A stretch of 35,992 bases of DNA, taken from positions 1-35,992 of the forward strand of contig JAUNIH010000012.1 of NCBI GenBank assembly GCA_030523555.1, given 5' to 3'. The position numbers were made by a program, and so were the translations under genes. The notes under the pieces were generated by a model. It made no database searches, had not been told where the DNA came from, and saw nothing but the letters and a program-made list of their open reading frames with translations. The DNA is from Erysipelotrichaceae bacterium (lineage in GTDB: Bacteria > Bacillota_I > Bacilli_A > Erysipelotrichales > Erysipelotrichaceae). Shown here one piece after another: positions 1 to 35,992 of this stretch (its first letter is position 1; each line of letters starts with the position of its first letter).

Positions 1-97
1 CTGATAAATCAGATATTTTCCACAAAAACGGAATTAAGTATTATAATTCAGGAAAATAATCGCAAAGCATAAAACAAAACATTCTCTTTAATTTGTA

Positions 98-126
98 TTG
101 ATAAAGTTATGGTATTTTCATATAAT
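98..126 (+). promoter_or_regulatory. Predicted car operon promoter
   Basis: A TTGATA -35 box (98-103) and a perfect TATAAT -10 box (121-126) are separated by exactly 17 nt, which predicts transcription starting near 133. This gives a leader of about 185 nt before carA. No other good promoter is visible in the first 316 bases. Confidence 0.7.
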
Positions 127-140
127 TCATATAGTAAATT

Positions 141-156
141 CTTTAAATATTTAAAG
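141..156. promoter_or_regulatory. 16-bp palindrome just after the car promoter
   Basis: CTTTAAATATTTAAAG is a perfect palindrome about 8 nt downstream of the predicted transcription start. It could be an operator or a weak hairpin in the leader RNA. It is all A/T in the core, so chance occurrence is possible. Confidence 0.3.
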
Positions 157-172
157 AATAACAGAAAGATAT

Positions 173-274
173 ATGAAGAAGACATTAGACTTTAAATCCG
201 ATATCAGAATAGAAGACAAGGGATCAGTGTTTAATGTTTATGATTTTGAAGATTTATTTTTAATTCTTAAGTAG
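173..274 (+). CDS. Putative 33-aa leader peptide of the car operon
   Basis: This short frame starts MKKTLDFKSD and ends DLFLILK with a TAG stop at 272-274. A weak ribosome site (AGAAAG, 163-168) precedes the ATG. I do not recognise the peptide as part of a protein family. Its position is what makes it interesting: it lies between the car promoter and carA, its last codons cross a U-rich stretch (about 243-268), and its stop codon overlaps the 5' arm of an intrinsic terminator. That layout matches the known E. coli pyrBI leader logic, in which a ribosome translating a U-rich leader close behind RNA polymerase prevents terminator folding when UTP is low. Function here is inferred from layout only, and the frame could be fortuitous. 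Confidence 0.4.
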   Translation: MKKTLDFKSDIRIEDKGSVFNVYDFEDLFLILK

Positions 275-300
275 AAGTGACGGGTGTCACTTCTTTTTTT
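273..300 (+). terminator. Intrinsic terminator or attenuator in the car leader
   Basis: A 9-bp stem (AGAAGUGAC with GUCACUUCU) and a GGGU loop are followed by a run of T to 300. It ends 16 nt before the carA start and about 140 nt after the predicted transcription start, so it is well placed as a transcription attenuator. It could instead be the terminator of an unseen upstream transcript. Confidence 0.75.
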
Positions 301-316
301 GATAAGGAGGGCTTAT

Positions 317-1405
317 ATGGATCGCAAGCTTGTATTAGAAAACGGTGTGGAATTTACTGGTAAAGGTTTTGGTGCCGATAAGGAAGCGGTGGCGGAACTG
401 GTCTTTAATACTTCAATGGTAGGATATCAGGAGATACTGAGCGATCCTTCATATACAGATCAGCTTGTCATCATGACCTATCCTTTGATTGGTAACTACG
501 GAATTATCGATGAAGACTATGAATCCAGATTAATCGGTCCTAAAGGATTTATCGTCAGAGAATATAACGATAAACCAAGCAATTTCCGTTATACAAAAAC
601 CCTTAATGAACTTCTTATTGAAAATGATATCCCGGGCATATCCCATATCGATACCAGAAAACTCACCAGAATCTTAAGAGATGAAGGTAGTATGCTGGGA
701 ATACTGTGTGCTCCTGAAACAAGCACAGAAGAAGCTTTGGAAAAGATTAAAGCTTATGAAATACCTAATAATCAGGTGTCAAAGGTATCCTGCAAAAAGA
801 AATGGTATTCCCGCTGTGCCAATCCTAAATACAACGTTGTCGCCATTGACTGCGGTATCAAATACAACATCATCCGCGAACTCAACAGAAACGGATGTAA
901 CGTAACCATTGTTCCTTTCAATACACCGGTAGAAAAGATTCTGGAAATAGATCCTGATGGAATCTTTCTTTCAAACGGTCCAGGAGATCCTGAAAATGTG
1001 ACCGAAGTTATTGAAACAGTTAAGGCTTTACAGGGTAAAAAACCGATTTTCGGTATCTGTCTTGGTCATCAGATGATAGCGCTGGCGAATGGTTTAAAGA
1101 CATATAAACTGAAGTTTGGTCATCGTGGCGCCAATCATCCGGTAAAAAATCTTGTGACCGGAAAGGTTGAAATAACCTCGCAGAATCACAGTTATGCCGT
1201 AAGTAATGAAGGTATAGAAAACAGTGGTGTTGAAGTTACCCACATCAACCTTTTGGACAACACAATTGAAGGTCTGAAGATTGAAAAGGACAAGGTCTTC
1301 TCAACGCAGTATCATCCTGAATCAGCTGCGGGTCCAGAAGACAGTAAATACCTTTTCAGTCTGTTTATTGCGAATATGGAAGAAAACAGAAAGGAGGCGG
1401 CATAA
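317..1405 (+). CDS. carA: Carbamoyl-phosphate synthase small subunit
   Basis: This is the glutamine amidotransferase subunit of carbamoyl-phosphate synthetase. It hydrolyses glutamine and channels ammonia to CarB for pyrimidine and arginine synthesis. I start it at 317 ([10 protein letters not shown]), after a strong AAGGAGG at 304-310; the frame is open from 284, but that would begin inside the terminator loop. The resulting 362 residues match the usual family length. The N-terminal CarA domain (about 1-165) shows [17 protein letters not shown]. The class I amidotransferase domain carries the nucleophile Cys248 in GICLGHQ and His333 and Glu335 in QYHPES. The stop codon shares one base with the carB ATG, so the two are translationally coupled. 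Control by the leader attenuator upstream is likely. Confidence 0.97.
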
Positions 1406-4400
1406 TGCCAAAAAGAACAGATATACATAAGATACTTGTGATAGGTTCTGGTCCTATTGTCATCGGTCAGGCTGCCGAATTTGACTACGCCGGAACTCAG
1501 GCCTGCCTCTCCTTAAAAGAAGAAGGTTATGAAGTAATACTTATCAACTCCAACCCGGCTACTATTATGACCGATACAACAATCGCCGATAAGGTCTATA
1601 TGGAACCTTTGACACTCGAATATGTCTCAAGAATCATCCGTATGGAAAGACCTGATGCGATATTACCTACTTTAGGTGGACAGACCGGACTTAATCTGGC
1701 AATGTCTTTGGCAACTAAAGGCGTACTTGATGAATGCCGTTGCGAAATTTTAGGCACAGACTTTAATTCCATCAATCAGGCAGAAGACCGTGAAAACTTC
1801 AAGGAGCTTTGTGAAAGAATTGGTCAGCCATGTCTAGAATCATATGTTGCCAGAAACCTTGATGAGGTTGTAAAGTATGCCAATATGATAGGTTATCCTG
1901 TCGTCTTAAGACCGGCATTTACCTTGGGTGGAACCGGCGGCGGCTTTGCGAACAACGATGAAGAAGTAAGAACAATCGGTAAAAACGCCCTTAAGTTATC
2001 GCCGGTAAATGAAGTGCTGGTTGAAAAATCCATTAAGGGCTATAAGGAAATAGAAATGGAAGTCATGAGAGACAAGAACGATACAGCCGTTATCGTCTGT
2101 TCCATGGAAAATATCGATCCGGTTGGTATACATACCGGTGACTCCATGGTTGTCGCCCCATGTCAGACTTTAAGTAATAAAGAATATCAGATGTTGCGTA
2201 ATGCGGCATTATCATTAATCAGAGCTTTAGAGATTGAAGGCGGCTGTAATGTACAGTTTGCGCTTGATCCGTTCTCATTCAGTTACTATGTCATAGAAGT
2301 AAACCCAAGAGTTTCAAGGTCTTCAGCTTTAGCCTCTAAAGCTACCGGTTATCCGATTGCGAGAGTCTCCAGTAAGATTGCGGTCGGTATGACGCTTGAT
2401 GAAATCATGATTGCCAATACCCCTGCCTCATTTGAACCTACTATCGACTATGTCGTATGTAAGATCGCAAGATTCCCGTTTGACAAGTTCAATAAGGCTG
2501 ATCATACCTTAAGCACCCAGATGAAGGCGACCGGCGAAGTCATGGCGATAGGCAGAACCATGGAAGAAAGCCTTCTTAAAGCTGTAAGATCTTTAGAAAT
2601 TGGCGTAGATCATATCTATCTTGAAAAGTTTGATTCATATACTACCGATGAACTTCTTGAATATATCGTTACCGCAACTGACGACAGATTATATGCCATT
2701 GCCGAACTCTTCAGAAGAAAAGTTGATATGAACAAAATCTATTCCAAGACCCAGATCGATTCTTTCTTCTTAGACAAGATTCATCATATTATCTCGGTTG
2801 AAGAAAAACTGAAAGCGGACTTAAGCGAAAAGAATATCAGGGAAGCGAAAGTATGGGGCTTCTCCGATAAATATCTGGCTAAACTTACAGGTATGTCAGA
2901 AACAGATTTCTATCTCTACCGTAAAAAGAATAATATCTATCCGGTATTCAAGATGATAGATACCTGTGCGGCTGAATTCAACGCCTATGTACCTTACTTC
3001 TATTCAACATATGAAGAAGAAAACGAAAGTATCGTATCTGATAAAAAGAGTATTATCGTATTGGGTTCCGGTCCTATCAGAATCGGACAGGGTGTCGAGT
3101 TTGACTATTCAACCGTACACGCCATATGGGCTATTCAGCAGGCGGGATATGAAGCAATCGTCATCAACAATAACCCTGAAACGGTATCTACCGACTACTA
3201 TATATCCGATAAATTATACTTTGAACCTCTGTGTATCGAAGATGTCATGAACATTATCGAACTTGAAAAGCCGGAGGGTGTAATTGTGTCTTTAGGTGGA
3301 CAGACCGCCATCAATCTGGCTGAAAGACTTGATAAACTCGGTGTACCGATTATCGGAACAGGTACTAAGGCTATCGAAAGAGCGGAAAACAGAGACTCAT
3401 TTGAAAAGGTCGTTGAAGAATGTGAAATCCCTCAGCCAATCGGACAGGCGGTTACCGATATTGAAACAGGTTTAAAGGTAGCGAAGAGGATTGGTTATCC
3501 GGTTCTGGTAAGACCTAGTTATGTCTTGGGCGGCAGAGCCATGCAGATAGTACATAACGATGAAAGCCTGGTGGAATATCTGACATCAGCCGTTAAGATT
3601 GATGTTGATCAGCCGGTACTGGTTGATAAGTATATCCACGGTATAGAAGTTGAAGTAGATGCGATATGTGATGGAAAAGATGTCTTTATTCCAGGTATCA
3701 TGCAGCTGGTTGAAGCGACAGGCGTACATTCCGGCGACTCCATGAGCGTCTATCCGCCATACAGCCTGAGTGATAAAGTCAAAGAAACCATTAAGGACTA
3801 TACGGTTAAGTTGGGTCTTAACATCGGTATTGTAGGTTTATTCAATATCCAGTTTATTGTCGATGAAAACGATTTTGTCTATGTCATTGAAGTAAACCCA
3901 AGATCTTCAAGATCTGTACCTTTTATCTCCAAATCATCCAATGTACCGATGGCCAATATTGCTACCAAGGTAATGTTAGGAAGATCATTAAAAGATCAGG
4001 GATATGAAACAGGTCTCATGAAGGAAAAGAAGAGATATTATGTAAAATCACCAACCTTCTCTTTCTCTAAACTTCATGGTCTGGATGCATACCTTTCTCC
4101 TGAAATGAAATCAACAGGTGAAGCTATCGGTTATGATAACAGCTTAAACAGAGCTTTATATAAATCCTTACAGGCTTCAAATATGAAGGTTGTAAACTAT
4201 GGAACAGTACTTGTAACCCTGGCTGATGAAGATAAAGAGGCAGGAGTTGAGCTGATCAGAAGATTCTATAATCTGGGATTCAATATTGAAGCTACCAAGG
4301 GTACCGCCATGGTCTTAAAGGGACACGGTATCAGAACCCGTATAAAAGAAAAGATCTCTCATGGTTCTGAAGAAATTCTTGAATCTATCCGTAAGGGACA

Positions 4401-4581
4401 TGTGACCTATATCATCAATACCCTGACTGATGAAAATCTAAATTCCAGAAAAGACGGGTATATGATCAGAAGATGCGCTGTAGAAAATAACGTCAATATC
4501 TTTACAAGTCTTGATACCGTTAATGTCTTACTGGATGTCTTGGAAGAAATTACGATTGGTGTATCCACTATTGATGCATAA
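1405..4581 (+). CDS. carB: Carbamoyl-phosphate synthase large subunit
   Basis: This is the synthetase subunit, which makes carbamoyl phosphate from bicarbonate, two ATP and ammonia from CarA. At 1058 residues it is full length. The internal duplication is clear: the first ATP-grasp half begins [20 protein letters not shown] and the second repeats it as [20 protein letters not shown] near residue 554. Both halves keep the glycine-rich loops ([12 protein letters not shown] and [11 protein letters not shown]) and the EVNPR metal-binding motif. An oligomerisation domain lies between the halves, and a C-terminal MGS-like allosteric domain occupies roughly the last 120 residues. The ATG is preceded by AAGGAGG at 1391-1397 inside the end of carA. 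No frameshift or missing catalytic motif is visible. Confidence 0.98.
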
Positions 4582-4595
4582 AAGAAGGATAAATG

Positions 4596-5324
4596 ATGAA
4601 AGATTTTGTCGTTGATGCCCACAGCCACACCATAGCTTCAGGTCATGCCTATGGAACTATCAGAGAGATGGCTTTAGGTGCCAAAGAAAACGGGATAAAA
4701 CTGCTGGGTATTACGGAACATGGTCAGGGAATACCCGCAACCTGTCCTGATATCTATATGCGTAATCTCAAAGCTACTGCGCCCGAAGTTCTTTTTGGAG
4801 TAGAGATGCTGTATGGGATAGAAGCCAACATCATGAATGACGGTACTATCAATACCGATGAAAAGGTTCTGAAGACCCTGGATTATGCGATAGCCGGCAT
4901 ACATATGTTATGTTATAAGGATGAAGGGATAGAAAAGAACACGGATAATGTCATATCGGCAATGAAAAATCCTAAGGTGTATTTTATATCTCATCCTGAT
5001 GATGATCATACACCACTAAATTATGAAAGACTTGTTGCCGCAGCAAAACAGTATCATGTAGCTCTGGAAGTAAACAGTTCTTCATTCCGTAAACAGCACT
5101 CAAGATTAAACTGTGTTGAAAACTATAGGAAGATGTGTGCTCTATGTAAGGATATGGGTGTGTATATTGTGGTAAATTCCGATGCCCACGATCCCAATTA
5201 TGTAGGACATCAGAAAGAAGCCAGAGAATTCCTGGAAGAGATATCTTTCCCGGAAGAACTCATTCTCAATAACGATGTGGATAAATTCAAAGAATTCATA
5301 AACTTCAATAAGGAAACATTATAA
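4596..5324 (+). CDS. PHP-domain phosphatase, YcdX-like
   Basis: This is a metal-dependent phosphoesterase of the polymerase-and-histidinol-phosphatase (PHP) superfamily, closest in style to YcdX. Visible metal-binding motifs in order are DAHSHT near the start, GITEHGQG, GIEANI, ISHPDDDH, LEVNSSS and NSDAHDP. They make up the expected set of His/Asp/Glu ligands for a trinuclear site. Two ATG codons are adjacent (4593 and 4596); I prefer 4596 because it sits 6 nt after GAAGGA (4584-4589), but the difference is one residue. The gene follows carB by about 12 nt and is probably on the same transcript. The physiological substrate is unknown, and the carAB link may be only transcriptional. Confidence 0.88.
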   Translation: MKDFVVDAHSHTIASGHAYGTIREMALGAKENGIKLLGITEHGQGIPATCPDIYMRNLKATAPEVLFGVEMLYGIEANIMNDGTINTDEKVLKTLDYAIAGIHMLCYKDEGIEKNTDNVISAMKNPKVYFISHPDDDHTPLNYERLVAAAKQYHVALEVNSSSFRKQHSRLNCVENYRKMCALCKDMGVYIVVNSDAHDPNYVGHQKEAREFLEEISFPEELILNNDVDKFKEFINFNKETL

Positions 5325-5345
5325 AAGACGGTTGCCCATCTTTTA
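5322..5345. terminator. Possible bidirectional terminator between convergent genes
   Basis: AAAAGA at 5323-5328 can pair with TCTTTT at 5339-5344, with a short inner GG/CC pair. It sits between, and partly overlaps, the stop codons of the PHP and epimerase genes. The hairpin is short and A/U-rich, so the call is tentative. Confidence 0.4.
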
Positions 5346-6305
5346 CTTTACCTTAACAAGACCTCTGTTGATATAACTCTGTATCGCAAGATCTATAGTT
5401 TCAAGATTGGTATATTTAGGATGATATTCAAGAAGCTTTTTTGCGTTTTCAATAGAGAAAGTTCCGCTTCTTACGATATGGTAATAGGTGTGATCGCATT
5501 CATCTTTATTGCCTTCATATTCACACCATTTATCCCATGGAAGAAAACCTATTTTAGGTTCCTTATTGAAGAATTTATAGAGGTGTTTTGCGTAACCGTA
5601 TAAGGTAATATGACTTTCAGCTTCGGCATCAAAGACCTTACCTAAGGCATTATCCCTGTGGGTTATAGCCTTAAGAAACATCTGGGCGACATCATAGCCA
5701 TGGACATGATGTATTATTTCCTGACCGAAGTTTGGAAGGAAGATCTCTTTTCCGTCCGCAATATCCTGAACAACTCTGAATGAGGTGTTGCCCCACGGAT
5801 TGATGATTGTCCACCCGGGCCCTGAGATCTGACCGGGAGCGATAACCGTATATGGAAAACCGTTTTCTTCATATTCTTTTTTAAGATACATTTCACTGGC
5901 AAATTTATCTTTTCCATATTCATCAAGAGGTTCCTTGTGTTCATCATCTGGATTAAACGGTAATAGTTCTGCCATACCATGAGCCCAGCAGGAAGAACAG
6001 TAAAGATAATGTGACAGATCAGTATCTTTGAATCTGGATACGATCTTTTTTGTCTCTTCAATATTAAAGTTAACAAGATCTACTATAATATCCGGTTTCA
6101 TTTCGCAGAGTTTATCAATAAAATCAGAATCTTTTTCCCTGTCCATCAGCACACGCTTTGCCTTGTCCCATAAAGGATTATCTTCATATGGTTTGGACAT
6201 TGACCTTGTGATAGCGATTGTTTCAAATCCTTCTTCTACCAGCATCGGTATAAGATATGTCCCGATATGTCCTGCTCCACCGATTACTACTGCTTTCTTT
6301 TTCAT
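5343..6305 (-). CDS. NAD(P)-dependent epimerase/dehydratase-like protein
   Basis: This 320-residue protein belongs to the extended short-chain dehydrogenase/reductase (SDR) superfamily. The N-terminus has the Rossmann dinucleotide motif VIGGAGHIGTYLIP. The middle has DLVNFN followed by YLYCSSCWAHG, where the family usually has its active-site serine, and DEYGKDKFASE supplies the expected YxxxK pair. After these, TVIAPGQISGPGWT resembles the substrate-loop region of sugar-nucleotide epimerases. A ribosome site (AAAGAAGG) lies about 10 nt before the ATG. It is transcribed convergently to the carAB block and alone. Substrate cannot be named; the usual annotation would be NAD-dependent epimerase/dehydratase family protein. 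Confidence 0.85.
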   Translation of the reverse strand: MKKKAVVIGGAGHIGTYLIPMLVEEGFETIAITRSMSKPYEDNPLWDKAKRVLMDREKDSDFIDKLCEMKPDIIVDLVNFNIEETKKIVSRFKDTDLSHYLYCSSCWAHGMAELLPFNPDDEHKEPLDEYGKDKFASEMYLKKEYEENGFPYTVIAPGQISGPGWTIINPWGNTSFRVVQDIADGKEIFLPNFGQEIIHHVHGYDVAQMFLKAITHRDNALGKVFDAEAESHITLYGYAKHLYKFFNKEPKIGFLPWDKWCEYEGNKDECDHTYYHIVRSGTFSIENAKKLLEYHPKYTNLETIDLAIQSYINRGLVKVK

Positions 6306-6379
6306 AGATATTTACCTTCTTTAACTCATTATAACCTTTAAAAGTTTCAATCTTTTATCCCTTCTTTACAAAGAGATAC

Positions 6380-6385
6380 TATGAT
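6380..6385 (+). promoter_or_regulatory. -10-like box directly before the TauE gene
   Basis: TATGAT ends 6 nt before the ATG at 6392, and no Shine-Dalgarno lies between them. If used, transcription would start at or within a base or two of the ATG, giving a leaderless mRNA. No convincing -35 box is seen. Confidence 0.35.
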
Positions 6386-6391
6386 ATAGAT

Positions 6392-7174
6392 ATGAATCTT
6401 ATATTTATAGCTGTTGCGCTGTTTGCCTCAATTATCGGTGCCTTATGCGGCATAGGTGGCGGTGTATTAATAAAACCTATCCTTGATATGACGGGACTTA
6501 TGTCGGCCTCGAGTATTTCCTTTCTTTCAGGATGTACAGTTTTATCGATGGCTTTATATTCGGTTATCAGAACCTTTATCACCAAAGAAGAAAACATAAA
6601 TCTTAAAAGTTCAGTTCCTTTAGGTATAGGTGCTGCCATAGGCGGTCTTTTTGGTAAGAGTCTATTCAGATACGTAGAAACATTATATGGATCTTCATCA
6701 TTTATCTATGTAATACAGTCTACAGTGCTGGCAGTACTGGTATTTATGACACTCATATATACATTAAACAAGGATAAAATCAGAAGTCTTAATATTCATA
6801 ATTCTTTAATAATCATCTTTATAGGTCTGATCCTGGGTATCATATCCAGTTTTCTGGGTATAGGCGGTGGACCTTTTAATCTGGCGGTTCTTTTCTTTTT
6901 CTTTTCCATGGAGACCAAAGAAGCAGCCATTAACAGTTTAATGATAATTGTCTTTTCCCAGATCACAAGTCTAATAAGTACTATCGTTACAGGATCATTT
7001 CCCCCATTTACCTATACTGTTCTGTTACTGATGATGATGTCCGGAACAGGTGGAGGAATTATCGGAAGACACATAAATAAAAAAGTCGATTCAAAGATTA
7101 TTGAAAAGACTCTTGTAGTATCGATGATTCTGATAATTGTGATATGTATCTTCAATATCACAAAATATGCATAA
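6392..7174 (+). CDS. TauE/SafE family membrane transporter
   Basis: This 260-residue, very hydrophobic protein has about eight predicted membrane segments. It shows the two internally related glycine-rich motifs of the TauE/SafE (DUF81) family, GALCGIGGGVLIKP near the N-terminus and FLGIGGGPFNLAVL past the midpoint. The family exports or imports small anions such as sulfite, sulfoacetate or related organosulfur compounds, but the substrate here is not deducible. No neighbour in sulfur metabolism is present. The gene lacks a well-placed Shine-Dalgarno, and a -10-like box lies 6 nt before the ATG. It ends overlapping the convergent TraX-like gene by 17 nt. Confidence 0.88.
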   Translation: MNLIFIAVALFASIIGALCGIGGGVLIKPILDMTGLMSASSISFLSGCTVLSMALYSVIRTFITKEENINLKSSVPLGIGAAIGGLFGKSLFRYVETLYGSSSFIYVIQSTVLAVLVFMTLIYTLNKDKIRSLNIHNSLIIIFIGLILGIISSFLGIGGGPFNLAVLFFFFSMETKEAAINSLMIIVFSQITSLISTIVTGSFPPFTYTVLLLMMMSGTGGGIIGRHINKKVDSKIIEKTLVVSMILIIVICIFNITKYA

Positions 7175-7895
7175 GCAGATAAAGTATCAGCATATGTACA
7201 GGATAGAAAAGATAAGAGAAATATGTAAACCACTTTGAATGATATCCCTGTTCACCCTTATAGAGATATATAGGTATCAAGGATAACAAGGCCAGAGACT
7301 GTTCATCAAGTTCAAAATAGAAACCGAAGATATTTATCGGATAATAATATCCTCCCAGAAGATAGACATTGAGATAATACAGCATGATTATGGTGCACAG
7401 TAAAGACCACCATTTTCTTTCGTGGAAGAAATAGAAGGTAAGTACTGTAGGTATGGCGATGATGTTGTAGTCATAGAGCAGGAAAGCACCGATAAGAATA
7501 CCTCCAAAAAAGAAGACCACATATAAAAGATCCATAAGTCTTTTATGAAGTTTTTCTTTGAGCTTATCCAACAGACACATCAGCAATATCGCCAGAATAA
7601 ATCCCCACAGGACATTCTGATGATACGGATAAAAGATACTTCCCGATACCATCAGATTGAAAGGTATCTCTGATATTACAGCTGTAACAAACAGTCTTAA
7701 AAGATATTTCTTTATATCTGATGTATGAAAATAACCTTCAACGATCAGAAAGGCAAATATAGGGAAAGCGAGTCTTCCGATACATGTCAGGATATATCGA
7801 TCCGGTAATAACGTTCCCCATAGATGATCTAAGAACATGCACAGCATTGCGATGATATGAAGAATAAAAGATGAAATACCTTTATTTGTTTCCAT
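7158..7895 (-). CDS. TraX family membrane protein
   Basis: This is an integral membrane protein of about 245 residues. The sequence near the N-terminus (ISSFILHIIAMLCMFLDHLWG, then CIGRLAFPIFAFLIVEGY and LRLFVTAVISEIPFNLM) is characteristic of the TraX family. TraX was named for N-acetylation of F-plasmid pilin, but most chromosomal Firmicute members are of unknown function and no pilus genes are nearby. Membrane segments continue to the C-terminus, with an FHERKWW loop. I start at METNKG (7895) rather than the ATG at 7910, because a TACAAT box lies between the two and no ribosome site precedes either. The gene overlaps the convergent transporter by 17 nt. Confidence 0.8.
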   Translation of the reverse strand: METNKGISSFILHIIAMLCMFLDHLWGTLLPDRYILTCIGRLAFPIFAFLIVEGYFHTSDIKKYLLRLFVTAVISEIPFNLMVSGSIFYPYHQNVLWGFILAILLMCLLDKLKEKLHKRLMDLLYVVFFFGGILIGAFLLYDYNIIAIPTVLTFYFFHERKWWSLLCTIIMLYYLNVYLLGGYYYPINIFGFYFELDEQSLALLSLIPIYLYKGEQGYHSKWFTYFSYLFYPVHMLILYLLMHIL

Positions 7896-7901
7896 AAATA
7901 T

Positions 7902-7907
7902 ATTGTA
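7902..7907 (-). promoter_or_regulatory. -10-like box directly before the TraX gene
   Basis: TACAAT on the minus strand ends 6 nt before the ATG at 7895, and TTAGTA lies 17 nt further upstream. The predicted RNA would begin essentially at the start codon. No Shine-Dalgarno is present. Confidence 0.4.
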
Positions 7908-7987
7908 CATTTATTAATAAAATTTACTAAATACGACATATTACTGTTCCAAAAAAGTAATACAATAATCAAAAGGAGGTATGCGCT

Positions 7988-8173
7988 ATGAATAAAGAAA
8001 AAGAAATTCTTAAGAACGCGTCTGATTCTGAATCTTCAAAAATCATAAGAGAAGAAGCTATGCAGGCCTTTCTTGCCATAAGAGCTCAGGCAAAAATAGA
8101 TTTTCCTGATGGCATGTCTCTGGAAGAAATCAACAGAGTGATTCAAGAGACAAGAAACTCAGAACACGCATAA
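7988..8173 (+). CDS. Small conserved-looking 61-aa protein of unknown function
   Basis: This 61-residue, charged and probably helical protein has no membrane segment or signal peptide. Its expression signals are excellent: AAAGGAGGT ends 7 nt before the ATG, and a strong terminator follows the stop by 2 nt, so it is a genuine monocistronic gene. The C-terminal part reads GMSLEEINRVIQETR, a style seen in RelB/DinJ-like antitoxins and other small helical regulators. No toxin gene is adjacent, so I do not assign it to a toxin-antitoxin system. I do not recognise the family. Confidence 0.75.
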   Translation: MNKEKEILKNASDSESSKIIREEAMQAFLAIRAQAKIDFPDGMSLEEINRVIQETRNSEHA

Positions 8174-8175
8174 CA

Positions 8176-8207
8176 AAAACACCTGGACTTAAAGGTTCAG
8201 GTGTTTT
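8176..8207. terminator. Bidirectional intrinsic terminator
   Basis: A 13-bp stem (outer part AAAACACCUG with CAGGUGUUUU) closes a 6-nt loop. T-rich sequence flanks it on both strands. It serves the small gene on the plus strand and the lipoprotein operon ending at 8206 on the minus strand. Confidence 0.85.
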
Positions 8208-8769
8208 ATTCATTAATATTTACATCTTTAGAATCAACTACACTCAGGATGTTATCTTTAAGTTTAGCTTTAATAGTGACATTTATATCTTCAATATAGT
8301 AATAACTGATACGGATATCACCCAGCTGATAATCATCACCTACCGTTACATAATAATCATCAAGTTTTATAAGATTATATTCACTGAGATCCTGTTCAGG
8401 AATATCAGTTAACTGTTTTTTAATGGTATTCTCATTAAAGATTATTTCATTAATGGTTTCTTCCGATAATGAATATGTATTTAATGACAGGTCATTATAG
8501 AAGACTTCGTTACCCAGTCCTTCAGGGAATTCGGGATTGGTATATTCTTCTGTTGATTCTATAGGATAGTTCGCAAAGACCAGTTTAACTTCTTCATCTT
8601 CTTTAATATACTGAACCATTTCCACGTTTCTAATAAGAACGGGATATTCTGTTTCAATATTTAATTCAGAATCGCTTGCGCCTGTAGAATATTCAATGGT
8701 TCCGGTATATTCTTTTTCCCCGCAGCCCGTTAGTAAGAGGAGTAATAAGATAATTATAATTTTCTTCAT
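8206..8769 (-). CDS. Putative lipoprotein of unknown function
   Basis: This 187-residue protein has a short hydrophobic leader and a clear lipobox, MKKIIIILLLLLLTGCGEKE, so Cys15 is expected to be lipidated and the protein anchored outside the membrane. The rest is acidic, hydrophilic and beta-rich in appearance, with no enzyme motif I recognise. The frame is open from 8799, but I start at 8769 because AAGGA lies about 6 nt upstream and the lipoprotein signal begins there. It follows the SH3-like lipoprotein gene by 8 nt and is the last gene of a three-gene operon for exported proteins. It shares the operon terminator at 8176-8207 with the convergent small gene. Confidence 0.78.
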   Translation of the reverse strand: MKKIIIILLLLLLTGCGEKEYTGTIEYSTGASDSELNIETEYPVLIRNVEMVQYIKEDEEVKLVFANYPIESTEEYTNPEFPEGLGNEVFYNDLSLNTYSLSEETINEIIFNENTIKKQLTDIPEQDLSEYNLIKLDDYYVTVGDDYQLGDIRISYYYIEDINVTIKAKLKDNILSVVDSKDVNINE

Positions 8770-8777
8770 ATTAATCC

Positions 8778-10001
8778 TTATAAGACAGGGTCTGTCCATT
8801 CTGGTTCTGGAGCCGGAGCTGGTGTTGGCGCTGGCGCAGGTGTAGAACTGCCGCCCGAAGAAGAACCGCCGCTGCTAGGTACATAGGTGTCGGTGCTTTC
8901 AGGGGTGGTAGTTGATGGTTTAGGTGTATAGACTTTGATCTTGGTCTTGGATAAAGATGACATATTCATATAGCCGATAGTTCCATCATCCATTTCTACT
9001 ACGTACATGTCGTATACTTCATCAATAACCTTGACTGTATCGTTTAATCCATAGGTATAGATTCGAGTGTTTTTAAAATAATCCTTATATACATAAGAAG
9101 AACTCTTGGTGTAGGCATCCCACGCTTCATAGACATAATTTTCATCAGTTCTTATCCACTTTGATTCAATAGTAGCCTTTAAACCGTCCACAAGAATCAG
9201 ATATGTATTTTCATCGATTTCCTCAAGAATCTTTACGATGTCACCTCTATTGAAAAACTTAAGATAGACATCTGTTCCATCAAGTCTTGCGATTGCAGGC
9301 ACTTTATCGGTGCTGCTTAAAAGTTTTACTTCACTGTAAAAGAGCGTAATATCTTCGCCATCACCACTGCTTGGAGCGGGTGCTGGAGTTGGAGTTGGGG
9401 TTGGAGTCGGTGCAGGCGTAGAACTGCCACCCGAAGAGGAACCGCCTGAAGAACCACCGCCGCTAGGTACATAGGTATCGGTACTTGGAGTTGTGGTGGC
9501 AGGTTTAGGAACATAGGTTGAAATCTTTGAAGAAGAGACAGAAGAAGGAGACATATAGCCGATCTGTCCGTCATATTCAACAATCAGTGTTCCCATGACG
9601 TTATCAATAACCTGAACATTATCATTTAAAGAGAATTTGTGATATACCTCAGTGAAATCAAAATCCGCATACATCTTTGTGCTGGATTTCGTATATCCCA
9701 TATATTCTTCAAAAGGAGCCTCGCTCTCTTTTCTCAGATACCCTTTTTCAACATAAAGATCAGCGTAATCGCCTTCAATAAGATAATATGTATCATCGTT
9801 TTCATCAATGATACTTACCAGATCATCACGGTTTATTTGAGTATATAAAGCTCCAACATCATCAATGATTACTGTACCCAGTGTATATTCGTATTTGGTA
9901 TCGATATCATTAATAACTTCTTGAGCGTTTTGATTATCAAGAGATTTACTCTGACATCCACACAGCAATATCACAAGTACTAAAATCAGTATCTTTTTCA
10001 T
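8778..10001 (-). CDS. Lipoprotein with two SH3-like modules and Pro/Gly/Ser linkers
   Basis: This 407-residue surface lipoprotein has a lipobox (MKKILILVLVILLCGCQS, lipidated Cys16). The mature part is an internal duplication: two modules of about 130-150 residues (roughly 25-165 and 215-345). Each contains DDLVSIIDE/RGDIVKILEE-like and NDNVQVID/NDTVKVID-like strands and ends in GQIGYMSPSS or GTIGYMNMSS. Such strands fit bacterial SH3-like folds, which often bind cell wall. Each module is followed by a near-identical linker, KPxTTTPxSTDTYVPS plus Gly/Ser runs and Pro-Ala/Pro-Thr repeats. The second linker runs to the C-terminus with no third module. The ribosome site AAGGGG overlaps the stop of the upstream transglutaminase gene, 5 nt before this ATG, so the two are coupled. 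Confidence 0.8.
   Translation of the reverse strand: MKKILILVLVILLCGCQSKSLDNQNAQEVINDIDTKYEYTLGTVIIDDVGALYTQINRDDLVSIIDENDDTYYLIEGDYADLYVEKGYLRKESEAPFEEYMGYTKSSTKMYADFDFTEVYHKFSLNDNVQVIDNVMGTLIVEYDGQIGYMSPSSVSSSKISTYVPKPATTTPSTDTYVPSGGGSSGGSSSGGSSTPAPTPTPTPTPAPAPSSGDGEDITLFYSEVKLLSSTDKVPAIARLDGTDVYLKFFNRGDIVKILEEIDENTYLILVDGLKATIESKWIRTDENYVYEAWDAYTKSSSYVYKDYFKNTRIYTYGLNDTVKVIDEVYDMYVVEMDDGTIGYMNMSSLSKTKIKVYTPKPSTTTPESTDTYVPSSGGSSSGGSSTPAPAPTPAPAPEPEWTDPVL
8805..9510 (-). repeat. Duplicated linker-coding repeat
   Basis: Two copies of a low-complexity segment lie at about 8805-8930 and 9360-9510. They encode Thr/Pro, Gly/Ser and Pro-Ala/Pro-Thr runs. The second contains short GGAGTT/GGTGCT-type iterations, a substrate for slippage and copy-number change. 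They mark the internal duplication of the lipoprotein gene. Confidence 0.7.
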
Positions 10002-10006
10002 CTCGG

Positions 10007-12244
10007 CTACCCCTTGTACTCACTGTCATAGATATCGCCGTATCCGGCTCTGATTAAAGTCCAGATATATTCGTAGGCGCTTGTTCCGCTTGTGAAGGCG
10101 TCTTTGTTCTGATAGGCAACATAGGAAATACTTCTGTATAAGGTTCCACCGTATAAAACAATTTCATTATCACCGTTGGTATCGTTTACCGGTCTTAAGA
10201 CAATATAAGGTCTTGTCGCAAAATCAGCGGCACACTGTGGGTTAGTGTAATCTCCGACAAGAGTGTTTGTATAGGTGCTTGTACCACCGGATTCTTTATA
10301 GATGGCGTTAATGTTGTCGGTTCTTGAATACGCCCTTCCTTTGGCGCCCACGCTTGCGGTGTAATTTCCACTGGTATCCTTAATCAGTACCGGTTCTTCG
10401 TTTTCTGTTAAGGAACTTGCCCAGACCATGATAGTTCCATATTCCATAACCTTATATCCGGCATATGAAGAATTTATAAGAGAGTTCTTGGTGCTGGTAG
10501 GTATGGAAGTCATAAACCTGATACCTTTGTTTCCGGTAATTCTGATGGAAACACCGGCGTATTTCAAAAGATTGGTAAATTCACTTACCTTGGTTGCGGT
10601 TAAACTTGTACCATTAAGTTTTATAAGATAGACATCCATTCCGGTAGGATATACCTTATGAAGGTCTGACAGATCGGTAGTGTTATAGGTATAGATTATG
10701 GCGTTTGTGACGTTTTCGTTTTCGGCTGTCACATAACCGTTTTTTGTTACAGTTACGGGCTTACCGTCAAGATAGACGATATCACCCGTTACAACATTAT
10801 CAATGGCGATATCTAAAGATATTTCTTCCCATTGCGCATACAGTGTGTGATCTGCCGCTACTGCCACAACCGTACTGGAACTGACAGTTTCGCCGGTTTC
10901 AAGACCCCATCCCATAAAAACGTATCCGCTTTTTACAGGAACAGGAAGAGTACCATAGATTAAACCTTCACCTACAGTTTTAGTGCTGCTGGCACCTTCA
11001 GGAAGACTTCCGCCATTAGGATCAAAAGAAACTGTATGGGTAATTGAAGGAGTAGCTTCAATGTGAAGTGTTCCGTAAAAATTGGTTGCGCCGACAGTAT
11101 AAGTGGCAGTAAGGTTTATGGCTTTTTCGTTACATACCCAGTTTCGGTTATTAAGGTCATAAGCTACAAGGTTATAGATGACATTTGAACTATATTCATT
11201 GACAATATCTATATCAAAAGAATAATTGCCAGCATCAAGATTTGTCTGTATGGTCTGAGCTTTAGGGTCTGACCAGTTTTTAATGAGCCCGGTCTTAATA
11301 TAATAGTTGTTAGTTAAGGATATACAAGGGTAAGAACCGTCCTGGGTGTGCTGGTTATGAACTGTGCTCATGATTTCATCGGTTAAACCAAAATACAAAT
11401 GTTTTATGTCATATGTTATGCCATTAATAGTGTATGAATCGTATCCATCATCATCCCATGTAGCATCTATCTGATACCATTCGCCATCCATTTTTACACA
11501 GCTCCAGGTATGTCCGTTTCCGATTACGCGGGTATTTTCGATATTGACTCTGTTCAGCAGCATCGCGTAGGCTCTCTGGTATGATTCGCAGGTTCCCTTA
11601 CCTCTGACAAGAATTCCTTCGGCTCCGCAGTAGACAAACTCACCAACAGTTGGTGTATATGCAGAAAACATAATCTTTTTAAGAATAGGGTCATACTGCG
11701 CGTTATCAACCATCCAATCATGATGCCATAACGCTTTCTCGTAATCTGTTGAACAGCTCTGAAGACACTGTGCCACCACATTGTCGGCAATTGTTTCAAT
11801 GGACGGACAATTTGGATCGCTTACCGTTAAAGTAACGCCTATTTTGCTGGTGCTTGTAAAATCGTTTGTATCTATGACATAAAACCACAACTCATAGGTA
11901 CCAGAAGCCATAAAAGTAAACGGATATACAGTGTCTGTAAGGTAACTTGTTCTTGTTAAATCCGTAATAAGTTCCTTGTTTCCGTCTGCGTATCCGTATA
12001 CACACTGCAACATATATTTATAAGCACCTGAACCACCACTACCACTTAAAGTAAAGTTGACAGCTTCATTACATTTGATAGTTGAAGGATCAGGATAAGA
12101 AACAGTAATTGTCAAACCGTTGGCGTTTGTAGCGGATTCACTTGTATCAGCGTATACTTCATTTACAGGCGCAAAAAAGAAACTGCCTGTAAGTGTCAGT
12201 AAAACAAACATGATATATAATATTGTTTTAGCAGCATGTTTCAT
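10007..12244 (-). CDS. Secreted transglutaminase-like protein with InlB-type repeat
   Basis: This 745-residue exported protein has a signal peptide (about 1-33, cleavage near VYA/DTSES). Residues about 45-145 look like an Ig/PKD-type domain. The transglutaminase-like domain (about 150-290) has the full catalytic triad: Cys219 in GKGTCESYQRAYAMLL, His245 in GNGHTWSCVKM and Asp260 in QIDATWDDDG. A Listeria-Bacteroides (InlB B-repeat) module follows at about 405-475, with VSFDPNGGSLPEG and YVFMGWG ending in LYAQW. The last 270 residues I do not recognise. There is no LPXTG anchor or C-terminal membrane segment. It heads a three-gene operon with two lipoproteins, suggesting cell-envelope work. 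The enzyme could act as a protease or as a cross-linker. The start has no Shine-Dalgarno. Confidence 0.88.
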   Translation of the reverse strand: MKHAAKTILYIMFVLLTLTGSFFFAPVNEVYADTSESATNANGLTITVSYPDPSTIKCNEAVNFTLSGSGGSGAYKYMLQCVYGYADGNKELITDLTRTSYLTDTVYPFTFMASGTYELWFYVIDTNDFTSTSKIGVTLTVSDPNCPSIETIADNVVAQCLQSCSTDYEKALWHHDWMVDNAQYDPILKKIMFSAYTPTVGEFVYCGAEGILVRGKGTCESYQRAYAMLLNRVNIENTRVIGNGHTWSCVKMDGEWYQIDATWDDDGYDSYTINGITYDIKHLYFGLTDEIMSTVHNQHTQDGSYPCISLTNNYYIKTGLIKNWSDPKAQTIQTNLDAGNYSFDIDIVNEYSSNVIYNLVAYDLNNRNWVCNEKAINLTATYTVGATNFYGTLHIEATPSITHTVSFDPNGGSLPEGASSTKTVGEGLIYGTLPVPVKSGYVFMGWGLETGETVSSSTVVAVAADHTLYAQWEEISLDIAIDNVVTGDIVYLDGKPVTVTKNGYVTAENENVTNAIIYTYNTTDLSDLHKVYPTGMDVYLIKLNGTSLTATKVSEFTNLLKYAGVSIRITGNKGIRFMTSIPTSTKNSLINSSYAGYKVMEYGTIMVWASSLTENEEPVLIKDTSGNYTASVGAKGRAYSRTDNINAIYKESGGTSTYTNTLVGDYTNPQCAADFATRPYIVLRPVNDTNGDNEIVLYGGTLYRSISYVAYQNKDAFTSGTSAYEYIWTLIRAGYGDIYDSEYKG

Positions 12245-12251
12245 TACAAAA

Positions 12252-12257
12252 ATTATA
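12252..12257 (-). promoter_or_regulatory. -10 box directly before the transglutaminase-like gene
   Basis: A perfect TATAAT on the minus strand ends 7 nt before the ATG at 12244, and the short spacer has no ribosome site. The expected RNA starts at the ATG. The flanking DNA is very A/T-rich, so other starts are possible. Confidence 0.4.
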
Positions 12258-12366
12258 ACATTATTAAATTATTAATTATTTTTATATATTAAGTTAAAAT
12301 AAAGGTATACGGATTTATTTCACAATATAATCAGATAAAGGTAATACAATAAGGGGACTACATAAT

Positions 12367-12744
12367 ATGACATTACAGGAACTATATGAAGCGCTGGGTG
12401 GAGACTACAGCGATGTAACAAAACGTCTTCCAACCGAAAAGATGATAGACAAGTTTGCGTTAAAATATCTTAACGATACTTCTTTTAATGAGTTAAAGGA
12501 AGCTTTAGGCAACAAAGATATTGAAACAGCTTTCCGTGCTGCCCATACTCTTAAAGGTGTAGCTTTAAACCTGGCGTTCTCTGAACTGGCTGTAAAGGCA
12601 TCAGAACTTACAGAAGCTCTAAGAGAAAACCATCGTGATGGATATACTTTTGATCAGTTCGTGGAAATGTTTGATATTGTAGAAGCCGCCCAGAATAAAA
12701 CCGTAGACGCTATAAACAGATACGCATCAGAAAAAACAGCTTAG
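12367..12744 (+). CDS. Hpt-domain phosphotransfer protein
   Basis: This is a free-standing histidine phosphotransfer protein of 125 residues. It carries the diagnostic motif AAHTLKGVALNL, in which His60 is the phosphoacceptor, within a helical bundle typical of Hpt domains. It has no kinase or receiver domain, so it must take phosphate from a receiver and pass it to another. AAGGGG lies about 10 nt upstream of the ATG. The gene is followed after 9 nt by the REC-EAL gene, its most likely output partner. The hybrid kinase at 19025-22222 ends in a receiver and lacks an Hpt of its own, making it a plausible input. Confidence 0.88.
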   Translation: MTLQELYEALGGDYSDVTKRLPTEKMIDKFALKYLNDTSFNELKEALGNKDIETAFRAAHTLKGVALNLAFSELAVKASELTEALRENHRDGYTFDQFVEMFDIVEAAQNKTVDAINRYASEKTA

Positions 12745-12753
12745 TGAATAATA

Positions 12754-14850
12754 ATGAAAAATACCGACAAGAATCTTAATATCAACAATATAGAGGCACT
12801 CTGGTCTTTAAACAGTAATCTTCAGCTGTTAACGAAGCTTAATCTTTTAAATGACAAAGTGGACTTTTTATATGTCACTGATATGTTCAGAAAATATATA
12901 GGTGAAGAAAACCTGGATAATATGAAATGGACATCAGGTTTCAATAAATATATCTACAGCAAGAGTATCGAAAACGACAAGAAAACCTTAAGACCTTTAT
13001 CAGAACTGGACTTTATCCAGTCAAGACTTTCCAATAACGCCTATTTCAGTAATGATTTCCGTATTATGATCAATGATGCGGAATATTATTACCGTTTAAA
13101 GTTCACAAGAGATGAAAGTGATAAAGACTCTACCTATATCGGTATATCAAGCATTACCAAAGAAGAATCGCTTTTACAGAACTATTATGGTATAGGAAGA
13201 AAGATTCTGATAGCGGAAGATAACGAGCTTAACAGAGAAATGTTATGTGCGATCTTAGAGGATGACTATGATGTCATAGCTGTAGAAAACGGCGAAGAAG
13301 CAATAGATATCTTAAAGGAACAGATAGAAGATATAGCCTTAATCATTACTGACCTTGAAATGTCGGTAATGGATGGTTATGAACTCTTAAGAAATCTTCG
13401 TAAGAATCCTGAATACAGTAATACACCGGTTATTGTCGCTACGGCAAGTGATGATGAGGAAGCCGAAATCATGTGTCTTGAACTTGGGGCATCCGATTTT
13501 ATCCGTAAACCATACAACAATAAAGTAGTATTGCAGAGAGTAAGAAACCTTATCAGCTTAAGAGAATCTACGGCTACACTTAATGTCGTTGAAAAAGATC
13601 AGCTTACAGGTGCCTACACCAAAGAATTCTTCTACCGTTATGCGCAGAATATCCTGGATTCCAATCCTGATAAACATTATCTGATTGCGGTATCCGATAT
13701 TGTCAACTTCAAAATGATAAATGAACAGTACGGTAAAGAACAGAGTGATTCCTTACTGCAGTATGAACTGGGATGCGGCAACGGAAGCGGAAGAGGAAAC
13801 ACTATTACCGGAAGACTTGAAGGAAGTGTTCTGGCATCGATAACGCAGTTGAATGAAAAATCCCTTGAACATTCCATAAAGGTAATCGAAGATATCATCG
13901 AAAACTCTCCGATTCCAAGTATGCGTTTAAAGAGCGGCTACTATATCACAGATCTTGAAAGAGATATCACGATTGAACAGATGTGTGATAGAGCGATGCT
14001 GGCACTTGATTCAATCAGAGAATCATATGATGAAGATGCTGTCGTCTATGATGAAAAGATGGGCAAGACCCTGATGATGCAGCAGCAGATTCAGGATGAA
14101 ATGGAAAACGCGATTGCGGAAAAACAGTTCAAGGTATTCTATCAGCCAAAATGGAATATCCGGGAAGATGAACCGGGTGGTGCTGAAGCTCTGGTAAGAT
14201 GGATATCACCTAAGTTCGGTTTTATGAGTCCGGGACTGTTCATTCCTTTGTTTGAAAGAAACGGCTTTGTAAGAGTAGTAGATGAATATATTCTTAATGA
14301 AGTATGTATACATCTTTCAAAATGGATAGAAGAAGGAAGAAAAGTCGTACCTATCTCTGTCAATCTTTCAAGAAAAGATTTTGTCGATGATAAACTCACC
14401 GAAAAGATTATAAATATGGTAGATTCCTATAATATACCTAGAGATCTGATACATCTGGAAATAACGGAATCATCATTATCATCAAGTGATGATATCCTGG
14501 AAAGAAGTATTAAAGAACTTCATGACAGTGGTTTCAAGATTGAACTTGATGACTTCGGATCCGGTTACTCATCTTTATCATCTTTGAATCAGTTTGAACT
14601 TGATGTCATGAAGATTGATAAAAGTATCATGTCCAGCGATAATCCGGGTTCTGATAAGAGTGCCCTCGCCTTCGCATATCAGCTTGCGAAGATCATGAAT
14701 CTAAAGACAGTGCAGGAAGGTGTAGAAACTACTGAAGAAGTAGACAGAGCCGCAAGTCTGGGTTGCGATTATATTCAGGGATATTACTTCTCCAAGCCTT
14801 TATCTCAAGAAGACTTTGAAGAATATATGCTGAAAAACACTAAACAGTAA
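12754..14850 (+). CDS. Response regulator with degenerate GGDEF and intact EAL domain
   Basis: This 698-residue cytoplasmic protein has four parts. Residues 1-145 may be a PAS-like sensor. A receiver (about 147-270) has the phospho-accepting Asp200 in IITDLEM and the conserved Lys in FIRKPY. A GGDEF-like domain (about 280-430) has lost its signature, with LEGSV at the GGDEF position, so it should not make c-di-GMP. The C-terminal EAL domain keeps its key motifs: Glu478 in AEALVRW, VNLS, EITES, DDFGSGYSSL, KIDKS, QEGVET and QGYYFSKPL. It is therefore predicted to be an active c-di-GMP phosphodiesterase controlled by phosphorylation. The gene has no clear Shine-Dalgarno and probably relies on coupling to the Hpt gene 9 nt upstream. 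Confidence 0.92.
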   Translation: MKNTDKNLNINNIEALWSLNSNLQLLTKLNLLNDKVDFLYVTDMFRKYIGEENLDNMKWTSGFNKYIYSKSIENDKKTLRPLSELDFIQSRLSNNAYFSNDFRIMINDAEYYYRLKFTRDESDKDSTYIGISSITKEESLLQNYYGIGRKILIAEDNELNREMLCAILEDDYDVIAVENGEEAIDILKEQIEDIALIITDLEMSVMDGYELLRNLRKNPEYSNTPVIVATASDDEEAEIMCLELGASDFIRKPYNNKVVLQRVRNLISLRESTATLNVVEKDQLTGAYTKEFFYRYAQNILDSNPDKHYLIAVSDIVNFKMINEQYGKEQSDSLLQYELGCGNGSGRGNTITGRLEGSVLASITQLNEKSLEHSIKVIEDIIENSPIPSMRLKSGYYITDLERDITIEQMCDRAMLALDSIRESYDEDAVVYDEKMGKTLMMQQQIQDEMENAIAEKQFKVFYQPKWNIREDEPGGAEALVRWISPKFGFMSPGLFIPLFERNGFVRVVDEYILNEVCIHLSKWIEEGRKVVPISVNLSRKDFVDDKLTEKIINMVDSYNIPRDLIHLEITESSLSSSDDILERSIKELHDSGFKIELDDFGSGYSSLSSLNQFELDVMKIDKSIMSSDNPGSDKSALAFAYQLAKIMNLKTVQEGVETTEEVDRAASLGCDYIQGYYFSKPLSQEDFEEYMLKNTKQ

Positions 14851-14876
14851 AACGGAACCAATCTTCCGTTTTATTT
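14849..14876 (+). terminator. Intrinsic terminator after the REC-EAL gene
   Basis: AAAACGGAA pairs with TTCCGTTTT (9 bp) around a CCAATC loop, followed by a T-rich tail. It overlaps the last two bases of the stop codon. Confidence 0.8.
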
Positions 14877-14953
14877 TGGATTAAACAAAGGATAATAAAA
14901 CCGCAACTTATAAAATATAGTGCTAAACTTTATTTAAAGTCAGGAGGTTAATT

Positions 14954-15784
14954 ATGGCTAAAGATTATATTGAATCAAAATATGTTTCTGTCGGTCCGGG
15001 AATTGAAATTCATTATTATGAAAAAGGCGAAGGAAAACCGCTGCTGTTCATACCTGGTCTAACTTTTTCAGGTGAGATATTCAAATATCAGATTGAGTAT
15101 TTTTCTACTAAAGGATACAGGGTAATAGCCATGGATCCAAGAGGCCAGGGCTATTCTTCCAAAACAACTGAAGGTAATGATTATCTGAGTCATGGTAAAG
15201 ATGTGGCAACCCTTATTGATACTCTTGATCTTAAAGATCTTGTCATAACGGGATGGTCTACCGGAAATCTTGATACCTGGTCATATGTCAGACAGTATGG
15301 TACAGATAAGCTCAAGGCTGTCTGCACTATTGATATGACACCGCTGCCTTTATCACCAGATCCAAAGTGGTGGACAGAAGGGACAATGGAAGAACTTTCA
15401 CAGGTGGCAACCGAGGTACTTACTACACCGGAAGGAAGCAGAGCTTTCTTCAGCGAATATGCGACCGGTATTATGATTCAGCACGGAATGAAGGCGGAAG
15501 AACTGGACTACCTGCTGGATATTTCCGCCAGAACACCATACTGGATCTGCAGGCAGCTGTTCTGTGATGCGATCTTCTCCAATTATCTGGATGTTGCCAA
15601 AGATCTTGGTAAGAACTTCCCTTCACTGATGTTTATAGCTGAACACTGGGCAGATGTTGCCAAACCTTTCTGTGAAACACGGTTGCCTGGTTATCAGACT
15701 CACGTGATGGGTGGGCATCTTATGTTCTATGAATATCCGCAGGAATGGAATTCAGTGTTTGAAAAATTCATAGAATCAGTATAA
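14954..15784 (+). CDS. Alpha/beta hydrolase
   Basis: This 276-residue alpha/beta-hydrolase-fold enzyme lacks a signal peptide and is probably cytoplasmic. HYYEKGEGKPLLFIPG leads into the oxyanion-hole region, and DPRGQGYSS is the usual strand-4 loop. The nucleophile elbow is GWSTGN with Ser102. The catalytic His is probably in MGGHLMFYEYP near the C-terminus. AGGAGG at 14942-14947 is well placed for the ATG. The gene is flanked by strong terminators, so it is monocistronic. The fold covers esterases, lactonases, haloperoxidase-like enzymes and others; substrate cannot be told. Confidence 0.88.
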   Translation: MAKDYIESKYVSVGPGIEIHYYEKGEGKPLLFIPGLTFSGEIFKYQIEYFSTKGYRVIAMDPRGQGYSSKTTEGNDYLSHGKDVATLIDTLDLKDLVITGWSTGNLDTWSYVRQYGTDKLKAVCTIDMTPLPLSPDPKWWTEGTMEELSQVATEVLTTPEGSRAFFSEYATGIMIQHGMKAEELDYLLDISARTPYWICRQLFCDAIFSNYLDVAKDLGKNFPSLMFIAEHWADVAKPFCETRLPGYQTHVMGGHLMFYEYPQEWNSVFEKFIESV

Positions 15785-15817
15785 ACGACTTAGAACATCA
15801 TTTATTAAACAAGTCTA

Positions 15818-15858
15818 AAAAGGACGGGATCAATATGCAGATCCTGTCCTTTTCTGTT
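15818..15858 (+). terminator. Strong intrinsic terminator after the hydrolase gene
   Basis: A 14-bp stem (AAAAGGACGGGATC with GATCCTGTCCTTTT) has an 8-nt loop and a T-rich tail. It lies between convergent genes and may act on both strands. Confidence 0.85.
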
Positions 15859-15880
15859 TTTTGAAATATGTCCGTATAAA

Positions 15881-17080
15881 TCAGATTGCGAAATCGCCGT
15901 TATTGAAGATTACTATTTCTTCACCGCTTTCAGTTGTAGCGACAATTCTGGTATCAGGTGCGCCAACCATGAAATCGATGTGAATCTGTGAATCATTGAA
16001 GGTATATTTGGGATCAGGTGATTTATCACCAAGTGCTCTACCTAAGGCAAGATGACAGCTCGCATTTTCATCTATCAGGGTTGTGTAATAGACAAGTCCT
16101 GACATTGATATCGGTGAATGATATTCAACAAGAGCTGCTTCACCAAGATATCCTGCGTTTTCATCAGTATGGATTAAAGCTTCCAGCATCTCCTTACCCT
16201 CATCCGCAAGCACTTCAACTACCTTTCCGTCCTTGAATCTGAAACCGAAGTTTTCAATGGATTTGCCTCCTAACACCAGAGGTCTGGTGGCATAGACGAC
16301 ACCGTTAGTTCCATATTTTTCTGGTGAACAGGCAATTTCTTCTGTAGGAATATTCGGATTGAAATGAATCTTATCCCCCATCACATGGGCATATTTGGAA
16401 TATGGATTAAGTTCAAGATAAAGGTCTGTACCGTTTGATGAGGTATAGTGCAGTTTTCGGATATTGAGTGAATCAAGAAGTTTCGCCTTTTCCTGTTTTC
16501 TTTCTCCAAGTTCTTCCCAGGTCTTGACGATATCGTTATCTTCATCGATATAGCACAGTTTGAATAAGAGTTTCCATAATTCTTCAAGAGCTTCTTTTTC
16601 ATCTTTGTCTTTGAATAATAAGCTTGCCCATTCTTTTGTAGGAACCATCGCAATCAGCCACTGACAGCCTTTGGTTCTAGAAGCCTTACGCATGACGTTT
16701 CTGGTGTTGTCGACATGGGCGAAGATGGCGTTGGAGGTCTTTTCAGAGACGTTTTCCATAATCTTTGGATTAACCCCTTCAAGTCTTACATAGCAGGCAC
16801 CTTCTTCAAGATATTTTTCATAGATAAGTTTTTCCAAAGGATCAGCTTCTTTGAATTCTTCTTCATCACGATATTCACCCGCTACTATCAGATTCTTCTG
16901 ATCAAGATAGCTGATGACAACGTTCTTTGCGCCAAGTTTATAACACTCTTTCGCAAAGATACTGGTAAATTCATAGCCTTCTATAGCGGCTTCCACAAGT
17001 ACGACCTGATCTTTCTGTACGTTGAGACCGACTCTTGCCAGAGTATAGGCATACTTTTCTATCATTTTATTAAGATCCAT
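15881..17080 (-). CDS. M29-family metalloaminopeptidase
   Basis: This 399-residue protein fits the M29 (AmpS/PepS, thermophilic aminopeptidase) family in length and sequence. These cytoplasmic dimeric metalloenzymes remove N-terminal residues from peptides. Candidate metal ligands are in the C-terminal half: Glu in NIPTEE, Glu in GYLGEAALV, His in ENASCHLALG, and His and Asp in SQIHIDFMVG. The N-terminal half (MDLNKMIEKYAYTLARVGLNVQKDQVV) is also typical. AGAAGGA lies about 8 nt before the ATG. It is divergent from the MFS gene with only 42 nt between start codons. Confidence 0.92.
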   Translation of the reverse strand: MDLNKMIEKYAYTLARVGLNVQKDQVVLVEAAIEGYEFTSIFAKECYKLGAKNVVISYLDQKNLIVAGEYRDEEEFKEADPLEKLIYEKYLEEGACYVRLEGVNPKIMENVSEKTSNAIFAHVDNTRNVMRKASRTKGCQWLIAMVPTKEWASLLFKDKDEKEALEELWKLLFKLCYIDEDNDIVKTWEELGERKQEKAKLLDSLNIRKLHYTSSNGTDLYLELNPYSKYAHVMGDKIHFNPNIPTEEIACSPEKYGTNGVVYATRPLVLGGKSIENFGFRFKDGKVVEVLADEGKEMLEALIHTDENAGYLGEAALVEYHSPISMSGLVYYTTLIDENASCHLALGRALGDKSPDPKYTFNDSQIHIDFMVGAPDTRIVATTESGEEIVIFNNGDFAI

Positions 17081-17110
17081 ATTTATTCCTTCTTTCTCCA
17101 GTTATTATTT

Positions 17111-17116
17111 TATACT
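17111..17116 (+). promoter_or_regulatory. -10 box directly before the MFS gene
   Basis: TATACT ends 6 nt before the ATG at 17123 with no ribosome site between. This predicts a leaderless transcript. It also fits the very short 42-nt gap to the divergent aminopeptidase gene. Confidence 0.4.
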
Positions 17117-17122
17117 AATGTT

Positions 17123-18268
17123 ATGTATAAAAACCCTAAGAACGTCTATCTGATGTATGCCATATCCTTTTTTGAAGGAATGGTCGTCTATGCGGCAATC
17201 AGCACATTGTACCGTCAGGCAAGAGGACTCGATCTTTCTGAGATTGCGTTTATTGAACTTTTTTCCTATGTCTTTGCGCTGGCGTTTGAAATACCTTTTG
17301 GTTTTATAGCTGATCGGATAGGATACAAAAAGACTTTTATCATATCAGAAGGCATTTATTTTATATCAAAAATAGTCTTTCTTAAGGCTGACAGTTTTGT
17401 GCTCTTTTTCTTAGAAAGATTTCTGCTTTCAGCAGCCATAGCCGGTCTATCAGGACTTGATGCCTCGATTCTTTATCTTTCTTCTTCCAAAGAAGAATCT
17501 CATAAGGTAAGCGGTATCTACAGCGGTTTTGGTACGGCGGGAATGTTGTGCGGATCTTTGATCTTTACCTTCTTTTTGAGCAGTAATTATGACGGCTGCG
17601 CCATCGCAACAGCTGTAGCCTATGGTATTGCCTTTATACTGTCTTTCTTTATAGATGAAGTAAAAGAAGAAGAAAAAGAAGAAAAGATGTCATATAAGCG
17701 TCTGTCTGAAGCGATGAAGATAACATTGAAAGACACAAAGTTCATCATCTTTCTTATCGGTGTAGCTCTGATATCTCAGTTAAGTTGGAATGTTTCGGTA
17801 ATGTTAGATCAGATCAGATATGTGGAACTGAATATTGAACCGTCATTACTGGGTGTTATTGCGATTATTCTGTCGGGTGTGGGGATGCTGTCGGCATATT
17901 CGGCCGACGCCACAAAGAAGCTGGGTTTCAGAAACTTTGTGCTGATAATGTGTCTTATACTTGCGGTATCGACGATTGTCATGGGATATACCGGATCACT
18001 GTTTGTGTGCTTTGTTACAGACGCACTTATGTCTTTAGGTTATTATCTGATCTTCCCGTTACTCACAAGTCTTCAGAATAAAAGAGTAACCATTAAAGAC
18101 AGGGCTACTCAGTTAAGCTGTTATGCGATGATTACAGATATCGGATGCATGTCTTTGGAGGCTCTTACATCCTTTGTTGCGGCGTATTCCAATACCGCAC
18201 TCTTTATCATGTGTTCTGTCGGTTTTGTATTGGCATATATCTGCATCAGATACTGTTATAACGATTAG
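17123..18268 (+). CDS. Major facilitator superfamily transporter
   Basis: The frame is open from 16715, but the upstream part is antisense to the aminopeptidase gene. I start at 17123 (MYKNPKNVYLMYAISFFEG), giving 381 residues with about 11-12 membrane segments. EIPFGFIADRIGYKKTF matches the conserved loop 2-3 motif of MFS permeases, and the charged run VKEEEKEEKMSYKRL looks like the central cytoplasmic loop. Members of this type are usually small-molecule or drug exporters, but the substrate is unknown. No Shine-Dalgarno precedes the ATG; a TATACT box lies 6 nt upstream. It ends 3 nt from the convergent YwaF-like gene, and no terminator is visible in that gap. Confidence 0.88.
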   Translation: MYKNPKNVYLMYAISFFEGMVVYAAISTLYRQARGLDLSEIAFIELFSYVFALAFEIPFGFIADRIGYKKTFIISEGIYFISKIVFLKADSFVLFFLERFLLSAAIAGLSGLDASILYLSSSKEESHKVSGIYSGFGTAGMLCGSLIFTFFLSSNYDGCAIATAVAYGIAFILSFFIDEVKEEEKEEKMSYKRLSEAMKITLKDTKFIIFLIGVALISQLSWNVSVMLDQIRYVELNIEPSLLGVIAIILSGVGMLSAYSADATKKLGFRNFVLIMCLILAVSTIVMGYTGSLFVCFVTDALMSLGYYLIFPLLTSLQNKRVTIKDRATQLSCYAMITDIGCMSLEALTSFVAAYSNTALFIMCSVGFVLAYICIRYCYND

Positions 18269-18271
18269 AAA

Positions 18272-18976
18272 CTACTGTCTGTCTTTTCTTTCTTTCAGCC
18301 AGAAGAATGAATAAAAAACCAACAGTCCAGCCATCACAAGAACTATAAGTATCATAATATAGACAAACCATCCGTGATTAAGATTAAGTATCGGTAATCC
18401 TTCAACCGGAGGTTTATGGGTAAACATGAAGTTTGTATCATATTCATTCAGGATACTGTTTTCATATATGGATAATAAGGCGAGTATCAGTAATATTTTT
18501 ATATTGCGAATATATGACTTGAAACTGTAATCAAAGCGCTTGGAAATAATAAAGTAAAACACATACCAGAGTAATACCGCATGGAAGAGAAAGCCCTGCC
18601 ATACTTTTACACTTGAAAAGCTTACGCCATCCATAGGGATAAGCTGTGCTGATACACCCCCAATAAAGCCCATTGGAACCAGAAAATCTATAGCCATCTG
18701 TTTATGGGATTCATTCTTTGTCATCGCAATATAGCCGACCACAAAGATCATCATTGAACAAAGATGTAACGGTAACGCAAAAGGATCCAAGATATATCCC
18801 CCGTTTTTATATATCATGTACTGCGACATCTTTGTGCCTTCAGAGATGATACATAAAAAAGCCATAATCAGAGAGACTGTATGTTCCTGAAGTTTAAACC
18901 TGAATGTCAGATATGATCCGATGATAATTATTGAAAGCGAAATCAGAATCCAGATAAAATGAGTGGATGTAAACAT
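18272..18976 (-). CDS. YwaF-like (TIGR02206 type) integral membrane protein
   Basis: This 234-residue protein has about seven hydrophobic segments. The combination FALPLHLCSMMIFVVGY in the middle and NLNHGWFVYIMIL near the C-terminus matches the YwaF/TIGR02206 family of multi-pass membrane proteins, whose function is not established. Conserved His residues in LPLHLC and NHGWF may be functional. A ribosome site (AAAGG) lies about 9 nt before the ATG, and a TATACT box is further upstream. It is divergent from the sensor-kinase gene with 48 nt between start codons, so the two may share a control region. Confidence 0.78.
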   Translation of the reverse strand: MFTSTHFIWILISLSIIIIGSYLTFRFKLQEHTVSLIMAFLCIISEGTKMSQYMIYKNGGYILDPFALPLHLCSMMIFVVGYIAMTKNESHKQMAIDFLVPMGFIGGVSAQLIPMDGVSFSSVKVWQGFLFHAVLLWYVFYFIISKRFDYSFKSYIRNIKILLILALLSIYENSILNEYDTNFMFTHKPPVEGLPILNLNHGWFVYIMILIVLVMAGLLVFYSFFWLKERKDRQ

Positions 18977-19024
18977 ATATAAACCTTTTCTTTAGTATAA
19001 TTAATATATCAGTTAAATAACTAT

Positions 19025-22000
19025 ATGAAAAATCATAATTTCAGAAAACTTATATGTCTTATAAGTGCTGTCCTTGTTTTAACAGGGATATTTTTGCCAT
19101 GTACAGATATTAAAGCTGATGAAACAAAGACCGTAAGAGTGGGATGGTATTATCTGGATAACTTCCAGGAAGGTATGTCAGATACTGAAGAAAAGAGCGG
19201 GTACAGCTATGAATATCTTCAGGCAATATCAGCCTATACCGGATGGGAATATGAATATGTCTATGGTGACTGGTCAGAACTGTTCAGACAGCTAACAAGC
19301 GGAACCATTGATATCATGGCAGCTGTCACAAGAACGCCGGAAAGAGAAGCTCTTTTCCTGTTTCCATCAAGAGCCATGGCTTATGAAGACTACTATATCT
19401 TTAAAAGAAACGATGAAACCGAAATAAACGCCAACGATATACACTCGCTTACCGGTAAAAAGATCGGTACGATACGCGATAATCTTATCTCGACCTATTT
19501 TGAAGAATGGCTTTCAAATAGCGGTGTAGATTGTGAAGAGGTACAGTTTGCGACTTTCTCTGACCGTGATATTGCCTTCCAGAACAAGGAAGTAGACTGT
19601 ATTGTCAGTGTAGATAATAATGTTTCGGAAGACCGGGGCTTTACCAAACTCTTTAAAATCGGTTCATGTGATTCGTGTATTGCGGTAAGTACGAAAAGAC
19701 AGGATCTTCTTGATGAACTCAATAAGGCCCAAAGCGCTCTTTTTGAAAGTGATCCTTATTTTATAGAATCATTACAGATCAAATACTATGAAAAGGCACT
19801 GCTGACATCATATCTTTCAGATGATGAAAACAGGTGGGTAATTAATCACGATACATTGACTGTGGGCTGTGTCAAGGATTATCTTCCTTTCTCCGGTGTA
19901 GAGAATAATGAAGTAACAGACGTTATAACTGATATCTTTAATCAGTGGATAAACAATCTGCATCTTAAAAATGATATAGACATCACATATAAGACCTACG
20001 ATAACTATTCGGATATGGTCGTTGCCTTAAGAAATGATGAAGTAGATGCGATCTTCCCGGTAATTGATAATATCTATATTTCCGAAACCGAAGGAATAGC
20101 TCAGACTTCAACGATTATGGATTCAACCATCTATATCATCTATAAGGGCGAATATAATAGTTCCAAAACCGACATCATAGCCGTATCGGAACACAGTGCT
20201 TTCCAGATCACCTATGCGAAGATGTACTATCCTGATTCAACGATCTATTATGCGACCAGTGCCGAAGGCTGTTTACAGGCAGTACAGAACGGTGATGCCG
20301 ACTGTACGATGTTCAACAGCGGACGTGCGGAAAAATACTTCTTACAGGGCAAGTATGATGACCTCAACTCTCAGGCCCTAGGTCAAAGCGCATCCTATTG
20401 CATTGGCGTACATCGCGGCAACACCTCTTTATATTCCTTAATGGAAAAAGGTGTATCACTTATCGATAAATCCGAGATTACCAATATCGCCAGCCGCTAC
20501 ATCTCTACCGGCATGACTTCTTACAGTCTTATCTCTATTTTAAGAAACAATCTTCCGCTGGTGATTGTGCTTTTCCTTCTGATACTCGCTCTGATTGTGG
20601 TCTCAGCATCAACCTATATCAGAAGCGCCAGAAAAGAATTGGAAAATGCCAATATGCAGAACAGACAACTCAATATCATCCAGTCTGTATCAACAATGTT
20701 CCATGCGGTATACTATGGTGATTTTGAACAGAATATAGCCCTGGAAATTTCAAACCTTAAACACATCAGAGAATTCATCAAGAGCGGTCATACACCAAAG
20801 GAAACAATGGATGCCTTATGCGCAAATCTCATTGAACCTGAATACATTGATGATCTTCAGAAACTGGCTGATCAGGAATATCTGTCCAGAGAACTATTAG
20901 GCAAGAATTCCATAAGTGTTGAATATATCGGCAAGACCATGGGCTGGTGCCGTGCCATCGCTATTCCGGTTGAATGGAAAGATGACAGGCTGATCAAGGT
21001 TTTATGGTGTTTTGAAAGCATAAAAGACCAGAAAGAAAAAGAATTCAGGGCTCAGGAAGAAATAAAAGAAGCGCTTCATAAAGCTGAAGACGCCTCCAAG
21101 GCAAAGTCTACCTTCCTTTTCAATATGTCTCATGATATAAGAACACCAATGAATGCGATCTTCGGCTATACCGAACTCATGAAAAAGAACAGACTCGATG
21201 ATACAAAGTTTGAACAGTACTATAAAAACACTGTTGAATCAGAAGAATTCCTGCTGAACCTCATTAATAATGTCTTAGAAACCGCAAGAATTGAAAGCGG
21301 CAATGTCTCATTGAATGAAAAGGTATCGGAAAACAGAATAGATGAAATTGTGCTCAACAGTATGTCCAATGAAATGGATAAGAAGCACATCACCTTATAT
21401 AAGGATATTGATATAAAACACCCTTATATCATGCAGGATGAAACAAAGATTGAACAGATTCTTTTGAATATCGTAAGTAATGCGGTCAAATATACACCTG
21501 ATGGCGGAAGTATCTACTATACAGTAAAAGAAGAAGAAACAGATAAAGAAGATATCATCAATATCCGCACAGTTATCAGAGATACCGGTATCGGTATGTC
21601 CGAAGAATTCTTACCGCATATCTTTGAAAAGTTTGCGAGAGAAAAATCTACAACCGACAATAAGATTCCAGGTACAGGACTTGGCCTGGGTATTGTCAAA
21701 CAGCTTGTAGAACTGATGAATGGAACCATAGATATTGAAAGTAAACTCGACGTTGGTACTAAGGTAACGATTGTTATTCCGCATAAGATTGCGGAGGCTC
21801 CAATAGAAAAGAAAAACGAAGAAGCAGAATCATATGATATCAGCGGAAAGAGAATTCTTCTTGCGGAAGATAATGAGCTCAATGCCGAAATTGCGATGGA
21901 ACTCTTAAAGGAAACAGGAGCGGAAATTGAACTCGCGGAAGATGGTCAGATCTGTGTAGAAATGTTAAAGGGTCATGAACCAGATTACTATGATGTCATA

Positions 22001-22222
22001 TTAATGGATGTGCAGATGCCTAATATGGATGGTTTGGAGGCTACAAGAAAGATCAGAGAACTTGAAGATGAAAGATCAAAGATCTCGATTATTGCGATGA
22101 CGGCAAACGCTTTTGACGAAGACAAGAAGAGATGTCTAGAAGCAGGAATGGATGACTTTGTCTCTAAACCTATTGAAGTAGATGCCTTGCTCAAGGTTCT
22201 CAATAATATCATTAATAAATAA
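19025..22222 (+). CDS. Hybrid sensor histidine kinase with two periplasmic-binding-protein domains
   Basis: This 1065-residue sensor is organised like BvgS/EvgS. It has a signal peptide (about 1-33), then two tandem extracytoplasmic SBP_bac_3 domains (about 35-255 and 275-490; the first contains GTIDIMAAVTRTPEREALF). One membrane segment follows at about 505-528, then a linker with a helical stretch. The HisKA domain has His703 in FNMSHDIRTPMNAI. The HATPase domain shows NIVSNAVKYTPDGG, RDTGIGM and GTGLGLGIVKQL. The C-terminal receiver has Asp995 in VILMDVQMPNMDG. No Hpt domain is present, so phosphate must leave through a separate Hpt such as that at 12367. The double binding-protein sensor suggests recognition of an amino acid or similar small solute. 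The start lacks an obvious Shine-Dalgarno. Confidence 0.93.
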   Translation: MKNHNFRKLICLISAVLVLTGIFLPCTDIKADETKTVRVGWYYLDNFQEGMSDTEEKSGYSYEYLQAISAYTGWEYEYVYGDWSELFRQLTSGTIDIMAAVTRTPEREALFLFPSRAMAYEDYYIFKRNDETEINANDIHSLTGKKIGTIRDNLISTYFEEWLSNSGVDCEEVQFATFSDRDIAFQNKEVDCIVSVDNNVSEDRGFTKLFKIGSCDSCIAVSTKRQDLLDELNKAQSALFESDPYFIESLQIKYYEKALLTSYLSDDENRWVINHDTLTVGCVKDYLPFSGVENNEVTDVITDIFNQWINNLHLKNDIDITYKTYDNYSDMVVALRNDEVDAIFPVIDNIYISETEGIAQTSTIMDSTIYIIYKGEYNSSKTDIIAVSEHSAFQITYAKMYYPDSTIYYATSAEGCLQAVQNGDADCTMFNSGRAEKYFLQGKYDDLNSQALGQSASYCIGVHRGNTSLYSLMEKGVSLIDKSEITNIASRYISTGMTSYSLISILRNNLPLVIVLFLLILALIVVSASTYIRSARKELENANMQNRQLNIIQSVSTMFHAVYYGDFEQNIALEISNLKHIREFIKSGHTPKETMDALCANLIEPEYIDDLQKLADQEYLSRELLGKNSISVEYIGKTMGWCRAIAIPVEWKDDRLIKVLWCFESIKDQKEKEFRAQEEIKEALHKAEDASKAKSTFLFNMSHDIRTPMNAIFGYTELMKKNRLDDTKFEQYYKNTVESEEFLLNLINNVLETARIESGNVSLNEKVSENRIDEIVLNSMSNEMDKKHITLYKDIDIKHPYIMQDETKIEQILLNIVSNAVKYTPDGGSIYYTVKEEETDKEDIINIRTVIRDTGIGMSEEFLPHIFEKFAREKSTTDNKIPGTGLGLGIVKQLVELMNGTIDIESKLDVGTKVTIVIPHKIAEAPIEKKNEEAESYDISGKRILLAEDNELNAEIAMELLKETGAEIELAEDGQICVEMLKGHEPDYYDVILMDVQMPNMDGLEATRKIRELEDERSKISIIAMTANAFDEDKKRCLEAGMDDFVSKPIEVDALLKVLNNIINK

Positions 22223-22225
22223 TAA

Positions 22226-22261
22226 AAGGGGCTTAATTACGAATGTTTGTAAAAGCCCCTT
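22226..22261. terminator. Terminator between sensor kinase and toxin-antitoxin operon
   Basis: AAGGGGCTT pairs with AAGCCCCTT (9 bp, G/C-rich core) around an 18-nt loop. The T-rich tail is better on the minus strand (TTTTATT) than on the plus strand. It therefore mainly fits termination of the antitoxin transcript and may also stop the kinase transcript. Confidence 0.65.
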
Positions 22262-22339
22262 ATAAAATCCAGTTTCTATCGTTTCTTTCATTTGCTTTAA
22301 AGGAATTGTGTCAGGCACAGCACCAATAAAGTATTCCTG

Positions 22340-22627
22340 CTACATATTCTGTTTAGGAATAAACTCTATTTTAAGAGTCATTCCCATACCGTCAGCCAAC
22401 CTCTGAAGTAATTTGATTGTTGGGTTTCTTGTGCCGTTTTCAAGCTTGCTGATGTCAGCCTGATTGATTCCTGTACGTTCTGACAGTTCCTTCTGTGTAA
22501 TATTCTGCGAGGTTCTTGCATCAATAATAGTCCTGATAACATTGAGCTCCGGCTGAATTGCTTCATATTCTTTTGCAAACGATGGATTCTGCATCTGTTT
22601 CTCTTTATACTGTTTTAATGTTTTCAC
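22340..22627 (-). CDS. HigA-type XRE-family antitoxin
   Basis: This 95-residue DNA-binding protein has a C-terminal Xre helix-turn-helix: SQNITQKELSERTGINQADI followed by SKLENGTRNPTIKLLQRLADGMG. The N-terminal 30 residues (KEKQMQNPSFAKEYEAIQPEL) match the HigA-like antitoxins that pair with Gp49/HigB toxins. The start is GTG, overlapping the toxin stop as GTGA, with GGAAAG just upstream, so the two are translationally coupled in toxin-first order, as in higBA. It should neutralise the toxin and repress the operon, probably through the 20-bp palindrome at 23002-23021. Confidence 0.88.
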   Translation of the reverse strand: MKTLKQYKEKQMQNPSFAKEYEAIQPELNVIRTIIDARTSQNITQKELSERTGINQADISKLENGTRNPTIKLLQRLADGMGMTLKIEFIPKQNM

Positions 22628-23097
22628 AATCTTTCCATCCTTTCTTTAAAGTCTGCTCTGCGCTTCTTTGCAAGTCTGATTTCTTTTGATGGTGTCTTTT
22701 GGGTCTTTTTTACAAAACCATTTGTAAGTACTATTTCCCCTTTGTAGTAAAAGAAATACAGTATTCTTGTAATGTTGCTTCCAACCTTGCAGCGCAATTC
22801 AAATATTCCATCATCAATCGCTTTACTGTATGGTTCTCTGAGCTGATTGCCTTTCTCTTCAAGAAGATCCAGCAGACCAACTGTTTTGGCTCGCATTTTA
22901 TCATCAAGAGAATCTAAAAATTCTTCTACTGGACAATCGCCATTTTCTTTTTCATAAAATACAACTTCAAATGCAGTCGTACATTCTCTTGCGTTATTAT
23001 TATATGGTATATATACCATATTGTCAATTTTAAAGGACATTTCCGGTTTGTTGTTTTCAGAATATAAATCATTATCTGTTGTGAATACTTTCTTCAT
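22624..23097 (-). CDS. HigB/RelE-superfamily toxin of Gp49 type, start uncertain
   Basis: The recognisable toxin runs from FEVVFYEKENGDCPVEEFLD to the C-terminus and includes LREPYSKAIDDGIFELRC, TRILYFFYYKGEIVLTNGF and VKKTQKTPSKEI. These are hallmarks of Gp49/HigB mRNA-cleaving toxins, which act on translated mRNA at the ribosome. The family normally begins a few residues before FEVVFYE. Here the open frame extends about 40 residues further to 23097, with in-frame ATGs only at residues 1, 20 and 27. All three lie upstream of, or within, a consensus promoter embedded in the frame, and none has a good ribosome site. An ATG at 22984 sits where a short start would be expected but is out of frame. 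Either the long form is real or the start has been damaged. Confidence 0.8.
   Translation of the reverse strand: MKKVFTTDNDLYSENNKPEMSFKIDNMVYIPYNNNARECTTAFEVVFYEKENGDCPVEEFLDSLDDKMRAKTVGLLDLLEEKGNQLREPYSKAIDDGIFELRCKVGSNITRILYFFYYKGEIVLTNGFVKKTQKTPSKEIRLAKKRRADFKERMERL
22999..23027 (-). promoter_or_regulatory. Consensus promoter with 20-bp palindromic operator inside the toxin frame
   Basis: On the minus strand TTGACA (23027-23022) and TATAAT (23004-22999) are both perfect and 17 nt apart. The spacer is filled by the palindrome ATATGGTATATATACCATAT (23002-23021). This is what an autoregulated toxin-antitoxin operator looks like. Transcription would begin near 22992, after all in-frame toxin ATGs. 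Confidence 0.75.
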
Positions 23098-23190
23098 TCT
23101 ATGTGGATATCTCTGTTTTCCTTTCGCTACATTATTCGGAAAAAACAGATAAATTCCTTAAATAAACTGAAGGATTTTTCTTTTAACCGT

Positions 23191-23217
23191 AAAAAAGGAC
23201 ATCGTTCGGTGCCCTTT
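23191..23217 (-). terminator. Minus-strand terminator-like hairpin
   Basis: On the minus strand AAAGGGCA pairs with TGTCCTTT (8 bp with one G-U), followed by six T. The pairing works only for the minus-strand RNA, because the G-U becomes A-C on the other strand. It could be a second terminator for the DegV operon. Confidence 0.55.
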
Positions 23218-23235
23218 ATACAACGCTGTGAGTTC

Positions 23236-23252
23236 GTGCGACACTGTCGCAC
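23236..23252. repeat. Inverted repeat sharing a core with the degV terminator
   Basis: GTGCGAC and GTCGCAC flank ACT. Its core CGACACTGTCG (23239-23249) matches CGACAATGTCG at 23287-23297, 48 nt away. It has no T tract, so it is not a terminator by itself. Confidence 0.5.
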
Positions 23253-23276
23253 ATTTCTCTATTAATATTGCAAAAT

Positions 23277-23302
23277 TAAAAAAGTCCGACAATGTCGAAC
23301 TT
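23277..23302 (-). terminator. Terminator of the marR-degV operon
   Basis: On the minus strand AAGTTCGAC pairs with GTCGGACTT (9 bp, one G-U) around an ATT loop and is followed by T residues. It overlaps the degV stop codon. Confidence 0.75.
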
Positions 23303-24122
23303 ATTTAACGAAGTACATGAACCCGTAACATCCAGGTCCGGCATGGGTACCGACAACAGCACCGACACGTCTTACGACAATATCCTTATATTCAGGATAT
23401 TCTTCCCTGAAGGCTTCAAGAAGGCTTGTATCATTACCGGTATAACCGAAATATAAAGGCATATCATAATCGATTTCACCTGATTCTTTGATGAGTTTAT
23501 CCAGTGTTTCTCTTGCGCCCTTGACGCCTCTTGCCTTGGCAGCGACCTTCATTTCGCCATCTTCAATACTTACGATTGGTTTGATTGATGCGAGTTTTCC
23601 AAAGGCTGCAGCTACCGAAGAAATTCTTCCGCCTTTTTCTAGATACTTGAGTGTATCAAATGCCGCAAAGAGTCTCAGATTCTTTTTCTTTTCTTCAAGA
23701 ATCTCATATATCTCTTTGGCACTTAAACCTTTATCTCTTAATTCGATGGCATATCTTACAAGATTGCCTTCGGTGATCGTAACGCTTCTTGAATCTACCA
23801 CATAGACATTCTTATGTTCGTTGCCCATCAGTCTTGCGGACTGGAAACAGCCGCTTAATTTGGAGGATATCGTGATTACGACAATATCATCTCCATCGTA
23901 TTTTGAATAGATCTTATCGTATTCGATAGGTGGTATCATTGAGGTCTGTGGAATTTCTTCAGTGGATACCAGTTTCTCATAGAAAGTATCCGCATCAATG
24001 TCTACACCGTCACGGTATTCTTCTTCACCGAATCTTGTAGTCAAAGGAAGAATATCAATACCAAGTTCTTTTGCCTCAGCCTGAGTAATATCTGAAGCTG
24101 AATCCCCTATAATTCTAATCAT
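23301..24122 (-). CDS. DegV-family fatty-acid-binding protein
   Basis: This 273-residue DegV protein begins IRIIGDSASDI, and the family's N-terminal ligand region is present as EEIPQTSMIPPIEY and ISSKLSGCFQSA. The C-terminal lipid-site motif is VVGTHAGPGCYGFMY. DegV proteins bind a fatty acid; those acting with FakA (FakB) present it for phosphorylation and entry into phospholipid synthesis. No fakA is in the window. The ATG overlaps the end of the marR gene by 8 nt, so they form an operon. Pairing with a MarR regulator fits lipid-responsive control, as in FabT-type systems, but that is inference. Confidence 0.9.
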   Translation of the reverse strand: MIRIIGDSASDITQAEAKELGIDILPLTTRFGEEEYRDGVDIDADTFYEKLVSTEEIPQTSMIPPIEYDKIYSKYDGDDIVVITISSKLSGCFQSARLMGNEHKNVYVVDSRSVTITEGNLVRYAIELRDKGLSAKEIYEILEEKKKNLRLFAAFDTLKYLEKGGRISSVAAAFGKLASIKPIVSIEDGEMKVAAKARGVKGARETLDKLIKESGEIDYDMPLYFGYTGNDTSLLEAFREEYPEYKDIVVRRVGAVVGTHAGPGCYGFMYFVK

Positions 24123-24531
24123 TTTTATCTAATGCCCCCACTGCTTCTTTTAAAAGTTCTATAAGTTTTTCCGTTTTGAGATTTCCCAGTTTTTCAGAAA
24201 CTGTTTTTGCGATATCCATGGTATGTTCATGTTCTCTTAGATAGGCACTGATACCTTCTTCTGTAAGTTCAATAACGGATTTTCTTTTATCTTTATTATC
24301 TGCCTTCTTGGTGATAAAACCCTTGTTCAGCAGTTCGCTGATTTCTCTTGTCATCTGTGATTTAAGAAGATTGAGAGTATCTACGAGCTCAGAAAAAGAT
24401 GCCCTTTTATTGGCATAAAGATAGTTGCAGATATACATTTCATTTGTTGACAATTCGTTGAGTATGCGGTTGGTTTTGATACCTGTTGCCACCATTACCC
24501 ACGCATTAAGTAATTCAGTATTGTTGTCCAT
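24115..24531 (-). CDS. MarR-family transcriptional regulator
   Basis: This 138-residue winged-helix regulator has the family layout: an N-terminal dimerisation helix, a helix-turn-helix (KRASFSELVDTLNLLKSQMT followed by REISELLNKGFITK), the wing ADNKDKRKSVIELTEEG with the conserved D-x-R-type basic tip, and C-terminal dimerisation helices. The family represses target genes and is released by small ligands, often lipids or phenolics. It is the first gene of a two-gene operon with degV. A perfect inverted repeat (TGTTCAC-TTT-GTGAACA) lies 10 nt before its ATG, at the predicted transcription start, so autorepression is very likely. Confidence 0.9.
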   Translation of the reverse strand: MDNNTELLNAWVMVATGIKTNRILNELSTNEMYICNYLYANKRASFSELVDTLNLLKSQMTREISELLNKGFITKKADNKDKRKSVIELTEEGISAYLREHEHTMDIAKTVSEKLGNLKTEKLIELLKEAVGALDKND

Positions 24532-24540
24532 AAAAATAAA

Positions 24541-24557
24541 TGTTCACTTTGTGAACA
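24541..24557. promoter_or_regulatory. Predicted MarR operator
   Basis: TGTTCACTTTGTGAACA is a perfect 7-bp inverted repeat with a 3-bp centre. It covers the predicted start of marR transcription and lies about 40 bp upstream of the divergent cupin gene's -10 box. Size and placement fit a MarR dimer site. Confidence 0.7.
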
Positions 24558-24562
24558 ATAGT

Positions 24563-24591
24563 ATGATAATATACGACATTGAATAAGTCAA
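24563..24591 (-). promoter_or_regulatory. Predicted marR-degV promoter
   Basis: On the minus strand TTGACT (24591-24586) and TATCAT (24568-24563) are separated by 17 nt. Transcription would start at about 24555, inside the inverted repeat at 24541-24557. Confidence 0.55.
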
Positions 24592-24594
24592 ACG

Positions 24595-24600
24595 TATAAT
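24595..24600 (+). promoter_or_regulatory. -10 box directly before the Cupin_5 gene
   Basis: A perfect TATAAT ends 6 nt before the ATG at 24607. The 6-nt spacer AGGATT has no room for a functional ribosome site after the expected start. It predicts a leaderless mRNA. Confidence 0.4.
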
Positions 24601-24606
24601 AGGATT

Positions 24607-25131
24607 ATGAATAATATGAATCTGAAAGAACTGAAAGAATATCTTAAACTTGAACCCTTAAATAAAGAAGGAGGTCTTATAGGTTATCCTTATGTATCGG
24701 ATGAAATCATTAAAGAAGGAATACTGGAAGATAGAGATGGTGATAGACCATTATGCGGGACTATCTATTATGTGCTTACGCCAAACTCATTTTCGAGGAT
24801 GCATAAACTGGTGAGTGATGAGATATGGTATTACCATGATGGACCAGCTTTAAAGATGCTGCTGATAGATGAAGAAGGAAACAGCGAAATAAAGTATCTG
24901 GGTAATAATCTTAAAAAAGGTGAAACACCACAGATTACCGTAAAAAGAAATACATGGCAGGGAGCATTGATGAATGAGGATGGCGAATATACGCTTGTCT
25001 CTACATCAATGGCACCAAAATACTGTGACAGTGATTATACTGACGGATATTATGATGATCTTAAGAATTATGTTAAGGAAGAAGAAAAAGAGCTGTTAAA
25101 AAGACTGACGGGTGAGCCGGTATATGAGTAA
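24607..25131 (+). CDS. Cupin_5 (DUF985) family protein
   Basis: This 174-residue protein matches the Cupin_5/DUF985 family. It has the cupin strand TIYYVLTPNSFSRMHKLVSDEIWYYHDG with a His and acidic residue suited to metal or ligand binding, then KRNTWQGA, and a second motif YTLVSTSMAPKYCDSDYT typical of the family's end. Members are small beta-barrel proteins; a few are linked to sugar or nucleotide-sugar binding, but function is mostly unknown. It is divergent from marR-degV across 75 bp that contain the MarR operator, so it may belong to the same regulon. Confidence 0.85.
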   Translation: MNNMNLKELKEYLKLEPLNKEGGLIGYPYVSDEIIKEGILEDRDGDRPLCGTIYYVLTPNSFSRMHKLVSDEIWYYHDGPALKMLLIDEEGNSEIKYLGNNLKKGETPQITVKRNTWQGALMNEDGEYTLVSTSMAPKYCDSDYTDGYYDDLKNYVKEEEKELLKRLTGEPVYE

Positions 25132-25175
25132 AAAAACAGAAAAAATAAAAATTTGTTTATTTTTCTAAAAAAGTG

Positions 25176-25204
25176 TTGACATTTATTTTCTAAGTTGATA
25201 ATAT
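25176..25204 (+). promoter_or_regulatory. Promoter of the large non-coding RNA
   Basis: A perfect TTGACA (25176-25181) and TAATAT (25199-25204) are 17 nt apart. Transcription is expected near 25210, where the first hairpin of the RNA begins. It is one of the best promoters in the window and no start codon with a ribosome site follows it. Confidence 0.8.
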
Positions 25205-25209
25205 TAACA

Positions 25210-26421
25210 AGCACCAAGGAAACAAAGTGCTGCAGGATAGAGTCGTAAGGCTCTAAAATGTAAAAAGTGCGGTGCAGTCTCGAGTAATCAGGGCTGTCAA
25301 AGCCGGCGGAGAAATCCGACGGAAAAAGCACAGCGAGTAAGGATGCGAAAGTATCACGAAAGCATTGGTCATCAGCGGTTATTAGAGAAATCGAAGTGGC
25401 CGGGAAAGCTGAAGAACCTGAAAGGGTTTGAAGGTGAAGTGATGAGTTGAATGGGATGAAAGGCCTGTTCAATAAGGTGCCAGTAAGCCGGAAGAAATGA
25501 AGGTTAGGTATGACAACGCAGAGATCTTGTGTTTCTGTGGGGCCAGGGGCACAACGCAAAGGAAACGATGCGTTAAGGAAAGCGCGAGCAGAGAGATCTG
25601 GAAAGGTGAGCTGGTGAAAGCCGGCAAACAAAAAGCGCGAAGCTGTAGTCGAAAGATGAAGGCTGACAACCGGGGGAACCTAGAGAAAACTAAGCGGAAA
25701 CCGGTTGGACTTTAATCCGTAAGGGTTGGGGTCAAATGCGAAGCTCGTAAGAGTGAAAGCCGAAGGTGGACGAAAGAAGACCTGAGGAAACAGCAGAGTG
25801 AGTAGGATAGTGAAAACTGTCGGAAAGCGGAAAATCGTCACACGACATGTTCAGTGATGGATGTTGAGTGAAAAGTCTGAATGGCCTTTTAAGGAAGTCA
25901 GGAAAGAGGCGAGGCCGATGGAAGTGTAGACCGAAGTCGGAGAGGGTGTCTAGCAGTGAAGAGGGTGACCTCGGTGACTGGATAAAGTAACGCATGACTC
26001 GAAAGAGTTGTGTGGGACAAAGGATACGAAGCAGATGGTCATTGCAGTGAGTCTGTTTCAAGGGAATTGCAGTCGAAAGATGCATAGGCTCAAGGCAAGT
26101 TCCTGTGAATGCGGAAGTAATGAAACATTCACTGAGGTTCAGGTTGCCGGTAACGGGAGTCTGAAAGAAAGGGGCGGCTGGTGTTAAGAACCAGTAAGCG
26201 CGAACTTGGAAATCTGGTTAAACACAGAGGGATAAGGGAAGCCTGTTATGCAGGAAAAAGCGGCAGCGGTGGATTTATTCACAGCTGTGAAAGGTAGTGC
26301 TAAAAACTGAAAAACTGAACCTGGAAACAGGGGAAACTGAAAGAATATATTCTTTAATGCCTTGAGGCTTAAAGACGATATGCACGAAATTATAAGGCAT
26401 CACGTGAGTGGTGCCTTTTTT
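25210..26421 (+). ncRNA. Very large structured non-coding RNA, about 1.2 kb, class not identified
   Basis: The stretch 25132-26506 has no credible protein gene: frames are short, have no ribosome sites and resemble no family. It changes visibly in composition, being rich in G and A on the plus strand, and runs from a consensus promoter to a strong terminator. Direct structural signs are many GNRA-capped hairpins, with loops at 25245 (GUAA, 7-bp stem), 25311, 25347, 25420, 25719, 25747, 26001 (GAAA, 10-bp stem 25991-26014) and 26324. There are also longer stems such as 25667-25673 with 25701-25707 (CAACCGG/CCGGUUG), 25553-25558 with 25569-25574, and 26178-26182 with 26090-series partner 26190-26194. 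A 5' hairpin (AGCAC/GUGCU) starts at the predicted transcription start. Size and style recall OLE, GOLLD and ROOL, but I cannot place it in any. No group II intron domain V, RNase P or tmRNA signature is seen. Confidence 0.82.
26394..26421 (+). terminator. Terminator of the large RNA
   Basis: AAGGCAUCAC pairs with GUGGUGCCUU (10 bp, one U-G) around a GUGA loop and is followed by six T. The 5' arm can alternatively pair with AUGCCUU at 26357-26363. Confidence 0.88.
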
Positions 26422-26506
26422 ATGTTTACTTTCAGAAAAGTATTGCAGGTAATTGTATACTAGTGTAAAGAGCGGTAAAATTATCGTAAATACGAGGTAA
26501 ATCAAA

Positions 26507-28183
26507 ATGAGTAGAGCTGACATTGTTTCTGCCCTCTTACAGCTGATTGCCGGAGTTGGTATTTTCATGATTGCCTGTACAAGAGTAAGTTCCAATCTTG
26601 AAGCCATCTCCAGTAATAAACTGAAAGAACTTCTGACTAAAATTTCTGACAATACCTTACTGGGTATACTGACAGGTGCCATTACGACAGCCATCATTCA
26701 GTCTTCGAGTGCGACGACGGTCATGGCCATCGGTTTTGTCGATGCGGGTATCATGTCCCTTAATCAGGCGGCAAATATCATCTATGGTGGAGAAATCGGT
26801 ACGACTATTACCGGACAGATTGTATCTTTAGGTATGTTTGGTACAGGTACATCGGTTTCCATGAATGTAATATTTGGTGCTATGACCGGTATCGGTGTCT
26901 TTGTGGAAATGGCTTTAAGTGATGATAAGAAGAAAACCATCTGCAAGGTTGTATCGGGACTGGGGATGCTGTTTGTAGGTTTAAATCTGATGTCATCTTC
27001 CATGAAGTCCTTTGCCCAGCTTGAAGAAATCAGAATGATGCTGGCGGGTATAGATAATTTCCTGATACTAACACTTGCCGGTGCCGTACTTACAGCGATT
27101 ATCCAGTCTTCTTCAGCCATGACATCGATTGCGATTACAATGGTCGTTTCAGGACTGATTACTATTGATCAGGGTATCTATATTACTTTAGGTGCCAATA
27201 TCGGTACCTGTTTTACCGGTTTCCTGGCGGGTTCTACAGGTGGCGTCAATGCACGAAGAACCTCTATGATACAGACGATCTTTAATATCGCGGGAGTTAT
27301 TCTGGCACTGATTATCAATGAAGTTCTGATTATGGTAACTCATGGCAGTGTATCTTTTGGTACCTTAATGGCATCAATGTTCCCGGGTATACCGCAGACA
27401 CAGCTGGCTATGTTCCATACGATTTTCAACATCCTTTCGGTAGTTCTGGTTATACCGGTTGCGCCATGGCTTATTGAACTTTCCAAGAAGATTGTTCCGG
27501 ATGAAATCGACACTCCTGTAGAAAGTGATGAACCGCATATGTACTATATCAACAGCTATATGCTGAAGACTCCGGTTATTGCCGTTAAACAGCTCAAGAA
27601 CGAAATTCTCAATATGGCAGAACAGGCCATGAACAACTTCAATATGGCAATAGATGGTTTTGCCTCAACAGAATTTGTAGACAAGAATGAATTTGATAAA
27701 GTTGAAGAACAGCTTGACTATGTCAACAACAACCTTCCACAGTTTATTACCGCCTTATCTTCAACCAAGATAAGTCCGGAAGACCGTGCTTTCCTTTCTG
27801 CCGCCTACCATGTCATTATCGATATTGAAAGAATAGGTGATTACGCAGTCAATCTTACAGAATATATTGATACATTAAGAAATGACAACAGGTCCTTCAG
27901 TGAAGAAGCCAACGAAGAAATACAGATTCTTAAAGGAAAAATCAATGACCTATATGCCTCTATCATTGAAATATACCGCCTTGGCAACGTTGACAACATC
28001 AAAGAAGCCCAGGATATAGAAGATGGTATTGATGAATATACGAAACTGATGGAAGAAAATCATATCCACAGAATGAGTGAAAACATATGTACACCTAGAA
28101 CGGGAGCTATCTTCCTTTCGATGATAACGGAACTTGAAAGAGTAGCTGACCACCTGATGAATATCGCTCAGTATGGTATCTGA
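26507..28183 (+). CDS. Na+/phosphate cotransporter with C-terminal PhoU-like domain
   Basis: This 558-residue membrane protein is of the NptA/YjbB type. The N-terminal membrane part (about 1-325) contains the two inverted Na/Pi-cotransport repeats, each with the diagnostic QSSSA motif: AIIQSSSATTVMAIGFVDAG and AIIQSSSAMTSIAITMVVSG. Residues about 345-558 form a helical PhoU-like domain (ending in ELERVADHLMNIAQYGI), a fusion common in bacterial members. It imports inorganic phosphate or balances its level using the sodium gradient. GAGG lies about 10 nt before the ATG. The gene follows the large RNA's terminator by 85 nt, so it either has its own weak promoter (TATACT near 26456) or depends on read-through from the RNA. 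Confidence 0.93.
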   Translation: MSRADIVSALLQLIAGVGIFMIACTRVSSNLEAISSNKLKELLTKISDNTLLGILTGAITTAIIQSSSATTVMAIGFVDAGIMSLNQAANIIYGGEIGTTITGQIVSLGMFGTGTSVSMNVIFGAMTGIGVFVEMALSDDKKKTICKVVSGLGMLFVGLNLMSSSMKSFAQLEEIRMMLAGIDNFLILTLAGAVLTAIIQSSSAMTSIAITMVVSGLITIDQGIYITLGANIGTCFTGFLAGSTGGVNARRTSMIQTIFNIAGVILALIINEVLIMVTHGSVSFGTLMASMFPGIPQTQLAMFHTIFNILSVVLVIPVAPWLIELSKKIVPDEIDTPVESDEPHMYYINSYMLKTPVIAVKQLKNEILNMAEQAMNNFNMAIDGFASTEFVDKNEFDKVEEQLDYVNNNLPQFITALSSTKISPEDRAFLSAAYHVIIDIERIGDYAVNLTEYIDTLRNDNRSFSEEANEEIQILKGKINDLYASIIEIYRLGNVDNIKEAQDIEDGIDEYTKLMEENHIHRMSENICTPRTGAIFLSMITELERVADHLMNIAQYGI

Positions 28184-28185
28184 TT

Positions 28186-28217
28186 AAAAAGACTTCAATT
28201 TAACTGAAGTCTTTTTT
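28186..28217. terminator. Bidirectional terminator
   Basis: AAAAAGACTTCA pairs with TGAAGTCTTTTT (12 bp) around a 7-nt loop, with T runs on both strands. It lies between the convergent phosphate transporter and ABC permease genes. Confidence 0.9.
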
Positions 28218-28224
28218 ATGTTAT

Positions 28225-29472
28225 TTATTCATATCTTAGGGCGTCTATCGGATTCATGGAAGCGGCCTTGTTGGCAGGATAATAACCGAAGAAGACACCG
28301 ATGGCCATGGAAAACAGCATTGATCCAAGACACGTACTCATACTGATACTGGCATTCATACCAAGCAGATTTGCGGCAAACAGACCTAAAGCTATACCAA
28401 GGGCAATACCGATAACTCCACCGATCAGACAGACGATCACGCTTTCTACGATAAACTGCATTCTTATGGCACTGTTTTTTGCGCCTAACGCTTTTCTGGT
28501 ACCGATTTCTCTTGTTCGTTCGGTAATTGATACCAGCATGATGTTCATAACACCGATGCCTCCTACAAGTAAGGATATGGCAGCGATAGCGCTGATGGCA
28601 TAGGTTACGGTGCTGAGGATGCTGCTCATTGTCTCTAACATACTGGCGAGGTTGCTGACAGAAACGGTATATGTGTCATTGCGCAGATAGAAGCTCTGAA
28701 AGAAGGTCTCTGTAGCGCTTAGGAAGGCATCGCTTTCAACGTCGGTTTTGGCAATGACAGTGATGGTACTGTATCCGTCATTGGCTCTCATCAGATGTTT
28801 GGCTGTGCTTACCGGTATGTAACATGTAGACATCATTGAAGAAGAATCATCTGTTTCATATACACCGATAATATAGAAGCTTTCTGTAATCCCGTTGATG
28901 TTGAGGTTGGTTTTTGTGCCGATCAGGTCCGTATAACTGTCATCATACAGATCACTCACAAGATCTGAACCTATCACCAGATAATTGTTTTTACTGTCAT
29001 AATCATTCTGGTTGAACCATCTGCCGGTCAGAATATTCAGTTCATTGGCATCAGCGTATTCCATATTGACCCCACTGATAGTGATATTTTCAGAAGAAGA
29101 TCCGTTTCTGATAGTCAGCTGACCGACTGATTCGCTATAGGTTACATAATCCACATATTCACCATAGGCATCAAGATATTCACTTATCATGTCTTCACTT
29201 ATCAGATCGCTTTCGCTGTAGCTGTTTCTTGAAAACATGCGGGCACTCATTCCCGAAGAACTGTCGTCTTTACTGGTAAGACTGACAGTCATATTGGTAA
29301 TACCGAAGGAACTTAAAGAAGAAGATATGGAGCCGTTTAAGGAACCGCCGACTGTGACAATCGCAATAACCGAGGCAATACCGATGATTATTCCCAGCAT
29401 TGTCAGTAAAGATCGCATTTTATTGGCTTTAAGGGAACTGAAAGCCATCAGGATGTTATCAGTGAAGTTCAT
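28225..29472 (-). CDS. MacB-type ABC transporter permease
   Basis: This 415-residue permease has the MacB/FtsX architecture. An N-terminal membrane helix carries the MacB signature (ANKMRSLLTMLGIIIGIASV), a large extracytoplasmic domain spans about 50-285, and three helices at the end include LLVGGIGVMNIMLVSITERT and REIGTRKALGAKNS. The frame is open from 29493, but I start at MNFTDN (29472), which has AGAGGA 7-8 nt upstream. It overlaps the ATPase gene by 14 nt. Proteins of this type do not move substrate through the membrane directly but drive export of peptides, antibiotics or envelope molecules by mechanotransmission. Together with the next two genes it forms a complete tripartite-like exporter. 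Confidence 0.92.
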   Translation of the reverse strand: MNFTDNILMAFSSLKANKMRSLLTMLGIIIGIASVIAIVTVGGSLNGSISSSLSSFGITNMTVSLTSKDDSSSGMSARMFSRNSYSESDLISEDMISEYLDAYGEYVDYVTYSESVGQLTIRNGSSSENITISGVNMEYADANELNILTGRWFNQNDYDSKNNYLVIGSDLVSDLYDDSYTDLIGTKTNLNINGITESFYIIGVYETDDSSSMMSTCYIPVSTAKHLMRANDGYSTITVIAKTDVESDAFLSATETFFQSFYLRNDTYTVSVSNLASMLETMSSILSTVTYAISAIAAISLLVGGIGVMNIMLVSITERTREIGTRKALGAKNSAIRMQFIVESVIVCLIGGVIGIALGIALGLFAANLLGMNASISMSTCLGSMLFSMAIGVFFGYYPANKAASMNPIDALRYE

Positions 29473-30166
29473 AGTTATTTCCTCTTCTTTCACTGATGAT
29501 CTGACCGTCTGACAGGGTCAGAATTCTTTCACATTCTTCTGCCAGAGCCGTAGAGTGGGTAATCAGAACAATGATTTTATGATGGTTTTTATGAAGGTCA
29601 TGGAATAGATCCATAACGGTACGGCTGGTATCAGAATCAAGGGCTCCTGTAGGTTCATCCGCAAGAATAAGGGCCGGTTCGTTGGCAAGGGCTCTTGCGA
29701 TAGCTACCCTTTGTTTCTGACCGCCGGAAAGTTCATTGGGAAGGTGGGTACTTCGATCAGCCATACCCACCTGTTCAAGAAGTTCCATCGCTCTTTTCGA
29801 TCTTGTCTTGGCAGGAACACCCTTATAGGACATCGGAAGTTCCACGTTTTTTATGGCGTTCATTCTGCCTATCAGATTGAAAGTCTGAAAGACAAAACCG
29901 ATCTTTTCATTACGGATTGAAGAAAGATCATCGTCCTTGGCTTCATTTATCTTGAGATTATCCAGAATATATTCACCGCTTGTAGGTTTATCAAGAGCGC
30001 CGATAATATTCATAAGAGTGGATTTACCCGATCCGGATTCACCGACAATGGCTACAAATTCACCTTCACTGATGGTGATACTGATACCATGAAGAACCTC
30101 AAATTCATTTTCACTGCCGATATAGAAGCTCTTGCGGATATCATTCAGTTTTATAAGTTCAGCCAT
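29459..30166 (-). CDS. ABC transporter ATPase of the MacB/LolD type
   Basis: This 235-residue nucleotide-binding subunit has all motifs: Walker A GESGSGKSTL, Q-loop in FVFQTFNLI, signature LSGGQKQRVAIARAL, Walker B LILADEPTGALDS and the H-loop histidine in VLITHSTALAEE. The TGALD sequence after Walker B is typical of the LolD/MacB/FtsE group. I start at MAELIKLND (30166), preceded by GGAGG 6-7 nt upstream; the open frame begins at 30190, inside the adaptor gene's end. It energises the permease encoded immediately downstream. Confidence 0.95.
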   Translation of the reverse strand: MAELIKLNDIRKSFYIGSENEFEVLHGISITISEGEFVAIVGESGSGKSTLMNIIGALDKPTSGEYILDNLKINEAKDDDLSSIRNEKIGFVFQTFNLIGRMNAIKNVELPMSYKGVPAKTRSKRAMELLEQVGMADRSTHLPNELSGGQKQRVAIARALANEPALILADEPTGALDSDTSRTVMDLFHDLHKNHHKIIVLITHSTALAEECERILTLSDGQIISERRGNNYELH

Positions 30167-30186
30167 CAGTTGCCTCCAGGCATGCC

Positions 30187-31815
30187 TCAAGGCATCTGTC
30201 CACCGCCACCATAGTCTCTTCCATTACACGGCATTGACCCACCGATATTAAAACCTGAAGGGAAATCCTGATTTGAAGTATCTATTTCGACACTGGTGGC
30301 ATTTTCATCAGCTGCCGCTCTGATCTTCATGCCTTCGCTTAATTCTGAAGAACTTATTTCAATGTAGTAATCATTTGTTTCACCGGTATTTACGACGATT
30401 TCATAGAAGTCACCGTTAGAATCCTGCGCATAGACAACACTTTCACCAAAATCGTTTGTGCCTACCGCATCAATCGGTACGGTATAGACATCATCAATAC
30501 TTGAAAGAATGATTTCAACTTCAACACTCATACCGATTTTAAGATTGCCGATGTCGGTGCTTGTTACTTCAACAGTAACCGCAAATGTGGAAGCGGTAGA
30601 ACCCATGCTGGAACTGTTGGCTACAGCGGATACGGATGAAACTCTACCATCGAGCACTTCATCAATCGCATCGGAAGTGATACGGGCATTCATGCCTACA
30701 GATACGCTGTTTATATCATATTCATCGACATTGATTGATACCTTGAGTTTATTGGTGTCCTGAATGGTAGCGATATTATCGCTGACGGTTGATCCGACCG
30801 TGGCATTTAAAGAGGTGATAGTACCGCTGCTTTTGGCTTTAAGGGTACATTCATCAAGCTGATCATAGAGATCACTTAAGGTATCATTACTTACACCTTT
30901 AATCATGGCATCATAGGCAGAATCTTCTTTTGCCCTGCAGTCATTGAGGGTATTAAGCGCAGTATCACAGGTTTTCTTGGCCTGTTCATAGGCTGATTGG
31001 GCACTTGTACATGCCTGTTCCAGACTTGTATAGCCAACAGATGATTTTGCAGTATTAAGAGCACTTTCAGCGCTCTTGAGAGAACTGCTGGCATCATTAT
31101 AGGTATTTAAGGATGAAGTATATGTATTCAGAAGACTGTTATATTCATCAGCGTCTTTTCCTTCAGGCAGAAACGAACAGGCGCTGTCACTGCCAAAAGA
31201 CAGGCAGTCATTCATTGCGCTGTTGAGATTTGTGGTGGCAGTATCAAGAACGCTTTTTGCGTTATTGTAGTCACTGTTAAAGGAGCTCAGTTTACTTTCA
31301 GCCGTATCAAGGGCACTTTTGGCGGAGTTGTATGCCGATTCAGCAGTACTCATGGCAGTATATGCCGCATTATAGGTGTCTTTAGCTTTATTCTTGGCAT
31401 CTTCAGCGTCATAATAGGTATCCTGCAGTTTCTGATACTGGTCATCGCTGTTTTCGAGCTGTTTGTCTATTTCTTTCTGGATATCAGAACTGTCCAGTAT
31501 GACAATCGTATCTCCTTCACTTACATAATCTCCGACATCGACATTGACACTTTTTACGGTATAGCGCAATGAAGAAGAAACTGTTGAAACATTCTGTGAT
31601 TCAATGGTTCCGGTAGCGCTTATCGTATTATCGAGAGTACCTTTAAAAAGACTTACCGTTCTTGTATAGGTATAGATATTATCTGCAGTGCTATCTTTTT
31701 TGGGCTGCAGAAAATTATAGAGAAAGAAAGATCCTGCACCAAGCAGTACCACAAGAATTACTGTAATCAGTTTATGTTTTGTGATCCAAGATCCGATATC
31801 CTTTAACTTCTTCAT
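30187..31815 (-). CDS. MacA/HlyD-like membrane-fusion adaptor
   Basis: This 542-residue adaptor has an N-terminal membrane anchor (about 13-33), a split biotinyl-lipoyl-like domain (ISATGTIESQNVSTVSS and later SSGTITSLNATVGSTVSD), and an unusually long alpha-helical hairpin between them (about 110-330). The hairpin is full of near-repeats such as AESAYNSAKSALDTAESKL. Beta-barrel domains follow, and the tail is Gly-rich with NGRDYGGGGQMP. In Gram-positives such adaptors pair with MacB-type permeases to hand substrates across the thick wall. AGAGGAG lies 5 nt before the ATG. It is the first gene of the three-gene exporter operon, and direct repeats lie about 70 bp upstream. Confidence 0.9.
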   Translation of the reverse strand: MKKLKDIGSWITKHKLITVILVVLLGAGSFFLYNFLQPKKDSTADNIYTYTRTVSLFKGTLDNTISATGTIESQNVSTVSSSLRYTVKSVNVDVGDYVSEGDTIVILDSSDIQKEIDKQLENSDDQYQKLQDTYYDAEDAKNKAKDTYNAAYTAMSTAESAYNSAKSALDTAESKLSSFNSDYNNAKSVLDTATTNLNSAMNDCLSFGSDSACSFLPEGKDADEYNSLLNTYTSSLNTYNDASSSLKSAESALNTAKSSVGYTSLEQACTSAQSAYEQAKKTCDTALNTLNDCRAKEDSAYDAMIKGVSNDTLSDLYDQLDECTLKAKSSGTITSLNATVGSTVSDNIATIQDTNKLKVSINVDEYDINSVSVGMNARITSDAIDEVLDGRVSSVSAVANSSSMGSTASTFAVTVEVTSTDIGNLKIGMSVEVEIILSSIDDVYTVPIDAVGTNDFGESVVYAQDSNGDFYEIVVNTGETNDYYIEISSSELSEGMKIRAAADENATSVEIDTSNQDFPSGFNIGGSMPCNGRDYGGGGQMP

Positions 31816-31882
31816 AAAAACTCCTCTTTCGGGTTAAGTATATTTATCTTTCCTTAAATGAAACTTAAGTTTTCCTGAAATA

Positions 31883-31910
31883 TAAATGATATTTAAGTAA
31901 ATGATATTTA
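31883..31910. repeat. 13-bp direct repeats upstream of the ABC exporter operon
   Basis: TAAATGATATTTA occurs twice, at 31883-31895 and 31898-31910, a 15-bp period. Tandem sites of this kind are typical of response-regulator binding. They lie 68 bp upstream of the adaptor start. Confidence 0.5.
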
Positions 31911-31950
31911 CATATAAAGGAGAAGGATATAAAGTTCATAAATAAAAAAT

Positions 31951-31975
31951 AAAAACTGATTTGAAATCAGTTTTT
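31951..31975 (-). terminator. Terminator of the family 2 glycosidase gene
   Basis: AAAAACTGATT pairs with AATCAGTTTTT (11 bp) around a 3-nt loop. T runs flank both strands. It touches the glycosidase stop codon at 31974. Confidence 0.8.
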
Positions 31976-34304
31976 AGTTTACAGTAAATTCAATTTCTAC
32001 CGGATCCAGTCCATAGGAACTGATTTTGAGTTTTGCCTTACCCTTTTTACCGGTAGTCTTTAAGTATGTACCAGTCATACCGCCTTCAGCACTGATATAA
32101 TCCGGACCGACAATTTCAAGGATGTCATCACATTCAAGTTTTATCGCTAGTGGCGCATATACAGCGACATTATCATTTTCATCAAGAACTCTTATTCTTA
32201 CGGCAGCCATATCATAGCTTTCACCTTCGTGTAATACTGTTGAAGATGCTTCAGCGTATAAATGAAGTCTGGTACCAGGAGCCTTAACGACCGTATTTAC
32301 CAGTTCGTTATTCTTATAGGCTTTGAATGTCCAGGTCGCAGCTGCTTCACCCCAGCATCCGCAGTACTTTCCATAAAGTCTTATTATTTCCTTATCATCA
32401 ATACCGTCCTTATTTAATTCATCTTTAAGTTTAAGTCCTTCTAGAGGAAGATTTTCAAAGGTATATTTATCTATAATCAGTAATAAATCGTGCAGTAATG
32501 ATGCGTCTTTTTCGTTTACGTTTTCTCTTTGTCTGATGAGATCACCGACGATATCATCAATCTTTATCGGACCATGATTGAGGGCCTTGAACTTTGACTC
32601 AGAGAAACTCTTAACGAAGTATTCATTCTTATAGAGATCGACACGATCGGCATTGGTGAAACAGTAGACATCGCTCAGGATTCCGCCGTTATAGTCACCG
32701 ATATCCATGGATGAACCTACTTCTAAGACATTATGTTTATCGCTTTGTGAAGCATAGACAGAAGCTGCGAGTTTTGGATTACGGAAACTATCTAACACGC
32801 CATGACAGCATATCCTGTCTCCTCCACCAAAGTCTCTATGCGTTCCATAGTCAAACATGCACCACTCGATACAGCCGGCATGTTCACCATCGGCCATTGC
32901 GCCGTTTAAGACAGTCGAATGTCTTAGGGCGTGTTCCTGTCTACGATCCCACCTGTCAAACGGTTTAGTAGGATACATATGTCCACATGATTCTGTAATA
33001 ATAAGTGGTTTATGAATATCAGGCGTTACTGTTTCCTTTTTTCTTACTGCAGGAGTTGTACCATCATATGAGAAATCATTGTAGGTATAGATATCTTCTA
33101 ACAGTGAACTCTGAAGGATACAGCGGATACCGGAAGTAGGACGTGATGAATCAAGATCGTGCGCAATCTTATTGGTTTTGGTATATAGATCATCATCATC
33201 CTGACTTTCGTTTATTCTTACACCCCAGGTGATGATTGATGGATGGTTGCGGTACTGTTTAATCATCTCTTCAACGTTTTTAAGACACTGATTTCGCCAT
33301 TCCTCATCTTTACCTACGTATTGCCATCCTGGAATTTCCGTAAGAACCATCATGCCTCTTCTGTCACATTCATCAAGGAAGTAATGGCTTTGCGGATAAT
33401 GGGATGTCCTTGCGGTATTTACACCGAGTTCTTCATCAAGAATTCTTGCGTCTTCACGCTGCAAAGATTCAGGTGCGGCATATCCCATATAAGGATAAGA
33501 CTGATGATGGTTTAAACCTCTTATAAAGACAGGCTTCTTATTGATAAGAACGCTGTTTTCATTCAGGGATACACTTCTGAAACCGACATTCATCTTATAT
33601 GAATCCAAAACTTTATCACTATCTTTCAGACTTAATGTACATTCATACATATAGCCATCACCTACTGACCATGGATGAACATTATCGAGTTTTAAAACTA
33701 TTTCCCCTTCTTTTGAAGGTTTTACTTCATAATCCTTATTATCAATATTTAAAGTTAAAGAAAGATTATCATTAATATCATTTAAGGAATAAATGACTTT
33801 AAGATTACCCTCTTCATCAGCGTAATAGTAGGCATCATCGATATATGTTTCTTCTTTTATATCTAACCACGCATCTCTATATAATCCGCCAAAACAGAGA
33901 TAATCAATCATATAACCGAATGGTGGAATATTTAAAGATTCATGGTTATCAAGTTTTACTGTTATAAGGTTGTCTTCACCGTATTTGAGATAATCACTTA
34001 TCTCGGTTCTATAAGCTGTATAGCCGTTACCGTGACTTGATACCTCTTTGGAATTGACATATAAAGTCGCGTAATGGGCTGCTCCATCAAACTGGATGAA
34101 AATATGTTTACCTTTATCTTCACTGTTGATATGGATGGTTTTTCTGTATCCGGATATCATTTCATAGTCACTTGGCTCTATATAGTGTAATGGCAGTTCT
34201 TTGACATTATGAGGTAATCTTATCGTTTCATAAGTACCTTTGCCATTTAAAAATTCATCATTGAATACTTCTGTAAACTGCCAGTCATTATTTATTCTTT
34301 TCAT
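31974..34304 (-). CDS. Glycoside hydrolase family 2 protein, beta-galactosidase-like
   Basis: This 776-residue cytoplasmic enzyme (no signal peptide) has the GH2 order: an N-terminal sugar-binding jelly roll (about 1-150), an Ig-like domain (about 155-250), a TIM-barrel catalytic domain (about 255-540) and a C-terminal beta region. The acid/base is Glu366 in WGVRINES and the nucleophile is Glu438 in LIITESCGHMYP; RTSHYPQSHYFLDECDRRGM is the conserved barrel motif. The NxKG motif of beta-glucuronidases is not seen, so a beta-galactosidase or related exo-glycosidase is more likely. A GAGGA ribosome site precedes the ATG. It is divergent from malQ across 65 bp. Confidence 0.9.
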   Translation of the reverse strand: MKRINNDWQFTEVFNDEFLNGKGTYETIRLPHNVKELPLHYIEPSDYEMISGYRKTIHINSEDKGKHIFIQFDGAAHYATLYVNSKEVSSHGNGYTAYRTEISDYLKYGEDNLITVKLDNHESLNIPPFGYMIDYLCFGGLYRDAWLDIKEETYIDDAYYYADEEGNLKVIYSLNDINDNLSLTLNIDNKDYEVKPSKEGEIVLKLDNVHPWSVGDGYMYECTLSLKDSDKVLDSYKMNVGFRSVSLNENSVLINKKPVFIRGLNHHQSYPYMGYAAPESLQREDARILDEELGVNTARTSHYPQSHYFLDECDRRGMMVLTEIPGWQYVGKDEEWRNQCLKNVEEMIKQYRNHPSIITWGVRINESQDDDDLYTKTNKIAHDLDSSRPTSGIRCILQSSLLEDIYTYNDFSYDGTTPAVRKKETVTPDIHKPLIITESCGHMYPTKPFDRWDRRQEHALRHSTVLNGAMADGEHAGCIEWCMFDYGTHRDFGGGDRICCHGVLDSFRNPKLAASVYASQSDKHNVLEVGSSMDIGDYNGGILSDVYCFTNADRVDLYKNEYFVKSFSESKFKALNHGPIKIDDIVGDLIRQRENVNEKDASLLHDLLLIIDKYTFENLPLEGLKLKDELNKDGIDDKEIIRLYGKYCGCWGEAAATWTFKAYKNNELVNTVVKAPGTRLHLYAEASSTVLHEGESYDMAAVRIRVLDENDNVAVYAPLAIKLECDDILEIVGPDYISAEGGMTGTYLKTTGKKGKAKLKISSYGLDPVEIEFTVN

Positions 34305-34369
34305 GGGTATAATCCTCTTTCAATTAGATTATATACTATAATGGTTTTGATAAAAGGAGTATAGATAAT

Positions 34370-35851
34370 ATGCGTTCAAGCGGAATATTGCTGCCGGTAT
34401 CTTCACTTCCCGGTAAGACAGGGATAGGAACTCTGGGAAAGGAGGCCTATGAGTTTGTGGACTTTCTTAAGGCTGCCGGACAGACATACTGGCAGGTTTT
34501 ACCTGTAGGACCGACAAGTTATGGTGATTCGCCATATCAGTCATTCTCAACATTTGCGGGAAATCCTTACTTTATTGATTTTGATTTATTAAGTGAAGAA
34601 GGATTACTTAAAAAAGAAGAATATGAAGATATAGACTGGGGAGATAAGGAAGACAGAATAGATTATGGAAAGATCTATGAAAACAGATATATTGTCTTAA
34701 GAAAAGCGTATGAACGTTTTGATATAAAGAATAAGGAGTATATAAAATTTATTAAAAATAATAAATGGGTTGATGATTATGCCCTGTTCATGTCATTAAA
34801 GAATAATCATGAAGGAAAATGTTTTCTGGAATGGGAGAAAGAATATATTCATAGAGATAAGAAGAAGATTGATGAATATATAAACAATAATGATAAAGAT
34901 ATATCTTTCTACAGATTTATACAGTACTGCTTTTTTAAACAGTGGTTTGAATTAAAGAAATACGCAAATGATAAAGGTATAAAGATAATTGGAGACTGTC
35001 CGATATATGTTGCGTTAGACAGTGTTGACGTCTGGTCTGATCCAAAGCTCTTTCTGGTTGATGAAGATCTTAAACCATCATTGGTGGCAGGATGTCCACC
35101 GGATGCGTTTAGTGATGATGGACAGTTATGGGGTAATCCTTTATATGACTGGGAGTATCATGATAAGACAGGTTATAAATGGTGGATAAAGAGAATAGAT
35201 TATGCCTTAAAGATGTATGATACTTTAAGAATTGATCACTTTATCGGATTTTCTTCATACTATGCGATTGAATATGGAAGGGAAAACGGAAGAATCGGTA
35301 AAAGATATAAGGGTCCGGGTATGAAACTGTTTAAGGCAGTCAAGAAGGCCATACCTGATGCGAGTATTATTGCGGAAGATCTTGGGGTTCTGGATGATGA
35401 TGTAAGAAAATTATTGAAGGACTGCGGCTTCCCGGGTATGAAGATCCTGATGTTTGCGTTTGGAGATCGAAATCCTGATAATGAATATCTTCCGCACAAT
35501 ATGATCAGAAACTGTGTAACCTATATCGGAACTCATGATAATGAACCGATAATGGCTTATAGAGAAATGCTCGATAAGAAAACATACAGTTATGCCAAAA
35601 AGTATATCGGGTGTAAGAGTGATAAAAACTTCAACAGGGATATGATCAGAACACTGGAGTCTATGGTATCGGATTTATGTATCATACAGGCTCAGGATAT
35701 TTTAGGACTTGGCATGGAAGCCAGGATGAATCTTCCATCAGCGACAGGTAACTGGCAGTGGCGTTTAAAAGAAAATCAGCTGACTAAAAAAGATGCGAAG
35801 TGGCTCAAATCTTTAGCGAAGATGTATGGAAGAATACCAAAAAACAAATAA
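34370..35851 (+). CDS. malQ: 4-alpha-glucanotransferase (amylomaltase)
   Basis: This 493-residue GH77 enzyme transfers alpha-1,4-glucan segments between maltodextrins and releases glucose. Family hallmarks in order are RSSGILLPVSSLPG at the N-terminus, QVLPVGPTSYGDSPYQSFSTFAGNPYFI, the nucleophile Asp in RIDHFIGFSSYYAI, the acid/base Glu in IIAEDLG, and the third acidic residue in GTHDNEP. The end NLPSATGNWQWRL is also typical. Length is normal. AAAAGGAGT precedes the ATG at good spacing. It is divergent from the GH2 gene, and a perfect TATAAT at 34337-34342 may serve it. Together the two suggest carbohydrate use. Confidence 0.96.
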   Translation: MRSSGILLPVSSLPGKTGIGTLGKEAYEFVDFLKAAGQTYWQVLPVGPTSYGDSPYQSFSTFAGNPYFIDFDLLSEEGLLKKEEYEDIDWGDKEDRIDYGKIYENRYIVLRKAYERFDIKNKEYIKFIKNNKWVDDYALFMSLKNNHEGKCFLEWEKEYIHRDKKKIDEYINNNDKDISFYRFIQYCFFKQWFELKKYANDKGIKIIGDCPIYVALDSVDVWSDPKLFLVDEDLKPSLVAGCPPDAFSDDGQLWGNPLYDWEYHDKTGYKWWIKRIDYALKMYDTLRIDHFIGFSSYYAIEYGRENGRIGKRYKGPGMKLFKAVKKAIPDASIIAEDLGVLDDDVRKLLKDCGFPGMKILMFAFGDRNPDNEYLPHNMIRNCVTYIGTHDNEPIMAYREMLDKKTYSYAKKYIGCKSDKNFNRDMIRTLESMVSDLCIIQAQDILGLGMEARMNLPSATGNWQWRLKENQLTKKDAKWLKSLAKMYGRIPKNK

Positions 35852-35854
35852 GTT

Positions 35855-35879
35855 AAAAGTCTCTTAACAGAGACTTTTT
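35855..35879 (+). terminator. malQ terminator
   Basis: AAAAGTCTC pairs with GAGACTTTT (9 bp) around TTAACA, followed by T. It lies 4 nt after the malQ stop. The remaining 113 bases of the window hold no recognisable gene. Confidence 0.85.
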
Positions 35880-35992
35880 CTTACACTGATTTTACCTGTT
35901 ATAAATGTAATATTTATGTAAGCACTTAATAAAAGTCGTGTGAATCCAAAGCGATTTTGTCCCAATTTTTCTTTAATATTAGCACAGATCTT

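Follow-up and report, generated by a model that had tools for sequence, protein, structure and literature searches.

A candidate giant, GNRA-rich structured noncoding RNA gene in an Erysipelotrichaceae genome

Gene neighbourhood and boundaries of the element

The window analysed here, that is, the whole 35,992-nt stretch of an Erysipelotrichaceae contig, contains a candidate gene for a structured noncoding RNA of unusual size, whose coordinates and internal features are collected in Table 1. It lies between a cupin (DUF985) gene, which ends at 25131, and, on its 3' side, a Na/Pi cotransporter gene at 26507-28183. The neighbouring genes in the window are housekeeping, transporter and regulatory genes, and the element is single-copy in its own genome, a metagenome-type assembly of 95 contigs.

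Several other genes of the window have recognizable architectures. A 745-aa protein with a transglutaminase-like core and a Listeria-Bacteroides repeat domain (10007-12244, minus strand) is probably a surface protein, and a 1065-aa hybrid sensor kinase (19025-22222, plus strand) combines an extracellular solute-binding domain with HisKA, HATPase and receiver domains. In addition, a gene pair encoding HTH (HTH_3) and Gp49-like (DUF891) proteins (22340-23097, minus strand) looks like a toxin-antitoxin system of the HigBA/RelE type.

The candidate RNA gene is framed by a putative promoter and an intrinsic terminator. An earlier description made from the nucleotide letters (hereafter the sequence-only reading) had reported a perfect -35 box paired with a near-consensus -10 box. 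The first part holds, with TTGACA at 25176-25181, whereas the -10 hexamer TAATAT, which ends at 25204, agrees with the consensus at only 4/6 positions, so that the wording used for it was generous. The same reading had let the element begin at 25176, which is the start of the -35 box; judging from the promoter, the RNA itself is expected from about 25210. At the other end, the 10-bp terminator it had listed is present, its stem spanning 26394-26417 and being followed by a T run.

Coding capacity appears to be negligible, as had been proposed. The longest plus-strand frame inside the RNA encodes 72 aa, and two longer frames on the reverse strand (187 and 117 aa) were rejected as genes because neither matched a Pfam family; these long reverse frames are best explained by the scarcity of pyrimidines in the strand. 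The distinct composition noted earlier is equally evident: the RNA strand is 65.5% purine, and G+C ranges from 0.46 to 0.51 within the RNA compared with about 0.31-0.44 in the flanks.

Table 1. Coordinates of the candidate RNA gene and of features predicted within and around it (positions in the window)
Feature	Position	Strand	Basis or score
Putative promoter: TTGACA, 17-nt spacer, TAATAT, TG before the -10	25176-25204	+	consensus match only
Candidate giant structured noncoding RNA gene, about 1.21 kb	25210-26421	+	5' end taken from the promoter
7-bp hairpin, GUAA loop	25238-25255	+	pair probability 0.99
Likely module copy M1: AAAAA-GUGC ... CAAAG ... GAAA hairpin ... AAAAA-GCAC	25262-25334	+	20.2 bits, E 0.0012 (M2 model); descriptor
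Plausible module copy M4: UCAUCA/UGAUGA closing stem, GGAAAG linker, GAAA hairpin	25369-25445	+	descriptor
Likely module copy M2: GCGC/GCGC closing stem, GAGA hairpin, GAAAG linker	25577-25643	+	seed of models R1-R3
11-bp hairpin, GUAA loop	25708-25733	+	pair probability 1.0
Likely module copy M3: UGC/GCA closing stem, GUAA hairpin, GAAAG linker, GA/GA internal loop	25731-25799	+	12.7 bits (M2 model)
10-bp hairpin, GAAA loop	25991-26014	+	pair probability 1.0
Possible module copy M6: AAGCGCGAA ... GGGAAG ... AAAAAGCG	26193-26267	+	11.3 bits (M2 model), near background
Possible antiterminator AUGCCUU	26357-26363	+	exact 7-bp complement of the terminator 5' arm (pairing region 26357-26400)
Intrinsic terminator: 10-bp stem, GUGA loop, T run	26394-26424	+	sequence

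Predicted fold, unpaired bases and an apparently recurring junction module

The RNA was folded with pairs allowed up to 250 nt, and 100 dinucleotide shuffles served as the control. The minimum free energy of -361.5 kcal/mol was far below that of the shuffles (-298.1, sd 9.0; z = -7.0, n=100). The folded model contains 36 hairpin loops, of which 20 are GNRA, whereas the folded shuffles carry a mean of 0.92 and a maximum of 4 such loops (n=100). A count that is free of any energy model returned 15 GNRA tetraloops on stems of at least 4 bp (shuffles: mean 1.59, maximum 7; n=1000) and, applied in the same way to the reverse complement of the RNA, none. The earlier figure of at least eight GNRA hairpins was therefore an underestimate. 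Furthermore, in windows of 300 nt on the plus strand, z stays below -2.4 across the whole RNA and is near zero in the downstream gene. Together with the promoter-terminator frame, the z of -7.0 and the GNRA excess bear out the earlier proposal of a sizeable structured noncoding RNA gene rich in GNRA loops, and we are highly confident that 25210-26421 is a structured noncoding RNA.

The density of GNRA hairpins (stems of at least 4 bp) peaks at 10 per 600 nt within the RNA. The maximum in a genome of the same genus (G105, 1.47 Mb) is 6 per 600 nt, and the top-density sites that were checked in that genome all fall within open reading frames. A scan of 1.68 Mb of other loci likewise peaked at 6 per 600 nt, a value reached at a ROOL locus (L123) and a group II intron locus (L114).

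Because these ROOL and group II intron loci topped the 1.68-Mb scan, the number of GNRA hairpins per 600 nt may be a candidate for a cheap detector of ornate RNAs.

The bases left single-stranded by the model have a strongly biased composition. Those predicted to be unpaired (pairing probability <0.4) are 57% A, 31% G, 9% U and 2% C, and in the MEA structure unpaired C amounts to 4.0% compared with 7.2% in the shuffles (z -3.6). In the single-sequence fold, no pseudoknot was found, and the stretches predicted to be unpaired offered no 5-bp loop-loop complement that included 3 G-C pairs. Since the unpaired bases are nearly free of C, the model would leave no room for kissing loops, and the RNA seems, on its predicted fold, to hold the raw material for A-minor contacts and not for kissing loops. 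With loop-loop complements absent, any multimerisation, which the sequence-only reading had considered possible, would be expected to proceed mainly via A-minor or GNRA docking.

Within the predicted fold, a three-way-junction module of about 65 nt appears to recur, with three good copies (M1, M2 and M3) and two or three weaker ones. The 5' half of the shared plan consists of a closing stem, a short purine joint, a hairpin and a (G)AAAG joint; the 3' half consists of a second GNRA hairpin, in many cases interrupted by a GA-rich internal loop, an AAAAA-type joint and the other side of the closing stem. The sequence of the closing stem varies between modules (GCGC/GCGC, GUGC/GCAC, UGC/GCA and UCAUCA/UGAUGA). 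In M2, a GAAA hairpin with a GA/AA internal loop, then AAAAA, is also present. Pair counts across the modules come from an alignment that was fitted to structure and are no substitute for covariation among homologues.

A model of this single 67-nt module (M2) was run over both strands of the whole window. Its top four non-self matches in these 72 kb of strand all fall in the RNA and on the plus strand, the fourth being at 25958-26032 (10.7 bits). The covariance-model match of M4 is weak, spanning 25386-25447 with 8.4 bits for R2 and 13.2 for R3. By means of a module descriptor, 4 units were found in the RNA compared with 1.2 in the shuffles, at least 4 being reached in 5 of 300 shuffles, a statistic that is optimistic because the descriptor was written after the units had been seen. 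With the M2 model, moreover, RNase P RNA reaches 17.6 bits, not far below the 20.2 bits of the strongest internal copy; part of the module score is therefore generic to GNRA-rich RNA, and the claim of a repeat is one of moderate strength. Exact short repeats within the RNA are marginally in excess (rep8 49/1000). A loose version of the module pattern turns up in most genomes and carries no information outside the RNA.

Searches for known classes and homologues

The window was searched against Rfam 15, the models for GOLLD, ROOL, OLE and group II introns included. No match was obtained at gathering, and the RNA gave only chance matches at E <= 10 under lax filters. The positive controls were detected, namely ROOL from Ligilactobacillus salivarius (L123, 130.4 bits), RNase P (295 bits) and group II introns, which are frequent in genomes of the family and whose loci served as controls. 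Among the individual models, ROOL (RF03087), OLE, the group II intron catalytic domain and domains D1-D4, and RNase P had no match in the window, and the group II intron model RF01998 had none in the element's own genome. Annotation of an OLE-associated protein was absent from the ten plus ten window proteins tested. The Rfam check that the sequence-only reading had called for thus returned no known class; its suggestion that the RNA might be a long, diverged representative of GOLLD, ROOL or OLE is unsupported at E <= 10 in a search that did recover the ROOL control. Altogether, the RNA very probably lies outside every described Rfam class.

Searches for homologues covered several taxonomic depths. 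The RNA had no real homologue by blastn in 273 genomes of the family, and DNA searches found none in 36 genomes of the genus (E up to 10), in 395 of the class, in 392 of the phylum, or in plasmid and phage records. The two 35-nt blastn matches within the family fall in antitoxin-type coding sequence and were discarded as homologues. Nor was a homologue retrieved from the 273 family genomes with covariance models built on a 159-nt piece and on the junction module. The family matches of model R1 were rejected as RNase P RNA (L094 and L097, the former confirmed by Rfam) or, where read, as coding sequence (L096); RNase P RNA was its best decoy, at 27.4 bits. R1 had no match to ROOL, and model R3, run over the family, matched only the RNA itself. 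Pattern scans of viral and GTDB contigs with the back-translated open frames of the RNA, which reach close copies only, gave no homologue. Viral pattern matches were set aside as relatives for want of a GNRA cluster. Within the family, class, genus and phylum samples, the nucleotide-similarity search proposed earlier thus yielded no homologue. The lineage is isolated in the searched collections, and the absence of homologues is therefore weaker evidence of uniqueness than it appears.

Interpretation and relation to known large RNAs

The explanation we favour, at about even confidence, is a free-standing, untranslated, self-folding architectural RNA that is held by GNRA/A-minor contacts and stands outside the described families. 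Such an RNA would adopt a compact, self-folded shape, with many of its GNRA loops docking into helices through A-minor contacts; the repeated three-way-junction module would provide the building block, and the adenosine-rich joints the docking surface. More tentatively, it might serve as a scaffold, with or without protein partners, and not as a coding or simple antisense RNA, and by analogy with GOLLD, ROOL and OLE it could conceivably self-assemble; no protein partner or conserved neighbour of the RNA was identified. Because no known RNA family matched, it may be a very large folded RNA of a new class, known from one sequence. The more specific proposal of a new giant bacterial RNA class, built from three-way-junction modules with about 20 GNRA/A-minor docks, without kissing loops and possibly forming an RNA-only assembly, is put forward tentatively, at somewhat less than even confidence.

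The main rival reading regards the RNA as a giant 5' leader of the downstream Na/Pi gene, in which the binding of a ligand or protein would choose between terminator and antiterminator. A giant switchable leader is possible because the Na/Pi open reading frame lies on the same strand, with its start 83 nt past the terminator, because no consensus plus-strand promoter was found between the terminator and that gene, and because a segment complementary to the terminator arm lies nearby (Table 1); the chance of such a complement within 60 nt is 0.005 with Watson-Crick pairs only and 0.038 with GU pairs. However, forcing the antiterminator form is predicted to cost about 15 kcal/mol in stability, and the nascent strand, as modelled, would also prefer a competing hairpin. 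Relatives of the Na/Pi gene in the genus, about 46-53% identical at best, have short upstream gaps without such an RNA, as would be expected if the RNA had an independent gene; the GTDB pattern scan yielded no close relative of the Na/Pi protein. We know of no leader of comparable size with such structure, and we consider a leader role unlikely.

That the RNA is instead catalytic, or the relic of a catalytic RNA, for example a new large ribozyme or what is left of a group II intron, is decidedly improbable. Large ribozymes typically show GNRA docking and purine-rich joints, and the RNase P decoy of R1 and the frequency of group II introns in the family point the same way, yet the corresponding models are without a match, in the own genome too for group II domains, and the element has a promoter and terminator instead of exon junctions and no intron-encoded protein. 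Extreme divergence from GOLLD, ROOL or OLE would agree with the similar size class and ornate style and with the ROOL locus topping the GNRA-density scan. It is nevertheless highly improbable in view of the failure to match at E <= 10 and of R1 to find ROOL, a density of 3.7 GNRA hairpins per kb in ROOL against 12.4 in the RNA, and a window free of tRNAs. Finally, one copy in one 95-contig genome, with a homologue found nowhere searched, could point to a non-functional, odd purine-rich sequence or an assembly artefact; the structure statistics, the strand asymmetry and the promoter-terminator frame speak against this, and we give it very little credence.

Compared with known systems, the architectural RNA favoured here shares features with each of the large classes. 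GOLLD is likewise giant, multi-hairpin and noncoding, and many of its members exceed 800 nt, but it uses kissing loops (PMC12286853), for which the single-sequence fold of the RNA offers no loop-loop complement. GOLLD and ROOL often occur near tRNA islands of phages and prophages (PMC12286853); the 36-kb window contains no tRNA, and no phage genes were seen around the RNA within it. ROOL (RF03087), also large, ornate and from Bacillota, measures about 540-660 nt compared with 1.2 kb and forms a nanocage by means of kissing loops and pseudoknots. OLE, a large structured Bacillota RNA that has a complex fold of its own, differs from the RNA in its length of about 600 nt and its unmatched covariance model. 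GNRA loops and adenosine-rich joints also occur in group II introns and RNase P RNA, where they serve tertiary docking; group II introns, however, are bounded by splice sites, in contrast to the promoter-terminator frame seen here.

Few bacterial RNA classes are equally large and ornate. GOLLD, ROOL and OLE assemble via kissing loops together with A-minor contacts, and three large ornate classes have recently been shown to be RNA-only assemblies (PMC12286853). Another class, of different build and dominated by GNRA docking and repeated junction modules, would test whether RNA-only architecture has arisen repeatedly, and whether different types of contact can underlie it.
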